The notes under the pieces were generated by a model. The model made no database searches and was not told the DNA's origin. It worked only from the letters and a program-made list of their open reading frames with translations. This document shows, one piece after another, positions 1 through 64,000 of a stretch of DNA of 64,000 bases (the stretch's first letter is position 1; every line of letters begins with the position of its first letter). The translations under genes and the position numbers were made by a program. Source of the DNA: Paenibacillus sp. Soil787 (GTDB lineage: Bacteria > Bacillota > Bacilli > Paenibacillales > NBRC-103111); contig NZ_LMSP01000045.1 of NCBI RefSeq assembly GCF_001429545.1, forward strand, positions 1,731 through 65,730, read 5' to 3'.

Positions 1-144
1 TCACGATCTGGAAGATGAGCGAACATCAGGCTCAAATAGCCTGAAATATCACTCGTCGATATGAAAAATTACTTAATTTGGAAATGACATAAATCTGTCG
101 CCAGGCAGTGACCTGCAAAACTCAATTCGTCGGACAGACTCCTA

Positions 145-333
145 GCGCACAAAAATTGTGCGCAAGGGCGGCAGATCCGTCGCCACCGGGGGCTAGCGCA
201 CAAAAATTGTGCGCAAGGACGGCAGATCCGTCCCCACCGGGCGCTAGCGCACAAAAATTGTGCTCAAAGGACGGCATATCCGTCGCCACCGGAATCCGCA
301 CAAAAATTGTGCTCAAAGGACGGCAGATCCGTC
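145..333. repeat. Four-copy 51-bp tandem repeat made of two palindromes
   Basis: Copies begin near 145, 196, 247 and 296, with spacing of about 51, 51 and 49 bp. Each unit holds a palindrome GCGCACAA-AAA-TTGTGCGC followed by a second small hairpin, GGACGG-CAGAT-CCGTC, and a GC-rich linker. The last two copies have GTGCTC in place of GTGCGC, so one arm of the first hairpin has decayed. All three plus-strand frames can be read in part, but the codon pattern only mirrors the repeat. It is an intergenic array, not CRISPR, because unit and spacer are equally conserved. Confidence 0.85.
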
Positions 334-481
334 AGCCGTGCAAGTTAGTGCTCAAGGTAGTGCTTCTTTCAAGAAATCCTAATGTAATTTTGCTTCACAT
401 AAAGTAAATCACCCATTATCAGGTCGTGAAGTACACGCCGCTTGCTCCGGAAATTCATTTCAGGAGCAAGTGGCAATTTTG

Positions 482-512
482 GTAGATAAGAAACGGAGTC
501 GTTTATCCTTGA
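482..512. repeat. Short copy of the TAGATAAGAAA palindromic element (family A)
   Basis: Reads TAGATAAGAAACGG-AGT-CGTTTATCCTTG, which corresponds to the left and right ends of the approximately 93-bp elements at 3839-3930 and 16692-16785 joined with the middle missing. GATAA-AACG and CGTTTATC form an inverted repeat. It looks like an internally deleted member of the same family. Confidence 0.6.
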
Positions 513-604
513 TCCATTGAAATTTGAAAAAATGAGTGGAATAGGAGTATGCTAGAATTATGGAGATACCCAACTAAGAATTATAGGAAAGGAAGCGAGA
601 TGCG

Positions 605-1387
605 ATGGATTTGGGATTGCAGGGTAAGGTAGCCTTGATTACTGGGGGAAGTAAAGGAATTGGATTGGCAACAGCCATTTCCTTGTCGCGAGAGGGAGCC
701 AAAGTAGCGATACTCGCGCGTGATGAGGAGCAGCTTCGAGAAGCCGCTGTCCATATTGCCAATATGACAGAAGGTGAGGTGCTTACGATTCAAGCGGATG
801 TGACCTCGGAGGCCGACTGTCAACGGGCGGTGGAACAAACCGTTCAGCGATTTGGAAGTTTACATATTCTGGTGAACAATGCAGGTACGTCTGCAGCCCA
901 GCCATTTGAACAGGTTGGCACGGAGCTGTGGAGGCAAGATCTGGAGTTGAAATTATTTGGAGCCATTCATTGCTCCCGTTATGCAATCCCTTACATGCGT
1001 CAAGCAGGAGGCGGCTCTATCGTGAACATAACGACTTCCGCAGCCAAAACACCGCCTGCTTCTTCGCTGCCGACTTCGGTCAGTCGTGCCGCAGGTCTTG
1101 CATTAACGAATGCAATGAGCAAAGACTTGGCGTCAGCCCAGATTCGTGTGAACACCGTATGCATTGGGAAAATTCGCAGCAGCCAGATTGAGAGAGGTTG
1201 GAAGCAAGAGGCGCCAGAGCAGACTTGGGAGGAGTATGCATCGGATCCGAAGCATGACATTCCGCTCGGCCGGATAGGGAACGCGGAGGAAGCAGCTAAT
1301 GTGATTACCTTCTTATCCTCGGATGCAGCTTCCTATGTGACAGGCACTTCCGTCAATATAGATGGCGGTAAGGGTGCGGCACTTTAA
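605..1387 (+). CDS. SDR-family oxidoreductase with degenerate active site
   Basis: A 260-residue classical short-chain dehydrogenase/reductase. The Rossmann cofactor loop TGGSKGIG lies at residues 13-20, NNAG at 91-94, and the C-terminal NIDGG typical of FabG-like proteins at 251-255. The start ATG at 605 follows an AGGAAAGGA ribosome site; an ATG at 600 is in another frame and stops at once. Where family members have YxxxK this protein reads T157-S-V-S-R161, so both the catalytic Tyr and Lys appear replaced. It may bind NAD(P)H without normal dehydrogenase chemistry, or belong to a divergent SDR subgroup. It is monocistronic, with a strong terminator 56 bp downstream. The substrate cannot be inferred. 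Confidence 0.85.
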   Translation: MDLGLQGKVALITGGSKGIGLATAISLSREGAKVAILARDEEQLREAAVHIANMTEGEVLTIQADVTSEADCQRAVEQTVQRFGSLHILVNNAGTSAAQPFEQVGTELWRQDLELKLFGAIHCSRYAIPYMRQAGGGSIVNITTSAAKTPPASSLPTSVSRAAGLALTNAMSKDLASAQIRVNTVCIGKIRSSQIERGWKQEAPEQTWEEYASDPKHDIPLGRIGNAEEAANVITFLSSDAASYVTGTSVNIDGGKGAAL

Positions 1388-1443
1388 TTTGAAAAGTCAA
1401 ACGAAGGGTTCTAACCCATAAACACTAATTCCTTACTAACAGT

Positions 1444-1487
1444 AAAAAGGCTGCGCCTCTAGAATTCTTCAGAGGAGCAGCCTTTTT
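1444..1487 (+). terminator. Intrinsic terminator of the SDR gene
   Basis: AAAAAGGCTGC and GCAGCCTTTTT flank an imperfect inner stem (GCCTCT / AGAGGAG). A-tract and T-tract on either side make it usable in both directions. Confidence 0.85.
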
Positions 1488-1498
1488 CCAATCAAACT

Positions 1499-1541
1499 CG
1501 ACAAATGCTGGCGTCCTGTTGGACGTCATAGGCGTTTATCC
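1499..1541. repeat. Possible degenerate right half of family A element
   Basis: CGACAAATGC...CGTCC-TGTT-GGACG...GCGTTTATCC lines up with the right half of the family A repeats (GACAAACGC...CGTCC-CTGAA-GGACG...CGTTTAT). The inner CGTCC/GGACG hairpin is kept. The match is partial. Confidence 0.4.
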
Positions 1542-1571
1542 AGATTTACTTTTTCATGGGAAACGAGTATG

Positions 1572-1664
1572 TTACGCTCTTCGCTTCTTTCGTAGATACC
1601 AGACCAACATAGAAATTGCGTCACGGATCGAAGCGGTTTGGTGAAAAGCGAGTGTCGTTGTCAT
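1572..1664 (-). CDS. Candidate 30-residue micro-ORF (unproven)
   Basis: The minus strand carries an ATG ten bases after a GGGAGG ribosome site and an open frame of 30 codons ending TAA. The peptide starts MTTTLAFHQ and ends in a basic tail, WYLRKKRRA. There is no transmembrane stretch of useful length, so it does not fit the small type I toxin families of Bacilli. The only support is the ribosome site and the position just downstream of the YjcZ-type mini-genes on the same strand. It could equally be a remnant. Confidence 0.25.
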   Translation of the reverse strand: MTTTLAFHQTASIRDAISMLVWYLRKKRRA

Positions 1665-1773
1665 AAGCAAGAAACCTCCCTAACCCTGAAAGAATGTCAT
1701 GCATAAAAAGTATTACGTAAGAAAAGTGTAAAGGTTTTATTTTTTTTTTTTTTATGTATTTGATGATAGAAAG

Positions 1774-1799
1774 AGACCCACAGCGTGTGCTGTGGGTCT
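1774..1799. terminator. Hairpin terminator downstream of the YjcZ-like mini-gene
   Basis: A 9-bp AGACCCACA/TGTGGGTCT stem with an inner GC/GC pair, followed on the plus strand by GAATTTTATTTT. It lies directly after the minus-strand mini-gene ending at 1828 and probably ends that transcript. Confidence 0.65.
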
Positions 1800-1827
1800 G
1801 AATTTTATTTTAAGCGAATACGTCGTA

Positions 1828-1935
1828 TTAGAAGCAAAAAGTCATTGTAATAATAACCAATAAAATAAAGAGAACCAATACTGCTGCTGAACTAGTGCCG
1901 TAGCCTGCTGTTGCTGCTGCTGCTGGATATCCCAT
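1828..1935 (-). CDS. YjcZ-family small membrane protein, copy 1
   Basis: A 35-residue protein. It starts MGYPAAAATAGYG and continues into a single hydrophobic helix, VLVLFILLVIIT. This layout (MGY, Gly/Ala/Tyr-rich head, one VLFILLVII helix) is that of the YjcZ family of sporulation-associated mini-proteins of Bacilli. The ATG at 1935 is preceded on the minus strand by GAAAGGAGTGAC, an ideal ribosome site. A paralogue lies about 160 bp upstream on the same strand. Role in spores is inferred from the family only; the molecular function is unknown. Confidence 0.8.
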   Translation of the reverse strand: MGYPAAAATAGYGTSSAAVLVLFILLVIITMTFCF

Positions 1936-2092
1936 ATTTAGTCACTCCTTTCATTATTTTTTGAGGACTCCTCATTAGCCAATAAATTATTAATTAAAAG
2001 ACAAGTGGAGAGATTGGGGTGAAGAATGGGTTGAATGGTATCTAATCTATACTTCCTTCAAATGTTGCATCCTATTTAAGGTGTGTGACGAA

Positions 2093-2203
2093 TTAGACTA
2101 CAAATGCGCTTGTAATTATCACCAATAGAATGAAGAGAACCAAGACTACACCTGTACTTGTACCCAAACCACCGCCATAACAACCTCCTGCAGCATAACC
2201 CAT
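2093..2203 (-). CDS. YjcZ-family small membrane protein, copy 2
   Basis: A 36-residue protein with head MGYAAGGCYGGGLG followed by the helix VVLVLFILLVIITSAF, almost identical in the membrane part to the neighbour at 1828-1935. The ribosome site GAAGGGAG lies about seven bases before the ATG at 2203. The Gly/Tyr/Cys-rich head is typical of YjcZ-type proteins. The two genes look like a recent tandem duplication whose heads have diverged (Ala-rich versus Gly-rich). Sporulation association is known for the family and inferred here. Confidence 0.85.
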   Translation of the reverse strand: MGYAAGGCYGGGLGTSTGVVLVLFILLVIITSAFVV

Positions 2204-2382
2204 TTCATATCGCTCCCTTCTGCATTAAGATAGACTATTGTATTTCAATGGCATATAAAACGTATGGACGAATGCCAGTTAAGGGAGCCCGTTTTGAGAT
2301 TGGAATCAAGGATCACTGTTTTTTGAACAAAAACCACTATTATCTGCATTAATCTTTCCTTCCTAAAGTTAGATAATAAGCA

Positions 2383-2396
2383 TGTAAGCGTTACCC
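2383..2396 (+). promoter_or_regulatory. Possible CcpA cre site upstream of sugar-binding protein
   Basis: TGTAAGCGTTACCC fits the cre consensus TGNAANCGNWWNCA except at the last base. It lies 35 bp before the start codon of the solute-binding lipoprotein, a position compatible with carbon-catabolite repression. Confidence 0.4.
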
Positions 2397-2430
2397 GAAA
2401 TTCGATTGACTCATTAGGGGAGGAATAGAG

Positions 2431-3777
2431 ATGAAAAAAGTTTTCACCTTAGCTCTGTCCATATCGATGATGTTCACGGCAGCGGCTTGTTCCACAGGCA
2501 ACAAAACATCGGCGCCATCAGCAAGCAGCGAACCTGCCAAAGCGGCAACGGCAGCACCGAGCACCGCGCCAAGTAAAGATCCCGTTAAGCTTCGCATTGC
2601 TTGGTGGGGAGGGCAAGCTCGTCACGATTACACGTTGAAAGTTATCGAGCTTTATGAGAAACAGCACCCGAATGTCAAAATTGAAGCGGAATACGCACCA
2701 TTTGACGACTATTGGAAAAAGCTTGCACCTCAGGCTTCGGCAAACCAACTACCTGATGTTATCCAGATGGATATCTCTTACCTCTCTCAATATGGTGGAA
2801 AAAATCAGTTGGCTGATCTCACGCCATATACGAAAAATGGCCTTCTCGATGTTTCATCGATCAGCCCTAATGCGCTATCCGGCGGTGAAGTCGGAGGTAA
2901 GCTTATGGCGATGAACTTGGGGGTTAATGCGCTAAATACGACGATAGATGTGAATACGTTCAAAAGCCTTGGAATCACAGTCCCAGGAAAAGATTGGACT
3001 TGGGAAGATTATGATGCGATTGCAGCCAAAGCTAAAGCAGCCGGCAAACAGATAGGCGGTTTCGGTGTCCGTCATGAAGTGTTTTTTCCGTATTATCTCA
3101 GAACGATCGATCAAAAAATGTATAATGCGGATGGAACAGCTCTCGGTTTCTCAGATGACAAGCCACTCGTCGACTACTTCAAGCGATATCAAAAATGGTA
3201 CGATGCGGGTTATATCCTTTCACTAGACAAAGAGTCACAGAAGAAAGGTGTAGCGGAAGAAGATGAAATCTTGCTGGGCAACGCAATTGCTGGAAACGGT
3301 TGGTCCAATCAATTCCTAGCAGTCGCCAACTTAGTCAAAGATCGACCACTTGAATTATTTCCGCTTCCTGGCCGTAACGGTAATAAAGGTCTATTCCTGA
3401 AGCCAAGTATGTATTTCTCAATAACGAATAACTCGAAGCAAAAAGAAGAAGCAGCGAAATTCATCAGCTTTTTCGTGAATGATATTGAAGCGAACAAATT
3501 GATCAAAGGTGACCGCGGTGTTCCTGTTTCTTCCAAAGTGAAGGATGCGCTGAAGCCGCTCTTATCTCCAAATGAAGTCAAGATCTTTGACTATGTGGCA
3601 TGGGCTGAACAAAACAGCAGTCAAATGGATCCTCCAAATCCAGTGGGTTCCATCGAAATTGAGAAGCTGTTAAAAGCGACAAGCGAGCAGATCTTGTATA
3701 AGAAAACAACGGTTGAAGAAGCGGCAGCCAAATTCCGCAAAGATGCGAATGCCATTTTGGAGAAAAACAAAAAGTAA
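2431..3777 (+). CDS. Carbohydrate ABC transporter substrate-binding lipoprotein (orphan)
   Basis: A 448-residue extracellular solute-binding protein of the SBP_bac_1 type. It has a lipoprotein signal peptide with the lipobox TAAAC (Cys at about residue 20), then a low-complexity Ser/Ala/Pro/Thr linker to about residue 50. The mature domain begins VKLRIAWWGG and contains the family's typical P-D-V-I-Q-M-D segment. The start ATG follows GGGGAGGAATAGAG. It should capture an oligosaccharide at the cell surface and hand it to an ABC permease, but no permease or ATPase gene is adjacent: a terminator follows at once and the next gene is a LacI regulator with its own promoter. It probably works with a transporter encoded elsewhere. 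The ligand is unknown; the neighbours suggest a uronic-acid-containing glycan. Confidence 0.9.
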   Translation: MKKVFTLALSISMMFTAAACSTGNKTSAPSASSEPAKAATAAPSTAPSKDPVKLRIAWWGGQARHDYTLKVIELYEKQHPNVKIEAEYAPFDDYWKKLAPQASANQLPDVIQMDISYLSQYGGKNQLADLTPYTKNGLLDVSSISPNALSGGEVGGKLMAMNLGVNALNTTIDVNTFKSLGITVPGKDWTWEDYDAIAAKAKAAGKQIGGFGVRHEVFFPYYLRTIDQKMYNADGTALGFSDDKPLVDYFKRYQKWYDAGYILSLDKESQKKGVAEEDEILLGNAIAGNGWSNQFLAVANLVKDRPLELFPLPGRNGNKGLFLKPSMYFSITNNSKQKEEAAKFISFFVNDIEANKLIKGDRGVPVSSKVKDALKPLLSPNEVKIFDYVAWAEQNSSQMDPPNPVGSIEIEKLLKATSEQILYKKTTVEEAAAKFRKDANAILEKNKK

Positions 3778-3790
3778 GGCGGTAAAAGAA

Positions 3791-3835
3791 GATCGAACTA
3801 CCTTCGAGAGAGAAGGTGTTCGGTCTATTTTTTTT
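3791..3835 (+). terminator. Intrinsic terminator after sugar-binding protein
   Basis: GATCGAACTACCTT pairs with AAGGTGTTCGGTC (with G-T pairs) around GAGAG and is followed by TATTTTTTTT. Confidence 0.8.
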
Positions 3836-3838
3836 GGA

Positions 3839-3930
3839 GTAGATAAGAAAGTATAAGTTTTATTACACTTCGCGTCATCAGTCTTGACAAACGCGCTCGT
3901 CCCTGAAGGACGACGGATCGTTTATTCTTG
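3839..3930. repeat. Family A interspersed element, full-length copy
   Basis: About 92 bp. It begins GTAGATAAGAAAGTATAAG, carries an internal GTCC-CTGAA-GGAC hairpin, and ends CGTTTATTCTTG. A closely matching copy occurs at 16692-16785, a short copy at 482-512 and a possible half copy at 1499-1541. Ends form an imperfect inverted repeat (GATAA / TTTAT). No ORF is inside. It is MITE-like. Confidence 0.8.
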
Positions 3931-3960
3931 AGAAAGTATTAAATCATTTATTTTATCTCT

Positions 3961-4013
3961 TGACAGGTTAAACGTTTCAAATTAAGCTAATAGAGGATGT
4001 TAAACGTTTAACA
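3961..4013 (+). promoter_or_regulatory. lacI-type gene promoter with two operators
   Basis: A -35 box TTGACA at 3961-3966 and a weak -10 TAAGCT 17 bp later. Operator 1, GTTAAACGTTTCAA, lies at 3968-3981 between the two boxes. Operator 2, GTTAAACGTTTAAC, a perfect palindrome, lies at 4000-4013. Their centres are 32 bp apart, three helical turns, which suits cooperative binding of a LacI-family dimer. This points to autoregulation. Confidence 0.8.
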
Positions 4014-4032
4014 AAACGGAGTTGAAACAAGT

Positions 4033-5061
4033 ATGAGCAAGCCCAAACAAGTCACAATTGTAGAAGTGGCAGCAGCAGCAGGAGTATCCATTGCCACAGT
4101 CTCCAATGTGCTGAATCGAGGTGGTATTCGTTCGTCCAAAGAGACGATTCGCAAGGTCGAATTGGCTGCTGAGCAATTAGGTTATCGACGAAATACGATG
4201 GCAGCGGGGTTAAGCCGCAGTAAAACGTATGAGATCGGTCTGATCTTACCGGGGTTAACGAATTACTATGGACAGCTCGCTGAACGTTTGCAGATTGAAG
4301 CACATAATGCGGGTTATCACTTATCTGTGTTTTCCTCTGGGGGGTTCGATCCGGATATTGAGCGGAGAAATCTCGAAGTTTTGCTGCAGCGTAGAGTAGA
4401 CGGATTGATTTGTCATGGTTTAGCCATGGGCTTCGAATCTACACGGTCAATCGTAAACAGCGGGACGCCATTAGTCCTAATCAATGGCTGGAATTGGCCG
4501 GAGGATATTGCGTTAGGCGCAGTGAATTTAGGCTTTGCCGAGGCTTGCAAACAATCCACTAAATTGTTGGTGGATCGTGGTTGTAGAGCGCTTTGTTACG
4601 TAGGCAGCAAAGGTTCAAAAGTCATCGACGAACAGCGTCGCAACGGATTCAATGCCGGGGTCCAGCAATATGCAAGCGATGTCAAGAATGAGATCGTGGA
4701 CACGAAGGATTTGGATATTGAAGCTTTTCTCAAAAGCGTATTGCAGCGCCATGCAATGCCCATAGGTATTGTTGCTTTTGATGACCATGTTGCCTTACGA
4801 CTCTTATCAGCGGCCAATAAGCTGCGTATTGATATCCCAAACCAGCTTCAGATTATTGGAATTAATAACGATTATATAGCTAAAAACAGTTATCCGGGTA
4901 TATCAAGCTGGGACATTCCTTATAACTATCAAGCCCAAGCGGCCATTAACAAGCTGCTACATAAATTTGGCAATAGGGCTGAATCCGGTGAGGAACGAGA
5001 GATCGAGGTCCCGCTTACTTTTATAGAACGAGAATCAACCAAACCATTGAAAACGGAGTGA
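4033..5061 (+). CDS. LacI-family transcriptional repressor of glycan genes
   Basis: 342 residues. The N-terminal LacI helix-turn-helix spans residues 7-50 (VSIATVSNVLN, then the hinge-helix region around TIRKVELAAEQLGY). The rest is a periplasmic-binding-protein-like effector domain (EIGLILPG, DGLICHG, IIGINND). Two palindromic operators sit in its own promoter, so it probably represses itself and the two co-directional glycan genes GH88 and DUF2264, which begin 7 bp after its stop. A nearly identical operator at 13911-13925 suggests it also controls the second glycan block. The effector is probably an unsaturated uronic-acid sugar, by context only. Confidence 0.9.
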   Translation: MSKPKQVTIVEVAAAAGVSIATVSNVLNRGGIRSSKETIRKVELAAEQLGYRRNTMAAGLSRSKTYEIGLILPGLTNYYGQLAERLQIEAHNAGYHLSVFSSGGFDPDIERRNLEVLLQRRVDGLICHGLAMGFESTRSIVNSGTPLVLINGWNWPEDIALGAVNLGFAEACKQSTKLLVDRGCRALCYVGSKGSKVIDEQRRNGFNAGVQQYASDVKNEIVDTKDLDIEAFLKSVLQRHAMPIGIVAFDDHVALRLLSAANKLRIDIPNQLQIIGINNDYIAKNSYPGISSWDIPYNYQAQAAINKLLHKFGNRAESGEEREIEVPLTFIERESTKPLKTE

Positions 5062-5068
5062 ATCAATT

Positions 5069-6190
5069 ATGTGGAAACAAGCCATTGAAGATGCTTTGCA
5101 AAAAACGAAAGTGAATATCGAACGATTTGGGGATTTATTTCCTCATGTAAGCGAGAATGATGTGTATCATTTGAATCCGAATACGGATTGGACGGATGGC
5201 TTTTGGTCGGGTATTTTGTGGTTAGGCTATCAATATAGCGGCGACAAAGCGTTCCAGCAAGCTGCTCAGAAAACGGTTGCAAGCTTTAAACAAAGACTAG
5301 AAAACAATGTTGAATTGGACCACCACGATATAGGTTTCTTATATTCTTTGTCCTCTAAAGCACAATGGATCATTGAGAAAGATGATGCTGCGAAACAGCT
5401 TACACTGCAAGCTGCCGATGTGCTGATGAAGCGCTGGAGACCGAAGGGTCAATATATTCAAGCTTGGGGTCCAGAAGGGGATAAAGAAAATGGAGGACGC
5501 ATCATCATTGATTGCATGATGAACCTGCCGCTTTTGTACTGGGCTTACGAGCAAACTGGCGATGCCAAATACAAGGAGGTTGCCGTGATTCATGCAGATT
5601 TGAGCCGCCGCTATTTGGTTCGTGGCGATGACTCTTCCTATCATACGTTCTACTTTGATCAAGAGAATGGTGAACCTCTTCATGGTGGGACTGCACAAGG
5701 TTATAGCGACGGTTCGACGTGGACTCGTGGCCAAGCTTGGGGAATTTATGGATTCGCGCTTTCCTACCGCTATACGAAAAACCCGCTTTACTTAGAAACA
5801 TCTAAGCGTTTAGCGCGCTATTTCTTTGATCGCTTGCCGCAGGATGATGTGGTTTATTGGGATTTCAATGCGCCAGTGAATACAGAAACGAAGCGTGACA
5901 GCTCAGCTTCAGCGATTGCTTCAGCGGGAGCCATAGAGTTATTGGAACACTTGGCTGCTGATGATGCTGACCGTGCTTATTTGGAAAATGCGATTCAGCG
6001 CTCCATGACGGGCCTAGTTAAATCCTACGCAACCATTGGCAAGCCTGATGCTCAAGGCTTCATCGAACGCGGTTCCTATAGTGTTCGCGGTGGAAGTGCT
6101 CCGGATGATTACATGATCTGGGGTGACTATTACTATTTAGAAGCTCTCGTACGGATGGAAAAAGGAATCAAAGGCTACTGGTATGAGTAA
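5069..6190 (+). CDS. ugl: Unsaturated glucuronyl hydrolase, GH88
   Basis: 373 residues, resembling the Bacillus sp. GL1 unsaturated glucuronyl hydrolase along its whole length from memory (NTDWTDGFWSGILWL, LDHHDIGFLYSL, GGRIIIDC, DGSTWTRGQAWGIYGFAL). The enzyme hydrates the 4,5-unsaturated uronic acid left at the non-reducing end by polysaccharide lyases, releasing the sugar inside the cell. Asp87 and Asp148 correspond to the two catalytic aspartates (88 and 149 in GL1). No signal peptide, so it is cytoplasmic. It begins seven bases after the LacI gene and overlaps the next gene by eight bases, so the three form one operon. Natural substrates could be fragments of glycosaminoglycan, gellan, xanthan or plant glycans. 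Confidence 0.95.
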   Translation: MWKQAIEDALQKTKVNIERFGDLFPHVSENDVYHLNPNTDWTDGFWSGILWLGYQYSGDKAFQQAAQKTVASFKQRLENNVELDHHDIGFLYSLSSKAQWIIEKDDAAKQLTLQAADVLMKRWRPKGQYIQAWGPEGDKENGGRIIIDCMMNLPLLYWAYEQTGDAKYKEVAVIHADLSRRYLVRGDDSSYHTFYFDQENGEPLHGGTAQGYSDGSTWTRGQAWGIYGFALSYRYTKNPLYLETSKRLARYFFDRLPQDDVVYWDFNAPVNTETKRDSSASAIASAGAIELLEHLAADDADRAYLENAIQRSMTGLVKSYATIGKPDAQGFIERGSYSVRGGSAPDDYMIWGDYYYLEALVRMEKGIKGYWYE

Positions 6191-7334
6191 TCAAGCTGCA
6201 GCCGGCAATGATCGAGCATATTGGTTGACTACGATGCAACGCATCGCAGATCCTGTTATTAAGGCTTTGGCATCCAAAAGGCTGCACGCAACCATGCCAG
6301 TTGAGAATAAAAAAGAAGAACAGCTCCAGTTCTCGCATCTAGAAGCATTTGCGCGGACACTGGTAGGTATGGCACCGTGGTTAGACAATCCAGCTCAAGA
6401 TGCAGAGGAAGAGAAGCTTCGCGTTCACTACGGTGAGCTGGTCCGAGCTGGTCTGGACGCGGCGACGGATCCGGAGTCGCCTGATTTTTTGAACTTTTCC
6501 AAAGGCATGCAGCCCATTGTAGATACGGCATTTCTGGCTAATGCTATCCTAAGAGCCCCTAACACGCTTTGGCATCGTTTGGACAGCCGTGTTCAGGGCA
6601 ATCTGGTGAAAGCCATGAAGGCAACAAGAACGCGCAAACCGGGCTTCAACAACTGGCTTTTGTTCGCAGCTATGACCGAAACGGCTTTAGGTGTTATGGG
6701 CGAGGATTGGGATACCATGCGCGTTGACTTTGCCCTTAAGCAGCATGAGCAGTGGTACCTTGGGGATGGGATGTATGGCGATGGTCCGCACTATCATGCC
6801 GATTATTACAACAGCTTCGTCATTCAACCCATGTTGGTTGATATCATTGAGCAGGTTCATGGGTATTACGAAGATTGGGAGCGAATGCGCGAGAATATTT
6901 TGATTAGAGCACAGCGTTATGCGGCCGTGCAGGAACGATCGATTTCACCTGAGGGGACGTTTCCTGTTACTGGTCGGTCGCTTGCTTATCGCTTTGGCGC
7001 CTTTCAATCACTTGCACACATTTCGCTGCGACGTGAACTGCCGGGTGGTGTTGCGCCAGCTCAAGTAAGATGCGCACTAAGTGCGGTCATTCACAGGCTA
7101 ATTGAAGCCCCAAATACTTTTGATGAGGCAGGTTGGCTGAAGATTGGACTTTGCGGACACCAGCCTGAGCTTGGCGAAACGTATATCTCCACAGGCAGTC
7201 TATACTTATGTTCTGCTGTTTTCCTTCCTTTAGGATTGCCAGCAGATGACGAATTTTGGCTGGGGGCAGATACCCCTTGGACGTCTCGGAAGGTATGGTC
7301 AGGGCAAACCGTTGCCATTGATAAAGCGTTATAA
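6183..7334 (+). CDS. DUF2264 protein, probable glycan-active enzyme
   Basis: 383 residues of the DUF2264 type, a family with an (alpha/alpha)-toroid fold often found in polysaccharide-utilisation clusters; some members have been placed among glucuronidases. Landmarks are NNWLLFAAM, GDGMYGDGPHYHADYYNSFVI in two parts, and EGTFPVTGRSLAYRFG. There is no signal peptide, so it acts in the cytoplasm. The ATG lies inside the last codons of the GH88 gene (eight-base overlap), which implies translational coupling. It probably works on the same oligosaccharide as GH88, perhaps removing a further uronic acid residue. The exact reaction is inference. A terminator follows 14 bp after the stop. Confidence 0.85.
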   Translation: MSNQAAAGNDRAYWLTTMQRIADPVIKALASKRLHATMPVENKKEEQLQFSHLEAFARTLVGMAPWLDNPAQDAEEEKLRVHYGELVRAGLDAATDPESPDFLNFSKGMQPIVDTAFLANAILRAPNTLWHRLDSRVQGNLVKAMKATRTRKPGFNNWLLFAAMTETALGVMGEDWDTMRVDFALKQHEQWYLGDGMYGDGPHYHADYYNSFVIQPMLVDIIEQVHGYYEDWERMRENILIRAQRYAAVQERSISPEGTFPVTGRSLAYRFGAFQSLAHISLRRELPGGVAPAQVRCALSAVIHRLIEAPNTFDEAGWLKIGLCGHQPELGETYISTGSLYLCSAVFLPLGLPADDEFWLGADTPWTSRKVWSGQTVAIDKAL

Positions 7335-7347
7335 TCGATTGCCATCA

Positions 7348-7387
7348 TAAAAAGCGTTCTGTTTCCTAATGAAACAGGCGCTTTTTT
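7348..7387 (+). terminator. Intrinsic terminator of the lacI-GH88-DUF2264 operon
   Basis: AAAAAGCG-TTCTGTTT pairs with AAACAG-GCGCTTTTTT around CCTAATG, followed by TTTTTT. Confidence 0.85.
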
Positions 7388-7518
7388 CGTGTAAACTTAG
7401 AGGGTAAGATAGATACATAAGACAATTAGCTTTAAAATAATCTTTATCCACAAGTAGCCACATAGGACGGTTGTGGATAACTTTTATTTATGAGTGGTAA
7501 GAAAGTGGAGTGACTCTT

Positions 7519-9174
7519 TTGAATCAAGACTATCAATTAACGCTGCAGGAAGTGCTGGGACGACCCTCTTTTGAGCATGCTTATATTGCGGCAGGTAAAC
7601 ATGGATTACAGCGTCTTGTACGCTGGGTACATATCATTGAAGTGATACAGTTTGAACAATTACTGCAGGGCGGAGAAATGATCCTTACGACAGGGGCAGC
7701 CTTTAAGAGCGATACGGAATTGTTCATGACATATCTAGAGCAGTTGATCAATAAAAACGTATCGTGCCTTTGCATTGAAATGGGACACTATTTGAGTTCA
7801 GTTCCACAGGAATGGATACATGCGGCGGAATCCTATGATTTCCCGCTCATTATTTTTCCGCAAGCTGTGCGGTTCATTGACATTACGCAGGATATTCATG
7901 CCCATATTATCAATCAACACCATAGAGCACTTCAGGATTTGGAGAAAATATCGCGTGAATTCCATCGAATGACGTTATCTTCACAAGGTGTTTCCCATGT
8001 ACTGGGTCTGCTGCAAAGCAGTACTAAAGCCCAAGTTATTTATGTACCTCTGAATGGACAGTCGAAGTTTATCCCGCATTTAGGAAGCCGGGAGTCAGGA
8101 CAGTGGCTGAATTTTCTAGAGAGTCGACTGGTCGAAAGCCCGAACAATGGAAATACAGCGGCTCCTTCTATGATGGAAGTTGAGGGTCAAACCGTAATCG
8201 TACAACCCGTTGGGGCTATGGGCAAAACATGGGCGCATATCATCCTGGTGTTCAGCCGAAAGCCGCAGGAATATGAGTACTTAATTCTGGACTCCGCCTC
8301 ATTGTCTATCGCACAGGATTTGCTGCGTAAACGTTATATCGAAGAGCGGAAATTGTATTCACAAACGCTTTGGGTAGATGATCTTCTGCACCTGCGGATT
8401 CGTGACGAAGAGCAAATAAAAGTATTGATTGGGACTGAATTTAAGCGGCTTAATGAGCTTCCCTATCACGTTATCTTGATCGAATTTGAGCATGAACAAG
8501 CGGAGGGGGATAACACGGAGGAGGAGGGTGTAGAGTCTTCGGGTATTCATCTTTCACTTGCCGTAAGATCTGTTTTTGAACAGCATTCCTTCCATCCATT
8601 GATTACGTTGAAAAATAATAGACTCGTCGTCGTAGCCTTCGATAAAGCAACGAAAAAACGATCGTCAAAAGAACGCCTTCAGCAGGTTTTCCAATCCATT
8701 CAATACCTAAAGGCCGAGGATGAGATCCGGTTAACCATTGGTGTTGGACAAAGCAATCGAAGCTTTATGCAAGCTCACTTAAGCTATCAGGAGGCGCTTC
8801 AAGCGATTTCGCTCGCTCCAACACTGCAAGGGAAGGTACAGTTTTTTGATGAGCTCGGCGTATTCCAATTATTATTTCACATCCCAGATAAACAGATTTT
8901 ACAATCCTTCGTGCGGACGTATTTGGGACCGATCATCGATCATGATCAGATGAAAGGCAGCGAGCTCCTGCGAACGCTCAAGGTGTACCTCGACACGGAT
9001 GGCTCCAAACAAATCGCTGCCCAGCAGCTTTTTATCGTCCGACAATCGCTTTATTACCGCTTGGAAAAAATAGAAGAGCTGCTTGGTGCCGACTACATGC
9101 TGCCGGAAAAGCGCTTGGCGCTTCAGGTGGGGGTACGGGCTTACCAGTTGTTGAATCCGGAAATGAAAATGTGA
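7519..9174 (+). CDS. adeR: PucR-family activator AdeR of alanine dehydrogenase
   Basis: 551 residues if started at the TTG at 7519, which has GTGGAG eight bases upstream; an in-frame GTG at 7510 lacks a ribosome site. The N-terminal PucR domain covers about residues 10-125 (LTLQEVLGRPSFEHAYI, GEMILTTG), a GGDEF-like central region follows, and the C-terminal PucR helix-turn-helix has the typical YLDTDGSKQIAAQQLFI and LYYRLEKIEELLG. In B. subtilis the homologue AdeR activates ald from the adjacent position, and ald lies immediately downstream here, so the assignment rests on domain plus synteny. It probably senses alanine availability. An inverted repeat just after the stop may be its binding site or a weak terminator. 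Confidence 0.85.
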   Translation: MNQDYQLTLQEVLGRPSFEHAYIAAGKHGLQRLVRWVHIIEVIQFEQLLQGGEMILTTGAAFKSDTELFMTYLEQLINKNVSCLCIEMGHYLSSVPQEWIHAAESYDFPLIIFPQAVRFIDITQDIHAHIINQHHRALQDLEKISREFHRMTLSSQGVSHVLGLLQSSTKAQVIYVPLNGQSKFIPHLGSRESGQWLNFLESRLVESPNNGNTAAPSMMEVEGQTVIVQPVGAMGKTWAHIILVFSRKPQEYEYLILDSASLSIAQDLLRKRYIEERKLYSQTLWVDDLLHLRIRDEEQIKVLIGTEFKRLNELPYHVILIEFEHEQAEGDNTEEEGVESSGIHLSLAVRSVFEQHSFHPLITLKNNRLVVVAFDKATKKRSSKERLQQVFQSIQYLKAEDEIRLTIGVGQSNRSFMQAHLSYQEALQAISLAPTLQGKVQFFDELGVFQLLFHIPDKQILQSFVRTYLGPIIDHDQMKGSELLRTLKVYLDTDGSKQIAAQQLFIVRQSLYYRLEKIEELLGADYMLPEKRLALQVGVRAYQLLNPEMKM

Positions 9175-9180
9175 AAAGAA

Positions 9181-9201
9181 ATTGTAAACATTTTTTACAA
9201 T
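9181..9201. promoter_or_regulatory. Inverted repeat between adeR and ald
   Basis: ATTGTAAA-N5-TTTACAAT, a perfect 8-bp inverted repeat 96 bp before ald. A second small one, ATGGA-ACG-TCCAT, lies at 9209-9221. Either could be the AdeR operator; the first could also act as a weak adeR terminator. Confidence 0.45.
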
Positions 9202-9296
9202 TTGTCTAATGGAACGTCCATGGATCGGTCTTATACTTGGAGACAAGTAAAGATTGATCCATTTTTTATGGGATCGTCAAGAGAGGCTGATGCTAA

Positions 9297-10412
9297 ATGA
9301 TTATTGGGGTTCCTAAAGAAATAAAAAATAATGAATTTCGTGTGGGTATGACGCCTAGTTCCGTTCTTTCATACAAAAAAGCAGGGCATGATATTATCGT
9401 CGAAACCTTAGCGGGTCAAAGCATTGGATTCACGGATGAAGATTACACAGGGGCAGGTGCAACCATCGTTACCTCAGCAGCTGAAGTATGGTCGGCAGAT
9501 ATGGTCGTTAAAGTGAAAGAACCACTCCCTGAAGAGTATGGTTACTTCCACGAGGGTTTGATTTTATACACGTATTTACACCTTGCACCTGAGGCCGAAT
9601 TGACACACGCCTTAGCTCGTAATAAAGTAACAGCAATCGCCTATGAGACCATTCAATTGGACAATGGCAGCCTTCCGCTGCTAACGCCAATGAGTGAAGT
9701 AGCGGGACGCATGTCCGTTCAGATCGGTGCTCATTTCTTGGAGAAAGCGCATGGCGGCAAAGGCATTCTGCTAGGCGGTGTACCGGGAGTAGAGCCTGGT
9801 AAGGTAGCAGTAATTGGTGGGGGGATTGTTGGTGCAAATGCAGCGAAAATGGCTATCGGGCTTGGTGCCGATGTCAGTATTGTTGATTTGAATCCGGATC
9901 GCCTGCGTCAATTGGATGATCAGTTCCAAGGTCGCGTGAAGACGATTATGTCCAATCCCTATAACATCGCCGAGGTCGTTCGCCGCGCTGATTTGGTCAT
10001 TGGGGCTGTCCTTATTCCAGGAGCTCGGGCACCGCGTCTCGTGACCGAAGACATGGTCAAAATGATGAGCCCTGGCAGCGTAATCGTTGACGTAGCGATT
10101 GACCAAGGCGGGTCCATCGAGACGATTGACCGCATTACGACGCATGATCAACCGACCTATGTGAAGCATGGAGTCATTCATTACGCGGTGGCTAACATGC
10201 CAGGAGCTGTTGCACGTACGTCCACGCTGGCATTGACGAATGTGACAACTCCATATGGCTTGCAAATTGCAAGCAAAGGCTATGCGCGTGCAGCTTTGGA
10301 CAACAAAGCGATTGCAAAGGGCATCAACGTGGTCGCGGGACATGTTTCTTTCCAAGCTGTTGCAGAGGCACATGGCTACACGTATACCGATATTTACTCG
10401 CTGTTAACGTAG
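9297..10412 (+). CDS. ald: Alanine dehydrogenase
   Basis: 371 residues, the usual length for NAD-dependent L-alanine dehydrogenase, which oxidises alanine to pyruvate and ammonia. The N-terminus [18 protein letters not shown] is the family signature. The substrate-site region [11 protein letters not shown] and the LHLAPE segment follow. The NAD-binding loop [18 protein letters not shown] is at about residues 174-191, followed by Asp of VDLNPDRL. The [16 protein letters not shown] segment is typical. The start has a modest GAGAGGCTGATG ribosome site. It is monocistronic with its activator upstream and a terminator downstream. Role: alanine use as carbon and nitrogen source, including during sporulation in relatives. 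Confidence 0.97.
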
Positions 10413-10436
10413 ACGGTTTAGTGATTGAACTTCCGG

Positions 10437-10468
10437 GACTTCCGCAACGTAGGCGGGAGTCTTTTTTT
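10437..10468 (+). terminator. Intrinsic terminator of ald
   Basis: GACTTCCGC-AACGTA-GGCGGGAGTC followed by TTTTTTT. Confidence 0.85.
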
Positions 10469-10549
10469 ATAGAATTAATATGTATTGTACTAAGGGTTTG
10501 GGCAGGAATGAACTCTAACAAGAAGGCGTGACTGTGGTTTTGGAGAAAC

Positions 10550-10725
10550 CATGCAATTGTACATGCTTTTTTTCTTTACATAGCTCTTATTCGTAAATTC
10601 CTGCAATCGTGCAGGCTTTTTCAGTCTATTTTTAAATTTCAGAGGAAATGCTGAAAATTCCTGCATTTTAGCAGGCTTTTCCACTTCTGAAACTAGATTT
10701 AGCAAAATACGTGCACTTTCGCAGT
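10550..10725. repeat. Array of four short TGCA hairpins with T-tails
   Basis: Four degenerate hairpins occur at 10550-10565 (CATGCAATTGTACATG), 10600-10615 (CCTGCAATCGTGCAGG), 10660-10675 (CCTGCATTTTAGCAGG) and 10710-10725 (CGTGCACTTTCGCAGT). Steps are 50, 60 and 50 bp. The first three are followed by GCTTTT, and most are preceded by AAATTC or similar. The middle two are the best preserved. It is an intergenic palindrome array after the ald terminator. Confidence 0.7.
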
Positions 10726-11139
10726 TATTTTAGGCTGTTGCCATATTAGTTCTCCTCGAACATTGGGGAAGCCTTAGGAATTCAGCTGCATTATATGTTT
10801 AAACTGTAACATTTGACCGAGAAGCAAGAAGAAAACAAAAAGAAGATACCATAGTTTTCGTAAGGAACGGCTTTCTGATTGATTCAGGGGATTCAACTAC
10901 TGGTTGGTATTAAGAATATCTCGCGCATTGGACTGGAATGAAGCCGAAAGAACGTGGGATTGCCCCTGTCACGGGTCCCGCTATCCCTACTAGGGTGGAG
11001 TCATTGAAGGATCGGCCAACTGGCAGAAGGGGGGATTACCGGCCTTGCTCTTTTGCTCAAATATGTGCTCGGATGGAATCCGGCATGGACGAAGTGATGC
11101 GCGGGAAGTGGTTGGGAAAGGGTTCGCTACACATGATTA
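10726..11139. other. Intergenic stretch with no gene recognised
   Basis: Between the hairpin array and the metQ terminator. One plus-strand open frame from 10938 runs through the terminator and reads the antisense of metQ; its Arg/Pro-rich translation matches no family known to me, and it has no convincing ribosome site. Nothing else was recognised. Confidence 0.5.
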
Positions 11140-11187
11140 ACAAAAAACAGCCCGCCCCTGCAAAAGGGACGGGCTGTTTTTTGTTAG
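11140..11187. terminator. Bidirectional terminator after metQ
   Basis: AACAAAAAACAGCCCG-CCCCTGCAAAAGGGA-CGGGCTGTTTTTTGTT. A long stem flanked by A and T tracts ends the minus-strand met operon and would also stop plus-strand transcripts. Confidence 0.9.
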
Positions 11188-11192
11188 TTTAC

Positions 11193-12041
11193 TTAGAACG
11201 CAGGCACGATCGCACCTTTGTATTTATCTTCAATGAACTTTTTCGTGTCAGCGGAATTCAGTTCCTTAGCAAGCTTTTGCATCGCTTCGGAATCTTTGTT
11301 GTCCGGACGGGAAACGACGATGTTCACGTAAGGTGAGTTTTTGTCTTCGATGAACAATGCGTCTTTCGTCGGATTTAGATTCGCTTGAAGTGCGTAGTTC
11401 GTATTGATCAGAGCCAAATCAAACTCACCGATCGTACGTGGCAGCATAGCAGGGTCTAATTCTTTGATTTGAAGTTTCTTTTTGTTTTCTACGATATCTT
11501 GCACAGTACCTTTAATGCCAACGCCGTCTTTCAGTTTAATCAAACCGTTTTTCTCCATCAGAGCAAGCGCACGGCCGGCATTAGAAGGATCGTTAGGAAT
11601 AGCGACCGAAGCGCCGTCTTTCAATTCAGCAGCGGATTTCACCTTCTGGGAATAAGCGCCGAACGGTTCGATGTGCACGCCAACTACTTTTACGAGGTTT
11701 TGTTTTTTATCTAGGTTATATTGATCCAGGTAAGGCTGATGTTGGAAGAAGTTAGCGTCCAATTGCTTTTCAAACACTTGTACGTTCGGTTGCACATAAT
11801 CGTTAAACTCAATAACTTCAAGCTTCACGCCTTGTGCTTTCATTTTGTCTTTAAGGCTATTCAAAATTTCGGCATGAGGGACGGAAGATGCACCGATTTT
11901 CAGTGTAACTTCTTTGGCAGCAGCCGGAGTAGCAGAGGCAGCAGGTGCCGAGCTTGCAGGCTTTTCAGCGGCTTTCTGTCCGCATGCTGCAAGAGCAAGT
12001 ACAACGAATACAGCCATTAATGCTAGCGTAAGTTTCTTCAT
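11193..12041 (-). CDS. metQ: Methionine ABC transporter substrate-binding lipoprotein
   Basis: 282 residues, NlpA/MetQ family. The signal peptide ends in the lipobox LAAC (Cys at about residue 20), followed by an Ala/Ser-rich linker. The mature part begins VTLKIGASSVPHAEIL and contains LDANFFQHQPYLDQYN, a hallmark of MetQ proteins. It binds D- or L-methionine at the membrane surface and delivers it to the MetI-MetN pair encoded just upstream. The ribosome site TCGGAGGT lies about 12 bases before the ATG. It is last in the metN-metI-metQ operon and ends at a strong terminator. Confidence 0.95.
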   Translation of the reverse strand: MKKLTLALMAVFVVLALAACGQKAAEKPASSAPAASATPAAAKEVTLKIGASSVPHAEILNSLKDKMKAQGVKLEVIEFNDYVQPNVQVFEKQLDANFFQHQPYLDQYNLDKKQNLVKVVGVHIEPFGAYSQKVKSAAELKDGASVAIPNDPSNAGRALALMEKNGLIKLKDGVGIKGTVQDIVENKKKLQIKELDPAMLPRTIGEFDLALINTNYALQANLNPTKDALFIEDKNSPYVNIVVSRPDNKDSEAMQKLAKELNSADTKKFIEDKYKGAIVPAF

Positions 12042-12069
12042 GATGAGATTACCTCCGATATAATGTGTT

Positions 12070-12732
12070 TTATTTGCGGTTGAATTTAGCGACCATTCGG
12101 TCTCCTAGCATTTGCAGGAGCTGAACGAATAGAACGAGAATGACGACGGTCACGATCATGATATCGGTACGGAACCGCATGTAGCCGTAGCGAAGCGAGA
12201 GATCGCCAAGCCCGCCGCCGCCGACGACGCCTGACATGGCGGAGTAGGAAAGCAGGGCAACAGCCGTCACGGTGACGGCTGAAATCAGACCCGGGCGCGC
12301 TTCCGGCATTAGGACGCGCCAGACGATTTGCCACGGCGTAGCGCCCATCGACTGCGCGGCTTCAATGACGCCGCTGTCGATCTCGCGCAGCGCGGTTTCA
12401 ACCAGCCGCGCGAGGAACGGCGCGGCTGCAATAACGAGAGGCGGGATTGCGCCCTGTACGCCGATGGTTGTATGCACGATGGCCTTCGTGATCGGAAAAA
12501 CCGAGATCATCAGAATCACGAAAGGCACAGAGCGCAGGATGTTCACAATCAGCGAGAGCACTCCGTAAAGCGGTAAATTTTGCAGCAGCTGCCCTTTGGA
12601 AGTAAGAAATAAAATGATGCCCAGTGCCATGCCGATGATGACAGTGAATAAGAGCGACCACCCCAGCATAACGAGTGTATCGCCAGTTGCTTTCGTAATT
12701 TCGGACCAGTTAATGTCCCAGGTCATATTCAT
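12070..12732 (-). CDS. metI: Methionine ABC transporter permease
   Basis: 220 residues, about five transmembrane helices, with the ABC permease loop SMGATPWQIVWRVLMPEA. It is the membrane channel of the methionine importer (MetI, also called MetP in Bacillus). The start codon overlaps the metN stop as ATGA, so translation is coupled. The stretch 12180-12440 is clearly richer in G+C than the flanking genes (runs such as GCCGCCGCCGACGACGCC). Apart from this base composition the protein looks intact. Confidence 0.93.
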   Translation of the reverse strand: MNMTWDINWSEITKATGDTLVMLGWSLLFTVIIGMALGIILFLTSKGQLLQNLPLYGVLSLIVNILRSVPFVILMISVFPITKAIVHTTIGVQGAIPPLVIAAAPFLARLVETALREIDSGVIEAAQSMGATPWQIVWRVLMPEARPGLISAVTVTAVALLSYSAMSGVVGGGGLGDLSLRYGYMRFRTDIMIVTVVILVLFVQLLQMLGDRMVAKFNRK

Positions 12733-13754
12733 GCGTTGAGCACCTCCACATCGATTCCTTCTTGCTCAAGTTTGGCAATCACAGAATCGATTTCTTCTTG
12801 GTGTCCGCCTGTTAATTGGGCTACTAATTGACCGTAAGGGACACTTTTCATGGAAGAAATAGTACCCTGGAGGATGGCAAAGGACACATTCGTCGACTTG
12901 ACAGTTTCGAACAAGATCGGCTCGTATGTTTTGGCACCGATGTAGGTAATCCGGATTACCGTTCCTTGCTTTTCTCCCTGCTTCACTATCGGATCCCGAT
13001 CTGAACTTTGTGCGAAATCCGAAACTTGTCCAACAAATTCCTTCGTAACCGCATGCTGAGGCTTTAGAAATACGTCAAGCACTTTCCCGGTTTCAACAAT
13101 CAAGCCTTTCTCCATAACCGCAACGCGGTCACAGATCGCACGAATGACCTGCATTTCATGTGTGATAAGCAGGATCGTAATGCCAAGCTTTCGATTGATA
13201 TCGAGCAGCAGCGCAAGAATGGCATTCGTTGTCTGAGGATCGAGCGCTGAGGTCGCTTCGTCGCAAAGTAGAATATCCGGATGATTGGCCAAAGCTCTAG
13301 CAATTCCGACACGCTGCTTCTGTCCGCCTGAGAGCTGGCTTGGATACTTATGCGCATGTTCCTGCAGACCGACTAAATCGAGCAGCTCCTTAATTCGCGC
13401 TTGAATCGCCGCTTGCCCCATCCCGGCCAATTTCAGCGGAAAGGCAATATTTTCGGCAACGGTCGATGAAGAAAGGAGATTGAAATGTTGGAAAATCATC
13501 CCGATTTTGCGGCGTTTCGTTTGCAGCTGGCGAGAATCCAACTTTGTCATTTCTTCACCATCAATGTGAATGCTGCCAGAGGATGGTCGCTCCAGTAGAT
13601 TTACACAACGCAGTAATGTACTCTTCCCTGCACCGGAGTGTCCGATGATGCCGAATATTTCTCCGCGATCGATATGTAAATGGATCTGCTGGATGGCCGG
13701 TACACGTCCCGGAATGTCCTCATATACTTTTTGTAAATTTTCGATATGAATCAG
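12729..13754 (-). CDS. metN: Methionine ABC transporter ATPase with apparent CTG start
   Basis: 341 residues, the normal MetN length, when started at the CTG at 13754-13752. AGGAGG lies at 13768-13763, eight bases upstream. In this frame the protein begins (M)IHIENLQKVYEDIPG, contains Walker A GHSGAGKST, the signature LSGGQKQR and Walker B ILLCDEATSALD, and ends with the C-terminal NIL regulatory domain. The first in-frame ATG (13550) comes after Walker A and would give a dead protein. A TAG lies four codons before the CTG, and no ATG, GTG or TTG exists between. So either initiation is at CTG or there is a sequence error. It powers methionine uptake; no S-box riboswitch is visible upstream. 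Confidence 0.92.
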   Translation of the reverse strand: MIHIENLQKVYEDIPGRVPAIQQIHLHIDRGEIFGIIGHSGAGKSTLLRCVNLLERPSSGSIHIDGEEMTKLDSRQLQTKRRKIGMIFQHFNLLSSSTVAENIAFPLKLAGMGQAAIQARIKELLDLVGLQEHAHKYPSQLSGGQKQRVGIARALANHPDILLCDEATSALDPQTTNAILALLLDINRKLGITILLITHEMQVIRAICDRVAVMEKGLIVETGKVLDVFLKPQHAVTKEFVGQVSDFAQSSDRDPIVKQGEKQGTVIRITYIGAKTYEPILFETVKSTNVSFAILQGTISSMKSVPYGQLVAQLTGGHQEEIDSVIAKLEQEGIDVEVLNA

Positions 13755-13762
13755 GATGAATA

Positions 13763-13768
13763 CCTCCT
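13763..13768 (-). promoter_or_regulatory. Ribosome-binding site that fixes the metN CTG start
   Basis: A perfect AGGAGG on the minus strand with an eight-base gap to CTG. It is the only good ribosome site in the region and lies just after the in-frame TAG overlap, so it decides the start. Confidence 0.75.
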
Positions 13769-13879
13769 ATTCCATGCAAATATTGGTGATGATATATTTT
13801 GACCAACGGTAAATCATTTTATAAGAAATTGCAAGAGGATGCAACATCTAGAATATGGAAAACGAATGTTCACTTTGCA

Positions 13880-13925
13880 TTGACGCTCCAATTAATTACA
13901 TATAAACTGAGGTTAACCGTTTCAA
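13880..13925 (+). promoter_or_regulatory. Promoter with LacI-type operator for second glycan block
   Basis: -35 TTGACG at 13880-13885 and -10 TATAAA (13901) or TAAACT (13903), at 15 or 17 bp. Directly downstream, GGTTAACCGTTTCAA at 13911-13925 differs by one base from operator 1 of the LacI gene (GGTTAAACGTTTCAA at 3967-3981). The position over the expected transcription start suits repression. Confidence 0.65.
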
Positions 13926-13995
13926 TTCATTAAAATAGCGCTTAAATAACGTGAAAAACGTATTTTTTAAGTTTTAGTTAAGGAGAATGACAAAA

Positions 13996-15660
13996 TTGAC
14001 AAATTTGCAACAACGCCAAAATGAGATCAAGTCCAGAATTGCTGAAGCGGCATTCAAGCAGCCTATTTTAAACAACGGATTATTATTTCAACACGATATC
14101 CGAGATAATTTTTACTATGCTTCTTATTTATTTGCAGCTTCTCAGGAAGAAGCTATCCCTTTTGACGGAGATCGCGTACAAGCTAAGATCATGGCTGAAG
14201 GCATCCTGCTTCATGTGTTGGAACTTCAGGACCAGAATGAAGAGAGTGTAACCTATGGACACTTCCCCTTACATCTGAGACCTACTCCACATGAAGCACC
14301 GAAAAATACACTTCCTGTTGAATTAATGGGGAGTTTGATGGTTTATTTCTATCAACGCTATTCAGACAATTTTAGTGAATCCTTGCGAAACTTATTTGCT
14401 ATAGCGCTGCTGCATATTTATAGAAGTAACTTCTATCGTAAGCCATTAGAGCATTACAACCATCATGAAGCGAAATATACAGCAGCTAAGCTTATTTTCG
14501 GACAGCTTTATGAGAATACGGCATTGCTTGAGGATGGCTTACAAAGTTTGCGCAGTACGCTGAATCGGGTTACTTCCAAAGGCATGTCGGAGTATGGGGG
14601 ATTACCTTGGTTCTGGCACTGGATGCAGGCTTTTACGTGCGCTTGGGAGCTTATGAAGGATGTAGAAATCAAAGCTGAATTGGCTCGTCTATTGGACTAC
14701 CTCTGGGAGGTTCGCTCGACGTACTATCTGGGAGGGGCATGGGTGGGCCCGCATTCACGGATTTGGCCGCATGATATGCCGAAGGACACCAATGTGCTGC
14801 ATGATTATGTCCAGTTTGGTGATTTCACATTGCCTGATCACATGCCTCGAACGGAATATGCAGGTTTTATTGCCTATGAAGCTTCGGCAGATATTCATCG
14901 TTCAGCCTTACAACGTACGGCTCCTGTTGAAATTATTCGCAAAGTTCCCAAACAAGCAGCTCTGGCTGTTAGCGATAACGATGTGCTGCACAGTTATGTA
15001 TATATCACAGAAAACTTTGCAATAGGCGGAATGTGGGAACGCGTACAGGAGTTTGATAATGAACAACATCGCTGGGATGTCGCCCTTCCGTTAGATGCAG
15101 TCCAAGGTGTAAATCATTTGTATTTTTTTCACCCAGGTCAAGGCTATGCTGAAGGAGATTTACGTCATCAAAGTGAATTTTCAGAAGTGCTGTTTCATCA
15201 AAATACATTGGTCGCATCCTATCAAATTCCAGAAGGTCAGCCTGAATTTATCATGGGATGTCTGCCTGTAGGAGATTGGGTGGAGGAACCAAACGGACTG
15301 TTTGGATTATGTGGTCATGTTTACATGGCTGTTTATGTGCAGCAGTCCTTTCAAAGGGAAGTACGCGAAGATCGATCCGTTGTCACAAGCAAAGGAAGGA
15401 CGAATTCCGTCGTTGTCGAGTGTATCGACCAGCGAACAGCAGCAGAAACTCTCCAGATAAGGGATATACTGCAATTTGCGAATGTGATGAAGCAGAAGCA
15501 ACCCGCTTATACCTTGTCCAGCGAGGACGATTTGCAAATCACCTATACGAATTTGAAGGATGAAACGATGGTTTTATGCAGTGGCTTACTTAGTCACAGG
15601 AAGATCATCAGACTTGTGAATGGCGAAGCTGTTGATTTCTCTACCTATACGGTAGGTTGA
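13996..15660 (+). CDS. Uncharacterised protein, lyase-like toroid plus beta-sandwich
   Basis: About 554 residues from TTG at 13996, ten bases after AAGGAG; an ATG at 13987 is only one base from that site. The first 300 residues look helical (WFWHWMQAFTCAWELMKD and similar) and include GGAWVGPHSRIWPHDMP, rich in His, Arg and Asp. From about residue 330 it becomes strand-rich with Trp and His (GMWERVQEFDNEQHRWD). This arrangement recalls alpha-toroid plus beta-sandwich polysaccharide lyases such as heparinase-like enzymes, but I cannot place it in a named family. No signal peptide, so probably cytoplasmic. It precedes a CE7 esterase by 25 bp and shares the LacI-type operator, which suggests action on an acetylated oligosaccharide. 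Confidence 0.75.
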   Translation: MTNLQQRQNEIKSRIAEAAFKQPILNNGLLFQHDIRDNFYYASYLFAASQEEAIPFDGDRVQAKIMAEGILLHVLELQDQNEESVTYGHFPLHLRPTPHEAPKNTLPVELMGSLMVYFYQRYSDNFSESLRNLFAIALLHIYRSNFYRKPLEHYNHHEAKYTAAKLIFGQLYENTALLEDGLQSLRSTLNRVTSKGMSEYGGLPWFWHWMQAFTCAWELMKDVEIKAELARLLDYLWEVRSTYYLGGAWVGPHSRIWPHDMPKDTNVLHDYVQFGDFTLPDHMPRTEYAGFIAYEASADIHRSALQRTAPVEIIRKVPKQAALAVSDNDVLHSYVYITENFAIGGMWERVQEFDNEQHRWDVALPLDAVQGVNHLYFFHPGQGYAEGDLRHQSEFSEVLFHQNTLVASYQIPEGQPEFIMGCLPVGDWVEEPNGLFGLCGHVYMAVYVQQSFQREVREDRSVVTSKGRTNSVVVECIDQRTAAETLQIRDILQFANVMKQKQPAYTLSSEDDLQITYTNLKDETMVLCSGLLSHRKIIRLVNGEAVDFSTYTVG

Positions 15661-15685
15661 AAATAATAGAAAAGAGGATTTGACC

Positions 15686-16645
15686 ATGCCATTATTTGAT
15701 TTTCCATTAGACAAGCTAATTACTTATGAAGGACGCAATCCCCGCCCTGAAGATTTCGATTCTTATTGGGAGCGGGCCATTGCTGAAATGAAGGCTGTCG
15801 ATCCTCAAATCGAACTTCGCCCGAGTGAATTTCAAGTGCCGTACGCCGAATGTTTTGATCTCTATTTTACAGGGGTCAAAGGAGCTCGTATTTATGCCAA
15901 ATATGTTCGTCCTAAAAACGCAAATAAGCCGCATCCGGCTATCGTTGAATTCCATGGTTACTCTGGAAACTCCGGCGATTGGTCAGGTAAATTACCGTAT
16001 GCCGCTCTAGGCTTCTCGTTCTTTTCCATGGATTGCCGTGGTCAAGGCGGTTTATCGGAAGATGCAGGCGGTGTAAAGGGGACGACACTTCGCGGGCATA
16101 TTGTTCGCGGCTTAGATGATCACCCGGATCAATTGTTGTATCGGGATATTTTCTTAGATACGGCTCAACTCGCCGGCATTGCGATGAACATGCCAGAGGT
16201 TGATCCCGAGCGTGTAGGCGCATTGGGTGGCTCTCAAGGGGGTGCCTTGACGATCGCATGTGCGGCACTCGAGCCTCGCGTTAAGCGGTTAGCGCCAGTT
16301 TATCCATTCCTTAGCGATTATAAGCGCGTATGGGAAATGGATTTGGCGAAGGATGCCTATCAGGAGCTGAAGGACTTCTTCCGCCGTCATGATCCACAGC
16401 ACAAACGCGAAGATGAAATATTCACGAAGCTGGGCTATATCGACATTCAGAATCTGGCTGATCGTATCCAAGGTGAAGTACTGATGGCCGTTGGTCTTAG
16501 CGACACCGTATGCCCGCCTTCCACGCAATTTGCTGCTTATAACAAAATCAAGTCGAAAAAGCAGTTTGAGTTGTACCCGGATTATGGTCATGAAGGTTTA
16601 CCTGGCTTCAGCGATAAAACCTTGCAATTTATGTTGGGCCTTTAA
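15686..16645 (+). CDS. CE7 acetyl xylan esterase / cephalosporin-C deacetylase type
   Basis: 319 residues from ATG 15686 (AAAGAGG eight bases upstream; an in-frame TTG at 15680 is less well placed). It is an alpha/beta-hydrolase of the AXE1/CE7 type. Visible hallmarks are FHGYSG, the RGQGG motif, the nucleophile elbow GGSQGG (Ser), the acid in GLSDTVCPPST and the catalytic His in YGHEG. CE7 enzymes remove O-acetyl groups from short xylo- and other oligosaccharides in the cytoplasm. No signal peptide. It is second in an operon behind the lyase-like protein, so it probably strips acetyl groups from the same imported oligosaccharide. A terminator follows. Confidence 0.93.
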   Translation: MPLFDFPLDKLITYEGRNPRPEDFDSYWERAIAEMKAVDPQIELRPSEFQVPYAECFDLYFTGVKGARIYAKYVRPKNANKPHPAIVEFHGYSGNSGDWSGKLPYAALGFSFFSMDCRGQGGLSEDAGGVKGTTLRGHIVRGLDDHPDQLLYRDIFLDTAQLAGIAMNMPEVDPERVGALGGSQGGALTIACAALEPRVKRLAPVYPFLSDYKRVWEMDLAKDAYQELKDFFRRHDPQHKREDEIFTKLGYIDIQNLADRIQGEVLMAVGLSDTVCPPSTQFAAYNKIKSKKQFELYPDYGHEGLPGFSDKTLQFMLGL

Positions 16646-16649
16646 AATG

Positions 16650-16687
16650 AAATGCCTCTCACATCTTCGTGATGGAGGGGCATTTTT
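16650..16687 (+). terminator. Intrinsic terminator after CE7 esterase
   Basis: AAATGCCTCTCACATC-TTCG-TGATGGAGGGGCATTTTT: a long stem with a TTCG tetraloop and a T-tail. Confidence 0.85.
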
Positions 16688-16691
16688 GGTT

Positions 16692-16785
16692 AGTAGATAA
16701 GAAAGTATAAGTTTTATACTCTTGCTTCGCATCTACCTTGACTAACGCGCTCGTCCCTGAAGGGCGGCGGAATCGTTTATCCTTG
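16692..16785. repeat. Family A interspersed element overlapping the araC-type gene end
   Basis: Starts AGTAGATAAGAAAGTATAAG and ends AATCGTTTATCCTTG, with an internal GTCC-CTGAA-GGGC hairpin, closely matching 3839-3930. Its right end overlaps the 3' end of the minus-strand AraC gene, so the TAA stop (16777-16779) and the last codons lie inside the element. Confidence 0.8.
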
Positions 16786-17661
16786 TCTATGCTGCTGTCG
16801 GAACTGGCTGGGAGTGACACCTGTCATCTTTTTAAACAGATGATTAAAAAATTTCATATCCTGATAGCCGACATTTGCAGCGACATCGCTAATCTTATGA
16901 TCGTTCGCTCTTAATTGCTGACAACAGGCTTCAATTCGCGCGTGCTGCACGTACTCCATGAAGGACATGCCCGTATGCTTTCTAAGCTGCCGATGAAGCT
17001 GACGCTCACTGATTGACAATCTGGCGGCGGCTTCCTTGAGCGAGATTGGGCTGCTGCAATGCCCGCGAATATGGGCGAGTAGACTATCCAAGTCCTGAAG
17101 ATTAGCTTTGGACACTTCCGGTGTGAAATCCATTTTGGAGCGATACATGTAAACAAGAAGCTGTGCCACACATGTTTGTAAAATTGTCATAAAACCGCTG
17201 CGATGGGCGTTATATTCGAAATGCAATCGTTCAAAAAGAGGCTGGAATTCCCCATTGCGTTCTTTAAACGAAAGCCAAGTAGCGTGTTTGGTTGCCTGCA
17301 TGAATAGGACGTTGAAGTCATCTTTATTGCCACTCAATTGCAAATGAAATAACTGGTTCAACCATTCCTGTGTGAAAATGCAATTGTAAACCACAAGGTT
17401 TTTTTTCTGAGCCACAGATGATGGGCGGAACACATGGGAGACTCCAACAGGAATGAAAAAGAGATCTCCTTTGGATACGGGTAACGAGGAATTGTCGATG
17501 TAGTGTGCACCGCTGCCCTCAGCTACATAGCTAATTTCAATGAAATCGTGCGTATGCTGCAGCATTTCAAATGATTCGTGAACTCGATTGACGAAAAGCG
17601 GAAGTTCCGGAAGGAAAAATTGATCGCCGGGCGTTTCGATAATGCTTCGTTTAATGGTCAT
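16777..17661 (-). CDS. AraC-family regulator with cupin domain
   Basis: 294 residues. The N-terminal cupin-like sensing domain (HDFIEISYVAEGSGAHYI, LFFIPVGVSHVF) covers residues 30-110. The C-terminal AraC double helix-turn-helix (ISLKEAAARLSISERQLHR, ISDVAANVGYQDMKFFNHLF, GVTPSQFRQ) covers 195-290. The ATG follows AGGAGTAAAACGAA. It is divergent from the GH78 gene (130-bp gap), the usual arrangement of an activator and its target, so it probably responds to rhamnose or a rhamnosyl oligosaccharide. The last residues and stop codon are supplied by a family A repeat, so the original C-terminus may have been slightly different. Confidence 0.9.
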   Translation of the reverse strand: MTIKRSIIETPGDQFFLPELPLFVNRVHESFEMLQHTHDFIEISYVAEGSGAHYIDNSSLPVSKGDLFFIPVGVSHVFRPSSVAQKKNLVVYNCIFTQEWLNQLFHLQLSGNKDDFNVLFMQATKHATWLSFKERNGEFQPLFERLHFEYNAHRSGFMTILQTCVAQLLVYMYRSKMDFTPEVSKANLQDLDSLLAHIRGHCSSPISLKEAAARLSISERQLHRQLRKHTGMSFMEYVQHARIEACCQQLRANDHKISDVAANVGYQDMKFFNHLFKKMTGVTPSQFRQQHRQG

Positions 17662-17791
17662 TTCGTTTTACTCCTGTTATGTCAATTAAGACCCTAATGA
17701 ATGTCGGAATTAACCCTGAAAATAAGTTCGCTATCATCATAAAATAAAGGCATTGAAGTAACAATCATTATTTTTGGTGGAGGCAACTGAC

Positions 17792-20791
17792 ATGAGACAT
17801 TTAGAAATCGACTGGCAAGCTCAATGGGTTTGGGGGAATGGTGAAGCAAGTCCGCGAAATGAGTGGCGGTGTTTCAGAAGGACATTCGATGTGGACGCTA
17901 AAGGCTGGGGAGCAGCAAAGTTATCTATAACTGCAGATTCACGATATGCTTTATATCTGAATGGAACCAAAGTAGGACGAGGTCCTGTTCGTTCATGGCC
18001 TTTTGAGCAGTCCTATGATACTTATGAAATTGGACATTTGCTGCACAAAGGACGGCCTAATGTAATTGGGGTCATGGTGCTGCATTTCGGTGTGTCCAAT
18101 TTCTACTATTTGCGCGGACGAGGCGGTTTGTTAGTGCAGATGGAGAGTGAGAATGAGGGTCATTCAGTCGTAGAGTTGGTGACGGATAATAGCTGGAAAA
18201 CTTCACTGCATCTTGGGTATGATAGCCGCTCTGGGCGGATGTCGTGTCAGCAAGGCTTTGCAGAGCGGATGGATGCGAGAGTTTGGCGGGCGGATTGGTA
18301 TTTGCCAGATTACGATGATTCTGCGTGGGATCAAGTCGCTATTGTTGGGGCTGTTGGTATTGAGCCTTGGAGCAAGCTTGTACCGAGAGATATTCCATTC
18401 CTTACAGAGGAAATCTTGTGGCCGGTTCGGATCGAATCCCTCCATCGCGTAAAGCCTGTAGCATGGACGGCATCGATTGATGTCCGCAATCAAATGGTGC
18501 CTGAGAGTGTGAATCATGCTAATCCAGTGGGATTTGCCGGGTATATAGCAACGGTAGTGAGAACCGAGAAGGCAGTAAAAGCTGTGTTAGGAATCGTTCA
18601 ACCCAGCACAGTGAAGGGATGCAGTGTGAATGGAGAGTGGCTGGATCCAGAGCGTTATACAGGTGTATTGCCGGAAAGGCATGTCGAAATAGAGCTGAAG
18701 GCGGGTGACAATCTCATCTTGTTGGAAACTACTGGCGTTGATCATGGCCGAACGCTGCAATTGGGCATTGATTGCGATGCTAATTTTGAGGTTGTTTCTC
18801 CGTTAGGGGAGACAGGTGGGGAACATGCACCATTTATTTCAATTGGTCCTTTTACATCTTTTGAATGCATTGATCACCAGGAACGTAATGATTCTTTGCA
18901 CCCATATGATGGATATGGCGCTTCTTCTACGGCGGGAGAACTGAAGGATGAATTGAATGATGAATTTAATGATGAATTAGATGCGGATGCCATTCCTGCT
19001 TTTAACACGTATGTGGAGATTCGCAGCATTGCTAGTGCAATGGATTTGAACCGCTTTATTGACTGGATTCGCCCGTTCCCACTGGAATTGGTGAGTAGGG
19101 ACTCAATCTTTGCACTCAGTGTCTGGAAAAAAGAAGCACAATCACAAGCTGTGCCTTACTCTTTGCAGCAGGCAGTTATCCCTAGTGTGAATCCGGCAAT
19201 ATTGCCGGGATATGAGGGTGCGGATACGGAAATCATTCTTGATTTTGGCCGTGAGTTTTCTGGCTTTATACAGTTTGAAGTAGATGCAGCTGAAGGAACC
19301 ATACTTGATTTCTATGGCTACGAATACATGCGCGACGGGTGGCGTCAAGATACGTTTGATTTAGATAATACGCTGCGTTACACGTGCTTAGAAGGGCGTC
19401 AATCGTATACTTCTTATGTGCGGAGAGGATTCCGCTATTTGATGGTTACGGTAAGGAATGCTGCAAGAGCTGTCAAAATGTACGGTGTACAGGTGCAGCA
19501 AAGTAATTATCCTATAGCAGAGATAGGCAAGTTCCAGAGTTCTGACGCGCTTTTGAACGATATATGGCAGATTAGTAAACACACAACCCGACTTTGTATG
19601 GAAGATACGTTCGTTGATTGTCCCGCTTATGAGCAAGTTTTCTGGGTTGGGGACAGCCGGAACGAGGCTTTAGTTAATTATTACGTGTTCGGAGCTACGG
19701 ACATTGTTGAGCGTTGTTTGCGGTTAGTGCCTGGTTCCAGAACACAAACAGCGTTATATGTGGATCAGGTTCCTAGTGGTTGGAGCAGCGTTATTCCGAA
19801 CTGGACGTTTTTCTGGGCGCTGGCTAGCTGTGAATATTACGAGCATACAGGAGATGAGGTTTTTGCGAAAGACTTATGGCCGCATATTCGTTATACCCTT
19901 GAGCATTATGAACAAAAGCTTGATGATCGTGGATTGCTGTTCATAAAAGGCTGGAACTTGCTGGACTGGGCACCGATTGATCAGCCGAATAATGGGGTAG
20001 TCACCCACCAGAATATGATTCTGGTCAAAACGCTGCGAAGCGCGGCTGAGTTGGCGAAAGCCGTAGGCGATGTGGGTGAAGCAGCTGAGTATGAAGGGAA
20101 AGCGCATCGGCTGAGCCAAGCCATTAACAAGCATTTATGGAGTGAGGAGCACGAGGCATACTTAGATTGTATCCATGCGAATGGCCGCGTTTCGACTGTT
20201 TTCAGTATGCAGACGCAGGTTATTGCGTACTTGTGTGGTGTCGCTGAGGGCGAACGTGCAGAGCAGATGAAGGCCTATTTGTTCGCTCCGCCGACGGATT
20301 TTGTTCAAATCGGCAGTCCGTTTATGTCATTCTTTTACTATGAGGCTCTCGCAAAATTGGGCAGCATCGGAATTGATCGGATGATTACAGATATGCGGCA
20401 GCATTTTGGGCAAATGATTACATATGACGCGACGAGCTGCTGGGAAATGTACCCGAATTTCGCGGAAAATAGAGCGAACCCTGACATGCTGACTCGCAGT
20501 CACTGTCATGCGTGGTCGGCGGCGCCTGGCTATTTCTTAGGCGCGCATGTGCTTGGAGTTACGCCCGCCGACAAAGGCTGGCGGAAGGTTGTTGTTGCCC
20601 CGCAGCCAGCGGATTTGCAGTGGGCAAGGGGCACTGTTCCGCTGCCGCAGGAAGGACGCATCGATGTCGCTTGGCGACTCGAGGAGGACGGACGCGTGAT
20701 GCGGCTGCAGGTTTGGGCGCCGCGCAGCGTGGATGTGGAGATCTGCATCCCGGACGGCAAGGACGGGATCGTGGAGCGTCACGAGGTTTGA
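17792..20791 (+). CDS. Alpha-L-rhamnosidase, GH78
   Basis: 999 residues from ATG 17792, which has GGTGGAGG eight bases upstream; an in-frame TTG at 17774 overlaps that site. The N-terminus is a beta-sandwich (RRTFDVD, YALYLNGTKVGRGPVRSWP). The catalytic (alpha/alpha)6 domain includes DCPAYEQVFWVGDSRNEAL, with Glu614 at the position of the GH78 general acid and Asp621 nearby, then the late HAWSAAPGYFLG segment. It should release terminal L-rhamnose from pectic or other glycans. No signal peptide is visible, so it is intracellular. An unusual acidic run (DELN-DEFN-DELD near residue 386) comes from a 12-bp DNA repeat. The last 300 bp are noticeably G+C-rich. It is divergent from the AraC regulator. 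Confidence 0.92.
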   Translation: MRHLEIDWQAQWVWGNGEASPRNEWRCFRRTFDVDAKGWGAAKLSITADSRYALYLNGTKVGRGPVRSWPFEQSYDTYEIGHLLHKGRPNVIGVMVLHFGVSNFYYLRGRGGLLVQMESENEGHSVVELVTDNSWKTSLHLGYDSRSGRMSCQQGFAERMDARVWRADWYLPDYDDSAWDQVAIVGAVGIEPWSKLVPRDIPFLTEEILWPVRIESLHRVKPVAWTASIDVRNQMVPESVNHANPVGFAGYIATVVRTEKAVKAVLGIVQPSTVKGCSVNGEWLDPERYTGVLPERHVEIELKAGDNLILLETTGVDHGRTLQLGIDCDANFEVVSPLGETGGEHAPFISIGPFTSFECIDHQERNDSLHPYDGYGASSTAGELKDELNDEFNDELDADAIPAFNTYVEIRSIASAMDLNRFIDWIRPFPLELVSRDSIFALSVWKKEAQSQAVPYSLQQAVIPSVNPAILPGYEGADTEIILDFGREFSGFIQFEVDAAEGTILDFYGYEYMRDGWRQDTFDLDNTLRYTCLEGRQSYTSYVRRGFRYLMVTVRNAARAVKMYGVQVQQSNYPIAEIGKFQSSDALLNDIWQISKHTTRLCMEDTFVDCPAYEQVFWVGDSRNEALVNYYVFGATDIVERCLRLVPGSRTQTALYVDQVPSGWSSVIPNWTFFWALASCEYYEHTGDEVFAKDLWPHIRYTLEHYEQKLDDRGLLFIKGWNLLDWAPIDQPNNGVVTHQNMILVKTLRSAAELAKAVGDVGEAAEYEGKAHRLSQAINKHLWSEEHEAYLDCIHANGRVSTVFSMQTQVIAYLCGVAEGERAEQMKAYLFAPPTDFVQIGSPFMSFFYYEALAKLGSIGIDRMITDMRQHFGQMITYDATSCWEMYPNFAENRANPDMLTRSHCHAWSAAPGYFLGAHVLGVTPADKGWRKVVVAPQPADLQWARGTVPLPQEGRIDVAWRLEEDGRVMRLQVWAPRSVDVEICIPDGKDGIVERHEV
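18947..18982 (+). repeat. In-frame 12-bp triplication inside GH78 gene
   Basis: GATGAATTGAAT, GATGAATTTAAT, GATGAATTAGAT in a row encode DELN-DEFN-DELD in a surface loop between domains. A slippage product, likely variable in length between strains. Confidence 0.7.
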
Positions 20792-20794
20792 CGT

Positions 20795-20826
20795 TGTTGA
20801 CGCCGGCTGGTGTGGCCGGCGCTCAA
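20795..20826 (+). terminator. GC-rich hairpin after GH78 gene
   Basis: GTTGACGCCGGC-TGGTG-TGGCCGGCGCTCAAC lies a few bases past the stop. The stem is strong but has no T-tract, so termination is likely but not certain. Confidence 0.5.
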
Positions 20827-21228
20827 CCGTCCATTTCGTGTCGACTATCCAATATAGCCGCTCCTTCAGCCAAGTAGCCAAATATGCAATGTTCACCCTC
20901 CCGTGAGCATATTCTTGATAATTTACACGCCCTCGCACTCAACTTTTTACTGTATACTACAACAAAAGAGCACATCCATCTGTTGGCTCAATCAAAGGCA
21001 AGCCGCACCCATAGTTTTTCTATCTGTATCCCACACTCAACCCGCGGGTTAGTGGGATGAGAAAGTGAATTTAGCCCGCTAATTAGCCTAGCTAGCATGG
21101 TTTTAGCCTGAGTGGAAGGTGATATGTGAATAATCATTCCGTATATAATTATGTTTTCCGTTTTTGACTTCTGGTTTGTGGGAGAAATGGTGAAGTGGAT
21201 TATGGAGAAGTGGGGTCAAAAGGAAGGC
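20827..21228. other. Gene-free stretch with one large palindrome
   Basis: No coding signal found. At 21028-21058 there is ATCCCACACTC-AACCCGCGGGTT-AGTGGGAT, a hairpin whose core AACCCGCGGGTT is perfect. It is the first part of a roughly 1.1-kb repeat-rich gap between GH78 and the two-component system. Confidence 0.5.
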
Positions 21229-21414
21229 AAGTTGTACAGCGTACAACAATTTCCTTGATTTCTTTTGAAAAAGCTTAGGAAGTTGCATTTTGTACAACAA
21301 TTTAGCCTATTTTCATACAATTGAGCAATTATTGGCTAGAATTGTTGCATTTTTAACAACATTTGTGAGAAAAACGTGTATTTACGAGCTTAATGTTGTA
21401 CAACGTACAACATT
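21229..21414. repeat. Family B element with GTTGTAC..GTACAAC palindromes, copy 1
   Basis: The first 80 bp (21229-21308) match 28258-28337 at both ends: AAGTTGTACAGCGTACAACA followed by ATTTCCTTGATTTCTT, and TGTACAACAATTTAGCCT at the other end. The region ends in a second palindrome, AATGTTGTAC-AAC-GTACAACATT at 21392-21414. Repeated TTGTAC/GTACAA boxes suggest a protein-binding or folding role. Confidence 0.75.
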
Positions 21415-21523
21415 ATCCGGATGAGACTATTAACTTACGGCTGGGGGCATAACCAGCTTTGCTTCTCCTCTGGCAAACACTCCATTAAAGGGCGGATTAA
21501 GTCTTTTTTAGATATACATCATT

Positions 21524-21826
21524 GAGAGGACCAAAATAATCTTCTCAGAGGAAAGAAAACAGCTAAATCCGGCTGAGAAGACCAAAATGGACGTCACAGA
21601 TCCAGTAAGAGGAGTATTGAACTGGAATTTGGGCTGAGAGGACCAAAAAAGTCTTCTCAGGGAGGAGAAAACAGATAAATCCAGCTGAGAAGACCCAAAT
21701 GGACGTCTCAGATCCAGTGAGAGGAGTATTGGACTGGAATTAGGGCTGAGAGGACCAAAAAAGTCCTCTCATAAGTGAAGAAGCAGTTAAATCCAGCTGA
21801 GAAGGCCGAAAAGGACGTCACAGATC
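21524..21826. repeat. 112-bp tandem repeat, about 2.7 copies
   Basis: Copies begin with GAGAGGACCAAAA at 21524, 21636 and 21748, exactly 112 bp apart; the third is cut short. Each holds GAGAGGACC...GTCTTCTCA and GCTGAGAAGACC...GGACGTC, two imperfect hairpins, then CAGATCCAGT-AGAGGAGTATT. There is no long ORF through all copies. Confidence 0.85.
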
Positions 21827-21906
21827 CTCGATCGAGGTATTAACCTGCGGTTTTCGGATGTTAACGCTAGCTTTTGGCGTTACATCCAAGGGCTTATACT
21901 TATGAA

Positions 21907-22632
21907 TCAAGCATTTTTCCTCCGGTACACCCTCTCCGGTCGGCCGACTACACCGTAAGACAGATCGGCGTATAAATCGCCTGAGCTGACTAAGTGCTCG
22001 AGGTAGCGGCGGCCAGTGGAGCGGCTGACACCGATTTCTTTGGCGATTTGATCAGCGGTCAAGCCGTCGGATGCGCTCGAAATCGCTTGTACGATTTTTA
22101 CCAACGTGAGCTTATCAATCCCTTTGGGCAGGAAGGAGGTATCCAAGTTGGTTTCTTTCTTGGAAGTTCCAGACATAAGGCGATCAACATCGCTCTGATT
22201 GATCATGCCGCTTTCGTTCATCCGACTCAGTTCACGATGGAAATTCAGATAGCGCATTAGTGTTTCTTGGAGCCGATTAAAGACTAATGGTTTAATGATA
22301 TAATCAAACGCACCGCTCCGTATAGCGTCACGAATGGCGTCTATTTCTTTGGCAGCTGTGATCATAATGACGTCTGTTTCCCGGTAATGCTGCCGAATAA
22401 AGGAAAGCATCTCTAAGCCGTTGGCGCCAGGTAAATAGACATCGAGTAGGACAAGATGCGGAGTCAGAATTTCCAACTGTTCCTTAGCTTGCCCCACATC
22501 CGTGGCGATACCGACAACGTGGAATCCATCTACTTTTTCGATGAATCGTCTGTTAATCTCAGCAATCTTGACATCATCTTCAACGATTAACACTTCAACG
22601 GTTTGATTCTGGTTTTCCTTCTGGTGTTCCAT
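21907..22632 (-). CDS. CitB/DcuR-type response regulator
   Basis: 241 residues from ATG 22632, with AAGGAG eight bases upstream; the open frame continues further up inside the kinase gene but without a start signal. Receiver domain: EDD near 18-20, phospho-acceptor Asp64 in LVLLDVYLPG, Thr in MITAAKE and Lys in YIIKPL. The C-terminal helix-turn-helix (LTADQIAKEIGVSRSTGRRYLEHL) is of the CitT/DctR/MalR type, which regulate dicarboxylate and citrate carriers. It overlaps the 3' end of its kinase gene by 38 bp. The divergent tctCBA operon is the probable target. Confidence 0.92.
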   Translation of the reverse strand: MEHQKENQNQTVEVLIVEDDVKIAEINRRFIEKVDGFHVVGIATDVGQAKEQLEILTPHLVLLDVYLPGANGLEMLSFIRQHYRETDVIMITAAKEIDAIRDAIRSGAFDYIIKPLVFNRLQETLMRYLNFHRELSRMNESGMINQSDVDRLMSGTSKKETNLDTSFLPKGIDKLTLVKIVQAISSASDGLTADQIAKEIGVSRSTGRRYLEHLVSSGDLYADLSYGVVGRPERVYRRKNA

Positions 22633-24238
22633 GGGGCAGACTCCTTTCTTTGAGATCAGGGATCTTGGGAATTGCAACGGTGAAAATGGTGCCGCCTGCG
22701 GGGTTTTTATGAAATGTAATGTACCCACTCAACTTTCCGACAGCATGCTGGACCAAAGCGAGACCAATGCCGCGGTGCTCCCCCTCTTTGGTCGAAAAGC
22801 CTTTTTCAAATACAGCCATACTTGTTTCCTCAGGAATGCCTACGCCTCGATCCTCGCATTCGATAATTAAATCCTCACCAAGGTCGGTTAGAAATAATTT
22901 CACATACGGCTCCGTCTGATCGCCACCAGCAAGTACCGCATCCATAGCATTGTCAACAAGGTTACCAATGATGGTGACGAGCAGATTTCGATCAATCTGA
23001 GCCGGGATGTCGCTGAATGAGCTTTCGTGGTCAATTTCGAACGTTATCTTTAATTCCTGCGCATGATTAAATTTGCCAATGAGCAGCCCGCCAATCATGG
23101 GATCCGGGATTTCTCGCATAATGAACTGTACCCAATTCTGATGCACATCTGCCTCCCGTGAGATAAGCTCGACAGCTTCTTGATACGATTCGAGTTGGAT
23201 TAATCCAGATATAACGTACAGCTTGTTCGAAAATTCATGCGTTTGCGCGCGAAGTGCTTCTGCAAAGCGTTTGACTTGAGACAGTTCTTCGGCCAATCGA
23301 TACAGCTCTGATTTGCTGCGAAAGCTCGAAACTGCACCTGTCACGCCTAGTTTACGCTCAATGATCGGTACTCGATTCACAATAACCTCATGGTCGCCAA
23401 TGAGCATTTCATGGTCAAATTCGGCTTTACCCGAACGAACGACTTCATACAATCTCGTATTTGGTATAACGTCCTCAATTTGTCTTCCAGTAATTTTTGC
23501 CGTGACAGGCAGCTGCAGAAGCTGAAGCGCATAGCGGTTTGCCATCGTTATGACACCCTCACGATTAACGGCAATAATGCCTTCGCGAATGGACTCAAGA
23601 ATCGCCTTCTTTTCGGTATATAAGGCGCCGATTTCCTTGGGCTCCAAGCCATGAATGGAACGCCGGACGTTATTGGCGATGAGGACAGAGCCGACAAGAC
23701 CGATGAGGAGAACGATCAAAGAGATCATCTCGATTCGTGTTTGATACGTTGTGGTAATTAATGCAATATCCTCTGTGAGGAAGCCAACCGATACGATACC
23801 AATAACTTGGCCATTATCGCCAAATACCGGAGCTTTCCCGCGGAGTGAGGGACCCAGAGACCCAATAGCCTTAGAAATAATGGATTTCCCCTCAAGCACG
23901 GGGCCGTTATCTCCTCCAACCATTTCTTTGCCTATTCGTTCAGGCAGGGGATGTGAATAACGGATCCCTTCGCGGTTACCAACAACGATGTATTCCGCAT
24001 CTATTTTCTCTCGTATGGTTTCCGCAATGGGTTGAATGACGGCCGAGGGATCATTTAATTGAAAGGCATGCCTGATTTCAGGCATACTAGCCACTGTTTC
24101 GGCTACCTTCAAGGCACGTGTACCAATCTGATCCTCAAGTGCGGATGTCATCAGGTAATAGAAAATACCGCCTAGACTTAGGATGATAAAGACAAGCAGT
24201 GAACAAATAATCAATATCAGCTTGGTTTGTAGCTTCAT
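22595..24238 (-). CDS. CitA/DcuS-type sensor histidine kinase
   Basis: 547 residues. One transmembrane helix at about 8-30, an extracytoplasmic CACHE/PAS-like sensor (residues 35-165, with VVGNREGIRYSHPLPERIGK and IGSLGPSLRGKAPVFGDNG typical of citrate/C4-dicarboxylate sensors), a second helix at about 172-190, a cytoplasmic PAS domain, and a Spo0B-like phospho-acceptor segment with His in RAQTHEFSNKLYVISGL. The ATPase domain shows N-box GNLVDNAMDA and GVGIPEE. The ligand is probably citrate or another tricarboxylate, judged from the neighbouring Tct transporter. It is divergent from tctC, and the response regulator follows with overlap. Confidence 0.93.
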   Translation of the reverse strand: MKLQTKLILIICSLLVFIILSLGGIFYYLMTSALEDQIGTRALKVAETVASMPEIRHAFQLNDPSAVIQPIAETIREKIDAEYIVVGNREGIRYSHPLPERIGKEMVGGDNGPVLEGKSIISKAIGSLGPSLRGKAPVFGDNGQVIGIVSVGFLTEDIALITTTYQTRIEMISLIVLLIGLVGSVLIANNVRRSIHGLEPKEIGALYTEKKAILESIREGIIAVNREGVITMANRYALQLLQLPVTAKITGRQIEDVIPNTRLYEVVRSGKAEFDHEMLIGDHEVIVNRVPIIERKLGVTGAVSSFRSKSELYRLAEELSQVKRFAEALRAQTHEFSNKLYVISGLIQLESYQEAVELISREADVHQNWVQFIMREIPDPMIGGLLIGKFNHAQELKITFEIDHESSFSDIPAQIDRNLLVTIIGNLVDNAMDAVLAGGDQTEPYVKLFLTDLGEDLIIECEDRGVGIPEETSMAVFEKGFSTKEGEHRGIGLALVQHAVGKLSGYITFHKNPAGGTIFTVAIPKIPDLKERSLPHGTPEGKPESNR

Positions 24239-24403
24239 TCCCGGATAAAGCCCCCCGTTTTTGCTTGTATTGTATCATAAAGCGCTCTCATTTTGAGGGA
24301 AAACGTATTGGAGCTGCCGTGAACAATATGAACAAAATGCCCAAAACGACGTTATTATAATTAATCTTGTTAAACTTTTCAATTTTCTATTCAGGTGATA
24401 TTC

Positions 24404-24417
24404 TGAAAGCGCTTCAA
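24404..24417 (+). promoter_or_regulatory. cre-like site upstream of tctC
   Basis: TGAAAGCGCTTCAA, close to the palindromic cre form TGAAAGCGCTTTCA with one base missing in the right half. It lies 45 bp before the tctC start and suggests CcpA-mediated catabolite repression of the transporter. Confidence 0.5.
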
Positions 24418-24462
24418 AGAAAGCGGATACACATATAAAACCAAAAAGTGGAGGGGTTTCTT

Positions 24463-25530
24463 TTGATAAAAAATGTATTGGCAGCATCTTGGAAAGTAAC
24501 ATCGATCAGTTTATTAGCAATCTCCTTGGCAGCATGCGGTAATGGGGCAGCCAAACCAACAGATGCAGCGGCTGACAAGACCAAAGAAACAACAGCACCA
24601 GCACAAGCGGCATCCAAATATCCGGAGAAAGCGTTAAGCATCGTTGCACCATCCGGCGCAGGCGGCGGTTGGGATATGACAGCTCGTACGATTGCTAAAG
24701 TGTTGACGGAAACGAAAGCACTTGATAAGCCAGTTTCGGTAGAAAATAAACCAGGCGGAGGCGGAGCAGTCTTCTTAGCAGAATATGCGACAAAAGATGT
24801 GAAGGATAATTACAAATTGTTCGTAAGCTCACCGCCGATTCTAATTAACCATCTGAAAAAAGAAGGTAACACGCCTTATGGTTATGCTGATACAACACCG
24901 CTTGCTCAATTGACGAAGGATTATGGCGCGGTTGCGGTTGCGGCAAACTCGAAATATAAAGATTTGAAATCACTTTTGGATGATATGAAAGCGGATCCTA
25001 CGAAACTGACGGTTGCTGGCGGTTCTGCACCTGGCTCCATGGATCATCTGGTTTCCATTCTTCCTGCCTTTAAATACGGTATCGACCCGAAAAAGGTGAA
25101 ATACGTATCCTATGATGGCGGCGGGGAAGCTGTAACAGCTTTGCTCGGCGGTAATGCGGATGTGCTTGGTACCGATGCATCTTCCTTGGACCAATACGTG
25201 AAAGCTGGCAAGATCAGAATACTGGCGGTGGCATCACCAGGGCGGCTTGGTGGCAGCATGAAAGATGTTCCAACGATGAAAGAACAAGGTGTTGACGCTG
25301 AATTCTTAATCTGGCGCGGCTTCTTCGGACCTAAGAATATGGATGCTGGGGCGAAAAAGTTCTGGGAAGATACGATCAAGAAAATGGTTGAATCCGATAC
25401 ATGGAAAAAAGAAATGACTGCGAACAATTGGGAATCAGACTATAAAAAAGCGGATGATTTCAAAACTTTCCTAGGTCAGCAAGAAACGCAATTGAAAGAT
25501 ATGTTGACAGCTTTGGGTATGCAGAAATAA
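24463..25530 (+). CDS. tctC: Tripartite tricarboxylate transporter binding lipoprotein
   Basis: 355 residues from TTG 24463, six bases after GGAGGGG; a GTG at 24448 overlaps that ribosome site. The lipobox SLAAC gives a lipid-anchored Cys near residue 25. The mature part carries family hallmarks: YPEKALSIVAPSGAGGGWDMTARTIA, split as the binding-loop region, then VENKPGGGGAVFLAEYA and GSAPGSMDH. TctC proteins bind citrate or related carboxylates and pass them to the TctB-TctA membrane complex. It is the first gene of tctC-tctB-tctA, divergent from the two-component system and behind a cre-like site. Confidence 0.93.
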   Translation: MIKNVLAASWKVTSISLLAISLAACGNGAAKPTDAAADKTKETTAPAQAASKYPEKALSIVAPSGAGGGWDMTARTIAKVLTETKALDKPVSVENKPGGGGAVFLAEYATKDVKDNYKLFVSSPPILINHLKKEGNTPYGYADTTPLAQLTKDYGAVAVAANSKYKDLKSLLDDMKADPTKLTVAGGSAPGSMDHLVSILPAFKYGIDPKKVKYVSYDGGGEAVTALLGGNADVLGTDASSLDQYVKAGKIRILAVASPGRLGGSMKDVPTMKEQGVDAEFLIWRGFFGPKNMDAGAKKFWEDTIKKMVESDTWKKEMTANNWESDYKKADDFKTFLGQQETQLKDMLTALGMQK

Positions 25531-25605
25531 GAGAGCCTTAGGATGCTGGGGAGAAGCGAATTTGACTTCTTCCCATGCACGAAGGGCGGGAGGTTGAAAA
25601 GGCAG

Positions 25606-26064
25606 ATGAATACTATGTTTGACCGTTATGCAGGCATCGTTTTTTTCGCTATCGGCACCACATTTGTGACTGGCAGCAGAAGCATTTCAACAAGTGCTTA
25701 CGGCAGTAATGTAGGCGCGAACATATTCCCAATGATGCTGGGAGCTTTCTTAGCATTAATGAGCATTCGTCTCATTTATGATACGTTCCGCAAGCAGCAA
25801 GCGAAAAGACATAAAGAAAATTTGGACTACAAAAGATTTGGCATCATTTTCGTTGCAGCAGTCCTTTATGCGTTATTTCTTGAAGATGTCGGATTCGTCA
25901 TCTCCACATTTCTCTTTTTAATGATTGGTTTCCAAACGATGCAAAAAGGTAGAGTTTGGGTTTCGCTTCTGATCTCAGCTGCATTCTCCTATGGGGTGTA
26001 TACGCTGTATGTGAATGGATTGGATGGGTCACTTCCTGGATTCCCGACTTGGTTAGGCTTCTAA
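25606..26064 (+). CDS. tctB: Tripartite tricarboxylate transporter small membrane subunit
   Basis: About 152 residues from ATG 25606; alternatives are a TTG at 25594 or an ATG at 25615, since the GGGAGG (25588-25593) is 12 bases before 25606. Four hydrophobic helices are visible (YAGIVFFAIGTTFV, ANIFPMMLGAFLALMSIRL, FGIIFVAAVLYALFL, VISTFLFLMIGF). This is the usual size and topology of TctB, whose sequence is poorly conserved. The call rests on its place between tctC and tctA as much as on sequence. Confidence 0.85.
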   Translation: MNTMFDRYAGIVFFAIGTTFVTGSRSISTSAYGSNVGANIFPMMLGAFLALMSIRLIYDTFRKQQAKRHKENLDYKRFGIIFVAAVLYALFLEDVGFVISTFLFLMIGFQTMQKGRVWVSLLISAAFSYGVYTLYVNGLDGSLPGFPTWLGF

Positions 26065-26119
26065 GATATCGCTTACGCAGTGGGTTTGCTAGAAAGCAAG
26101 CTCTAAGGAGGTTATTGAA

Positions 26120-27646
26120 ATGGGCACGATTGATTATGTGCTTCATGGCTTGGGTACTGCAATGCAGTGGCACAATGTCGTGTTTGTTTTTCTAGGCGTA
26201 TTAATTGGTACAGTGGTAGGTGTCCTACCCGGGATTGGACCTATGAGCGGCGTAGCTCTGTTAATCCCGATTACAGCGACTATGACCGCAGGATTAGGTC
26301 CTGAAGAAGCCGCGACGAGTTCCATTATTCTGCTCGCTGGTGTCTATTATGGAGCGATGTACGGAGGTTCGACGACTTCTATCCTGCTGAATACACCGGG
26401 AGAATCTTCTTCCGTAGTAACAACCCTAGATGGTTATCAAATGGCTAAACAAGGCAGAGCCGGAGCGGCACTTGCAATTTCGGCGATTGGTTCCTTTGCG
26501 GCCGGCATTATCTCCCTAATAGGCCTAATCTTCCTAGCTAGGCCCTTGTCGGCTGTTGCCATCAAGTTTGGTCCAGCCGAATATTTCTCGCTCATGGTTC
26601 TCGGCTTACTCGCAATCAGCGGTCTAGCTGGCAAATCCATGGTCAAAGCCTTAATGATGACAGCATTCGGTCTGCTGCTTGCAACGATCGGGATTGATAA
26701 TGTATCCGGCGTCGAACGATTTACATTTAATATCCCTGAGCTTTATCAGGGCTTGGAATTCCTTACCGTGGCTGTCGGTACTTTCGCTGTCGGCGAAGTG
26801 TTCAAGACCATTCTGCAGCGAGAAGGAAACGATGGCGAATTGGCTAAAATCAATCGAATCCTACCGACTAAGCAGGATTTGAAAGATAGCGCGGCGCCTA
26901 TCGCTCGGGGCTCAGTGCTTGGATTTTTCATCGGGCTTCTGCCTGGTGCCGGTGCCATTCTTGCTTCCTTTTTCGCTTACATTGTAGAAAAGAAAATCAG
27001 TAAACATCCCGAGAAATTCGGGAAGGGCGCTATTGAGGGTGTAGCCTCTCCGGAAGCTGCGAATAATGCGGCGTCAGGCGGCGCCATGATCCCTCTTTTG
27101 ACACTCGGCATCCCTTCATCCGGTACGACTGCTATTCTGATGGGTGCTTTCATTATGTACAATGTGCAGCCGGGTCCTTTGCTATTCCAAGATCATCCGC
27201 AGCTTGCATGGGGCGTTATTGCCAGTATGTTTGTGGGCAACCTGATGCTGCTTATTCTGAATATGCCGCTCGTCAAAGTGTTTGCCAAAGTTATTGAGAC
27301 ACCAACGAAATATTTGATTCCATTAATTATCGTATTTTCCGTATTCGGTGTATACGCAGTTCAATATTCGACGTTTGATTTGCTCTTAATTATGGGCTGC
27401 GGTCTTGTCGGGTACTTCTTATCGAAAAACGATTACCCGTTAGCGCCACTGGTACTTGGTCTTATTCTTGGGCCGATGCTGGAAAATAACATGCGCAGAG
27501 CATTGACCATTTCGAATGGAGATTTCATGATTTTCCTTCAAAAACCTGTTTCCCTCGCTTTCTTGATCATTGGCTTCTTATGGTTGACGATCCCTTTAAT
27601 CCTGAAGATGAGAGGCAAAAATGTTCTTGTAAACGAAGAAGCATAA
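26120..27646 (+). CDS. tctA: Tripartite tricarboxylate transporter large membrane subunit
   Basis: 508 residues with about 11 transmembrane helices. TctA proteins have two internal PGxG-type loops, seen here as GVLPGIGPMSG near residue 35 and GLLPGAGAILASF near 275. Other hallmarks are YGAMYGGSTTSILLNTPGE and PEAANNAASGGAMIPLLTLGIP. Sodium- or proton-driven carboxylate import is known for the family. The ATG follows AAGGAGGTTATTGAA. The small HPr-like gene follows 94 bp later without a clear terminator, so it may be cotranscribed. Confidence 0.95.
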   Translation: MGTIDYVLHGLGTAMQWHNVVFVFLGVLIGTVVGVLPGIGPMSGVALLIPITATMTAGLGPEEAATSSIILLAGVYYGAMYGGSTTSILLNTPGESSSVVTTLDGYQMAKQGRAGAALAISAIGSFAAGIISLIGLIFLARPLSAVAIKFGPAEYFSLMVLGLLAISGLAGKSMVKALMMTAFGLLLATIGIDNVSGVERFTFNIPELYQGLEFLTVAVGTFAVGEVFKTILQREGNDGELAKINRILPTKQDLKDSAAPIARGSVLGFFIGLLPGAGAILASFFAYIVEKKISKHPEKFGKGAIEGVASPEAANNAASGGAMIPLLTLGIPSSGTTAILMGAFIMYNVQPGPLLFQDHPQLAWGVIASMFVGNLMLLILNMPLVKVFAKVIETPTKYLIPLIIVFSVFGVYAVQYSTFDLLLIMGCGLVGYFLSKNDYPLAPLVLGLILGPMLENNMRRALTISNGDFMIFLQKPVSLAFLIIGFLWLTIPLILKMRGKNVLVNEEA

Positions 27647-27740
27647 GCTGGACGAAACCCCCTATGAAGCCGGGTGGGGCAGCAATAAGAACCGGAGTGG
27701 CTCGGAGAATGCCGCGCGAATTCAGGTCGGGGGGATCCAT

Positions 27741-27986
27741 ATGAGTGGTTTGGGGACAAGAGCGATTGTTGAAATCAATCAATTGGCTAATCAATTCAAA
27801 TCGAGCATTGTTATCAAAGTGGGCAAGCGTTACATCGACGTTAAAAGTATTCTTGGTCTAAGCATTACTCTCTTCAGCAACGAAGTGTACCACTTAGAAA
27901 TACATGGGCCAGACGAAGCTGAGGCTAAGCATACAATGGAGGAGCTATTTATTAAACATGGTCTTCCGCTAACGGAGTTTGAATAG
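27741..27986 (+). CDS. HPr/Crh-like regulatory protein lacking the active histidine
   Basis: 81 residues that align without gaps to B. subtilis HPr from Ser12 onward. HPr's GIHARPA (His15) is GLGTRAI here, so the phosphotransfer histidine is Gly while Arg17 remains. The regulatory serine is kept in VKSILGL, equivalent to KSIMGV with Ser46. This combination resembles Crh, which lacks His15 and acts with CcpA after Ser46 phosphorylation. With the ATG at 27741 (GGGGGG six bases upstream) the first HPr beta-strand is missing; the frame stays open upstream but offers no good start. Its place after tctCBA, which has a cre-like site, suggests a role in catabolite control of carboxylate uptake. Function is inferred. 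Confidence 0.8.
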   Translation: MSGLGTRAIVEINQLANQFKSSIVIKVGKRYIDVKSILGLSITLFSNEVYHLEIHGPDEAEAKHTMEELFIKHGLPLTEFE

Positions 27987-28017
27987 GAGAGAAGGGTTGT
28001 CACTAGAGGGCAGCACC

Positions 28018-28150
28018 AAGAGTAACGCTAAGAGTAACGAAGAGCAACACGAAGAGCAACACGAAGAGCAACACGAAGAACAACACCAAAAGCAAAACCA
28101 AGAGCAACACCCAAGAGCAACACCAAGAGCAACACCAAGAGCAACACCAA
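28018..28150. repeat. 12-bp minisatellite (GAAGAGCAACAC / CAAGAGCAACAC)
   Basis: About eleven tandem copies of a 12-base unit lie between the HPr-like stop and its terminator, with a GAAGAG form on the left and a CAAGAG form on the right. One plus-strand frame (from an ATG at 27979 overlapping the HPr-like gene end) reads as a Gln/Glu/His repeat, but without a ribosome site it is probably not a gene. Confidence 0.8.
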
Positions 28151-28173
28151 ACGAGCAATCACAAAATCTGAGC

Positions 28174-28219
28174 AAAAAGCCTTCAACACTACTTTTAAAG
28201 TGGTGTTGAAGGCTTTTTT
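28174..28219 (+). terminator. Intrinsic terminator after HPr-like gene
   Basis: AAAAAGCCTTCAACAC-TACTTTTAAAGT-GGTGTTGAAGGCTTTTTT: a long stem with A and T tracts, so usable in both directions. Confidence 0.9.
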
Positions 28220-28257
28220 ATCGCGATATTACTGTACACAGTAGGGGAGAGGGTCAC

Positions 28258-28337
28258 AAGTTGTACATCGTACAATAATTTCCTTGATTTCTTCTTGATA
28301 TACGGACGATGCTGTATGTTGTGCAACAATTTAGCCT
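28258..28337. repeat. Family B element, copy 2
   Basis: 80 bp, the same length as 21229-21308. Both ends are conserved (AAGTTGTACATCGTACAATA at the left, GCAACAATTTAGCCT at the right) and the middle has diverged. It is followed at about 28372 by a degenerate AATGTTGTAGGAAATACAAC palindrome, as in copy 1. Confidence 0.75.
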
Positions 28338-28403
28338 TCATTCCTGCTATTGAGGATTCACTTACCTAATGTTGTAGGAAATACAACTTCACAAGTTTCA
28401 AAA

Positions 28404-28578
28404 GGAACTACGATGCGTTATTTAACAAAAAAACCACCTTTTTGAGCGTAAAGGGAATATGGATGCGTTATTTTGCCATTTACGGCTGAAATACGGCATT
28501 AAAACGGAAATAAGTGATTGACGTTCCGTTTCGATAGCCTAATAGCGACTTTCTAGCGCAATAACGCATCGACGTTCC
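28404..28578. repeat. Family C 175-bp inverted-repeat element, copy 1
   Basis: Ends GGAACTACGATGCGTTATT and AATAACGCATCGACGTTCC pair at 17 of 19 positions. Internal half-boxes (GGGAATATGGATGCGTTATT; GACGTTCC) repeat the motif. A second element of exactly the same length lies at 50635-50809. It encodes nothing. Confidence 0.8.
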
Positions 28579-28719
28579 CTTTCATGAAGCTTCGGGATGA
28601 TTGAAAGGCTGCGCATGAAGGTTGTTCAAGCCGCATGGGCTTTTTGACATTCCGCCATACAGTGTACAACGTGCGCCCAGAGCCCGATGGACCAAAGGCA
28701 GTTGCTTTGGTTATTTAAT

Positions 28720-28926
28720 TTATTTCACCTTGAAATGCACAACCGCACTATACAGCATTTTACCAGCATTCGGATCGAACACGATGTGATGCTGAATCGC
28801 GAACACGTCCAGCAATAAAGCTTTGTTGTTATCGATTTGCTCGTTGATTTGGCGTTCCAGCGTCTTCATATCATGAGCTTGAAAAAACTCGATTTTATTA
28901 TCTATGCGATCCAAAATAAAGTCCAT
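28720..28926 (-). CDS. DUF2536-family small protein
   Basis: 68 residues from ATG 28926, with GAGAGGAG on the minus strand about eight bases upstream. The sequence (FILDRIDNKIEFFQAHDMKT, then EQIDNNKALLLDVFAIQH, and C-terminal YSAVVHFKVK) fits the DUF2536 family of Bacilli, small soluble proteins of unknown function. The open frame extends upstream to 29055 without a ribosome site. It is a single gene, divergent from the ABC exporter pair. Confidence 0.85.
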   Translation of the reverse strand: MDFILDRIDNKIEFFQAHDMKTLERQINEQIDNNKALLLDVFAIQHHIVFDPNAGKMLYSAVVHFKVK

Positions 28927-29110
28927 GATCTTACTCCTCTCTAGGCTAAGTTGCAAACTTAAGACAACTTCTCTTATTATAACGTCAATATCTGATATAG
29001 GAAGTACATAGGAATAGGCGTATACTGTAAGGGAATACACGACCGTATGTTGCAATGAATCGGGAATACCTCATTAGCTAGACAAACTTGTAGTAGGAAG
29101 TGATGTCGTT

Positions 29111-30865
29111 TTGAAGTCTACACGGTTATTGGTTGATTTCTTCAAAGAGAAATGGCCGTTGTACGTTGTAGCCGCATTGTCCATTTCTTTAGGAAACATT
29201 GTTCAATCGTATTACCCCAAACTTCTGGGAATGTTTACAGATCAGCTGCAGCGAGAAAGTTTGAATAAAACGCTTATTATTGACTATAGTCTAAAGCTGC
29301 TGATGATCGGCGTTACATTCGGTGTTTTAACAGCCATTGGACAGTATATGATCATGCGTAATGGAAGACGCTTCGAGTTTGTTTCAAGAAACCGCTTGTT
29401 TAACCATTTCACACAGTTGGGCGCAACATTTTACTCAAAGAACGGCGTTGGTAAGCTGCTGAGCTACGTGATGAATGACGTGACTGTCATTCGAGAATCG
29501 ATATCCATGGGGATTAACCAGGTGGTAAACTCCGCGATTTTGATCACGGCTGTCATTCTTATGATGCTGTTCAGTTCGATCCCGCTCTATTTAATTCTCA
29601 TCTGCATATTGCCCTTATTGCTTATTCCTGTTCTAACTGTTCGATTTCAGCCTATTATTAAAAAGCATTCCTTACAGGTACAAGAAGCATTAGGCAAAAT
29701 GACAGAGTCGGCCGAGGAGCAATTCGGAGGTATCCGAGTAGCCAAGAAATTTGCGGTGGAACCGATCATGGTTCGTAGGTTTAGCGATACCGTAGATCGG
29801 ATTCGTGACAACCAATTGAGGCTTGTTCGGCTTTCTTCCTTATTTGAAGCACTTATTCCGTTTCTGGGCGCAATATCGCTGATCATCGCGATTGCTTTTG
29901 GGGGCTATTTGACCATTCAAGGGCGGATTACGATTGGTAATTTCGTTGAATTAACGCTATATATACGGATGATGGTAAACCCTTTACAGCAAATTGGCCG
30001 CGTCATTAATGCCATGCAGCGCTCTCGAGCTTCGCTTGAAAGAATGAATGAGCTGCTCGATTTGAAGTCCGAAATTGTGCAAAAGGAGCTTGCGCAAATA
30101 TCCGATCTCGATCATGAGGGAATTCGGATTGAACACTTATCCTTTGCCTATCCAGATGACGAAGAGGAAGTGCTTCATGACATAACGTTAACGATTGAAC
30201 CTGGCAAATCCATTGGCATTATCGGGAAAACAGGCAGCGGCAAATCGACCTTGGTGAAGCTGATGCTTAGGATATATGATCCACCGGAGGGGACGGTATG
30301 GATCGGGGATACAGATATTCGCGATGTGACATTAGAAAGCCTGCGTAATCAAATCGCTTACGTGCCACAAGAGGGGTTCTTGTTTAGCACGACCATCCGG
30401 GATAACATCGCCTTTTATAAAAGAGAATCACCCTTAGAACAGGTTGAGCGTGCTGCCAAGAAAGCGCAAATCCTCTCCAGCATTACGTCATTTCCGGAAA
30501 AGTTTGAGACGAAGCTCGGTGAACGCGGTGTCACCTTATCGGGTGGGCAGCGTCAACGAACGAGCTTAGCCAGAGGGATCATTAAGGATTCTCCTTTGAT
30601 GATTCTAGACGATAGTGTAAGTGCTGTAGACTCTGTGACGGAGAGGCATATTATCGATACGATCCGCAAAGAAAGATCGAACAAAACGACCATTTGGATC
30701 GCTCATCGGATCTCCGCTCTGAAGCATACGGATGAAATTATTGTGCTTCATGAAGGCAGGATTGTTCAGCGCGGCACACACGAAGAGCTAATTACGCAAG
30801 AAGGCTTGTACGCCGAGCTTCATGCGATTCAAGAGGGAGGCAGCGACGATGCCCAAACGGAGTAA
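29111..30865 (+). CDS. Heterodimeric ABC exporter subunit, degenerate-site half (BmrC-like)
   Basis: 584 residues starting at TTG 29111 (GGAAGTGATG upstream). Six-helix exporter membrane domain to about residue 320, then the ATPase: Walker A GKTGSGKST, signature LSGGQRQR, Walker B LMILDDSVSAVD, H-loop IAHR. The residue after Walker B Asp is Asp instead of the catalytic Glu, as in BmrC (YheI) of B. subtilis. The partner gene overlaps its 3' end by 17 bp. BmrCD-type pumps expel drugs and are linked to ribosome-targeting antibiotics in Bacillus; here the substrate is unknown. Confidence 0.92.
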   Translation: MKSTRLLVDFFKEKWPLYVVAALSISLGNIVQSYYPKLLGMFTDQLQRESLNKTLIIDYSLKLLMIGVTFGVLTAIGQYMIMRNGRRFEFVSRNRLFNHFTQLGATFYSKNGVGKLLSYVMNDVTVIRESISMGINQVVNSAILITAVILMMLFSSIPLYLILICILPLLLIPVLTVRFQPIIKKHSLQVQEALGKMTESAEEQFGGIRVAKKFAVEPIMVRRFSDTVDRIRDNQLRLVRLSSLFEALIPFLGAISLIIAIAFGGYLTIQGRITIGNFVELTLYIRMMVNPLQQIGRVINAMQRSRASLERMNELLDLKSEIVQKELAQISDLDHEGIRIEHLSFAYPDDEEEVLHDITLTIEPGKSIGIIGKTGSGKSTLVKLMLRIYDPPEGTVWIGDTDIRDVTLESLRNQIAYVPQEGFLFSTTIRDNIAFYKRESPLEQVERAAKKAQILSSITSFPEKFETKLGERGVTLSGGQRQRTSLARGIIKDSPLMILDDSVSAVDSVTERHIIDTIRKERSNKTTIWIAHRISALKHTDEIIVLHEGRIVQRGTHEELITQEGLYAELHAIQEGGSDDAQTE

Positions 30866-32651
30866 CAAAAGCAATGAGGAGCAGCAGAAGACGCGATCTT
30901 CCTTTCGTTCTTTATCCGCTTATGCCAAACCGCACAGATTCACCTTTGCAGCTGTTTTATTCTGCGCGTTACTTGGGATAGCTGCCGATTTACTTCAGCC
31001 GTATCTGGTTAAGATCGCGATTGATGATAATTTGATGATCGGGAAAAATGACTATCGCTCATTGCTGCTCATTTGCTTGTTCTTTGCAGGTCTATCTATC
31101 AGCAGTTTATTTTTCAGTTATTTGCAGAACAATTTATTACAGTTTGCCGGGCAAAGCATCGTCGCCAAAATACGCAAGGATTTGTTCGAGCACATCTTTA
31201 AGCAGTCGATGTCTTATTATGACCGGACGCCAAGCGGCAGCCTGATTACGCATGTTTCTAGCGACACGGAAACGCTGAATCAGTTTTTTACGCAGGTTCT
31301 GCTTAGTCTGGTACGCGATGGCATGACGCTCGTATTCATCATCGTACTGATGTATCATCTGGACCCCCAGCTAACGCTGTACAGCATGATCGTGATCCCT
31401 ATCATTGTGCTAATAGCGGTTAGTTTTCGCAGATATATGCGCAAAACCTATCAGCTCTCAAGGACGCAGCTGTCTCAAATGGTTGCTTTTGCCGCTGAGA
31501 ATTTATCCGGGATGCATCTCATTCAAGCTTTTCATCAAGAGAAGGAACAGATGAATCGCTTCATGGAGAAGAATCTTGGGTATTTTCGTGCTAATTTGAG
31601 AGAAGTTCGTACTAATGTTTTGTTCAATCGCTCCTTTGATATTTTGGGGAATTTATCGGTAGCCTTTATCACTTGGATTGGCGGTATGGCCGTTTTTGAT
31701 AAAACGATTGAATTCGGTGTATTATATGCTTTTATTACGTATATTCGGCAGTTTTTTCAACCGATTAATAACATTACGCAGCAGTGGAATACTCTACAAT
31801 CTACGACGGTGTCTGTCAATCGAATTTGGAATATCTTCTCTATTCAACCGGAAGTAAAGGATAAGGAAGGCGTGTCGCCGCTCTCGTTGTCAGATGTGTT
31901 AGGGGACATTCATTTCAATCATGTGCATTTTGGTTATTTGAAAGATACAACAGTTATCGAGGATTTAGAGCTCCATATTGAGCCGGGCGAAATGATCGGT
32001 ATTGTTGGGACGACGGGCGCAGGTAAAAGCTCGCTGATTAGTCTGCTTTGCCGCTTTTATGATGTGCAGGAGGGAAGTATCCGCATTGACGGCACGGATC
32101 TTCGGGATATCCCGCAGTCTGATCTACACCGTATGGTTGGACTTGTACAGCAGGAGCCGTACTTATACGCAGGCAGCATTATGGACAATGTTCGGATGTT
32201 CGATGAAAGCATAACGCGTGAGGAAGTCATTGAGGCATGCCGTATGGTTGGGGCAGATAATCTCATTTCACGAATGAAGGATGGTTATGAGACACGCATA
32301 TCCGAGAGAGGAAGCGGGCTTTCCGCAGGAGAGAGACAGCTGATCTCGTTCGCGCGAATTATCGTATTCCAGCCGAAAGTATTGATTCTTGATGAAGCAA
32401 CAGCGAATTTGGATTCCCAAACGGAGCAGTTGATTCAATCCGCGCTACAGGTCGTTGCTGAGGGAAGAACGACTCTTGTCATCGCGCATCGCATCTCGAC
32501 CATAATGCATGCTAACCGCATCATTGTGATGAGTCAGGGGCAAATTGTTGAAGAAGGGAACCACGCTCAATTACTTGCTCTCCGTGGCTATTACGAGCAG
32601 TTATATCTGCATTCACAAGGGAATATGGATGCGGCACAAATCATTTCTTAG
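30849..32651 (+). CDS. Heterodimeric ABC exporter subunit, partner half (BmrD-like)
   Basis: 600 residues from ATG 30849, eight bases after GAGGGAGG; an earlier in-frame ATG at 30822 lacks a ribosome site. Membrane domain with six helices, then Walker A GTTGAGKSS, a changed signature LSAGERQL and a canonical Walker B VLILDEATANLD. It thus supplies the catalytic Glu but a non-consensus signature, complementing the defects of the upstream subunit: one consensus and one degenerate ATP site in the dimer. It lies within the same transcript and ends at a terminator. Shorter than BmrD (about 670 residues). Confidence 0.93.
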   Translation: MPKRSNKSNEEQQKTRSSFRSLSAYAKPHRFTFAAVLFCALLGIAADLLQPYLVKIAIDDNLMIGKNDYRSLLLICLFFAGLSISSLFFSYLQNNLLQFAGQSIVAKIRKDLFEHIFKQSMSYYDRTPSGSLITHVSSDTETLNQFFTQVLLSLVRDGMTLVFIIVLMYHLDPQLTLYSMIVIPIIVLIAVSFRRYMRKTYQLSRTQLSQMVAFAAENLSGMHLIQAFHQEKEQMNRFMEKNLGYFRANLREVRTNVLFNRSFDILGNLSVAFITWIGGMAVFDKTIEFGVLYAFITYIRQFFQPINNITQQWNTLQSTTVSVNRIWNIFSIQPEVKDKEGVSPLSLSDVLGDIHFNHVHFGYLKDTTVIEDLELHIEPGEMIGIVGTTGAGKSSLISLLCRFYDVQEGSIRIDGTDLRDIPQSDLHRMVGLVQQEPYLYAGSIMDNVRMFDESITREEVIEACRMVGADNLISRMKDGYETRISERGSGLSAGERQLISFARIIVFQPKVLILDEATANLDSQTEQLIQSALQVVAEGRTTLVIAHRISTIMHANRIIVMSQGQIVEEGNHAQLLALRGYYEQLYLHSQGNMDAAQIIS

Positions 32652-32681
32652 CATGAATGCGCAGCAATTGAGGGTTGAAAT

Positions 32682-32728
32682 AAGCTTTGTCGGACTTCTT
32701 GTTAGGAGTCGCGACGAAGCTTTTTTTG
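32682..32728 (+). terminator. Intrinsic terminator of exporter operon
   Basis: AAGCTTTGTCGGACTTC pairs with GAGTCGCGACGAAGCTT (one bulge), followed by TTTTTTTG. Confidence 0.85.
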
Positions 32729-33000
32729 TATATGCGTGATAATAGTCCTAGAAAGATGCCGAAAGTATCAATCGTTTTATTGCATAATTTAACTGGTATA
32801 ACTGTCTTGAAAAGAGAAAACTGAACCTATTTTACCATTGGTTTGAATGATGTTAAAAAAAGCAATTTAGTTACAATATATAAACTTAACAAACAATATT
32901 GGAAAATTGTGTTGTTTTATTTAGTTTACTATACTATACTAATGTATAAAATTGTAAAGTTTCGCTGTCGATTATTGTCGAAGATGGGATTTTTCACCTA

Positions 33001-33138
33001 CAACTTTATAATGGCAAACCTATTGAAAAATAGGGACGCAAAGCTAGAGGGACTACATCCAACAAGGATATGTCAGCCAGTTGCATTGTAGCAATTGGTG
33101 GAATAGGGCATTTATGCCTGTGTTTCTCCTTTTTTTTG
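33001..33138 (+). ncRNA. c-di-GMP-I (GEMM) riboswitch with terminator
   Basis: The aptamer (about 33001-33083) shows the GEMM-I consensus pieces in order: AATGGCAAACC, a GAAA-like loop, GGGACGCAAAGC, then GGACTACATCC-AACAAGGATATG and CAGCC. P1 can form between CAACT (33001-33005) and AGTTG (33079-33083). The 3' P1 strand can also pair downstream (CAGTTGC with GCAATTG), and a GC-containing hairpin at about 33095-33129 is followed by TTTTTTTT, so transcription control is likely. It lies 43 bp before the PLP decarboxylase gene. Whether c-di-GMP turns it on or off cannot be decided by eye. Confidence 0.88.
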
Positions 33139-33180
33139 TGAACATTTCTTCAAGCAATTCTATCGATAGGAGAGAAATTA

Positions 33181-34851
33181 ATGAGAGAGAAAAGACTAAC
33201 GAATGTACAACAATTATTCCCCAGTGAGGACGGAAACCAACAAACGCGTCAACTGGTTTTGCGGCTCATTGAACAATTAGTAACAGGAGTGGATGATCTC
33301 AAAAACCCGGATGGCGTCAATCTTAAAGGCGAGAAAAATCGAACAGGTACTTTCTATAACAATCTTATTCGAGATAGCTCCATCCCTAATGGCAGTGTCC
33401 CCTTAGAAGAAGTGAATACAGAGTTATTGAAATTGCTGCATGATCATCCGTATCATACGAAAAATTTCTTAACGAATATTTTACCGATGGCCAGCATCCC
33501 GGGAATTATGGGCATGATTGCGGCGTTCTTGGTTAATGGCAACAATTTATGGGATGTATACGGCCCAGCCGGCGCTGAAGCGGAAGTTAGGGTAATCAGC
33601 ATGATGTCCAAATTAATCGGCTATGATGCGCTGAAAAGCGGCGGGTATACGACGTGGGGCGGACAAGGAGCTGTATTCTCAGGACTTCGGATAGCGACCG
33701 CCAAATTCGTTCCGGACGCCTTGCAAAAAGGCGTTCCCGACAACTTGTATGCTTTTTGTTCCGAAACTGCTCACTACAGCCTGTTCAAATCTATGGAGGC
33801 ATCAGGTATTGGGAGCGATAGATTAATTAGAGTTCGCACGAAATCTGATAGCTCCATGGATGTGAATGATCTGCGAGTGAAAATGGAAGAAGTGATCTTA
33901 CGAGGCGGAATCCCGATTTACATAGTAGCTACGACAGGAACAACGGATGCCATGGGGATTGACGATTTGGAACAAATTTATGCTGTGTCTGACAAGCTAG
34001 CCGTTCATCATGGGTTGCATAGACCGCATATCCATGCAGACTCTGCTTTAGGTGGATTCTTTGCTTTCTTTAATGACTATGATTTCGCCGCCAATCCACT
34101 CGAATTTAAAAAAGATGTCGCTCAGGCTTTACTTTCTATCCAACGCAAGATGAAGCATTTACATTTGGCCGACTCGCTATGCTTCGACTTTCAAAAGCTA
34201 GGGCAAACCCCTTATGTGACAAGCCTATTCCTAGTCAAGGATGCCGCCGATTTAAGACTCATGGATCTGCATCCGGATGAAACTCCCTATGTCGGACATC
34301 GGGGATATGGACAGTATCATACCGGTTATACGTTGGAGTGCTCGCGCATGGCTAGCTCCATCAGTATATACAGCGCTTTGCTTGCATTCGGCATTCAAGG
34401 TTATCAGCAATTACTTGCCCAGTTCGTTGAGGTTAATCTTGCTTTCCGGGAAGCGCTGCGTCAAGAAATCCCTCAAGCTGAAATCGTTAATAACGACAAC
34501 CCTGGCATCATTACATTATTTCGTATATATCCGGAAGGCAGCCCACATTTTCAGGAAGAAATTTCGGGCAAATGCACACTTAAGGAAATTGAACGGAATA
34601 ATAAATTTAATGAGCGTTTGTTCGAAATGTTAGGGAATCATCGCGACCGTATATTTTTTGGCGATACCAAAAAGCATTTGCTTGTTCAAACGAAGGATGA
34701 TCGTTCAGTTGCTCTATACGCGACAAAGATTTTTGTCATCTCCCCTTATACGGAGGCCAAACATGTACATGACATCGTTCAATATTTGAAGGAAACTGTA
34801 GCGCAAGTCTACGAGAAATATTCCGAAACATCGATTTTAAGCGGGAGGTAA
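33181..34851 (+). CDS. PLP-dependent group II amino-acid decarboxylase
   Basis: 556 residues, pyridoxal-dependent decarboxylase fold (PF00282 type). Key signs: GGYTTWGGQGAVFSGLRIA, the aspartate region IHADSALGG (equivalent to HVDAAWGG), and the PLP lysine in FDFQKLGQTP. The family includes glutamate, tyrosine and aromatic amino-acid decarboxylases; the substrate cannot be read from sequence. The ATG at 33181 follows AGGAGAGAAATT. It sits behind a c-di-GMP-I riboswitch and is followed six bases later by a chemoreceptor gene, so the two form one operon. This suggests production of a signalling amine, or acid or amine metabolism, linked to the motile-sessile switch. Confidence 0.92.
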   Translation: MREKRLTNVQQLFPSEDGNQQTRQLVLRLIEQLVTGVDDLKNPDGVNLKGEKNRTGTFYNNLIRDSSIPNGSVPLEEVNTELLKLLHDHPYHTKNFLTNILPMASIPGIMGMIAAFLVNGNNLWDVYGPAGAEAEVRVISMMSKLIGYDALKSGGYTTWGGQGAVFSGLRIATAKFVPDALQKGVPDNLYAFCSETAHYSLFKSMEASGIGSDRLIRVRTKSDSSMDVNDLRVKMEEVILRGGIPIYIVATTGTTDAMGIDDLEQIYAVSDKLAVHHGLHRPHIHADSALGGFFAFFNDYDFAANPLEFKKDVAQALLSIQRKMKHLHLADSLCFDFQKLGQTPYVTSLFLVKDAADLRLMDLHPDETPYVGHRGYGQYHTGYTLECSRMASSISIYSALLAFGIQGYQQLLAQFVEVNLAFREALRQEIPQAEIVNNDNPGIITLFRIYPEGSPHFQEEISGKCTLKEIERNNKFNERLFEMLGNHRDRIFFGDTKKHLLVQTKDDRSVALYATKIFVISPYTEAKHVHDIVQYLKETVAQVYEKYSETSILSGR

Positions 34852-34857
34852 TTGAAA

Positions 34858-36594
34858 GTGGCAAAGCATGCTCCAACAAAAATAGTAAACTGGTTCAGAG
34901 GGCAAATCGCAGTAAAGATGACGAGCAGTATTCTGCTGCTGTTAATATTTGTATGCGCGTCCTTCTCCGTCTCTGGCTATTTGGCCAGCAAAAGTTTAAC
35001 AACGAAGCTTGAAGATCAATTCGTTCTAAGATTAACGACAAACATTGAAAATGTTTCGAAATATCTGACCTCTATCCCCGAACATGCGGATGAAATTACA
35101 GGTAAAGATAAACCGGCCTATGCCAAAATTAAACAGCAATTTGAACAATTTAAGAAGCAAGATTCTCTTGAGAATGTTTATGTCCTGCAGAAAGTTCAAA
35201 ATAAAGATCAAATCGTCATTTTAACCGGAGTTGACGAAGATTTCGGAACCGAGTATCCTTTTACGCCAGAGATGAATGCTGCGATTAAAGAAAATAAACT
35301 AACGATCAGCGAGATTTACAAGGATGAATTTGGTATACATAAATCGGTATTTGTCCCACTCAAAAACGCTAAAGGCGAGAACGTCGGCATTGTCGGTATT
35401 GATTTAGATGCCTCAATCGTTACTAAAACGAAGCAAGAATTGTTATGGACAACCTTTACGATTACCTTAATCGTTATTGTTTTAGGCGGTCTGATAGGCT
35501 ATTTCATAAGTCGAAGTGTGACGCGACCGGTCATTCAACTGATGCGAGTAACAGAGAAGGTTGCTGCCGGTGATTTGTCTGCACAAGTCGCTATCCAGCG
35601 AGTAGATGAGATTGGTAAATTGGCAAATGCTTTTAACGAGATGCGTCAGAATTTAGATTCCCTGATCCGTCAAATATTTTCTTCCTCCAACCTCATTACC
35701 AATACCAGCGCGCAATTGTATCAGTCTGCGGACGAATCAAGCTCAAGTGCTGGGCAGGTTGCCGTTTCTATGAACAGTATGAACGAAGGGGTAGCTGAAG
35801 TTGTTTCTTCCATTACTGAGAGTACTTCATCAATCGTTGAGATCAATACGGAATTATCAGAAGTAACATCTGAAGTTAAAGAGATGCAGGAAATAGCCCA
35901 TAAGGTAGGCGCACAATCGGCAGACGGCCAGCAGCTTGTTGAGAAGACATTACATCAGATGAATGTGATTCAGAAAGAGATGAAGCATTCCCAAGAAGCC
36001 GCGCAGCAGCTAGGCAACCGTTCGAAGGAAATCGGGGAAATTATCCATATCATCACTGAAATTGCCCAGCAAACGAACCTGCTGGCTCTGAATGCATCCA
36101 TTGAAGCAGCACGGGTTGGCGAACAGGGGAAAGGCTTTGCTGTTGTAGCTGGTGAAGTGAAGAAGCTGGCGGAACAATCTACGAAAGCCGCAAGCTCGAT
36201 CACCGAGCTCGTTTCCAGTACCCAAAATGACAGCCTGCTTGTTATGGAAAGCATTGTACAGGGGAATCAAGCTGTCGAACAAGGTCAAAGCTGGATTAAC
36301 GATACGTATGAAAATTTTAAAGTTATTTTTAACGGGATTTCCGTTTTCACTAATCGGACGGACCACTTGATCGAGACTTTAGAGAAAGCGGAAAGGTCCT
36401 TTGAGACGATTTCTAACGCCATGCAGAAAATCTCAGGAATTACCGAGGAACAATCTGCAGGCTACGAGGAAGTGGCGGCAGCGGCTCAAGAGCAAAGTGC
36501 TTCCATTCAGGAGATTACTTCGGCTATTCGCCAACTATCTGATATGGCTGTTGTTCTGCAAGGCTCTGTTCAAAATTTTAAGATTACAGATTGA
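34858..36594 (+). CDS. Methyl-accepting chemotaxis protein
   Basis: 578 residues from GTG 34858, nine bases after GGGAGG; a TTG at 34852 is too close to that site. Transmembrane helix at about 20-45, extracellular dCache-like sensor domain to about 195 ([45 protein letters not shown]), second helix around 200-222, HAMP domain, then the signalling hairpin with tip [21 protein letters not shown]. It should sense a small extracellular ligand and control the CheA/CheY system. Its presence in a c-di-GMP-riboswitch operon with a decarboxylase is unusual. A terminator follows directly. Confidence 0.95.
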
Positions 36595-36623
36595 ATTTAA
36601 TGGCTTCCTTCATTAGATTACTT

Positions 36624-36648
36624 GCCAGCCCTAGGGCTGGCTTTTTTT
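36624..36648 (+). terminator. Intrinsic terminator after chemoreceptor gene
   Basis: GCCAGCCCTAGGGCTGGC followed by TTTTTTT. Confidence 0.9.
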
Positions 36649-36764
36649 ACTTGGAAAAATCGTAATCATCCATAGGCTAATGATCTGGTACTAGGAATAG
36701 ATAGTACTTCTCAAACTGAACATCTCTAGTACAATTAGAAGTAAGCGAGAGGAGGAATATCATC

Positions 36765-39002
36765 ATGAAATCCAAATTTGTTACGATTCAATTAGGCTAT
36801 GTATTAGGAGCAAGTGCTCTGCTAACCGCCATTGTATATTTTTTTGCTACGAATTGGGATAAATTAAACCGCTGGGAGAAATTCATTCCTGTCTTTGTGC
36901 TCATTATGGGCTTTTACGGCTTATCCGTATGGCTCTCCCGTCAAAATGGCAGGCAGTTTCTAAGTAAACTAAGCCTGTTTGCGAGTTGTATATCCTTCGG
37001 GGTAGGTGTAGGACTCATTGGGCAAATCTACAATTCTCATGCTGACAGTTACAGCTTGTTCGCCATATGGTTCATTCCGGCGTTTTTACTTGCCCTATTA
37101 ACCAGATGGCAGCCCTACTATGTGCTGGCCTACATTTTAGGACATCTCGCTTACGGGATTTATTTCTTTGGACGTTGGGGAGGGAGTTCAGATGCAGAAA
37201 TCACCCAAATCGCCATCTGGCTTGGAATCGCCATTGCGAATGGCATCTTGAATGTTCTGACAGAGAAGGGTCGTTTGCACTCGCCATTTCTCAAATGGAT
37301 CTCTTTTCAAGTTGGAATAGCGGTTTTAGTTGTGGCTTCAAATTCACAACTGTACGAAAAGTACGGTGTCTTTATGAACTTGCCTCTCATCCTTGTACTT
37401 GGGGGAGCCGTTTACTATACACACAAGACGAGGAACAAAGCTTATCTATTGTTTGCCGGTCTGTGGGTTTCGATCACGGCGACAGTCAAATATATCGAGC
37501 TTATTATCCGGCATTATAACGAGTTCTTTTTCATCGCCAGTTTATTGTTTATTATCGTGTTCATCTTTGCGAATGTGAAGTTCATGAACTTTATTCGTTC
37601 TTGGAATCCTTCTTCCAATCAGTTGGAACCGGAAAATCGCTCAGATATAGAAGCTTCTGATCAAGCGAAACCGGATGGAGACTTTACCAAATGGGTCGTC
37701 CGTGTCCTCACGGTTTCGGTCATCATGATTGGTTCGCTTCTGGGGAGCTTGACGATCATTGGGATTGTCACCATTGTATTAGGCTTTAATAAGCCGGAGA
37801 ATGTGCTAATAGGCTTTGGTATTGTCACTGTCATTGCGATGATCATTGCGAAAAAACTAAATTCTTTAGTGCGTTATACGATTCTCATAGTTGGATTGAT
37901 GCTTGGCGCAGGAGCGGCTGTTTCTACGGAGAATATTCCTATTCTATTCGTCTTCCTGGCGCTTACGGTTGCAGCTTTTATCTACATTGCTGGGTTGGTA
38001 CATCGTATATTCTTTTTACTTGCAGCTGTCATTATTGCTTCCTTCGTACTTTTCAATTGGATCGATAGCGGTATTATTGTTCTTACCATGCTTACCGGCT
38101 TATTATTCGTTATGTTTGCCAGTGGTCAGGTCATAGCAAATGTTGGAGTCAGACGGCCAATTCTTTACAGCAGTTTTCCTTCTTTTCTGCTAACTTTATT
38201 TATCCTCACCTTTATGGCAGAGTCAGCATGGTATTATATCGTCAATATGCTGTTCTTTATCGTCGTTGTTCTCGCCATGGTCATGAGTAAACAATTGCAC
38301 ATCAAATGGATTTACGCTTGGTCGATGGGCTTCTGGATTGCTTTCCTGGTATACAAATACTACGATCTGGCCTGGAAGCTTCTGCATAAATCGATTAGCT
38401 TCGCTGCCATTGGGATTTTGGTTCTTGCCTTTACGGTTTGGTATGAAAAAAGACATCGTTTGGAAGTGATTGAACCAATTGAGGCTAACTCTAATTATGC
38501 AATGAACCGCTGGATTATTGCTCTGCTCGTTCTGCTGCAAGTTATGGCCATGTCCTTACAAATTGGTAAAAGTGAGTGGCTGCTCGCTCACGGACAGCTG
38601 ATTAAGCTGCAGCTAAAACCGCTTGATCCACGTTCTCTCATTCAGGGTGATTATGTGCGTTTACGCTATACGATATCTGAGCCACCTCTATTTGAAGATA
38701 AAAATCATGATCTAGATTCTAAGGGGAAAATTACAGTCGTTCTCGCTCCGAACGAGGCTACAGGTGCTTATGAATACCGCCGCGTGTATATCAAAGGGGA
38801 AATTCTTGCTCCTGGAGAGGTTCGCTTGAATGGAAACAAAATTGGCTATGAGGGTATTGAATACGGGATCGAGACTTATTTCATTCCGGAAGGAACAGGC
38901 CGTGTCTATGAGCGGGATGCCAAATTTGCGGAAGAAAAAGTTTCTGCTGGCGGCGATGCGATTCTTGTGCGCTTATTGCTACAACCAAGTATTGTTCAAT
39001 AA
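36765..39002 (+). CDS. DUF2157/DUF4401 membrane protein with GDYXXLXY domain
   Basis: 745 residues. An N-terminal DUF2157-like start (YFFATNWDKLNRWEKFIPVF) is followed by roughly 18-20 hydrophobic helices. From about residue 620 a soluble extracytoplasmic domain begins with the motif GDYVRLRY that names the GDYXXLXY family. A charged cytoplasmic loop (ENRSDIEASDQAKPDGD) lies near residue 295. The function of this family is unknown; the fused arrangement is common in Bacilli. The ATG follows GAGAGGAGGAAT. Monocistronic. Confidence 0.88.
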   Translation: MKSKFVTIQLGYVLGASALLTAIVYFFATNWDKLNRWEKFIPVFVLIMGFYGLSVWLSRQNGRQFLSKLSLFASCISFGVGVGLIGQIYNSHADSYSLFAIWFIPAFLLALLTRWQPYYVLAYILGHLAYGIYFFGRWGGSSDAEITQIAIWLGIAIANGILNVLTEKGRLHSPFLKWISFQVGIAVLVVASNSQLYEKYGVFMNLPLILVLGGAVYYTHKTRNKAYLLFAGLWVSITATVKYIELIIRHYNEFFFIASLLFIIVFIFANVKFMNFIRSWNPSSNQLEPENRSDIEASDQAKPDGDFTKWVVRVLTVSVIMIGSLLGSLTIIGIVTIVLGFNKPENVLIGFGIVTVIAMIIAKKLNSLVRYTILIVGLMLGAGAAVSTENIPILFVFLALTVAAFIYIAGLVHRIFFLLAAVIIASFVLFNWIDSGIIVLTMLTGLLFVMFASGQVIANVGVRRPILYSSFPSFLLTLFILTFMAESAWYYIVNMLFFIVVVLAMVMSKQLHIKWIYAWSMGFWIAFLVYKYYDLAWKLLHKSISFAAIGILVLAFTVWYEKRHRLEVIEPIEANSNYAMNRWIIALLVLLQVMAMSLQIGKSEWLLAHGQLIKLQLKPLDPRSLIQGDYVRLRYTISEPPLFEDKNHDLDSKGKITVVLAPNEATGAYEYRRVYIKGEILAPGEVRLNGNKIGYEGIEYGIETYFIPEGTGRVYERDAKFAEEKVSAGGDAILVRLLLQPSIVQ

Positions 39003-39059
39003 AGATTAATGTGGTAAAATTACCCGATCTTTGCTTAAAAGAAAGGGGTATCTGTTCTT

Positions 39060-39926
39060 ATGTGGCTCATATTTTCAGTACTTGCGGCTGTCAGCTTCGG
39101 GCTGCGGGGCATTCTATATCATTGGACCAGCCAGCAATCGCTGAATCGGAATGTGCTGCTCTGCGGCACATTTTTTATGGGGGCGCTCGTCAGCATTGGC
39201 TGCGCCCTTATTTCCAATCAAGAATGGACGCTGTCTGCTCTGATTGGTGTTCAGATGGGATTGTTCTCCTTTGGAGCCAATGCCAGTATGTTCAAAGGCT
39301 TTGCGGTTGGCAAAGCTTCGTTAGTTGCCATCCTCACCGGTTTACCATCGGTCGTTGTGGTTTTCGTCGCATTTCTGCTTTGGAATGAACGACTCAATTT
39401 ATGGCAATTCTTTGCCTTCCTTGTGATCGTTGTTGGTATATTATTCGTTCGTTACTCGAATGATATCACCTTAAAGAATCTGCAAGGAGCCGGCTGGGGA
39501 GTGCTTGCTTTGTTTCTTTTTGCCGGGAATGATTTGTCCAGCAAGTGGACAACTATCGTTTCTGCGCCACTTTTTCCAACGCTATTTTTTATGTTTGCAA
39601 CGGGGACTTGCTGTTTTGGATTATGGTGGTTGAAGGACAGGGCCAAGGATAAAGGAAAGGAAGCTGCACCTGCCAGTTGGACAGAACGTAGAACCTTCCT
39701 GTTTGGGATGGTCGTCGGGATTACAAATGTCATTGGTATGATCTTCATTATTCATGCGTTCGATCAGGGGAAAACGGGGTTAGTTTCCGCGGTCGTTGCA
39801 CTTAATGTATTGATCGTCTTATTGTATACACGGTTTGTTTTGAGGGACAAATTCTCGAAAATGGAGCAATCCGGCTTAGCGTTAGCATTCATTGGCATTA
39901 TGATGATGAAATTAGTTGCATCTTGA
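39060..39926 (+). CDS. EamA/DMT-family transporter
   Basis: 288 residues, ten predicted helices in two EamA repeats (GLRGILYHW; then VVVGILFVRYSNDI, and VVALNVLIVLLYTRFVLRDKFSKMEQSGLALAFIGI). Such proteins export or import small metabolites; the substrate is not predictable. The ATG at 39060 has AAAGGGG about eleven bases upstream. Its stop codon lies inside the -35 box of the argS promoter, so the two transcription units are packed without a gap. Confidence 0.88.
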   Translation: MWLIFSVLAAVSFGLRGILYHWTSQQSLNRNVLLCGTFFMGALVSIGCALISNQEWTLSALIGVQMGLFSFGANASMFKGFAVGKASLVAILTGLPSVVVVFVAFLLWNERLNLWQFFAFLVIVVGILFVRYSNDITLKNLQGAGWGVLALFLFAGNDLSSKWTTIVSAPLFPTLFFMFATGTCCFGLWWLKDRAKDKGKEAAPASWTERRTFLFGMVVGITNVIGMIFIIHAFDQGKTGLVSAVVALNVLIVLLYTRFVLRDKFSKMEQSGLALAFIGIMMMKLVAS

Positions 39927-39951
39927 CAACACAGTATTATTGCTGTAATAT
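39923..39951 (+). promoter_or_regulatory. Promoter of the T-box-argS unit
   Basis: -35 TTGACA (39923-39928), 17-bp spacer, -10 TAATAT (39946-39951). The -35 box contains the TGA stop of the EamA gene. Confidence 0.65.
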
Positions 39952-39984
39952 TCAGTAAATTCTTAATTTCATAAGCAACATTGG

Positions 39985-40217
39985 TGAACAGGACAGTAAT
40001 TCTTGTCGGACAGTCGCAGCGAGCCGGAGCAGGTGGGAACCGGTACGAATGTCAAGAGTGAAGCGGGCCTGGGAAATGGTCTTCCGAAAGTACGACGTAG
40101 GGAGATCCGGCATAAGCCGTTATCGTTGGAGTGGTTAAACCAGTGGTTTAACACTTAGAGTGGTACCGCGGGAATGAACAGCTCTCGTCTCTTATTTGAA
40201 GAGACGGGGGCTTTTTT
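39985..40217 (+). ncRNA. T-box leader of argS
   Basis: The conserved T-box sequence GAGTGGTACCGCGG is at about 40158-40171. Upstream, GCAGCGAGCCGGAGCAGGTG and GTGAAGCGGGCC are typical stem I and post-specifier parts. Downstream, AGCTCTCGTCTCTT-ATTTG-AAGAGACGGGGGCTTTTTTG (40180-40217) is the intrinsic terminator that the T-box antiterminator competes with. Since argS follows, the leader should sense uncharged arginine tRNA. I could not fix the specifier codon without a structural alignment. Confidence 0.92.
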
Positions 40218-40240
40218 GTATTTCTAAGGAGGAATGTTCC

Positions 40241-42127
40241 ATGATTCAGCAGCTTTTAACGAAAGAAATCGAGCTTCATGTAGATGCCTTAATTCAAGAG
40301 TCCGGTATAGAGCGTCCTGCAACTCTGAAAATCTTGACGGAGCACCCGGCTCATTATGAGCACGGTGATTACAGCACGAATGCAGCTATGCTTTTAGCAA
40401 AAATAGTTCGTAAAGCTCCTTTGCAAATCGCGCAAGAGCTTCAACAACGGATAGAAAAGAGCGGCTCTGTTCAGGGCTTATTTGCTAAAGCAGCTGCGGT
40501 GCCGCCGGGGTTTCTGAACTTTTATATAAATTGGGACACCTGGTCTTCTGGTCATTATGGTGCTGCAAAAGAGCTTGTTGATGAAAGAAACAAATCAAAA
40601 ATTTTGATCGAACATACGTCAATCAACCCTAATAAAGCTGCTCATGTTGGCCATTTGAGAAATTCCTGTATTGGCGATTCGTTGTCACGCATGCTCTCGC
40701 AAGCAGGGTACCAGGTAGAGGTGCATAACTATATTGATGATCTGGGGAATCAACTGGCGGATACAGTTGTGGGCATTCTTCATACACAAACTGAAGAGAC
40801 TTTTAATCGTTTTGGCGACTTTTGTTGGGAGACCTACGCGAAGGTTAATCAGGCTTACAAAGTGCAACCGGAGCTTGTAGAGCAGCGTTCTACAGTACTA
40901 CATGCGCTAGAAAGCGGGCATTCCAATCTTGCTTGGATGGGTGCATTGGTAGCGGAAAGGATCGTTCGCGAGCAGTTGGAAGAAATGAAGCAATTCGGGA
41001 TTCACTATGATGTGCTGGTTTGGGAAAGCAGTATTGTGAGAGCTGGATTCTGGGATTCAACCTTCGGACTGCTTACGCAAACAGATATGTTTCATAAGGT
41101 GACAGATGGGAAATTGGCAGGCTGCTGGGTGCTGAAGAATCTAGAAGAAGGGGCTTCTACAGCTGGGGAAAGCGCGGATTATCAAGGGGATAAAGTGCTC
41201 GTTCGTTCCAATGGTATTTTAACGTATACAGCGAAGGATATTGCCTATCATCTATGGAAATTCGGTGTGCTGCCGAATGATTTTGTATATAAAAAATGGG
41301 AGGACGGACTGTGGTCCACGGCTTCCCAAGGCAGGAAGAAATCGATCGGGCAAGCGGATATCGTCATTAATGTCATTGACTATCGTCAGCAATACCCGCA
41401 GGAGATGGTGAAGCTGGCCCTTGAAGTGCTGGGCTATGAGCAGCAGGCGAGTCAGCTTAAGCACGTGAGCTACGGAGTTGTTTCCTTGAGTCCAGATACT
41501 GCGGCAGGACTGGGAATTGACATTTCGGATGGCAAAACTTCCTATGCGATGTCTGGGCGCCAAGGGATAGGGATTAAAGTCGCGGACCTGCTTGATCACA
41601 TGGAGAGAGTCATTAACGCTAAACGCTCAAAAAAAGCGGGAATTTCCAGCAGATCGATAGCTGCAGCTGCGATCCGTTATTATTTACTGAAATATCAGCT
41701 GCAAACGGAAGTTGTTTTTGACTTGGAGCATGCGACGGAAATAACAGGGAACACGGGCGTATACTTGCTTTATGCCTACACAAGAGCAAAGAGTATTTTG
41801 GACAAAGCGAAGAGGGATGCTCGTCTACTTAGAGTGGAGGCTAAGTTCGATGGGACTTATTTGGAAGATCAGGAATATCACCTATTGAGACACATCGCCT
41901 ATTGGCCCGAAACACTGGAAACGGCCACTAAGCAGTTGGCGCCTAGCATACTTTGCCATTATGCCTTCGAGCTAGCTTCGCTTTTTAATCATTTTTACAG
42001 TGTTTGTCCGGTCTTAAAAGGAAGTGAAGAGCGCATGTCCCATCGACTTTGGATCACGCAAACGTATAAAGACACCATGCATCAAGCATTGGAAATACTG
42101 GGTATGCCGACGCCCAAACGATTGTAA
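40241..42127 (+). CDS. argS: Arginyl-tRNA synthetase
   Basis: 628 residues from ATG 40241 (TAAGGAGGAATGTTCC upstream); the frame is open further up through the T-box terminator but that cannot be coding. Class I synthetase: the HIGH motif is HVGH in NPNKAAHVGHLRN, the KMSK-equivalent is MSGRQG, and the anticodon-binding C-terminus ends HHFY-like FNHFYSVCPVL. It is about 70 residues longer than the usual Bacillus ArgS (about 556), so it may be the second, alternative type of enzyme. T-box control matches induction when arginine tRNA is uncharged. Confidence 0.93.
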   Translation: MIQQLLTKEIELHVDALIQESGIERPATLKILTEHPAHYEHGDYSTNAAMLLAKIVRKAPLQIAQELQQRIEKSGSVQGLFAKAAAVPPGFLNFYINWDTWSSGHYGAAKELVDERNKSKILIEHTSINPNKAAHVGHLRNSCIGDSLSRMLSQAGYQVEVHNYIDDLGNQLADTVVGILHTQTEETFNRFGDFCWETYAKVNQAYKVQPELVEQRSTVLHALESGHSNLAWMGALVAERIVREQLEEMKQFGIHYDVLVWESSIVRAGFWDSTFGLLTQTDMFHKVTDGKLAGCWVLKNLEEGASTAGESADYQGDKVLVRSNGILTYTAKDIAYHLWKFGVLPNDFVYKKWEDGLWSTASQGRKKSIGQADIVINVIDYRQQYPQEMVKLALEVLGYEQQASQLKHVSYGVVSLSPDTAAGLGIDISDGKTSYAMSGRQGIGIKVADLLDHMERVINAKRSKKAGISSRSIAAAAIRYYLLKYQLQTEVVFDLEHATEITGNTGVYLLYAYTRAKSILDKAKRDARLLRVEAKFDGTYLEDQEYHLLRHIAYWPETLETATKQLAPSILCHYAFELASLFNHFYSVCPVLKGSEERMSHRLWITQTYKDTMHQALEILGMPTPKRL

Positions 42128-42242
42128 CGGGAAAAACGATCGAATGCACCCTATGTACTCGCCGAGACAACCTGTCACACTTGCGCATATTCTACAGCAA
42201 TTGCAGCTGTTGAACATTAACGTAAGAGAGAGGAGCTCGTCT

Positions 42243-42404
42243 ATGCTTAAATCGCATGTGAAAACGTATAGATATCGCGTCGGCAAAAAGCATGTAATTG
42301 TCATTAATATCTACCAAACGGCAAAAGCGACAGCTAAGCAAGGTAATGTCCTTGCAAGTAATGCTTTAAATATTCAAATTTTCAAGAAACTGAAAAAGCG
42401 CTGA
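42243..42404 (+). CDS. Small basic protein of unknown function
   Basis: 53 residues from ATG 42243, eight bases after GAGAGGAG. It starts MLKSHVKTYRYRVGKKHVI and ends FKKLKKR, rich in Lys and Arg with an Ala/Gln-rich centre (YQTAKATAKQGNVLASNAL). No family recognised. The next small gene, 60 bp downstream, also has a basic head and a Q-x-A-x-A-T..GQGGNA-type centre, so they may be distant paralogues. The strong ribosome site supports a real gene. A spore or surface role is possible but not shown. Confidence 0.6.
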   Translation: MLKSHVKTYRYRVGKKHVIVINIYQTAKATAKQGNVLASNALNIQIFKKLKKR

Positions 42405-42464
42405 ACGAACTCCCCTGTAAGCAGCATAATAGCGAATACGGTTTGGGGGAGGGGGTGATTCAAT

Positions 42465-42614
42465 ATGCGGCGCAAATCAATCAAAAAGACGAGCTTTAGC
42501 AATGGAAAAACGAAGGTAAGAGTCGGACAATCCGCTAGTGCAACGATCGGTCAAGGAGGCAATGCCATTTCGATTAATGCTTCGGAAGTCGGGGTTGTTC
42601 GCATTCGTCCTTAA
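42465..42614 (+). CDS. Small basic Gly/Ser-rich protein of unknown function
   Basis: 49 residues from ATG 42465, eight or nine bases after GGGGGAGGGGGTG, one of the strongest ribosome sites in the window. Sequence: basic head MRRKSIKKTSFSNGKTK, then VRVGQSASATIGQGGNAISI and the end VVRIRP. Predicted as a beta-rich, soluble, positively charged protein. No family recognised. It follows a related-looking 53-residue gene and precedes a 219-residue hypothetical gene. Confidence 0.6.
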   Translation: MRRKSIKKTSFSNGKTKVRVGQSASATIGQGGNAISINASEVGVVRIRP

Positions 42615-42704
42615 AAATGCAACATAAGCTTTCTGATCTTGATCAAATGCGGTACAATAGGAATATTCGTGCCAATTTGAATGATTCAGGAGGCTTTAAC
42701 CACA

Positions 42705-43364
42705 ATGACAGAAAAAGATATCGATACTCAAGCTCCCGTAGATAACGAACAAGAACAAGAACAAGAACAAGAACAAGAACAAGATCAAGAACGCGAACAG
42801 GCCCAAATCATTATGACTTGGTTTCAGCACATTCAAGAAGTAATGAAAGAACAATTTCCCGAATATGAAGTAGATGGGCAAATCGGTAATAATCCGACTT
42901 ACGGTCCAATGTTTGCTTTCACACTAAAAAATGATGAAAAGTCCACATCTTGCGGATTTTTCTTGAATGAAATTATGAGAAACTTCCAAACGAATCCGAA
43001 TGCGGGGCTATGGTTATCCTCCTTCTTCGTAGACTTGCTGAGAAGCCCAGAAAATCATCCGCTGCCGAATCCTCCTCAATCGGAAGACGAAGCCAAAGAG
43101 CTGTTGGATAAACATATTGTTCCTTATTGCGCGTCTACCGTGCGAGAAGAATTCCCTGACCAAAAGATCTATGTGGACTTAGAGCTTCATGAGGAGCATG
43201 GTCCAGTCCTAGAGGCAGGCTTCGTAGCTGTTGAAAATGGCAATAATACGTGTGCGCTTCCGCTGCAATATTTAATGACGTTATATTTATTGAATCGTGA
43301 CCCAGCAGAGCCTCTAATTCAAGCGATGTATCGCTTGTATGAAGAAAATAATCTAGGTCAATAA
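42705..43364 (+). CDS. Hypothetical protein with Glu-Gln repeat head
   Basis: 219 residues from ATG 42705 (AGGAGG 11 bases upstream; an ATG at 42681 has no site). Residues 15-29 are an (EQ)n run encoded by six GAACAA hexamers (42747-42782). The rest is a soluble acidic domain with two apparent halves: EYEVDGQIGNNPTYGPMFAF and QKIYVDLELHEEHGPVLEAG look like an internal duplication, each a strand pair around a YGP or HGP turn. No family recognised. A terminator follows. Confidence 0.8.
   Translation: MTEKDIDTQAPVDNEQEQEQEQEQEQDQEREQAQIIMTWFQHIQEVMKEQFPEYEVDGQIGNNPTYGPMFAFTLKNDEKSTSCGFFLNEIMRNFQTNPNAGLWLSSFFVDLLRSPENHPLPNPPQSEDEAKELLDKHIVPYCASTVREEFPDQKIYVDLELHEEHGPVLEAGFVAVENGNNTCALPLQYLMTLYLLNRDPAEPLIQAMYRLYEENNLGQ
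42747..42782 (+). repeat. GAACAA hexamer microsatellite in coding sequence
   Basis: Six perfect GAACAA units followed by variants GATCAA and GAACGC. They keep the frame and encode Glu-Gln pairs, so length changes would not shift the gene. Confidence 0.85.
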
Positions 43365-43377
43365 GGTTGAGAAGTGA

Positions 43378-43407
43378 ACAGCCAGGAGGGTTTCCTCCTG
43401 GCTGTTT
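43378..43407. terminator. Terminator between hypothetical gene and thrC
   Basis: ACAGCCAGGAGG-GTTT-CCTCCTGGCTGTTT: a 12-bp stem that serves the plus-strand gene and may also end the minus-strand thrC transcript. Confidence 0.85.
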
Positions 43408-43446
43408 GGTTTGGTTTTAAGGGCTTATAGAGGAATAGTTTACTTC

Positions 43447-44652
43447 CTACAAACGGAGATACTCCTCATAGCTTCTAATAATCGGAAGTGCAGAGATAGA
43501 ACCGAACTTCACATATTTCATCGCGTGCGACGTATTAAATAGCACGACGGAATCACTCGGACGCAGCCATCCACTGTCGCAGAGGGCGAGCAGACCTGCC
43601 CAAGTTGCCGAGCCTTCGGGGGACGAAGAGATGCCGAGCGAGCCTAGGGTGAGAGTGGCCTCGGCAATTTGGCTTTTGGAGACGGCGATGGCTGTGCCGC
43701 CGCTCTGTTTCACAATCGACAGGATGAACGCCAAGTCTGGCGGATTCGGTACTCGCATACCTGTCGGACTTGCTTCTACTCCGGCAGCTTGTGCACTTCC
43801 AGCATGACTGCATGCTAGGCCATCTACAATTGGTTGGCATCCCTTTTCCTGTACGCAGACGAATCTTGGCATGGGACCGTCAATCCAGCGGAGCGCTTTG
43901 AGCTCCTGGTATGCTTTCCACATGCCAATAATACCGGAGCCGCCGCCGGTAGGATAGATGATGACGTCGGGGAACGTCCAACCAAGTTGTTCGGCGAGCT
44001 CAAGTCCCATTGTTTTCTTGCCTTCTACACGTCCGGGCTCCTTCAGTGTGCCAACGTTAACCCAGCCCTGATCTTGTTTGCCAGCTTCAATGATTGCTGC
44101 TGCATCATGTATATATCCATCGACAAGGAAGGTGGCTGCTCCATATAACGGACATTCGTCCACAATTAATGGCGGGCAATCCATGGGAATAAAGACGGAA
44201 GCCTCAATCCCGGCACGTCCTGCATAGGCGGCTAATGCGCCCGCGGCATTTCCGTTAGATGGAACGGCCGCTTTCGTCACCCCCGCTTCCTTGAGCAAGG
44301 AAACAGCGACGGAGAAGCCTCTCGACTTAAAGCTCCCCGTAGGGTTCTGCTCTTCTCTCTTAATCCATAAATGTTTAATAGGCAGTTTCTGCTCCCATTC
44401 CTGCATACGCAGCAGTGGCGTCCAGCCTTCGCCTAAGGTGATGATACAATCAGGGTTACTCACTGGAAGCAATTCTTTATATCTCCACATTGATGGGTAG
44501 CGTGTTTGTAAAGCTTCCTTCGTTACCGTTCTAGCAATGTGCTCCAAGTCGTAATCGACCAGTAAAGTGCCACCGCAGTCGCATTTCATTTCTTGATAGC
44601 GGAAAGGGAGCCTTGCAGAACATCGTGAGCAATAAAGCCCCAATCGGTTCAT
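43447..44652 (-). CDS. thrC: Threonine synthase
   Basis: 401 residues. An N-terminal zinc-ribbon-like pair (Cys8, Cys11, Cys24, Cys26) precedes a fold-type II PLP domain. The PLP lysine is Lys109 in NPTGSFKSRG, the phosphate loop is PTGGGSGIIG, and PSNGNAAGALAAYA is also present. Threonine synthase converts O-phosphohomoserine to threonine; related cysteate synthases share the fold, so another product is possible. It stands alone, away from hom and thrB, which suggests a second or specialised copy. No ribosome-site anomaly (GGAGGCCCGGAG upstream of ATG). Confidence 0.88.
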   Translation of the reverse strand: MNRLGLYCSRCSARLPFRYQEMKCDCGGTLLVDYDLEHIARTVTKEALQTRYPSMWRYKELLPVSNPDCIITLGEGWTPLLRMQEWEQKLPIKHLWIKREEQNPTGSFKSRGFSVAVSLLKEAGVTKAAVPSNGNAAGALAAYAGRAGIEASVFIPMDCPPLIVDECPLYGAATFLVDGYIHDAAAIIEAGKQDQGWVNVGTLKEPGRVEGKKTMGLELAEQLGWTFPDVIIYPTGGGSGIIGMWKAYQELKALRWIDGPMPRFVCVQEKGCQPIVDGLACSHAGSAQAAGVEASPTGMRVPNPPDLAFILSIVKQSGGTAIAVSKSQIAEATLTLGSLGISSSPEGSATWAGLLALCDSGWLRPSDSVVLFNTSHAMKYVKFGSISALPIIRSYEEYLRL

Positions 44653-44794
44653 CTCCGGGCCTCCTCAAAGTTTTCAACAGGAAAACTAAACTAGTTTTAA
44701 TTTGAGTGTTGCTGCCGCAAACTCTTATTTAGACTATTAACAAGAGGAGAGGAAGGAAACGGCTTGTGTCTTTTGATTTATTTTATTTTCTAAC

Positions 44795-45568
44795 TTATTT
44801 TTTTGCTTCATTTTTTAGTTTGGTTTTGTGAAATGACTTCATCTTGTGGAAAATCGATTTATCTTTCAGTTTCAAAAATAGCTCAAGCATAGGAATAAAA
44901 TTAACCTCAATAATCCAAACATTTCCATCTTTGTCCAAAGCCATATCAATCCCCATCGTCCGCACCCAAGGGTAATAAGGGCTTAATTGCTGAGCTGCTT
45001 GTAGAGCAACTTTATCGAGCTCCGAGAGGAGGTCAGCAGCCTGCATCTTTTTGAGCACCGAGTATTCAAGAGCTTGCTCCACCGATACGACTTTACCGCT
45101 GCTCAGGCGAATATTCGTTACAATAAAGCCCTTCCCGGCCACTTTGGCCAGTTTACCCGTCACTTCCCAAGGAGAGTTGAGTCGGCGCTGCACCATCACT
45201 CTGAGATCAAAAGGGCGATCATTCATTGTGGCAAGTGGAATTCGCTGCTGAATGATATTGTTCTTGCTCGCTTGCTTTTTAATATAGGCGTTTAATTGGC
45301 TATGTTGGGTGAAATTTTTCTTCGCAGCGCCATCCTGTACCTCATATATGGAAGAATCCATCTTTTTGATCCGAATAACACCATTGCCCCCATAGCTCCC
45401 AGTCGGCTTAATGATGACCTCACCGTATTTTTTAATCAAACGCCAGAAAGAGCTCTCTCGCAGCCATGCTGTTTCTGGAAGATACACTCTCAGTTTAGAC
45501 GATTTCCGCAGCAGCTTATATTTGGTCCATTTACTTGTGTTTAGTTTAGTTAAATTTATTATCGTCAT
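44795..45568 (-). CDS. YheC/YheD-family ATP-grasp protein
   Basis: 257 residues, YheC/D type: VIIKPTGSYGGNGVIRI near residues 50-66, the DLRVMVQR segment, and MGIDMALDKDGNVWIIEVN, which together form the ATP-grasp site (Glu/Asn metal ligands in IIEVN). Relatives are spore-coat-associated proteins in Bacilli, and several are predicted carboxylate-amine ligases. Its first codons overlap the 3' end of panD by 23 bp on the same strand, and it has a weak ribosome site, so translation is probably coupled to panD. Substrate unknown; the overlap suggests beta-alanine or a peptide derived from it as one hypothesis. Confidence 0.88.
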   Translation of the reverse strand: MTIINLTKLNTSKWTKYKLLRKSSKLRVYLPETAWLRESSFWRLIKKYGEVIIKPTGSYGGNGVIRIKKMDSSIYEVQDGAAKKNFTQHSQLNAYIKKQASKNNIIQQRIPLATMNDRPFDLRVMVQRRLNSPWEVTGKLAKVAGKGFIVTNIRLSSGKVVSVEQALEYSVLKKMQAADLLSELDKVALQAAQQLSPYYPWVRTMGIDMALDKDGNVWIIEVNFIPMLELFLKLKDKSIFHKMKSFHKTKLKNEAKK

Positions 45569-45962
45569 TGGATTTCGCTTCTTGTTTGAGAATAACTAGA
45601 TCATGTTCTTCAACCCTGAGCAGCTGATTGTGTTTATCAACGAAAACCACTTGAGGTTTGAGGCTGTTAATTTCGGTTTCATTCATAAGTCCCATACTAA
45701 GAATAATAACGAGGTCGCCAGGAGCAAAAAGGTGGGCAGGGGGACCATTCAAACCGATCTTGCCGCAGCCTTCCGGCGCAGGTATCGCGTATGTTTTCCA
45801 CCGGGTGGCGTTACGCAGACTTGTAACTTGAACCATTTCATAGGGTAAAATATTCGCTTTGCGCATCAATAAACCGTCTATGGTAATGCTTCCCACGTAA
45901 TCCAAATCGGCTTCCGTTACCGTCGCACGGTGGATCTTCCCTTTACACATAAGTCGCTGCAT
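45546..45962 (-). CDS. panD: Aspartate 1-decarboxylase
   Basis: 138 residues from ATG 45962, eight bases after AAGGAGC; the longer frame to 45986 lacks a ribosome site. PanD makes beta-alanine for pantothenate and CoA. The self-cleavage site Gly24-Ser25 lies in YVGSITID exactly where expected, and Lys9 and the LNGPPAHL segment are present. Residues 100-138 differ from typical PanD, ending in a polar tail that overlaps the YheC/D gene. panB and panC are not nearby, so beta-alanine may be made here for another purpose. Confidence 0.93.
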   Translation of the reverse strand: MQRLMCKGKIHRATVTEADLDYVGSITIDGLLMRKANILPYEMVQVTSLRNATRWKTYAIPAPEGCGKIGLNGPPAHLFAPGDLVIILSMGLMNETEINSLKPQVVFVDKHNQLLRVEEHDLVILKQEAKSNDDNKFN

Positions 45963-46074
45963 ATGCAGTAGCTCCTTTATCATCACATTGGGTATTCATC
46001 ACAAAGTATGCCTAAGGCCGGTCCCCTGGTGTAGGCTAAAGCCTATTTCCAATTAATAATGGGTAAATGCTGCG

Positions 46075-46503
46075 TTGAATTATGGCTGTGATATACTAGG
46101 CCCCTCCGGCCAAGGGAAGAGTACACTGCTTCGGATTTTGTCCACCTTGGAAAGCATGGATGGCGGAAGCTTATCCTTGCATGGACGACTTGTTACGAGT
46201 TGGGGACCAAGTGAATGGCGGAAGAAAGTCTGTTATGTCCCCCAACAGCCGATTATGCTGCCTACTACGGTCGCAGACAAACTGGCTTTGGTGAGTAAAC
46301 TACATCAGCGTAGCTTCGATAAACCACTAGCGCAAAACTTGATGGAGCAGGTTGGCCTCGGTGACCTGAATTGGTCTCAGAAGACGGCTGATTTATCTGG
46401 GGGACAGAAACAGAGGGTTCAAGAATCTGTACCGGAAGACTCGTTGGAATGGACCGATTCATCCTTAATCGAAGGGGGGATGGATTCGTATTGTCTGCAC
46501 TAG
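46075..46503 (+). pseudogene. FetA-type ABC ATPase remnant
   Basis: An open frame from TTG 46075 begins just before Walker A (GPSGQGKST) and continues with YVPQQPIMLPTTVADKL and the signature LSGGQKQR, all typical of FetA (YbbL). The first ~30 residues of the domain are absent, and after the signature the frame becomes unrelated, so Walker B and the switch region are missing. There is no good ribosome site. A 5' truncation and a 3' deletion have destroyed the gene. Confidence 0.8.
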
Positions 46504-47228
46504 CGCTAGGCTTTACATTGACCTTTGTCATGATTACGGTGGCCTTATCGAAATGGCAGAAGCTTGGGCTTGAGAAGGACATTGCTGTGGGAACCATTCG
46601 TGGAGCCTTGCAGCTGTTGTTCATTGGGTATGTGCTTCATTTTGTGTTTCAGACGGAGTATTGGGGACTTATCTTTATTATCATTGCGATTATGATTGTG
46701 GTTGCTACACACAATGCGGGCAAACGCGGAGAAGGGTTAAAGGGGATATATTGGAGAATAGCGGCTGCAATTGCTATAACGGAAACGTTAACAATGTTAC
46801 TCATGCTTGGTTTACATATTATCAAGCCAACGAGCCAATTCATTATCCCGATTAGCGGGATGACAATTGGTAGTTCAATGATTGTTTGTGGCTTATTTTT
46901 GAATCATATGAACCGTGAGGTGCAATCGTCGCGAGGAGAAATTGAAGCGCTGCTTGCACTCGGATCTTCGGTTAGACAGGCCATTCAGCAAGCACTGCAG
47001 CGCTCCGTGAAGGCCAGCATGATTCCGACGATTGACGGAATGAAAACAGTTGGACTCGTTCAGCTCCCTGGAATGATGACGGGAATGATTATCGCAGGCG
47101 CAAATCCTGTGGAGGCGAGCGGATATTTCCCGGGGAACCGCACAAAACGACATGATATGAGAGCAGCAAGAAGCGTCCGAGTTAGTTTACTCGGACGCTT
47201 CTTGCTGCGCTTCATCCTATTAATTTAA
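46491..47228 (+). pseudogene. FetB-type permease, 3' end replaced
   Basis: From TTG 46491 (AAGGGGGG upstream) the sequence matches FetB (YbbM): ALGFTLTFVMITVALSKWQK, GYVLHFVF, PISGMTIGSSMIVCGLFLNH, ALGSSVRQAIQQAL and LPGMMTGMIIAGANPVEA. Family members then continue with a last helix (YQI..MFMLL); here the frame changes after the VEAS position and reads through a 20-bp terminator hairpin to 47228. So the final helix has been lost by deletion or frameshift. FetAB exports iron in E. coli; with both partners broken this system is probably inactive. Confidence 0.75.
47163..47208. terminator. 20-bp perfect hairpin terminator
   Basis: GCAGCAAGAAGCGTCCGAGT, loop TAGTTT, and its exact complement. It lies inside the read-through end of the fetB remnant and just past the stop of the minus-strand TauE gene, so it probably served both. 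Confidence 0.75.
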
Positions 47229-47979
47229 GGCCGCTAATTAATACCAGACTTGCAATAATCGTACGCAGAATATTGGTCGGTGCCTTGGCGGATAGCATAC
47301 TGCCGATAACGACGCCGGGAATGGAACCGATAAGAAGATTGAGGACGAGTGTATAATTCACATTTCCCATACTTGCGTGCAGAATGCCTGCTGTCGTCGC
47401 AAGGAAGAAAGCATGAGCGATGTCAGTGCCTACGAGCTGAGCAGGGTTCATACGGAAAAAGTAAAGCATCGCAATAGCATACAGAGAGCCAGATCCAATG
47501 GACGTAAGTCCAACAACAAAACCCAGTACAGCGCCAATTGTAATGGTTAGTCCTTGTTTCTCCTTCAAAGATTGGAGCTGCCAGCGATTTTCTTTGATCT
47601 TGTGGCCGAAGAAAACTTTAAACAAGGTAGCAAACGCTACCAGAATCAAGACATAACCAAGAGCATGCTTAATAATGATTTCCTGATTATGAAAGAACGA
47701 ATTGAATAGTTTCAGGAAAATAACGGCTGCGATTACACCTGGAATACTCCCCATAGCCAGCATTTTGACCAGCTTGAAATCAATCGTTTTCTGCCGCCAA
47801 TGCTGAATCGTGCCAAAAAGCTTTGTGATCGAATTATAAAGCAGATCTGTTCCCACAGCAATTGAAGGATTAATTCCAATCAGGATCAAAATAGGGGTGA
47901 GCAGCGAAGCTCCGCCAACACCAGTTAATCCAACCATAAAACCAACGAATACACCCATAAATAATACACTTAAAGTCAT
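47212..47979 (-). CDS. TauE/SafE-family permease
   Basis: 255 residues with about eight transmembrane helices arranged as two repeats. GLTGVGGASLLTPILI near residues 18-33 and GLTSIGSGSLYAIAML near 157-172 are the paired family motifs. The family exports organosulfonates, sulfite or other sulfur compounds, but many members are uncharacterised. It is monocistronic, convergent with the fetB remnant and divergent from the MFS gene. Confidence 0.9.
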   Translation of the reverse strand: MTLSVLFMGVFVGFMVGLTGVGGASLLTPILILIGINPSIAVGTDLLYNSITKLFGTIQHWRQKTIDFKLVKMLAMGSIPGVIAAVIFLKLFNSFFHNQEIIIKHALGYVLILVAFATLFKVFFGHKIKENRWQLQSLKEKQGLTITIGAVLGFVVGLTSIGSGSLYAIAMLYFFRMNPAQLVGTDIAHAFFLATTAGILHASMGNVNYTLVLNLLIGSIPGVVIGSMLSAKAPTNILRTIIASLVLISGLKLIG

Positions 47980-48171
47980 GTTGTCATGTCCCCAATCGAA
48001 TTTCCCACTAACCTTATTGGATTAATTTTATTACATAGAAAAGCATTATGTAAAGGGGAAATTTTAATTTACTTTTTTAACATCATCATACTCTGAACAT
48101 GCTATTCATCCATTCTGGAATCAGTTACAATATATGGATGTGAAAAAGTCAGCATGTAGGAGGGGATATCC

Positions 48172-49497
48172 ATGAGAAATCGAACAACGGTTATGGTGAG
48201 TATTGTTTTGGCGGTATTGGTGTCGTCTATCGATACCACAATTGCGAATACCACCATGCCGATTATTGTGAAAGAAATTGGTGGCAATGACTTGTACGCG
48301 TGGGCATTTACCTCTTATATGGTTCTTTCAACTGTATTAGCACCATTAGCAGGCAGATTATCTGACCTGTTTGGGCGTAAACGGATCTTCGCAGCGGGTA
48401 TACTACTGTTTCTTTTCGGATCTGTGCTTTGCGGCTTATCTCAGAACATGCTGCAGTTGATCTTGTTCAGAGCGATACAAGGGATTGGTGCAGGGGTGAT
48501 GATGCCTTTTCCTGCCATCATTGCGGGAGATATTTATCCAGTGGAGCAGCGCGGTAAAGTTCAAGCGTATTTCACAGGGATGTGGGGCTTATCTGCCATA
48601 TTAGCACCTTTACTGGGTACATTCTTCGTGGCCTACCTGAGCTGGCGGTGGATTTTTTTCGTGAATATACCGGTATGTATCGTTGCACTTCTTGCCTTGC
48701 AGCCGTATAAGGAAGAGTATCAACCAAAGAAAGCAGTGGTCGATTATGGCGGAGCTATTTTGTTTGCCTGCGGCATATCCTTTTTGCTGCTTACTACAGC
48801 AGTTGAGCATTATAGTTACATGTATGGCGCGCTAGGGGGTATATTTATGATTGCTTTCTTTTTATATGAGAGGAATCATCCTGCGCCGATCGTTCCCTTA
48901 AATCTGCTGCGCAATCGCCCGGTGGCCATTATGATTGCAAGCTCTTTTCTCAGCTGCGCGGCTCTCTTTGGGGCTTCCAGCTTCATACCTCTCTTCTTAC
49001 AAAATCAAGGCTACTCGTTGTTTGTCAGCGGTATTGCACTTCTGAGCACATCCATTGGGTGGATGGCTGTTGCTGTACCTGGTGGAAAATGGGTGCTTCG
49101 TTATGGATATAAACGGCTTCTAGTCATAGGTAATATGATACTTGTCATTACAGCCGCCTTCTTTTATTTCATTTACGAGGGTACTCCTTTTTGGTACACG
49201 TTTAGCGCACTAACAATGCTTGGTCTTGCCTATGGTTTAATCTTCACCATTACTACAATCGGTTCACAGCAGCTTGTAGAAGCGCACCAGAAGGGGATTT
49301 CCACCTCGCTGCAGCTCTTTGCACGGAATATTGGGACAGCGGTCAGCGTAACGATTATGGGGGCAATCCTTACTAAATCAATCGTCTTTTATACGGGGAT
49401 TCATGGCATGTTCGTGTTTGGACTTGTGGCAAGCTTACTTTCATTGGCCATGCCGTTTGCTATTCGTTCTGCGTCCAATCTGAGTGAGGTTCAATGA
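48172..49497 (+). CDS. DHA2-type MFS drug transporter
   Basis: 441 residues, 12-14 hydrophobic helices. Helix 1 carries SSIDTTIANTTMPII, the DHA2 family motif with an Asp in the membrane; loop 2-3 has GRLSDLFGRKR (motif A); helix 5 has GLSAILAPLLGTFF (motif C, typical of proton-linked exporters). The ribosome site TAGGAGGGG lies before the ATG. Its stop overlaps the start of the HAD gene as ATGA, so they are cotranscribed. The substrate is unknown. Confidence 0.92.
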   Translation: MRNRTTVMVSIVLAVLVSSIDTTIANTTMPIIVKEIGGNDLYAWAFTSYMVLSTVLAPLAGRLSDLFGRKRIFAAGILLFLFGSVLCGLSQNMLQLILFRAIQGIGAGVMMPFPAIIAGDIYPVEQRGKVQAYFTGMWGLSAILAPLLGTFFVAYLSWRWIFFVNIPVCIVALLALQPYKEEYQPKKAVVDYGGAILFACGISFLLLTTAVEHYSYMYGALGGIFMIAFFLYERNHPAPIVPLNLLRNRPVAIMIASSFLSCAALFGASSFIPLFLQNQGYSLFVSGIALLSTSIGWMAVAVPGGKWVLRYGYKRLLVIGNMILVITAAFFYFIYEGTPFWYTFSALTMLGLAYGLIFTITTIGSQQLVEAHQKGISTSLQLFARNIGTAVSVTIMGAILTKSIVFYTGIHGMFVFGLVASLLSLAMPFAIRSASNLSEVQ

Positions 49498-50144
49498 TGA
49501 AATCAAGCCAAGTTCGAGGCATTATTTTTGATATGGATAATACACTGCTGAGGTCTAGCATTAATTTCCAAATAATGAAAGAGCAAGTGGCGGACTACCT
49601 TATTGAGCATGATCTATTGCCGGTTGGTTTTGCGATTCAAGAGCATACCACATCTACCATGATTGCGTATGTGAAAGCGAAAGGGATGCCTGAAGAGTCT
49701 TATACCGAAGTGATGAAAATGGTCGTTCAGCACGAATTAATCGGCATGGAGGGCGCTGGACTGGAGCCCGATGTTTCCGAGCTTCTGGATGTTTTAATGA
49801 AGAGCTATGTCCTGGTTATTGTGACAAACAATTCATACAAGGCAGCGGTTCATGCGCTGGAAACGACTGGAATTCATCCATATTTTGATTTGATTATCGG
49901 AAGAGAGCAGATGGAAGCCATGAAACCATCTCCTTCCGGATACTTAGCTGCTAAGCAGCATTTTCCACAAATTCTTGAGAGCGAATGGATATCGATTGGA
50001 GATTCGTGGATAGATGGCAGAGCATCCATAGATGCTGGGATCCCCTTTATCAGCTATGGGCCTAACGGGCACTTGATGAAGGAGAAGGGGATTACCCCTA
50101 TAGCGAATATTGACAGCTTGCTTAAGTTGTTAGATTATGTGTAG
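49494..50144 (+). CDS. HAD-family hydrolase
   Basis: 216 residues. HAD motif I FDMDNTLL (both Asp, residues 13 and 15), motif II VTNNS, Lys in AMKPSPSGY and motif IV IGDSWIDG are all present; the helical cap follows motif I. It should be a small-molecule phosphatase of the phosphoglycolate-phosphatase type. Translation is coupled to the MFS gene by a four-base overlap. Substrate unknown. Confidence 0.9.
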   Translation: MMKSSQVRGIIFDMDNTLLRSSINFQIMKEQVADYLIEHDLLPVGFAIQEHTTSTMIAYVKAKGMPEESYTEVMKMVVQHELIGMEGAGLEPDVSELLDVLMKSYVLVIVTNNSYKAAVHALETTGIHPYFDLIIGREQMEAMKPSPSGYLAAKQHFPQILESEWISIGDSWIDGRASIDAGIPFISYGPNGHLMKEKGITPIANIDSLLKLLDYV

Positions 50145-50154
50145 ATAATGATTA

Positions 50155-50610
50155 ATGAAAGTAGTGAATACGATGTTAGTTAATGTGAAATCTCGACTAA
50201 ACGAAAATGAAGTACAAGAACTGCTTAGTTACAGTGTTTTTTCCGATCCTGAGGCGCTGCAGCCTGTTCTTGAGCGTTATGAAAATGATACTAATCTTTG
50301 GTTATTTGGGTATGAATCCGAAGGTATCATGGTGGGCATCATCGGCTTTGAACTCAGTGATAATCAGGAGATGACGATCACTCATCTTGCCGTTGAACCG
50401 GAAAGCAGAGGGGTAGGCTTTGGACGAGGGATTATCCTTGAAATTATTGAAGATATGCATCCCATTCGAATCATGGCAGAAACCGATGAAGAAAGTGTCC
50501 AATTTTATAGAAATATTGGGTTCGTCATTCGAAGCTTAGGGGAGAAATATCCCGGTGTAGAGCGTTTCGTGTGTACATATGAGGTAGAAGAAGCGGAAGA
50601 AGGGGATTAA
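50155..50610 (+). CDS. GNAT-family acetyltransferase
   Basis: 151 residues. The acetyl-CoA-binding motif A is seen in LAVEPESRGVGFGRGII, and the typical FYRNIGF segment is near residue 120. The start at 50155 has no strong ribosome site; 50173 is an alternative. It lies 10 bp after the HAD gene and is probably the last gene of the MFS-HAD-GNAT operon. The acceptor is unknown. Confidence 0.88.
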   Translation: MKVVNTMLVNVKSRLNENEVQELLSYSVFSDPEALQPVLERYENDTNLWLFGYESEGIMVGIIGFELSDNQEMTITHLAVEPESRGVGFGRGIILEIIEDMHPIRIMAETDEESVQFYRNIGFVIRSLGEKYPGVERFVCTYEVEEAEEGD

Positions 50611-50634
50611 GAAATCGCTGAGACTTCTTGAAAC

Positions 50635-50809
50635 GGAACTACGATTCGTTATTTTGGGAAAAAGACGTTAAAAATTGAAATCGCGGAACGTGAGTTCGTT
50701 ATTTATTCCAAATTGTACAATTCGGCAGCAAAAAAACGAAATAACGGATCGTCGTTCCGCCTGCTCATGAAATCGAGCATAATTCGTCCAAATAGCGGAT
50801 CGTCGTTCC
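50635..50809. repeat. Family C 175-bp inverted-repeat element, copy 2
   Basis: Same length as 28404-28578. Ends GGAACTACGATTCGTTATTT and AATAGCGGATCGTCGTTCC are mostly complementary, and inner copies GGAACGTGAGTTCGTTATTT and AAATAACGGATCGTCGTTCC repeat the same box. The interiors of the two elements differ. It is a MITE-like non-coding element. Confidence 0.8.
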
Positions 50810-50836
50810 CTCAAACTAAATAAATGTATCTCTTTC

Positions 50837-50879
50837 AAAAGAGGATCTGAGTCGTCGACCGTAGACTCAGGTCCTTTTT
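50837..50879 (+). terminator. Intrinsic terminator after GNAT gene
   Basis: AAAAGAGGATCTGAGTC - GTCGACCGTA - GACTCAGGTCCTTTTT, with T-tail. Confidence 0.8.
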
Positions 50880-51065
50880 GTGTTGCGCCCAGAATGAGCG
50901 TTCAGTGCTAGACACCCTCCCATACTTGATACTGGCTATTTCGGCAAAGACTATTTTTGAGTGATGGTCTAAAGTAAGTGTCATGTTAGAAAGCTTTTCG
51001 CATATATTGTGGTAGATTATTAACTTTTAAAAAAAGAGTGAAAGCGATTTCGATTCGTCATTTTA

Positions 51066-51081
51066 AGTGACAAAATTCACA
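51066..51081 (+). promoter_or_regulatory. Fnr/Crp-type site upstream of fixA
   Basis: AGTGACAAAATTCACA, one base from the TGTGA-N6-TCACA form recognised by Bacillus Fnr. It lies 72 bp before fixA. It fits oxygen- or redox-dependent control of the bifurcating complex. I see no clear -10 box at the expected distance. Confidence 0.5.
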
Positions 51082-51152
51082 ATGCTGACAAGCCCAGATC
51101 CGTTTTTGTCGAATTTGCAAGCAAGTTTCCTAAGAAATTGGAGGGTGCAGAG

Positions 51153-51989
51153 ATGCTGCATATTGTCGTTTGTATCAAGCAGGTACCTGACTCGAGAGAA
51201 ATTCGCATTGACCCCAAAAATAATACGTTAATTCGCCAAGGTGTCCCAAGTATCGTGAACTTCTATGATATGCATGGGCTGGAAGAGGCGCTCCGAATTA
51301 AGGATGAACAAGGTGCGAGGATTACAGTAGTAACAATGGGACCTCCACCTGCGGAGAAAGGCTTAAAGGAATGCATCTCCCTTGGTGCAGACGATGCTGT
51401 ATTGGTGACCGATCGCGGCTTCGCGGGTGCGGACACGCTGGCGACATCGTACGTTGTAGCCCGAACCATCCGTAAAATCGCTGAAACGTGGGGACCGGTG
51501 GATATCGTTTTTTGCGGCAAACAAACGCTGGACGGCGACACGGGGCAAGTTGGGCCTGGCGTCGCATGCCGATTGGATTTGGAACAGCTTACTTATGTAA
51601 ACAAAGTCGCCAGTGTGGATGAAAAGCGGCGGAAAGTGCGTGTCCATCGGCTCTTGGAAGATGGCATTGAAGTCGTTGAGACAAGCATGCCGGTGCTGAT
51701 CACGGCGCTGAAGGAACTGAATAAGGTGAGACGAGCATCGCTGCCTGGCATGATTCGGGCTGCGAGTTATAAGCCGACGGTTTGGACGACAGCCGATTTT
51801 CCAGATCTAGAAAAAGCGAAAATAGGGCTAAAAGGCTCACCAACGATCGTAGCCAAAACTTGGGTGCCGGAGGTAAAAGCGGTTAAAACGCAGATGATCG
51901 CGTTTGATTCGCCGGAAGCAGCGGCTGCTCAGTTAGCTGATCAACTCATGACGAAGGAGATGCAGACGTTGCTAGACTGGTCTTCGTGA
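51153..51989 (+). CDS. fixA: Electron-transfer flavoprotein beta subunit FixA
   Basis: 278 residues from ATG 51153, with GGAGGGTGCAG upstream; an in-frame TTG at 51138 overlaps the ribosome site. Features: HIVVCIKQVPDSREIRIDP, VVTMGPP, CGKQTLDGDTGQVGP. FixA carries AMP/FAD with FixB. It is the first gene of fixABCX, which couples NADH oxidation to quinone reduction and low-potential ferredoxin or flavodoxin reduction (flavin-based bifurcation). No nif genes are in the window. The preceding Fnr-like site suggests low-oxygen expression. Confidence 0.95.
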   Translation: MLHIVVCIKQVPDSREIRIDPKNNTLIRQGVPSIVNFYDMHGLEEALRIKDEQGARITVVTMGPPPAEKGLKECISLGADDAVLVTDRGFAGADTLATSYVVARTIRKIAETWGPVDIVFCGKQTLDGDTGQVGPGVACRLDLEQLTYVNKVASVDEKRRKVRVHRLLEDGIEVVETSMPVLITALKELNKVRRASLPGMIRAASYKPTVWTTADFPDLEKAKIGLKGSPTIVAKTWVPEVKAVKTQMIAFDSPEAAAAQLADQLMTKEMQTLLDWSS

Positions 51990-52049
51990 AAGTAAGCATG
52001 TGTACGACCTAAACTCAGAATCACCGTTACGGGAATGGAGGAAATCACG

Positions 52050-53192
52050 ATGTCAAATGAACAATCACTGGACCAGCCTGAAGTGTCGATGCCCGATTGG
52101 TCGGCTTATCGGGGGGTACTGATCGTTGTAGAGCAGCGAGATGGAGCTGCGAAGAAGGTTTCCTGGCAGCTGCTGGGCGAAGGCAAGAAGCTGGCCGCGA
52201 AGCTTGACGCGCCGCTCATGGCGCTAGTCATAGGTGAGGATGTGGGCCATCTCGCCGATGAAGCCGTGCATTACGGCGCGGACAGGGTGTTCCTATGCGA
52301 AGCGCCCGAGCTTCGCACGTACAGAACTCGGCCATACAGCCGAGTGTGCTTGAAGCTGATCGAGGAAGCGAAGCCCGAGATCGTGCTGTTCGGCGCGACA
52401 GCGACGGGCCGCGACTTGGCAGGTGCGATAGCGACGCACCTGCCGACGGGGCTGACGGCCGACACGACGCAGCTCGACGTGGAGCCGCCGCCGTCGAGGC
52501 TGCTGCTAGCCAGCCGGCCGGCTTTTTCCGAGAAGATGATGGCCACCATCCTCTGTAAACAGTACCGGCCGCAGATGGCGACGGCGCGGGCCGGGGTGTT
52601 TCAGGCGCTCCCGAAGGACGCGTCGCGCCAAGGCGAAATCATTCGCATCGAGGCGACGATGCGAGAGGAAGAGATTGCCGCGCAGGTGCTGGACTTCCTG
52701 CGCGAAACAGGAAAGCTCAATCTCGAGGATGCCGAGATTATCGTGGCTGGGGGCCGCGGGCTGGGCGGGCCCGATGCTTTCGGGCTGCTCGCCGAGCTAG
52801 CGGATGCGCTCGGCGGCGTCGTTGGCGCATCGCGTGCCGCGGTCGATGCGGGCTGGATCGGGCATGAGCACCAGGTTGGTCAAACCGGTGCCACCGTACG
52901 GCCGAAGCTTTACTTCGCCATCGGCATTTCCGGTGCGGTTCAGCATACCGTGGGTATGAGCCATGCGGATGTCGTTGTGGCGATAAACAAAGACGATAAG
53001 GCGCCAATCTTCCAATTTGCTCATTACGGCATTGTAGGCGATATGTTCAAAATTGTTCCTGCCATTACGAATGAGATAAGGAAGCGTCGAACTTTATTTG
53101 GCATTCAACTAGCAAATACCGAAAGCTCCTTGCCGACCGACGATTCGAAGACAGGGGTTAAAGTAGCCCTTGAGAGGAGTGAAGCCAAATGA
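52050..53192 (+). CDS. fixB: Electron-transfer flavoprotein alpha subunit FixB
   Basis: 380 residues from ATG 52050, seven or eight bases after GGAGG. The N-terminal domain (VLIVVEQRDGAAKKVSWQLL) is extended compared with simple EtfA, as in FixB. The C-terminal FAD-binding domain shows VAGGRGLGG, VGASRAAVDAGW, QVGQTGATVRPKLYFAIGISG and AINKDDKAPIF. It binds the bifurcating FAD with FixA. Bases 52170-52870 are strongly G+C-rich (for example GGAGCCGCCGCCGTCGAGG) while both ends of the gene are near the local average, so composition is mosaic. The stop overlaps fixC as ATGA. Confidence 0.95.
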   Translation: MSNEQSLDQPEVSMPDWSAYRGVLIVVEQRDGAAKKVSWQLLGEGKKLAAKLDAPLMALVIGEDVGHLADEAVHYGADRVFLCEAPELRTYRTRPYSRVCLKLIEEAKPEIVLFGATATGRDLAGAIATHLPTGLTADTTQLDVEPPPSRLLLASRPAFSEKMMATILCKQYRPQMATARAGVFQALPKDASRQGEIIRIEATMREEEIAAQVLDFLRETGKLNLEDAEIIVAGGRGLGGPDAFGLLAELADALGGVVGASRAAVDAGWIGHEHQVGQTGATVRPKLYFAIGISGAVQHTVGMSHADVVVAINKDDKAPIFQFAHYGIVGDMFKIVPAITNEIRKRRTLFGIQLANTESSLPTDDSKTGVKVALERSEAK

Positions 53193-54499
53193 ACGAGAAA
53201 TTTGACGCGATCGTTGTCGGCGGTGGTCCGGCGGGCGCAGCAGCGGCTTTGACGATGGCACGTGCAGGATTATCTGTTGTATTGTTGGAGAGGGGCGAGT
53301 TCCCCGGAGCCAAAAACATTTTCGGAGGCGTCCTATACCGTAAGCAAATCGAAGAGCTTGTTCCTGAATTTTGGAAAGAAAAAAACTTTCCCATGGAGCG
53401 TTACATTGTGGAGCAGCGCATCTGGATGATGGGCAAAGAATCCATGGTCACCTTCGGGCACCGCAATGAAGCTTACAAGGAGCCTTACAATTGCTTTACT
53501 GGACTGCGGGTTAAATTCGATCAGTGGTTCGCGGACAAAGCCGTTGCAGCTGGAGCCATCCCTATTTACGAAACTGTTGCGCTCGATGTGATACGCGAAG
53601 GTGAAAGGATCGTCGGTGTACGTACCGATCGAGATGACGGTGATTTGTACGCCGATGTAGTTGTCATTGCCGATGGCGTGAACTCCTTGCTCGGGAAGGC
53701 GATGGGCATTCACAAAGAATGGATGCCGGACGAAGTTTCGCTCGCTGTAAAAGAAGTCATTGCACTTCCTAGGGAGAAAATCGAAGACCGATTCGGACTC
53801 GAAGGTGACGAAGGCGTTACGATTGAGTTTATGGGCGAGACCTCGCTAGGCATGGCAGGCATGGGTTTTCTATATACGAATAAAGAAACCATTTCACTAG
53901 GCGTTGGCGTTATGGTTAATCATTTGCGGGACAAAAAAGTGAAGCCTTATGCGGTCCTCGATGCCGTTAAGCAGCACCCGATGATTCGGAAATTGATTCA
54001 AGGGGGAGAAACGAAGGAGTACTCCGGGCACTTGATTCCCGAGGGTGGCTTTCACTCCATCCCGCCTTTGTCGGGAGATGGCTGGTGTGTCTGTGGGGAT
54101 GCCGCGCAGTTAATCAACTTTGTTCATCGTGAAGGCACGAATTTAGCCATGACCTCTGGTCGACTGGCCGGCGAGGCGATAGTCGAGGCCAAAGCGCAAA
54201 GCGACTTTTCCGCTGCATCACTCAAAGCCTACGACCAGAAAATTCGCGAATCTTTTGTCCATAAAGACTTACAGAAATACAAAGGCATGCATCAATTCCT
54301 CAAAGAGCAGGACCCAGAGTTATTGTTCGACAAGCTGCCCAGAGCGCTGAATGAAGCGGCTTACAACATGTTCCTCGTGGATGGGATTACCAAAGCAGAT
54401 AAGCAAAAAATGGCCATGAAGCTTATCAAAAATGCCGCAGGCGGTACAGTAAACCTGATGAAGTTAGGCTACAAGGGATGGAGGGCGATGAACGGATGA
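53189..54499 (+). CDS. fixC: FixC, FAD-dependent ETF-quinone oxidoreductase-like
   Basis: 436 residues. The N-terminal FAD-binding fingerprint VVGGGPAGAAAALTMARAG and EFPGAKNIFGGVLYR identify the ETF-QO/FixC family. The later GDAAQLINFVHREGTNLAM is the second FAD contact. FixC passes electrons from FixAB to quinone. Its start overlaps the fixB stop by four bases and its stop overlaps the fixX start in the same way, so the whole operon is translationally coupled. Confidence 0.95.
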   Translation: MNEKFDAIVVGGGPAGAAAALTMARAGLSVVLLERGEFPGAKNIFGGVLYRKQIEELVPEFWKEKNFPMERYIVEQRIWMMGKESMVTFGHRNEAYKEPYNCFTGLRVKFDQWFADKAVAAGAIPIYETVALDVIREGERIVGVRTDRDDGDLYADVVVIADGVNSLLGKAMGIHKEWMPDEVSLAVKEVIALPREKIEDRFGLEGDEGVTIEFMGETSLGMAGMGFLYTNKETISLGVGVMVNHLRDKKVKPYAVLDAVKQHPMIRKLIQGGETKEYSGHLIPEGGFHSIPPLSGDGWCVCGDAAQLINFVHREGTNLAMTSGRLAGEAIVEAKAQSDFSAASLKAYDQKIRESFVHKDLQKYKGMHQFLKEQDPELLFDKLPRALNEAAYNMFLVDGITKADKQKMAMKLIKNAAGGTVNLMKLGYKGWRAMNG

Positions 54500-54783
54500 G
54501 CCAAAGTGACATTTCAGATAAGCTATTTACCATTCGTTATAAATGCGATGATAAGTCGCACCTTGTCATCAAGGATACGCAGACCTGTTTAAATTGTGTA
54601 ACGAAGGATTGCAATTATTTCTGTCCCTCGGACGTCTATGAATGGGAAAAGAAACTCAAAATTACCACCGTTGCATTTGAAAATTGTATCGAATGCGGGA
54701 CCTGCCGAATCGCATGTCCATCCTACAACATTGATTGGGTCTACCCCAAAGGCGGTTATGGTATGACTTATAAATTTGGCTAA
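54496..54783 (+). CDS. fixX: FixX, ferredoxin-like protein
   Basis: 95 residues from ATG 54496 (overlap ATGA with fixC; GGAGGGCG 12 bases upstream). Cysteines lie in CLNCVTKDCNYFCP and CIECGTCRIACP; CxxCxxxCP in the second segment can hold one 4Fe-4S cluster, and the first cysteine group is typical of FixX. It completes the complex, passing electrons between FixC and the quinone pool. Confidence 0.94.
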   Translation: MSQSDISDKLFTIRYKCDDKSHLVIKDTQTCLNCVTKDCNYFCPSDVYEWEKKLKITTVAFENCIECGTCRIACPSYNIDWVYPKGGYGMTYKFG

Positions 54784-54796
54784 AACGAAATATACG

Positions 54797-54836
54797 AAAA
54801 GGAGCTAAGGCTATTTCGAGCCTTTGCTCCTTTTTT
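54797..54836 (+). terminator. Intrinsic terminator of fixABCX
   Basis: AAAAGGAGC-TAAGGCT-ATTTCG-AGCCTTT-GCTCCTTTTTT. Confidence 0.9.
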
Positions 54837-54931
54837 AATGCAATCAAAAACTACATTCCTCCATATGTAGGTGCTAATCCTCCATAGTTTTGTTCACGAA
54901 GGGGTATGATAATAGAAGGAGGAGGGATATT

Positions 54932-57127
54932 ATGCGAATTACATTTGAACCAACACAAGGACTATTCCATTTACAAAACAAGCACATGAGCTATGTTATT
55001 CAACTAATCAAATCCGCTTACCCAGCCCATGTGTACTGGGGACGCCCTATCCGATCAGGTCAATTGGCTTCGATCCTACAATTTCAGGAGAGATGTTCGT
55101 TTTCACCCAATCCTGTTCCCGAAGATCGCAGCATTTCTTTCGATACATTGCCTCAGGAATATCCGGCATACGGTACAAGTGATTATCGGGAGCCAGCTTA
55201 TCAAGTTGCTCTTCCTGATGGATCAACCATTACTGAGCTCATCTATGACAAGCACCGAATCTACCAAGGAAAACCGGTGCTCGAAGGGCTTCCTGCCACA
55301 TATGTAGAGCAAGATAATGAAGCGGAAACATTGGAGCTTGAGCTCGTTGATTCTATCATTGGTTTGCGCGTCATTCTTACGTATACAATATTTGAGCAGC
55401 ACGCAGCGATGACTAGATCGGTGCGTTTCGTAAATGAAGGTTCTGGTGATCTAAAGCTGCTTCGAGCGCTTAGTTTGAGCCTTGATTATCAGCATAGCGA
55501 TTTTGATCTTCTGCAGCTTTCAGGTAGTTGGGTTAGAGAACGACATATCGAGAGAAGACCTTTAGCACCTGGAAAATTGACTGTAGAAAGTCGCCGCGGA
55601 TCAAGTAGTCATCAGCACAATCCTTTCGTAGCACTGCTTTCCAAGGATGCAAATGAGGATCATGGCGATGTTTATGGTTTCAGCCTTGTTTATAGTGGCA
55701 ATTTCGCTGCCCATGCAGAAGTTGAGCCGTATGGCTCAGCACGTTTATCCATGGGGATTAATCCATTTGATTTTGGCTGGCTGCTTGAGCCGGGACAACA
55801 TTTTCAAACACCTGAAGCCGTAATGGTTTACTCAAATGCTGGTCTAGGGGATATGTCAAGAACGTATCATAAGCTTTACCGCACTCGGCTTTGCCGCGGT
55901 GAATTCCGTGATCGGACAAGACCTGTGCTCGTGAATAACTGGGAAGCAACCTATTTTCAATTTAATGCGGATAAAATAGAAAGCATCGCCAGTGCCGGCA
56001 AAGAGCTTGGTATCGAGCTATTCGTTCTTGACGATGGTTGGTTCGGCAAAAGAGACAGCGATGACAGCTCCTTGGGCGATTGGGTCGTTGATAAGGCCAA
56101 ACTACCGGGTGGACTAGAGGATCTCGTCTCCAGAGTCAATGGGATGGGACTTGAGTTTGGACTTTGGTTTGAACCCGAAATGGTATCCCCTGACAGTGAC
56201 TTATATCGAAAACACCCAGACTGGTGCCTGCATGTACCGAACCGTAGACGTACGGAAGGCCGTCAGCAATTAATATTGGATTTTTCACGTGCAGATGTTT
56301 GTGAAGCGATCACCAAAATGATCCGTGATATTCTAAGCAGCGCGCCGATCACTTATGTCAAATGGGACATGAACCGTAATATGACCGAAATTGGTTCCGC
56401 TGCATTGCCGCCTGAAAGACAAAGAGAAACAGCTCATCGCTACATTCTTGGACTGTACCGTATTCTTGAAACATTGACGACCGAGTTCCCGCATATCTTG
56501 TTCGAGAGCTGCTCCGGTGGCGGTGGTCGGTTTGACCCAGGCATGCTGTATTATATGCCGCAAACATGGACAAGCGATAACACGGATGCAATCTCCCGTT
56601 TGAAAATTCAGTATGGAACGAGCATTGTTTATCCTGTGAGTACAATGGGAGCGCACGTATCCGCTGTACCAAATCACCAAGTTCACCGTGAGACATCTCT
56701 GGAAATGCGCGGCGATGTTGCGATGTCCGGCAACTTTGGTTACGAACTCGACTTAACCAAGTTTAGCGACGAGGAAAAAGAAATCGTCAAGAAGCAAATT
56801 GCCGATTATAAGCATATCCGACCACTCGTCCAATTCGGCGACATGTACCGCCTACTCAGTCCATTCGAAGGTAACGAAACGGCTTGGATGATCGTTTCTG
56901 AAGATAAGACCCAAGCTATGGTCGCTTACTTCCGAGTGCTCGCCGAGCCTAATGCGCCTCTCAAAACGCTGCGGCTCAAAGGTCTCAACCCATCCTTCGA
57001 TTACCAAATCGCAGGCTTGCAAGGTCAGTACCCCGGCGACCATCTGCTTTACGCCGGCCTTCCAGTCTCTGGTCTCCACGGAGACTTCCAAAGTAAAATC
57101 TGGCTGCTCGAACATAAGCCATTATAG
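54932..57127 (+). CDS. Alpha-galactosidase, GH36
   Basis: 731 residues from ATG 54932 (AAGGAGGAGGG upstream). N-terminal beta-sandwich, then the TIM barrel. GLWFEPEMVSPDSDLYRKHP and the nucleophile Asp479 in YVKWDMNRNMTE, plus Asp549 in WTSDNTDAISRL as acid/base, match the GH36 enzyme of Geobacillus type in both identity and position. It removes terminal alpha-1,6-galactose from raffinose-type sugars or galactomannan fragments. Cytoplasmic, monocistronic, no transporter adjacent. Confidence 0.96.
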   Translation: MRITFEPTQGLFHLQNKHMSYVIQLIKSAYPAHVYWGRPIRSGQLASILQFQERCSFSPNPVPEDRSISFDTLPQEYPAYGTSDYREPAYQVALPDGSTITELIYDKHRIYQGKPVLEGLPATYVEQDNEAETLELELVDSIIGLRVILTYTIFEQHAAMTRSVRFVNEGSGDLKLLRALSLSLDYQHSDFDLLQLSGSWVRERHIERRPLAPGKLTVESRRGSSSHQHNPFVALLSKDANEDHGDVYGFSLVYSGNFAAHAEVEPYGSARLSMGINPFDFGWLLEPGQHFQTPEAVMVYSNAGLGDMSRTYHKLYRTRLCRGEFRDRTRPVLVNNWEATYFQFNADKIESIASAGKELGIELFVLDDGWFGKRDSDDSSLGDWVVDKAKLPGGLEDLVSRVNGMGLEFGLWFEPEMVSPDSDLYRKHPDWCLHVPNRRRTEGRQQLILDFSRADVCEAITKMIRDILSSAPITYVKWDMNRNMTEIGSAALPPERQRETAHRYILGLYRILETLTTEFPHILFESCSGGGGRFDPGMLYYMPQTWTSDNTDAISRLKIQYGTSIVYPVSTMGAHVSAVPNHQVHRETSLEMRGDVAMSGNFGYELDLTKFSDEEKEIVKKQIADYKHIRPLVQFGDMYRLLSPFEGNETAWMIVSEDKTQAMVAYFRVLAEPNAPLKTLRLKGLNPSFDYQIAGLQGQYPGDHLLYAGLPVSGLHGDFQSKIWLLEHKPL

Positions 57128-57134
57128 ACAGTTC

Positions 57135-57170
57135 AAAAACACTGACTTCTTCACTGAGGTCAGTGTTTTT
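57135..57170 (+). terminator. Intrinsic terminator of alpha-galactosidase gene
   Basis: AAAAACACTGACTTC-TTCACT-GAGGTCAGTGTTTTT. Confidence 0.9.
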
Positions 57171-57306
57171 AGTTTCACGGAAGGGGGCTAGTGCAACAAC
57201 GCTTTTCATTTTGATTGATGAGCTGGCTTCATATTTGTTCAGGTTTACGATATGATAAGGATATACATAATTTCTATTTTTTATCACGAAGGGAGATTCA
57301 TTCGAT

Positions 57307-57822
57307 ATGCTGCAACGACCTGGTTGTGAAGAATACTCACCATTTTTTACTGGTTACATTTGTCAAGTTCCGGAAGGCGACTACTTGTCCTTTTTACACG
57401 GTCAATTAGACGCTGTTGACGCCTTGTTTTCGCCGATTACTGATGAGCAAGGGCTTTATCGATATGAGCCGGGGAAGTGGAGCTTGAAGGAAATTTTGGG
57501 GCATATGACGGATACGGAGCGTATTATGAGTTATCGGATGCTGCGTATTGCTCGTGGAGATACAACGAATTTACCAGGATTTGATCAGGATGTATACATC
57601 ACGAATGCTTCTTTCGACGAATTGTCGATGGAGGATTTGTTGAAAGACTTTCAAGCCGTACGTCAAGCCACATTTTCACTGTTACAAACAATTTCAGAAG
57701 CTGCCTGGTCGCGTAAAGGGATAGCTAATAACAATGAAATCTCTGCACGCGCGATTGCCTATGTAATAGCCGGTCATGCTCAGCATCATCTTGGCGTCAT
57801 CCAACAAAAATACAATTATTAA
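57307..57822 (+). CDS. DinB-family putative metal-dependent protein
   Basis: 171 residues, four-helix DinB_2 fold. KWSLKEILGHMTDTERIM provides the first metal-site His, and the C-terminal GHAQHHLGVI two more, the usual three-His site. Relatives include bacillithiol-transferase-like enzymes such as BstA/YfiT, so a thiol-transfer role in Bacilli is possible. GAAGGGAG lies 12 bases before the ATG. Monocistronic, ending at a hairpin shared with the convergent gene. Confidence 0.88.
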   Translation: MLQRPGCEEYSPFFTGYICQVPEGDYLSFLHGQLDAVDALFSPITDEQGLYRYEPGKWSLKEILGHMTDTERIMSYRMLRIARGDTTNLPGFDQDVYITNASFDELSMEDLLKDFQAVRQATFSLLQTISEAAWSRKGIANNNEISARAIAYVIAGHAQHHLGVIQQKYNY

Positions 57823-57857
57823 AAAACGAGAAGTCCTGAGGGACTTCTCGTTTTTTT
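57821..57857. terminator. Bidirectional terminator between convergent genes
   Basis: AAAAAACGAGAAGTCC-TGA-GGGACTTCTCGTTTTTTT. It begins at the DinB stop and reaches the stop of the minus-strand gene at 57856. Confidence 0.9.
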
Positions 57858-58086
57858 AGTATAGGGATAAGGCAAGGGAGTCGCGCTCATTAAAGGAATG
57901 GAGAATCGCTTCACAACCTACGATTTCAATACTAATGATAGAGTCCAAACATTTCTTAATCGTTGCTCTTCCTTTGGTCACTTTCGCTTCAAGTGCGGAT
58001 TTCAGTAAATTGAATTTCTTTTTATTTTTCTCATCTGAGTAGACTGGCACGGGTTTGTTGTGAATTGTAATAAACATTTTCATCAT
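57856..58086 (-). CDS. Hypothetical 76-residue protein
   Basis: Starts MMKMFITIHNKPVPVYSDEKN and ends NERDSLALSLY; Lys-rich in the middle (KNKKKFNLLKSALEAKV). AGGATGGTGAAAA precedes the two tandem ATGs (58086 or 58083). No family recognised. It ends exactly at the shared terminator and has a clear stop, which supports it as a real small gene. Confidence 0.65.
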   Translation of the reverse strand: MMKMFITIHNKPVPVYSDEKNKKKFNLLKSALEAKVTKGRATIKKCLDSIISIEIVGCEAILHSFNERDSLALSLY

Positions 58087-58283
58087 TTTTCACCATCCTA
58101 GGAATTGGATATAAGATTAGCATATATGAATATTATTAAATTAACCTTAAAATAGTTTTACAATTTTGAAACAAAACCATATATTTCTATGATTTTTACT
58201 TCTCATAAGAATATACGTATGAGAGACAAGAATTGTTTCATTCTTAGATAGCATTTCTTGAAAAATTTGTGAATTCAGTGATT

Positions 58284-59084
58284 TTAATTTTGCTGAGCGT
58301 TTTGGCGAAAAAGCTTGGGGGATGTCCCAAATCTATGTTTAAATGCTCGGTGGAAGTAGGGATAGCTGCCGAAACCGCAGCTTAAGGCGATTTGCTCTAG
58401 GGACATTGAACTATCATGCATGCGTTCCACAGCACTGGATAAGCGTACCTCAAGGGCATATTGGATCATGGTTTTGCCGAAGCATTCTTTGAACAAATGA
58501 ACCGCGCGGGAAACGCTGAGCCCAACATGGTTGGCAACATCATCAACTTTAAAAGTAGCCGTAGCTTGTGCTTCAATGAACCTCTTCATACGTGTCCCAG
58601 TAAATGGGCGCCCTTGTAAGGAGACGGTTTCTGTTGCAGCACGCTCAACATATAGGCAAAGTGCTTGCAGCAAATAGCCGCTAAGCTCTTGATTTTCTTC
58701 TTCCATTCTTCGTTTTTCGAGAATAAGCTGCCGCCATAGCGAGATTAACCGTGCATCTAAGTCGATGCGCGTACAAGTCTGTTTAAGGCTGCGTTTCCAC
58801 CATGCATCGATCCAAGCACCTTTACAGAATACATAATAGTCGCCACTGGCGATTTTATTGCTTGGTTGATCTGACTCGTGTTCGATACGAAGTTCATAAG
58901 GGTCACCCGGTTGAAAAAGGAGTAAATGACCAGCTTCCACTCGCTGCATCTGACCATCCACAAGAACCTCGGAAGTACCTTCTGTTTGTAAACGGAAAAG
59001 ATAAGAGATTAGACCAGCTTTGGTACTCACATTAAACGGTTCCATATGAAAAGAATAGCCGCAGGTTAAGACCTCAGTTTCCAT
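58284..59084 (-). CDS. AraC-family regulator of the adjacent sugar genes
   Basis: 266 residues from ATG 59084 (AAAGGTGA upstream); the frame continues to 59141 without a better site. N-terminal cupin-like domain (LVDGQMQRVEAGHLLLFQPGD) for a sugar ligand, C-terminal AraC domain (FKVDDVANHVGLSVSRAVHLF; SLEQIALSCGFGSYPYFHRAFKHRFG). It is divergent from the isomerase-dehydrogenase pair with a 135-bp gap and probably regulates it. Confidence 0.9.
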   Translation of the reverse strand: METEVLTCGYSFHMEPFNVSTKAGLISYLFRLQTEGTSEVLVDGQMQRVEAGHLLLFQPGDPYELRIEHESDQPSNKIASGDYYVFCKGAWIDAWWKRSLKQTCTRIDLDARLISLWRQLILEKRRMEEENQELSGYLLQALCLYVERAATETVSLQGRPFTGTRMKRFIEAQATATFKVDDVANHVGLSVSRAVHLFKECFGKTMIQYALEVRLSSAVERMHDSSMSLEQIALSCGFGSYPYFHRAFKHRFGTSPKLFRQNAQQN

Positions 59085-59219
59085 TGTATTCACCTTTCGT
59101 AGCCAAATAGGAGATGTTTTGATTATATCGTGAATGGTCATATAAGGCTATGATCCAGTATACTAATTCTATTATGTTCGATTTATCCAAATATAGATGA
59201 TAAGAAAAGAGGAGAACAA

Positions 59220-59996
59220 ATGGGACGTTTAGGAATTGGTCTGCAATTGTATACATTAAGAGATGATATGGAGAAAGATATGGAAGGCACACTTCGTCAT
59301 GTAGCGAAGTTAGGATATGAAGGCGTAGAATTCGCGGGGTATTACGGTAAGCCTGCTGACGAACTTAAACAGCTGCTGGATGAGCTGGGTTTGAAAGCAT
59401 TCGGCAGTCACGTGAGTTTAGAGAGATTTCGTAAAGATCTTCAAGGAGAACTGGACTACCTGAAAACAATCGGTGCGAAATATGCAATTTGCCCTTATGT
59501 TGGTGCTGAAGAACGTGAGTCAGCAGATCAATGGAAAGCACTAATTGCTGAATGCCAAGCGATTGCTGTAGAAACGAATAAACAAGGTTTGCAGTTCCTT
59601 TATCACAATCATGATTTCGAATTTCATTATAAAGTGAATGACGAGTTCGTCTTTGATGCCATGTTTGCCAAAACGGGTGAAGATGCCATTAACGTAGAGA
59701 TGGACGTTTGTTGGGTTCAATTCGCCGGTCAAGATCCCCTTGCCTACATAGCCAAATATGCGGGCCGTTTACCGCTGCTTCATTTCAAAGATTTCACGAA
59801 AGATGCAGAAGGTAAATTAGTAACACTCGAACTGGGCTTAGGCGATGTTCCTTTGGAAAAAGTGATTAAAGCGGCAGAGCAAGCAGGCGTGGAATGGCTT
59901 GTTGTTGAGCAGGATCACTGCCAGAAGCCACCGCTAACAAGTGTCGAGAACAGCTTAAACTGGGTCAAAGAACATTACACGAATGTTCATAACTAA
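59220..59996 (+). CDS. Sugar phosphate isomerase/epimerase (xylose-isomerase-like TIM barrel)
   Basis: 258 residues. Typical starts LGIGLQLYTLRDDM and GYEGVEFAGYYG, with metal-ligand regions in FLYHNHDFEF, VEMDVCWVQFAG and LLHFKDF, and C-terminal WLVVEQDH. Family members isomerise or dehydrate inositol- and sugar-like substrates (IolE, IolH relatives). The start follows AGAGGAGAACAA. It is cotranscribed with the downstream Gfo/Idh/MocA gene (24-bp gap), a common pairing in uncharacterised polyol or glycoside catabolism. Confidence 0.92.
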   Translation: MGRLGIGLQLYTLRDDMEKDMEGTLRHVAKLGYEGVEFAGYYGKPADELKQLLDELGLKAFGSHVSLERFRKDLQGELDYLKTIGAKYAICPYVGAEERESADQWKALIAECQAIAVETNKQGLQFLYHNHDFEFHYKVNDEFVFDAMFAKTGEDAINVEMDVCWVQFAGQDPLAYIAKYAGRLPLLHFKDFTKDAEGKLVTLELGLGDVPLEKVIKAAEQAGVEWLVVEQDHCQKPPLTSVENSLNWVKEHYTNVHN

Positions 59997-60020
59997 CAAT
60001 TAGAGGGAGCATAAATAAAT

Positions 60021-61040
60021 ATGAGCAAAATTAAAGTAGCCGTAGTAGGTTGCGGTTCTATAGCTAAACATAGACACATCCCCGAATATGCTTGGAATTC
60101 GAATGTTGAACTCGTTGCTTTCGTCGATCCTGTTCTGGAGAGAGCGGAGCACTATGCACAGCTGCACGGCGGCAAAGCATACAGCAATTATACCGAAATG
60201 TTGAAGCAGGAAAAAGTGGATGCAGTTAGTGTATGCACACCGAACTTTCTCCATGCTGAAGTATCCATTGCCGCTGCAAATGCAGGCGCTCATGTACTGG
60301 TTGAGAAGCCAATGGCTTCAACGGCTGAGGAAGCAGAGGCCATGATTGACGCGGCAAAGAAAAATGGTGTGTTTTTGATGGTTGGTCACAACCAACGACT
60401 GATGCCTCCACATGTCAAAGCCAAAGAAATTTTGAATTCCGGCAAATTAGGTAAAGTGCTGACATTCCGTACATCCTTCGGACATCCAGGTCCAGAAGGC
60501 TGGAGCGTCGACGGACGCGAAAGCTGGTTCTTCCGCAAAGAAGAAGCAACAATGGGCGCGATGGGCGATCTTGGCGTACACAAATCAGATTTAATTCGTT
60601 GGATGCTTGCCGATGAGGTGGCACAAGTAGCTGCTTTCGTCGGTACCCTGCATAAAGAAGGTACAGATGTTGACGATAACGCGACTTGCTTGCTGCGCAT
60701 GAAAAGCGGTGCGACAGGATCACTAGTCGCAAGCTGGACTTATTATAAAGGTCAAGACAATTCAACCGTGTTATGGTGCGAGAATGGTGTTATCAAAATT
60801 GATACCGATCCGAATGACCAAGTCATTGTTGAGCTTCGTGACGGTACGGTTGAACGTTATAAAGTTGGACAAATCGCAACGAATGAGAAACAAACGCATA
60901 GTGGTATCATTGACGAGTTCATTACTTGCATTTTGGAAGGCCAAAAGCCGCGTATTTCCGGCGAAGAGGGGCTTCGCTCTTTGCAAGTTATCCTTGCAGC
61001 CTTCGAATCTGAAGCGACAGGAAAAATTATCTCCATGTAA
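60021..61040 (+). CDS. Gfo/Idh/MocA-family oxidoreductase
   Basis: 339 residues. Rossmann fingerprint VVGCGSIAKHRHIPEY at residues 8-23, the family motif VEKPMA near 95, and the catalytic-region GDLGVHKSDLIRW in the C-terminal domain. It oxidises or reduces a sugar or polyol using NAD(P). Forms an operon with the isomerase-like gene. The start follows GAGGGAGC. Confidence 0.94.
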   Translation: MSKIKVAVVGCGSIAKHRHIPEYAWNSNVELVAFVDPVLERAEHYAQLHGGKAYSNYTEMLKQEKVDAVSVCTPNFLHAEVSIAAANAGAHVLVEKPMASTAEEAEAMIDAAKKNGVFLMVGHNQRLMPPHVKAKEILNSGKLGKVLTFRTSFGHPGPEGWSVDGRESWFFRKEEATMGAMGDLGVHKSDLIRWMLADEVAQVAAFVGTLHKEGTDVDDNATCLLRMKSGATGSLVASWTYYKGQDNSTVLWCENGVIKIDTDPNDQVIVELRDGTVERYKVGQIATNEKQTHSGIIDEFITCILEGQKPRISGEEGLRSLQVILAAFESEATGKIISM

Positions 61041-61059
61041 TCAAGGTCATATGATTGAA

Positions 61060-61095
61060 AAGACCCCTTTTCTCAAATTAGAGAAAAGGGGTCTT
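61060..61095. terminator. Bidirectional hairpin between convergent genes
   Basis: AAGACCCCTTTTCTC-AAATTA-GAGAAAAGGGGTCTT, a 15-bp stem without a long T-run; lies between the Gfo gene end and the minus-strand LtaS-like gene end. Confidence 0.7.
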
Positions 61096-61110
61096 GGCGT
61101 CCAACTTAGC

Positions 61111-63222
61111 TTAACGCCCGCCGATTTCGATTGGCAGGGTGTTTGATTTACCAATAATGGTTTCCTTAGAATCTTTCACATTCACCTGAATGTCCCAGAT
61201 TCCTGACTTGAGTAAATGACCTTCGACCTTGGCAGTCAGTGTATGTTCATCTTGCCATATGCTCGGAACGTCTTTCCCATTTAAAGTGACATAGCCAAGG
61301 GGGGGGATATTGCTCCCTCTCACCGTTAATGTCACGCTTGTACGTCCAGATAGGTCCTGTGTATCAGATTCGACTTTATCAAGCTGGATCGGTCCAAAAC
61401 CGAGTATATACTTGGAATTTATTATGGGAACTTTGTAATCCTTGTAAGCATGCCGGTCGCCGAAAATGATATCATACTGCAAGGTCTCGTAATCCTTTAG
61501 GTCCTGTTCATTAATATTCATCGCCTCATAATGATCTTTCGGTGGTATGACAGGGATCTTTTTCGAAAGTTGACTTAAATAATCGGTGTAATAGCTGCCT
61601 TGCTGTTTGGATAATTCAATAAGATAAGGGCCTAAGAAAGCAGGGCTAATATTTAAGGTATCTTTGCGCTCATGGTCAAAATTGTTCCAAACGACAAGCG
61701 GAACGGTGTACATCTTTTTCAGGAAATCGGGATCGTCTTTGCCGCTAATATACTTTGTGTCAATGTAAGTGGCATAGTCATCACCTAGGGCTGGCAAATG
61801 GTCTCCCCAGAAAGCGATAATCGTTGGTTCTCCCTTTTTCTCGTAGTAATCGACTAATTCCTTTAACATGTTATCGGAGGCACTGATGCCTTGGGCAAGC
61901 GTCTCAAGCATCCCTCGAGAAGAAGGAGACACATCGCCAGTAACACCGATTGTATTTCTGGGAAATTTGCCTGGGAAAAAGTGAAAATGGTTTTCCATTG
62001 TGTTAGCAAATATGAAATCGGGTCCATCGCTTTGGTCCGTCGCATGAATAATATTAGCAGCAACTTCACTGTCTGCGATATAAGGACCTGAATAGTTAGG
62101 CTTAAAATATTCGATTGGAATATACTTGGAGAAGCCAAAGTACTTATATATTTTATTACTGTTGAAAAACCAGTTGTAGAATGGACTTATCGCTGTTGAT
62201 GTATAACCTTGTCTAGCATAAATACTTGCCAAAGAATCTACTTCATTGGTAATGAATTGATTGTAGGCGATTGACCCTTGCGGTAGGAAACGCATAGAGT
62301 TGCCGGTCAAAACCTCGAACTCGACGTTAGCTGTACCCCCGCCATACTGCGGTGAAAGCATCGTGCCGCTTGTCCCTGTCTGCTGCAGCTTATGGAAGAA
62401 AGGGATGGGATCGCGACTGAATTCCACACCTTTAATGACGGTAGGATCCCAGAAGGCCTCACTTAACACGACAATAACATTTGGTTTTACATGGTTGTTT
62501 AGGTCCCCAGCTTTAATCGGTTTAGGTGAATTACTGACAATAGCTTCGACAGCTTTATCATCGTAACCTTCTCGTTTATCGGTTAACATCGATTTGGTAT
62601 TTAGAAACGTTGCTAATGCGTAGCCGTTCGTTTGGGTATTCTCAACTTGGTTCCATACGGATGCTTTGATCCCGAACCATTTCTGAATCGGAAGGGGGAG
62701 ATCCGTGTAAACCGCAGACAACATTGCAATCGCGATAATAGCAAGGATTCCACGTTCTTTTAGGACGACCTTCTTCGAGAATAAGGTCGTGCGGTATAAC
62801 AAAAAATAACTGGCCGCGAGGAAAAGAAAAAGCATTATCAAGATTTGGAAGCTAAGAATATTGGAGATATATTTCACCATATCCGACGCTTCGCCGGCCA
62901 AGACGATATCCCAAGGTGTTAATGGGACCCCTAATATTTTCAACTTAACGCCGCTTACGAGAGCCAAGGTAAGAAGTATACCTGAAATGACCCAATAGGC
63001 AATTCTAGTCCGGCCAATCATGGCGATGAACAATAATAACAAACTGAATACGATCCATTCATTGAATAGCAGTTCAAGCAGATGCTTGTAACTCCAAGTT
63101 ATCATTTCTATATAATTTCCGCGGCTCAAAATTTCCATGATCAAGACAGGAATTAGAGCAATTAATAATAGTGGCAATCGTTGCCGGGTTAGAAGCAATA
63201 AGCGATTAATGTGCTGGTTCAT
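61111..63222 (-). CDS. LTA synthase-like sulfatase with extra C-terminal domain
   Basis: 703 residues. Five transmembrane helices to about residue 175, then the extracellular sulfatase-fold domain: Glu255 in SEAFWDP, nucleophile Thr297 in GGGTANVEFEVLTG, and FWGDHLPALG. It transfers glycerol phosphate to make lipoteichoic acid or a primer, or acts on another lipid-linked polymer. After about residue 610 a strand-rich domain (TSVTLTVRGSNIPPLGYVTL) resembles an IPT/Ig-like fold, not part of standard LtaS. The ATG follows AGGAGAC. Confidence 0.9.
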   Translation of the reverse strand: MNQHINRLLLLTRQRLPLLLIALIPVLIMEILSRGNYIEMITWSYKHLLELLFNEWIVFSLLLLFIAMIGRTRIAYWVISGILLTLALVSGVKLKILGVPLTPWDIVLAGEASDMVKYISNILSFQILIMLFLFLAASYFLLYRTTLFSKKVVLKERGILAIIAIAMLSAVYTDLPLPIQKWFGIKASVWNQVENTQTNGYALATFLNTKSMLTDKREGYDDKAVEAIVSNSPKPIKAGDLNNHVKPNVIVVLSEAFWDPTVIKGVEFSRDPIPFFHKLQQTGTSGTMLSPQYGGGTANVEFEVLTGNSMRFLPQGSIAYNQFITNEVDSLASIYARQGYTSTAISPFYNWFFNSNKIYKYFGFSKYIPIEYFKPNYSGPYIADSEVAANIIHATDQSDGPDFIFANTMENHFHFFPGKFPRNTIGVTGDVSPSSRGMLETLAQGISASDNMLKELVDYYEKKGEPTIIAFWGDHLPALGDDYATYIDTKYISGKDDPDFLKKMYTVPLVVWNNFDHERKDTLNISPAFLGPYLIELSKQQGSYYTDYLSQLSKKIPVIPPKDHYEAMNINEQDLKDYETLQYDIIFGDRHAYKDYKVPIINSKYILGFGPIQLDKVESDTQDLSGRTSVTLTVRGSNIPPLGYVTLNGKDVPSIWQDEHTLTAKVEGHLLKSGIWDIQVNVKDSKETIIGKSNTLPIEIGGR

Positions 63223-63420
63223 ATATGTCTCCTATGATATTCAAATTAAGAAATTGTAAATGATAACAGCCATCATTATACCATGGCCAACGTTAATATT
63301 CGATGGTATATTATCTAACAATTTTTATAATAAAGTATCAAAGGAAAGGCCTAATTTGCAGGAAATAGATGGTTTTGTCGAGAAATGTATGTATAGAGGA
63401 TAGAGAAATGAGGGGATTGT

Positions 63421-64000
63421 ATGGCAGAAGAACAAATTCAATTGGTGAAAAAAGCAGCAATGCAAATGCAGCATCGAAGAATGACCAAGAAAGCTTTACT
63501 TCGGCGCAGCGTGTTTTTATTTTTAGGTGCTGTGTTAATGTCTATTGGATTGGAGATTTTCTTAGTACCTAACAGAATTATTGACGGAGGAATCACGGGG
63601 ATATCGATCATTTTATCATATCTAACCAATATTCAAGTCGGGATATTTTTGACCTTATTAAATCTTCCATTCCTGTTTATCGGATATAAATTAATAGGAA
63701 AAACGTTTGCCTTATCAACGCTTTTCGCAATTCTGGTCATGTCCACAGGAACGTATCTGCTACACCCCGTTAAAGAGCTAACGCATGATCCTTTGCTTGC
63801 AGCTGTATTCGGCGGCATTATTCTCGGTATTGGGGTAGGAATGGTGATTCGTTTCGGGGGTTCACTCGATGGGACGGAAATTGTTGCGATTCTCGTGTCC
63901 AAAAAAATTCCATTCTCCGTAGGTGAGATTGTGATGTTTTTCAACCTATTTATTCTAGGCAGCGCAGGCTTTGTATACAGTTGGGATCGTGCGATGTATT
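63421..64000 (+). CDS. YitT-family membrane protein (cut by window end)
   Basis: The first 193 residues are present, starting at ATG 63421 with GAGGGGA upstream. Helices and the segment LEIFLVPNRIIDGGITGISI, FGGIILGIGVGMVIRFGGSLDGTEI, are typical of YitT/DUF161 proteins. These have five or six helices and a cytoplasmic DUF2179 domain that lies beyond the window. Function unknown in this family. Confidence 0.9.
   Translation, partial: MAEEQIQLVKKAAMQMQHRRMTKKALLRRSVFLFLGAVLMSIGLEIFLVPNRIIDGGITGISIILSYLTNIQVGIFLTLLNLPFLFIGYKLIGKTFALSTLFAILVMSTGTYLLHPVKELTHDPLLAAVFGGIILGIGVGMVIRFGGSLDGTEIVAILVSKKIPFSVGEIVMFFNLFILGSAGFVYSWDRAMY

Follow-up and report, generated by a model that had tools for sequence, protein, structure and literature searches.

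Chemoreceptor genes under c-di-GMP-I riboswitches have been described before, and the closest case known to us is in the Bacillus cereus group, where the riboswitch Bc1 directly precedes mcpE and, according to PMC11218506, 98.7% of 155 genomes have Bc1-mcp. The accessible parts of that report describe two terminators in the Bc1 leader, SHAPE results that pointed to terminator unfolding upon c-di-GMP binding, and expression in vivo that did not respond to c-di-GMP and was seemingly locked off. Precedent for a bacterium sensing a molecule that it has itself released comes from E. coli chemotaxis to self-made AI-2, for which neither a riboswitch nor a synthase-receptor operon is mentioned in the text available (PMC5056481). 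The locus described here lies in a 64,000-nucleotide stretch of Paenibacillus sp. Soil787 DNA, which as a whole we call the window. Like Bc1-mcpE, it has a c-di-GMP-I aptamer and an intrinsic terminator in its leader, in another genus of Bacillota, but it has one terminator behind the aptamer and Spo0A-like boxes upstream. Whereas no enzyme gene is mentioned between Bc1 and mcpE in the accessible parts of PMC11218506, the window's operon starts with one, encoding a decarboxylase (DEC), and continues with a methyl-accepting chemotaxis protein (MCP). Thus c-di-GMP-I aptamers before MCPs are already known; for the enzyme-receptor pairing, our search of the open-licence literature found no description.

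Read from the sequence, the locus has an aptamer, a terminator behind the aptamer, key residues that look intact in both genes and tight evolutionary coupling (Table 1). ORF calling opened the MCP at TTG 34852, while GTG 34858 sits 9 bases after GGGAGG and is the likelier start, which places the MCP 6 nt behind DEC, the same spacing as in the first-pass annotation. A separate promoter for the MCP had been raised by that annotation as a point against a shared operon; in 34550-34857 the top sigma-A-like match scored 9/12 at 34573-34602, within DEC, and the others 8 or less. Riboswitch, DEC and MCP almost certainly form one co-regulated unit, as the first-pass annotation had proposed, and the conservation described below speaks for this as well.

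Table 1. Predicted features of the DEC-MCP locus, in window coordinates
Feature	Position	Strand	Basis or detail
Possible sigma-A promoter, TTGTTT (32912-32917)-17 bases-TATACT (32935-32940)	32912..32940	+	Weak match, 8/12; position inferred
Tandem Spo0A-box-like sites TGTCGAT, TGTCGAA	32966..32982	+	Between promoter and aptamer; box starts 10 bases apart
c-di-GMP-I riboswitch aptamer	33003..33088	+	RF01051, 71.8 bits vs gathering 35
Predicted antiterminator hairpin, GCCAGUUGC / GCAAUUGGU	33076..33099	+	RNA folding
Intrinsic terminator, stem 33097-33129, U8 33130-33137	33097..33137	+	Folding
DEC ribosome-binding site ATAGGAG	33166..33172	+	Read from sequence
DEC, group II PLP-dependent decarboxylase, 556 aa	33181..34851	+	PF00282 100.5 bits, PDB relatives, alignment, fold comparison
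MCP, GTG start (ORF open from TTG 34852)	34858..36594	+	MCPsignal and HAMP matches, sensor model
Terminator closing the two-gene unit	36624..36641	+	7-pair stem, 6 GC pairs, T7 tail

The aptamer covers the full RF01051 model (1-87, E 4.1e-12; Rfam), and the RF01051 alignment places a GAAA tetraloop on P2 and the conserved GGCAAAC / GACGCAAAG core. The initial call of a c-di-GMP-I riboswitch is thus upheld, and c-di-GMP is very likely the ligand of the predicted riboswitch. The window's own genome holds at least 14 c-di-GMP-I aptamers (150 of 598 candidates scored), and among those 14, in the stretches read and with genes judged from ORFs by eye, only the window's has an MCP downstream. Flagellin and Spo0A (a Spo0A_C protein) are encoded in the same genome.

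In RNA folding, the 5' arm of the predicted antiterminator shares bases with the aptamer's 3' strand, and the terminator-closing GG falls in the 3' arm of the antiterminator. In the ligand-free RNA, formation of the terminator core alongside the antiterminator is still possible. We compared 21 leaders, a set outside which the aptamer-bearing L055, L056 and L091 fall. A terminator finder, run without shuffle control, placed a terminator behind 19 of these 21 aptamers, and the two misses, L034 and L060, have hairpins with only three U after them. Antiterminator pairing is better than mononucleotide shuffles of 20 bases at the 5% level in the window and in 8 of the 20 other leaders. None of the 12 leaders without significant pairing belongs to the window's own clade, in which the leaders are nearly identical to one another. 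We therefore rejected an antiterminator common to all leaders, and argue for repression in the window's clade only. There, terminator geometry predicts that the operon is repressed at high c-di-GMP, which we consider reasonably likely; a non-exhaustive look at the window's leader for the reverse arrangement, an ON switch, found no pairing by which the bound aptamer would block the terminator. The SHAPE indication of terminator unfolding on ligand and the seeming in vivo lock-off of Bc1 mean that neither polarity nor response should be assumed here.

The first-pass annotation starts at position 33001, some 90 bases after the point from which the probable promoter and the Spo0A-like boxes extend. 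We prefer TTGTTT-17-TATACT to an alternative sigma-A site, TTTACT-16-TAAAAT at 32925-32952 (9/12), because by eye the TATACT region is kept in relatives that have no aptamer. As a rule, Spo0A operators carry tandem boxes at 10-base spacing. The window's boxes match at 13 of 14 positions, a score reached by none of 200 leader shuffles, and 11 of the 13 leaders in the window's clade match at 12 or 13; the other two, L018 and L023, match at 10, a score that 29 and 22 of 200 shuffles, respectively, also reach. The 22 leaders outside the clade reach 7 to 9 of 14 at best. Searched with up to one mismatch, TGTCGA-N4-TGTCGA has a single match in the window, which is exact; the one-mismatch pattern is present in 24 of 100 whole-window shuffles, and about 0.008 exact matches are expected by base composition. 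With TGTCGAA given as the Spo0A box consensus in the available text of PMC10134886, the tandem boxes may, by motif and spacing, be a putative Spo0A operator. A different signal precedes two Bacillus DEC-MCP pairs that have no aptamer, where we observe a SigD-like promoter (11/12; motif TAAA-N15-GCCGATAT, PMC5200910). The Bacillus SigD regulon includes MCP genes according to that paper, and a term search of its main text found no decarboxylase named. The SigD-like promoter of L062 (10/12) was discounted, as 9 of 200 shuffles were as good and L037, L039, L042 and L043 also reached 10.

By family, DEC is a group II PLP decarboxylase with predicted activity on an amino acid. It matches PF00282 (Pyridoxal_deC) far above the cut-off of 27 bits, and the PLP-site residues H198, D287 and K339, aligned to PDB homologues, are invariant in 29 aligned sequences; the lysine lies in DFQKLGQxPY, or DFHKLGQ in three outlying relatives. 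DEC thus has the family match, the PLP-site His/Asp/Lys and the fold in common with the 2,4-diaminobutyrate, aspartate, tyrosine, glutamate and aromatic amino acid decarboxylases, but it falls far below the cut-offs of all six NCBIfam equivalogs compared (DABA, PanP, TyrDC, MfnA, HDC and GAD; best 84.6 of 900 bits). The DEC model aligns with 4rj0 at Z 31.3 (3.1 A over 358 residues). We rejected reading a substrate off this model because its confidence drops near the active site (pLDDT under 50 at 89-127, 339-346 and 363-391) and because many decarboxylases of differing substrates tie within 1 Z as fold matches. The first-pass description of a PLP decarboxylase followed by an MCP is borne out in its second half too, with MCPsignal at 150.4 bits and HAMP at 60.4 bits. 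The sensor of the MCP is a single extracytoplasmic Cache-like domain (model pLDDT 93.5), and, judged from the model, it has a single-Cache fold. Its nearest comparisons are the extracellular Cache of WalK (4ywz; Z 15.3, 2.7 A over 135 residues) and the formate chemoreceptor 8py0 (Z 14.3, 3.4 A over 144 residues), with predicted folds that are similar at just 12-13% identity, and no Pfam Cache model matched the MCP at E 0.01.

We suggest that the locus is a motile-phase cassette in which DEC produces, modifies or clears the ligand of the chemoreceptor encoded with it, a reading whose ligand link, substrate and polarity we infer and to which we give a probability of about 0.46. Recurrence of the enzyme-sensor pair in many relatives points to an enzyme that either produces or clears what the sensor detects, and we put the narrower claim that DEC and MCP share a small molecule at even odds. 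Transcription would start near 32947. At high c-di-GMP, the bound aptamer would hold the CCAGUU strand, leaving GCAAUUGG free and the terminator fully closed, and transcription would stop; at low c-di-GMP, as in motile cells, CCAGUUGC would pair with GCAAUUGG, open the base of the terminator and allow the operon to be read. Spo0A~P on the tandem boxes could form a second block during commitment to biofilm or sporulation. DEC would act on an amino acid, with its substrate or product being the ligand of the neighbouring Cache-domain receptor, so that swimming cells would sense a compound that they make, alter or remove.

The most serious alternative is that an external amino acid serves as a nutrient that the MCP detects and DEC degrades, with no self-made signal, and that the riboswitch merely makes the two part of the motile programme. 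Amino acids or small acids are indeed ligands of Cache chemoreceptors with a similar fold (Tlp3, 8py0 and PctC), and in L040 an SNF-family symporter gene (PF00209) stands 21 bases ahead of a DEC relative with 50% identity, a setting that fits amino-acid uptake. However, no transporter is a conserved partner of the pair: the two ABC-transporter genes that immediately precede the window's leader neighbour DEC in 11 of 29 loci, each in a close relative, the EamA-type gene downstream of the operon is likewise beside DEC only in close relatives, and the DEC-MCP pair is kept as these outer neighbours change. A single decarboxylation would also yield an amine plus little carbon or energy. A further argument against foraging comes from the two closest receptor relatives without DEC, which lie behind c-di-GMP-I-type aptamers together with a gene for an ATP-grasp enzyme (G175 and G082). 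This alternative partner is nearest to the L-amino-acid ligase BL00235 and is probably biosynthetic. At E 1e-20 it occurs in those two of 296 genomes only, and 51 genomes from the genus of G175 and one from that of G082 yielded no further cassette. In a receptor tree, built after omitting nine of the 27 DEC-linked rows of alignment A2, the ATP-grasp-linked receptors cluster with the solo receptor L082, on a long branch, as sister to the DEC-linked receptors, and are thus relatives rather than members of the DEC-linked clade. In the same tree L037, a Bacillus-named pair with an aptamer, falls among Paenibacillus rows. Taken together, we regard the foraging explanation as unlikely.

It is also conceivable that the MCP is the sole target of the riboswitch, with DEC carried along by chance of position. 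Enzyme-free arrangements exist, both in Bc1-mcpE (PMC11218506, accessible parts) and in L086, where the MCP directly follows a c-di-GMP-I aptamer; accordingly, the first-pass annotation's view of the MCP operon as an unusual riboswitch target stands for the enzyme and falls for the aptamer before an MCP. Of 36 distinct loci with the DEC-MCP pair, 24 have the aptamer, which speaks for riboswitch and pair as a unit. None of four DEC genes without an adjoining MCP has it, which fits the unit but is also what the present explanation would predict. The 36 comprise the window, 27 public loci and eight genomes (L055, L056, L058, L059, L060, L062, L066 and L091); L057, L067, L068 and L092 were dropped as duplicates because of exact 300-base stretches common to L022, L031, L035 and L027, respectively, and 12 further DEC genomes, identical with public loci by contig coordinates, were not counted anew. 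Against a passenger role for DEC, the pair recurs in other genomes, where the first-pass annotation had proposed to look: of 29 public DEC-bearing loci, 27 have the MCP next to DEC, always with DEC nearer the promoter, and the gap is -20 to +56 nt in the 26 pairs measured (start codons picked by hand, frameshifted L020 left out). Gene order is also kept in the 12 pairs without an aptamer, four of them in the window's genus; the pair can do without c-di-GMP control. Across 296 genomes of the order, DEC is present in 25 at E 1e-60 and sensor matches of at least 189 bits in 24, all of them DEC-positive and adjacent by coordinates (Fisher p 2e-34, which is overstated because the genomes are related); because DEC-linked receptors went into the sensor profile and no more than 13 candidates were scored in each genome, the approach favours association with DEC. 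No strong sensor match was found without DEC (24 of 24), and in two genomes the ATP-grasp enzyme, a different enzyme of amino-acid type, occupies the same slot. We consider chance carriage of DEC quite improbable. Less probable still is a pH or acid-stress module in which DEC uses up protons and the MCP responds to the amine or steers pH taxis. Other bacteria do use amino-acid decarboxylases from this superfamily to resist acid, but normally with an amino acid/amine antiporter; none is present among the six window proteins scanned, and the aptamer, the Spo0A-like boxes and the SigD-like promoter of two Bacillus pairs point to motility timing rather than acid.

Beyond the proposed motile-phase cassette of the window, we tentatively extend the reading to a signalling cassette in Paenibacillus, Bacillus and relatives, in which a c-di-GMP riboswitch or the motility sigma factor would control an interchangeable enzyme and a product-sensing Cache chemoreceptor. 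The interchangeable slot would hold a PLP decarboxylase in one lineage and an amino-acid-ligase-like ATP-grasp enzyme in another. Motile cells might then make and follow a private amine or dipeptide-like attractant and silence signal and receptor together on settling, a picture that we consider possible but rather doubtful. To our knowledge, most chemoreceptors have no known ligand. An enzyme beside one receptor type in nearly every sampled genome narrows the ligand to the enzyme's substrate or product, which makes the ligand question directly testable, and four relatives that lack the aptamer yet have the promoter region provide natural comparisons. Should the product prove to be the ligand, bacteria would possess an autocrine signal for chemotaxis under c-di-GMP control, one that ties metabolism and cell-cell attraction to the choice between swimming and settling.

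The first-pass annotation had proposed a c-di-GMP-I aptamer followed by a PLP-dependent decarboxylase (DEC) and, six bases on, a methyl-accepting chemotaxis protein (MCP), and this layout is confirmed by the Rfam match, the open reading frames and profile matches. The genome carrying the window is 7.66 Mb (contig G000:C44), and its closest public relatives at this locus, among the 29 loci returned by a DEC scan, are Paenibacillus. The extreme 3' end of DEC reads GGGAGG, a candidate ribosome-binding site for the MCP, and the best sigma-A-like match in the final 300 bases ahead of the MCP is 9/12, at 34573. Upstream, on the same strand as DEC, an ABC-transporter pair ends at 32651 and is followed at about 32682-32727 by a hairpin seen by eye (AAGCTT...AAGCTTTTTTT), probably the end of the transporter unit. 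Elsewhere in the window, a T-box leader (RF00230, 119.5 bits; 39975-40195) lies directly 5' of an ORF (40196-42127) that by eye looks like an arginyl-tRNA synthetase.

Features of the DEC-MCP locus (window coordinates)
Feature	Position	Remark	Basis
c-di-GMP-I aptamer, full	33003-33088		Rfam model match
Intrinsic terminator with U8 tail	33097-33137	behind aptamer	folding
DEC, group II PLP decarboxylase gene	33181-34851		ORF and profile match
MCP gene, GTG start	34858	6 bases past DEC stop	ORF and profile match
Strong terminator	36624-36641	closes DEC-MCP unit	

Comparison of sequences across genomes indicates that DEC and MCP are a real unit. A DEC search of 84,980 species genomes yielded 29 loci; in 27 of these the same MCP lies downstream in the same direction, with a gap of -20 to +56 nt in the 26 pairs measured. 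The window's flanking ABC transporters adjoin the pair in 11 of the 29 loci, exclusively in close relatives. Its GDYXXLXY and EamA neighbor genes show the same restriction; the pair is thus retained as its surroundings vary. In a sample of the order, DEC (E 1e-60) is present in 25 of 296 genomes. When at most 13 candidates per genome were scored with a sensor-domain profile for the MCP, built from an alignment of DEC-linked receptors, at least 189 bits were reached in 24 genomes, all 24 of them DEC-positive and with the sensor placed beside DEC by coordinates. Below that score, a tandem second copy in G255 (166.6 bits) aside, come 98, 90 and then at most 61 bits. The sole DEC genome of this sample lacking a strong sensor match is G231, where DEC stands alone. 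Fisher's test for co-occurrence gives 2e-34, a value overstated owing to kinship among the genomes, the origin of the profile in DEC-linked receptors, and the limit of 13 scored candidates per genome. Among 398 genomes sampled from the phylum, DEC occurs in 3, the window's own included; G431, of the same class, has the pair, and G442 has a distant DEC (43% identity) without an MCP. In G255, one DEC is followed by two MCP genes of the DEC-linked type in tandem (L059:5977-9707), and no c-di-GMP aptamer was found at that locus. Both genes read as frameshifted in the draft genome of P. alginolyticus DSM 5050 (L020:5001-8394), through either sequencing error or real decay.

DEC matches PF00282, and no NCBIfam model for a named decarboxylase was matched above its cut-off (best, 84.6 of 900 bits). 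All 29 aligned sequences share its PLP-site residues H198, D287 and K339, which also line up with their counterparts in PDB relatives. In fold comparison the model comes nearest to a Sphaerobacter decarboxylase (Z 31.3, 3.1 Å over 358 residues), with DfoJ and the diaminobutyrate, tryptophan and glutamate decarboxylases within 1 Z of it. A DEC relative of 50% identity (L040) lies 21 bases 3' of a sodium:neurotransmitter-symporter-family gene, a placement that fits an amino-acid substrate. The MCP sensor is confidently predicted as a single Cache domain (pLDDT 93.5), nearest in fold to WalK and chemoreceptor Cache domains, and some Cache structures near it were solved with bound amino acids or small acids.

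The window, 27 public loci and 8 further genomes make up 36 distinct DEC-MCP loci, of which 24 (1, 18 and 5, respectively) have the aptamer directly upstream; it was found at none of four DEC genes without an MCP (L039, L040, L061, L063). Of the 12 pairs lacking it, four (L018, L021, L038, L043) keep the promoter region and lack aptamer and terminator; three of these group together beside the aptamer-bearing L019 in the receptor tree, from which L021 is missing, suggesting that the aptamer was likely lost once in that group. L028, L030, L031, L058 and L059 have other, aptamer-free leader types. The first four have in common, by eye, an inverted repeat such as TGCCAT-TTC-ATGGCA, which lies 5' of a sequence resembling TATAAT and may be the operator of another regulator. 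The other 13 c-di-GMP-I aptamers of the window's genome (L069-L081; 150 of 598 candidates scored) mostly precede, by eye, exported or surface proteins and polysaccharide enzymes, with L069 ahead of a GGDEF-type protein, L072 ahead of a CheY-like regulator, and L076 about 3 kb behind flagellin genes. Another fetched locus (L085:1147-4169) has repeated ORFs with peptides such as ISIHAPAWGAT / FNPRTRVGCD; ORFs like these usually represent a translated CRISPR array.

A terminator-like stem lies immediately 3' of the aptamer in 19 of the 21 aptamer leaders analyzed, counted without a shuffle control; in the other two a strong hairpin is followed by few U residues. In the window leader, RNA folding pairs GCCAGUUGC (33076-33084) with GCAAUUGGU (33091-33099). 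In the Rfam alignment, the CCAGUU of GCCAGUUGC also makes up the 3' side of the outer aptamer helix, and the GG of the GCAAUUGGU arm closes the terminator by pairing with the CC ahead of the U tract, so that aptamer and antiterminator are predicted to be mutually exclusive. Bound c-di-GMP would then exclude the antiterminator, and termination is predicted. Tested against 500 shuffles per leader, the antiterminator pairing passes the 5% level in the window and in 8 of 20 further leaders, namely seven from the window's clade and L022. The remaining 12 fall short of it (shuffle fractions 0.054-0.79), and so we limit the predicted termination to the window's clade.

A further element of this clade's leader, TGTCGAT-N3-TGTCGAA, resembles a tandem pair of Spo0A boxes. 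Eleven of 13 clade leaders match at 12 or 13 of the 14 bases, equaled by at most 1 of 200 shuffles, and L018 and L023 at just 10/14 (29 and 22 of 200). The 64-kb window has a single exact copy of the core TGTCGA-N4-TGTCGA, which is also present in 18 of 90 fetched loci (10 different genomes), every time in a DEC leader. Since these putative boxes sit between promoter and aptamer, bound Spo0A would repress; the genome codes for both Spo0A and flagellin. SigD-like promoters matching 11/12 are found in the Bacillus sonorensis and B. glycinifermentans pairs (L029 and L032; equaled by 1 and 2 of 200 shuffles). The G431 locus, L062, which groups with them in the receptor tree (support 93/93), reaches 10/12 only, as do four other leaders. 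The SigD-like promoters of the two Bacillus pairs and the Spo0A-like boxes agree with the predicted switch in pointing to expression in motile cells. Counting against this, Bc1, the c-di-GMP-I riboswitch ahead of mcpE in the B. cereus group, behaves otherwise and reportedly did not respond in vivo (PMC11218506). As in Bc1-mcpE, the c-di-GMP-I aptamer at L086:4568-6548 leads straight into an MCP gene, one with a different type of sensor.

The proposal of a new signaling module stands in part: the enzyme-receptor unit is conserved, whereas a c-di-GMP-I aptamer ahead of an MCP is already known. No description of a conserved c-di-GMP-gated enzyme-receptor pair was found in the literature searched. 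The next-best receptor relatives in the order sample, in G175 and G082, are in genomes without DEC. One is preceded by a c-di-GMP-I aptamer (79.2 bits) and the other by an aptamer of the c-di-GMP-I-GGC type (71.9 bits), in both cases with an ATP-grasp enzyme gene between aptamer and MCP. This series of aptamer, ligase-like ATP-grasp and Cache MCP (L064:104-3290, L065:3781-6955) occurs in two genomes of different families. The enzyme (E 1e-20) is present in 2 of the 296 genomes, precisely these two, and its nearest solved relative, a remote one at 42.8 bits, is the L-amino acid ligase BL00235. In the tree, the ATP-grasp-linked receptors and one long-branch solo receptor are sister to the DEC-linked receptors. 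Two amino-acid-type enzymes with related receptors and the same class of RNA switch, in two loci, are the strongest hint of a small molecule common to enzyme and receptor. That these are autocrine chemotaxis cassettes with interchangeable enzymes is a tentative reading, which we consider possible but rather doubtful.
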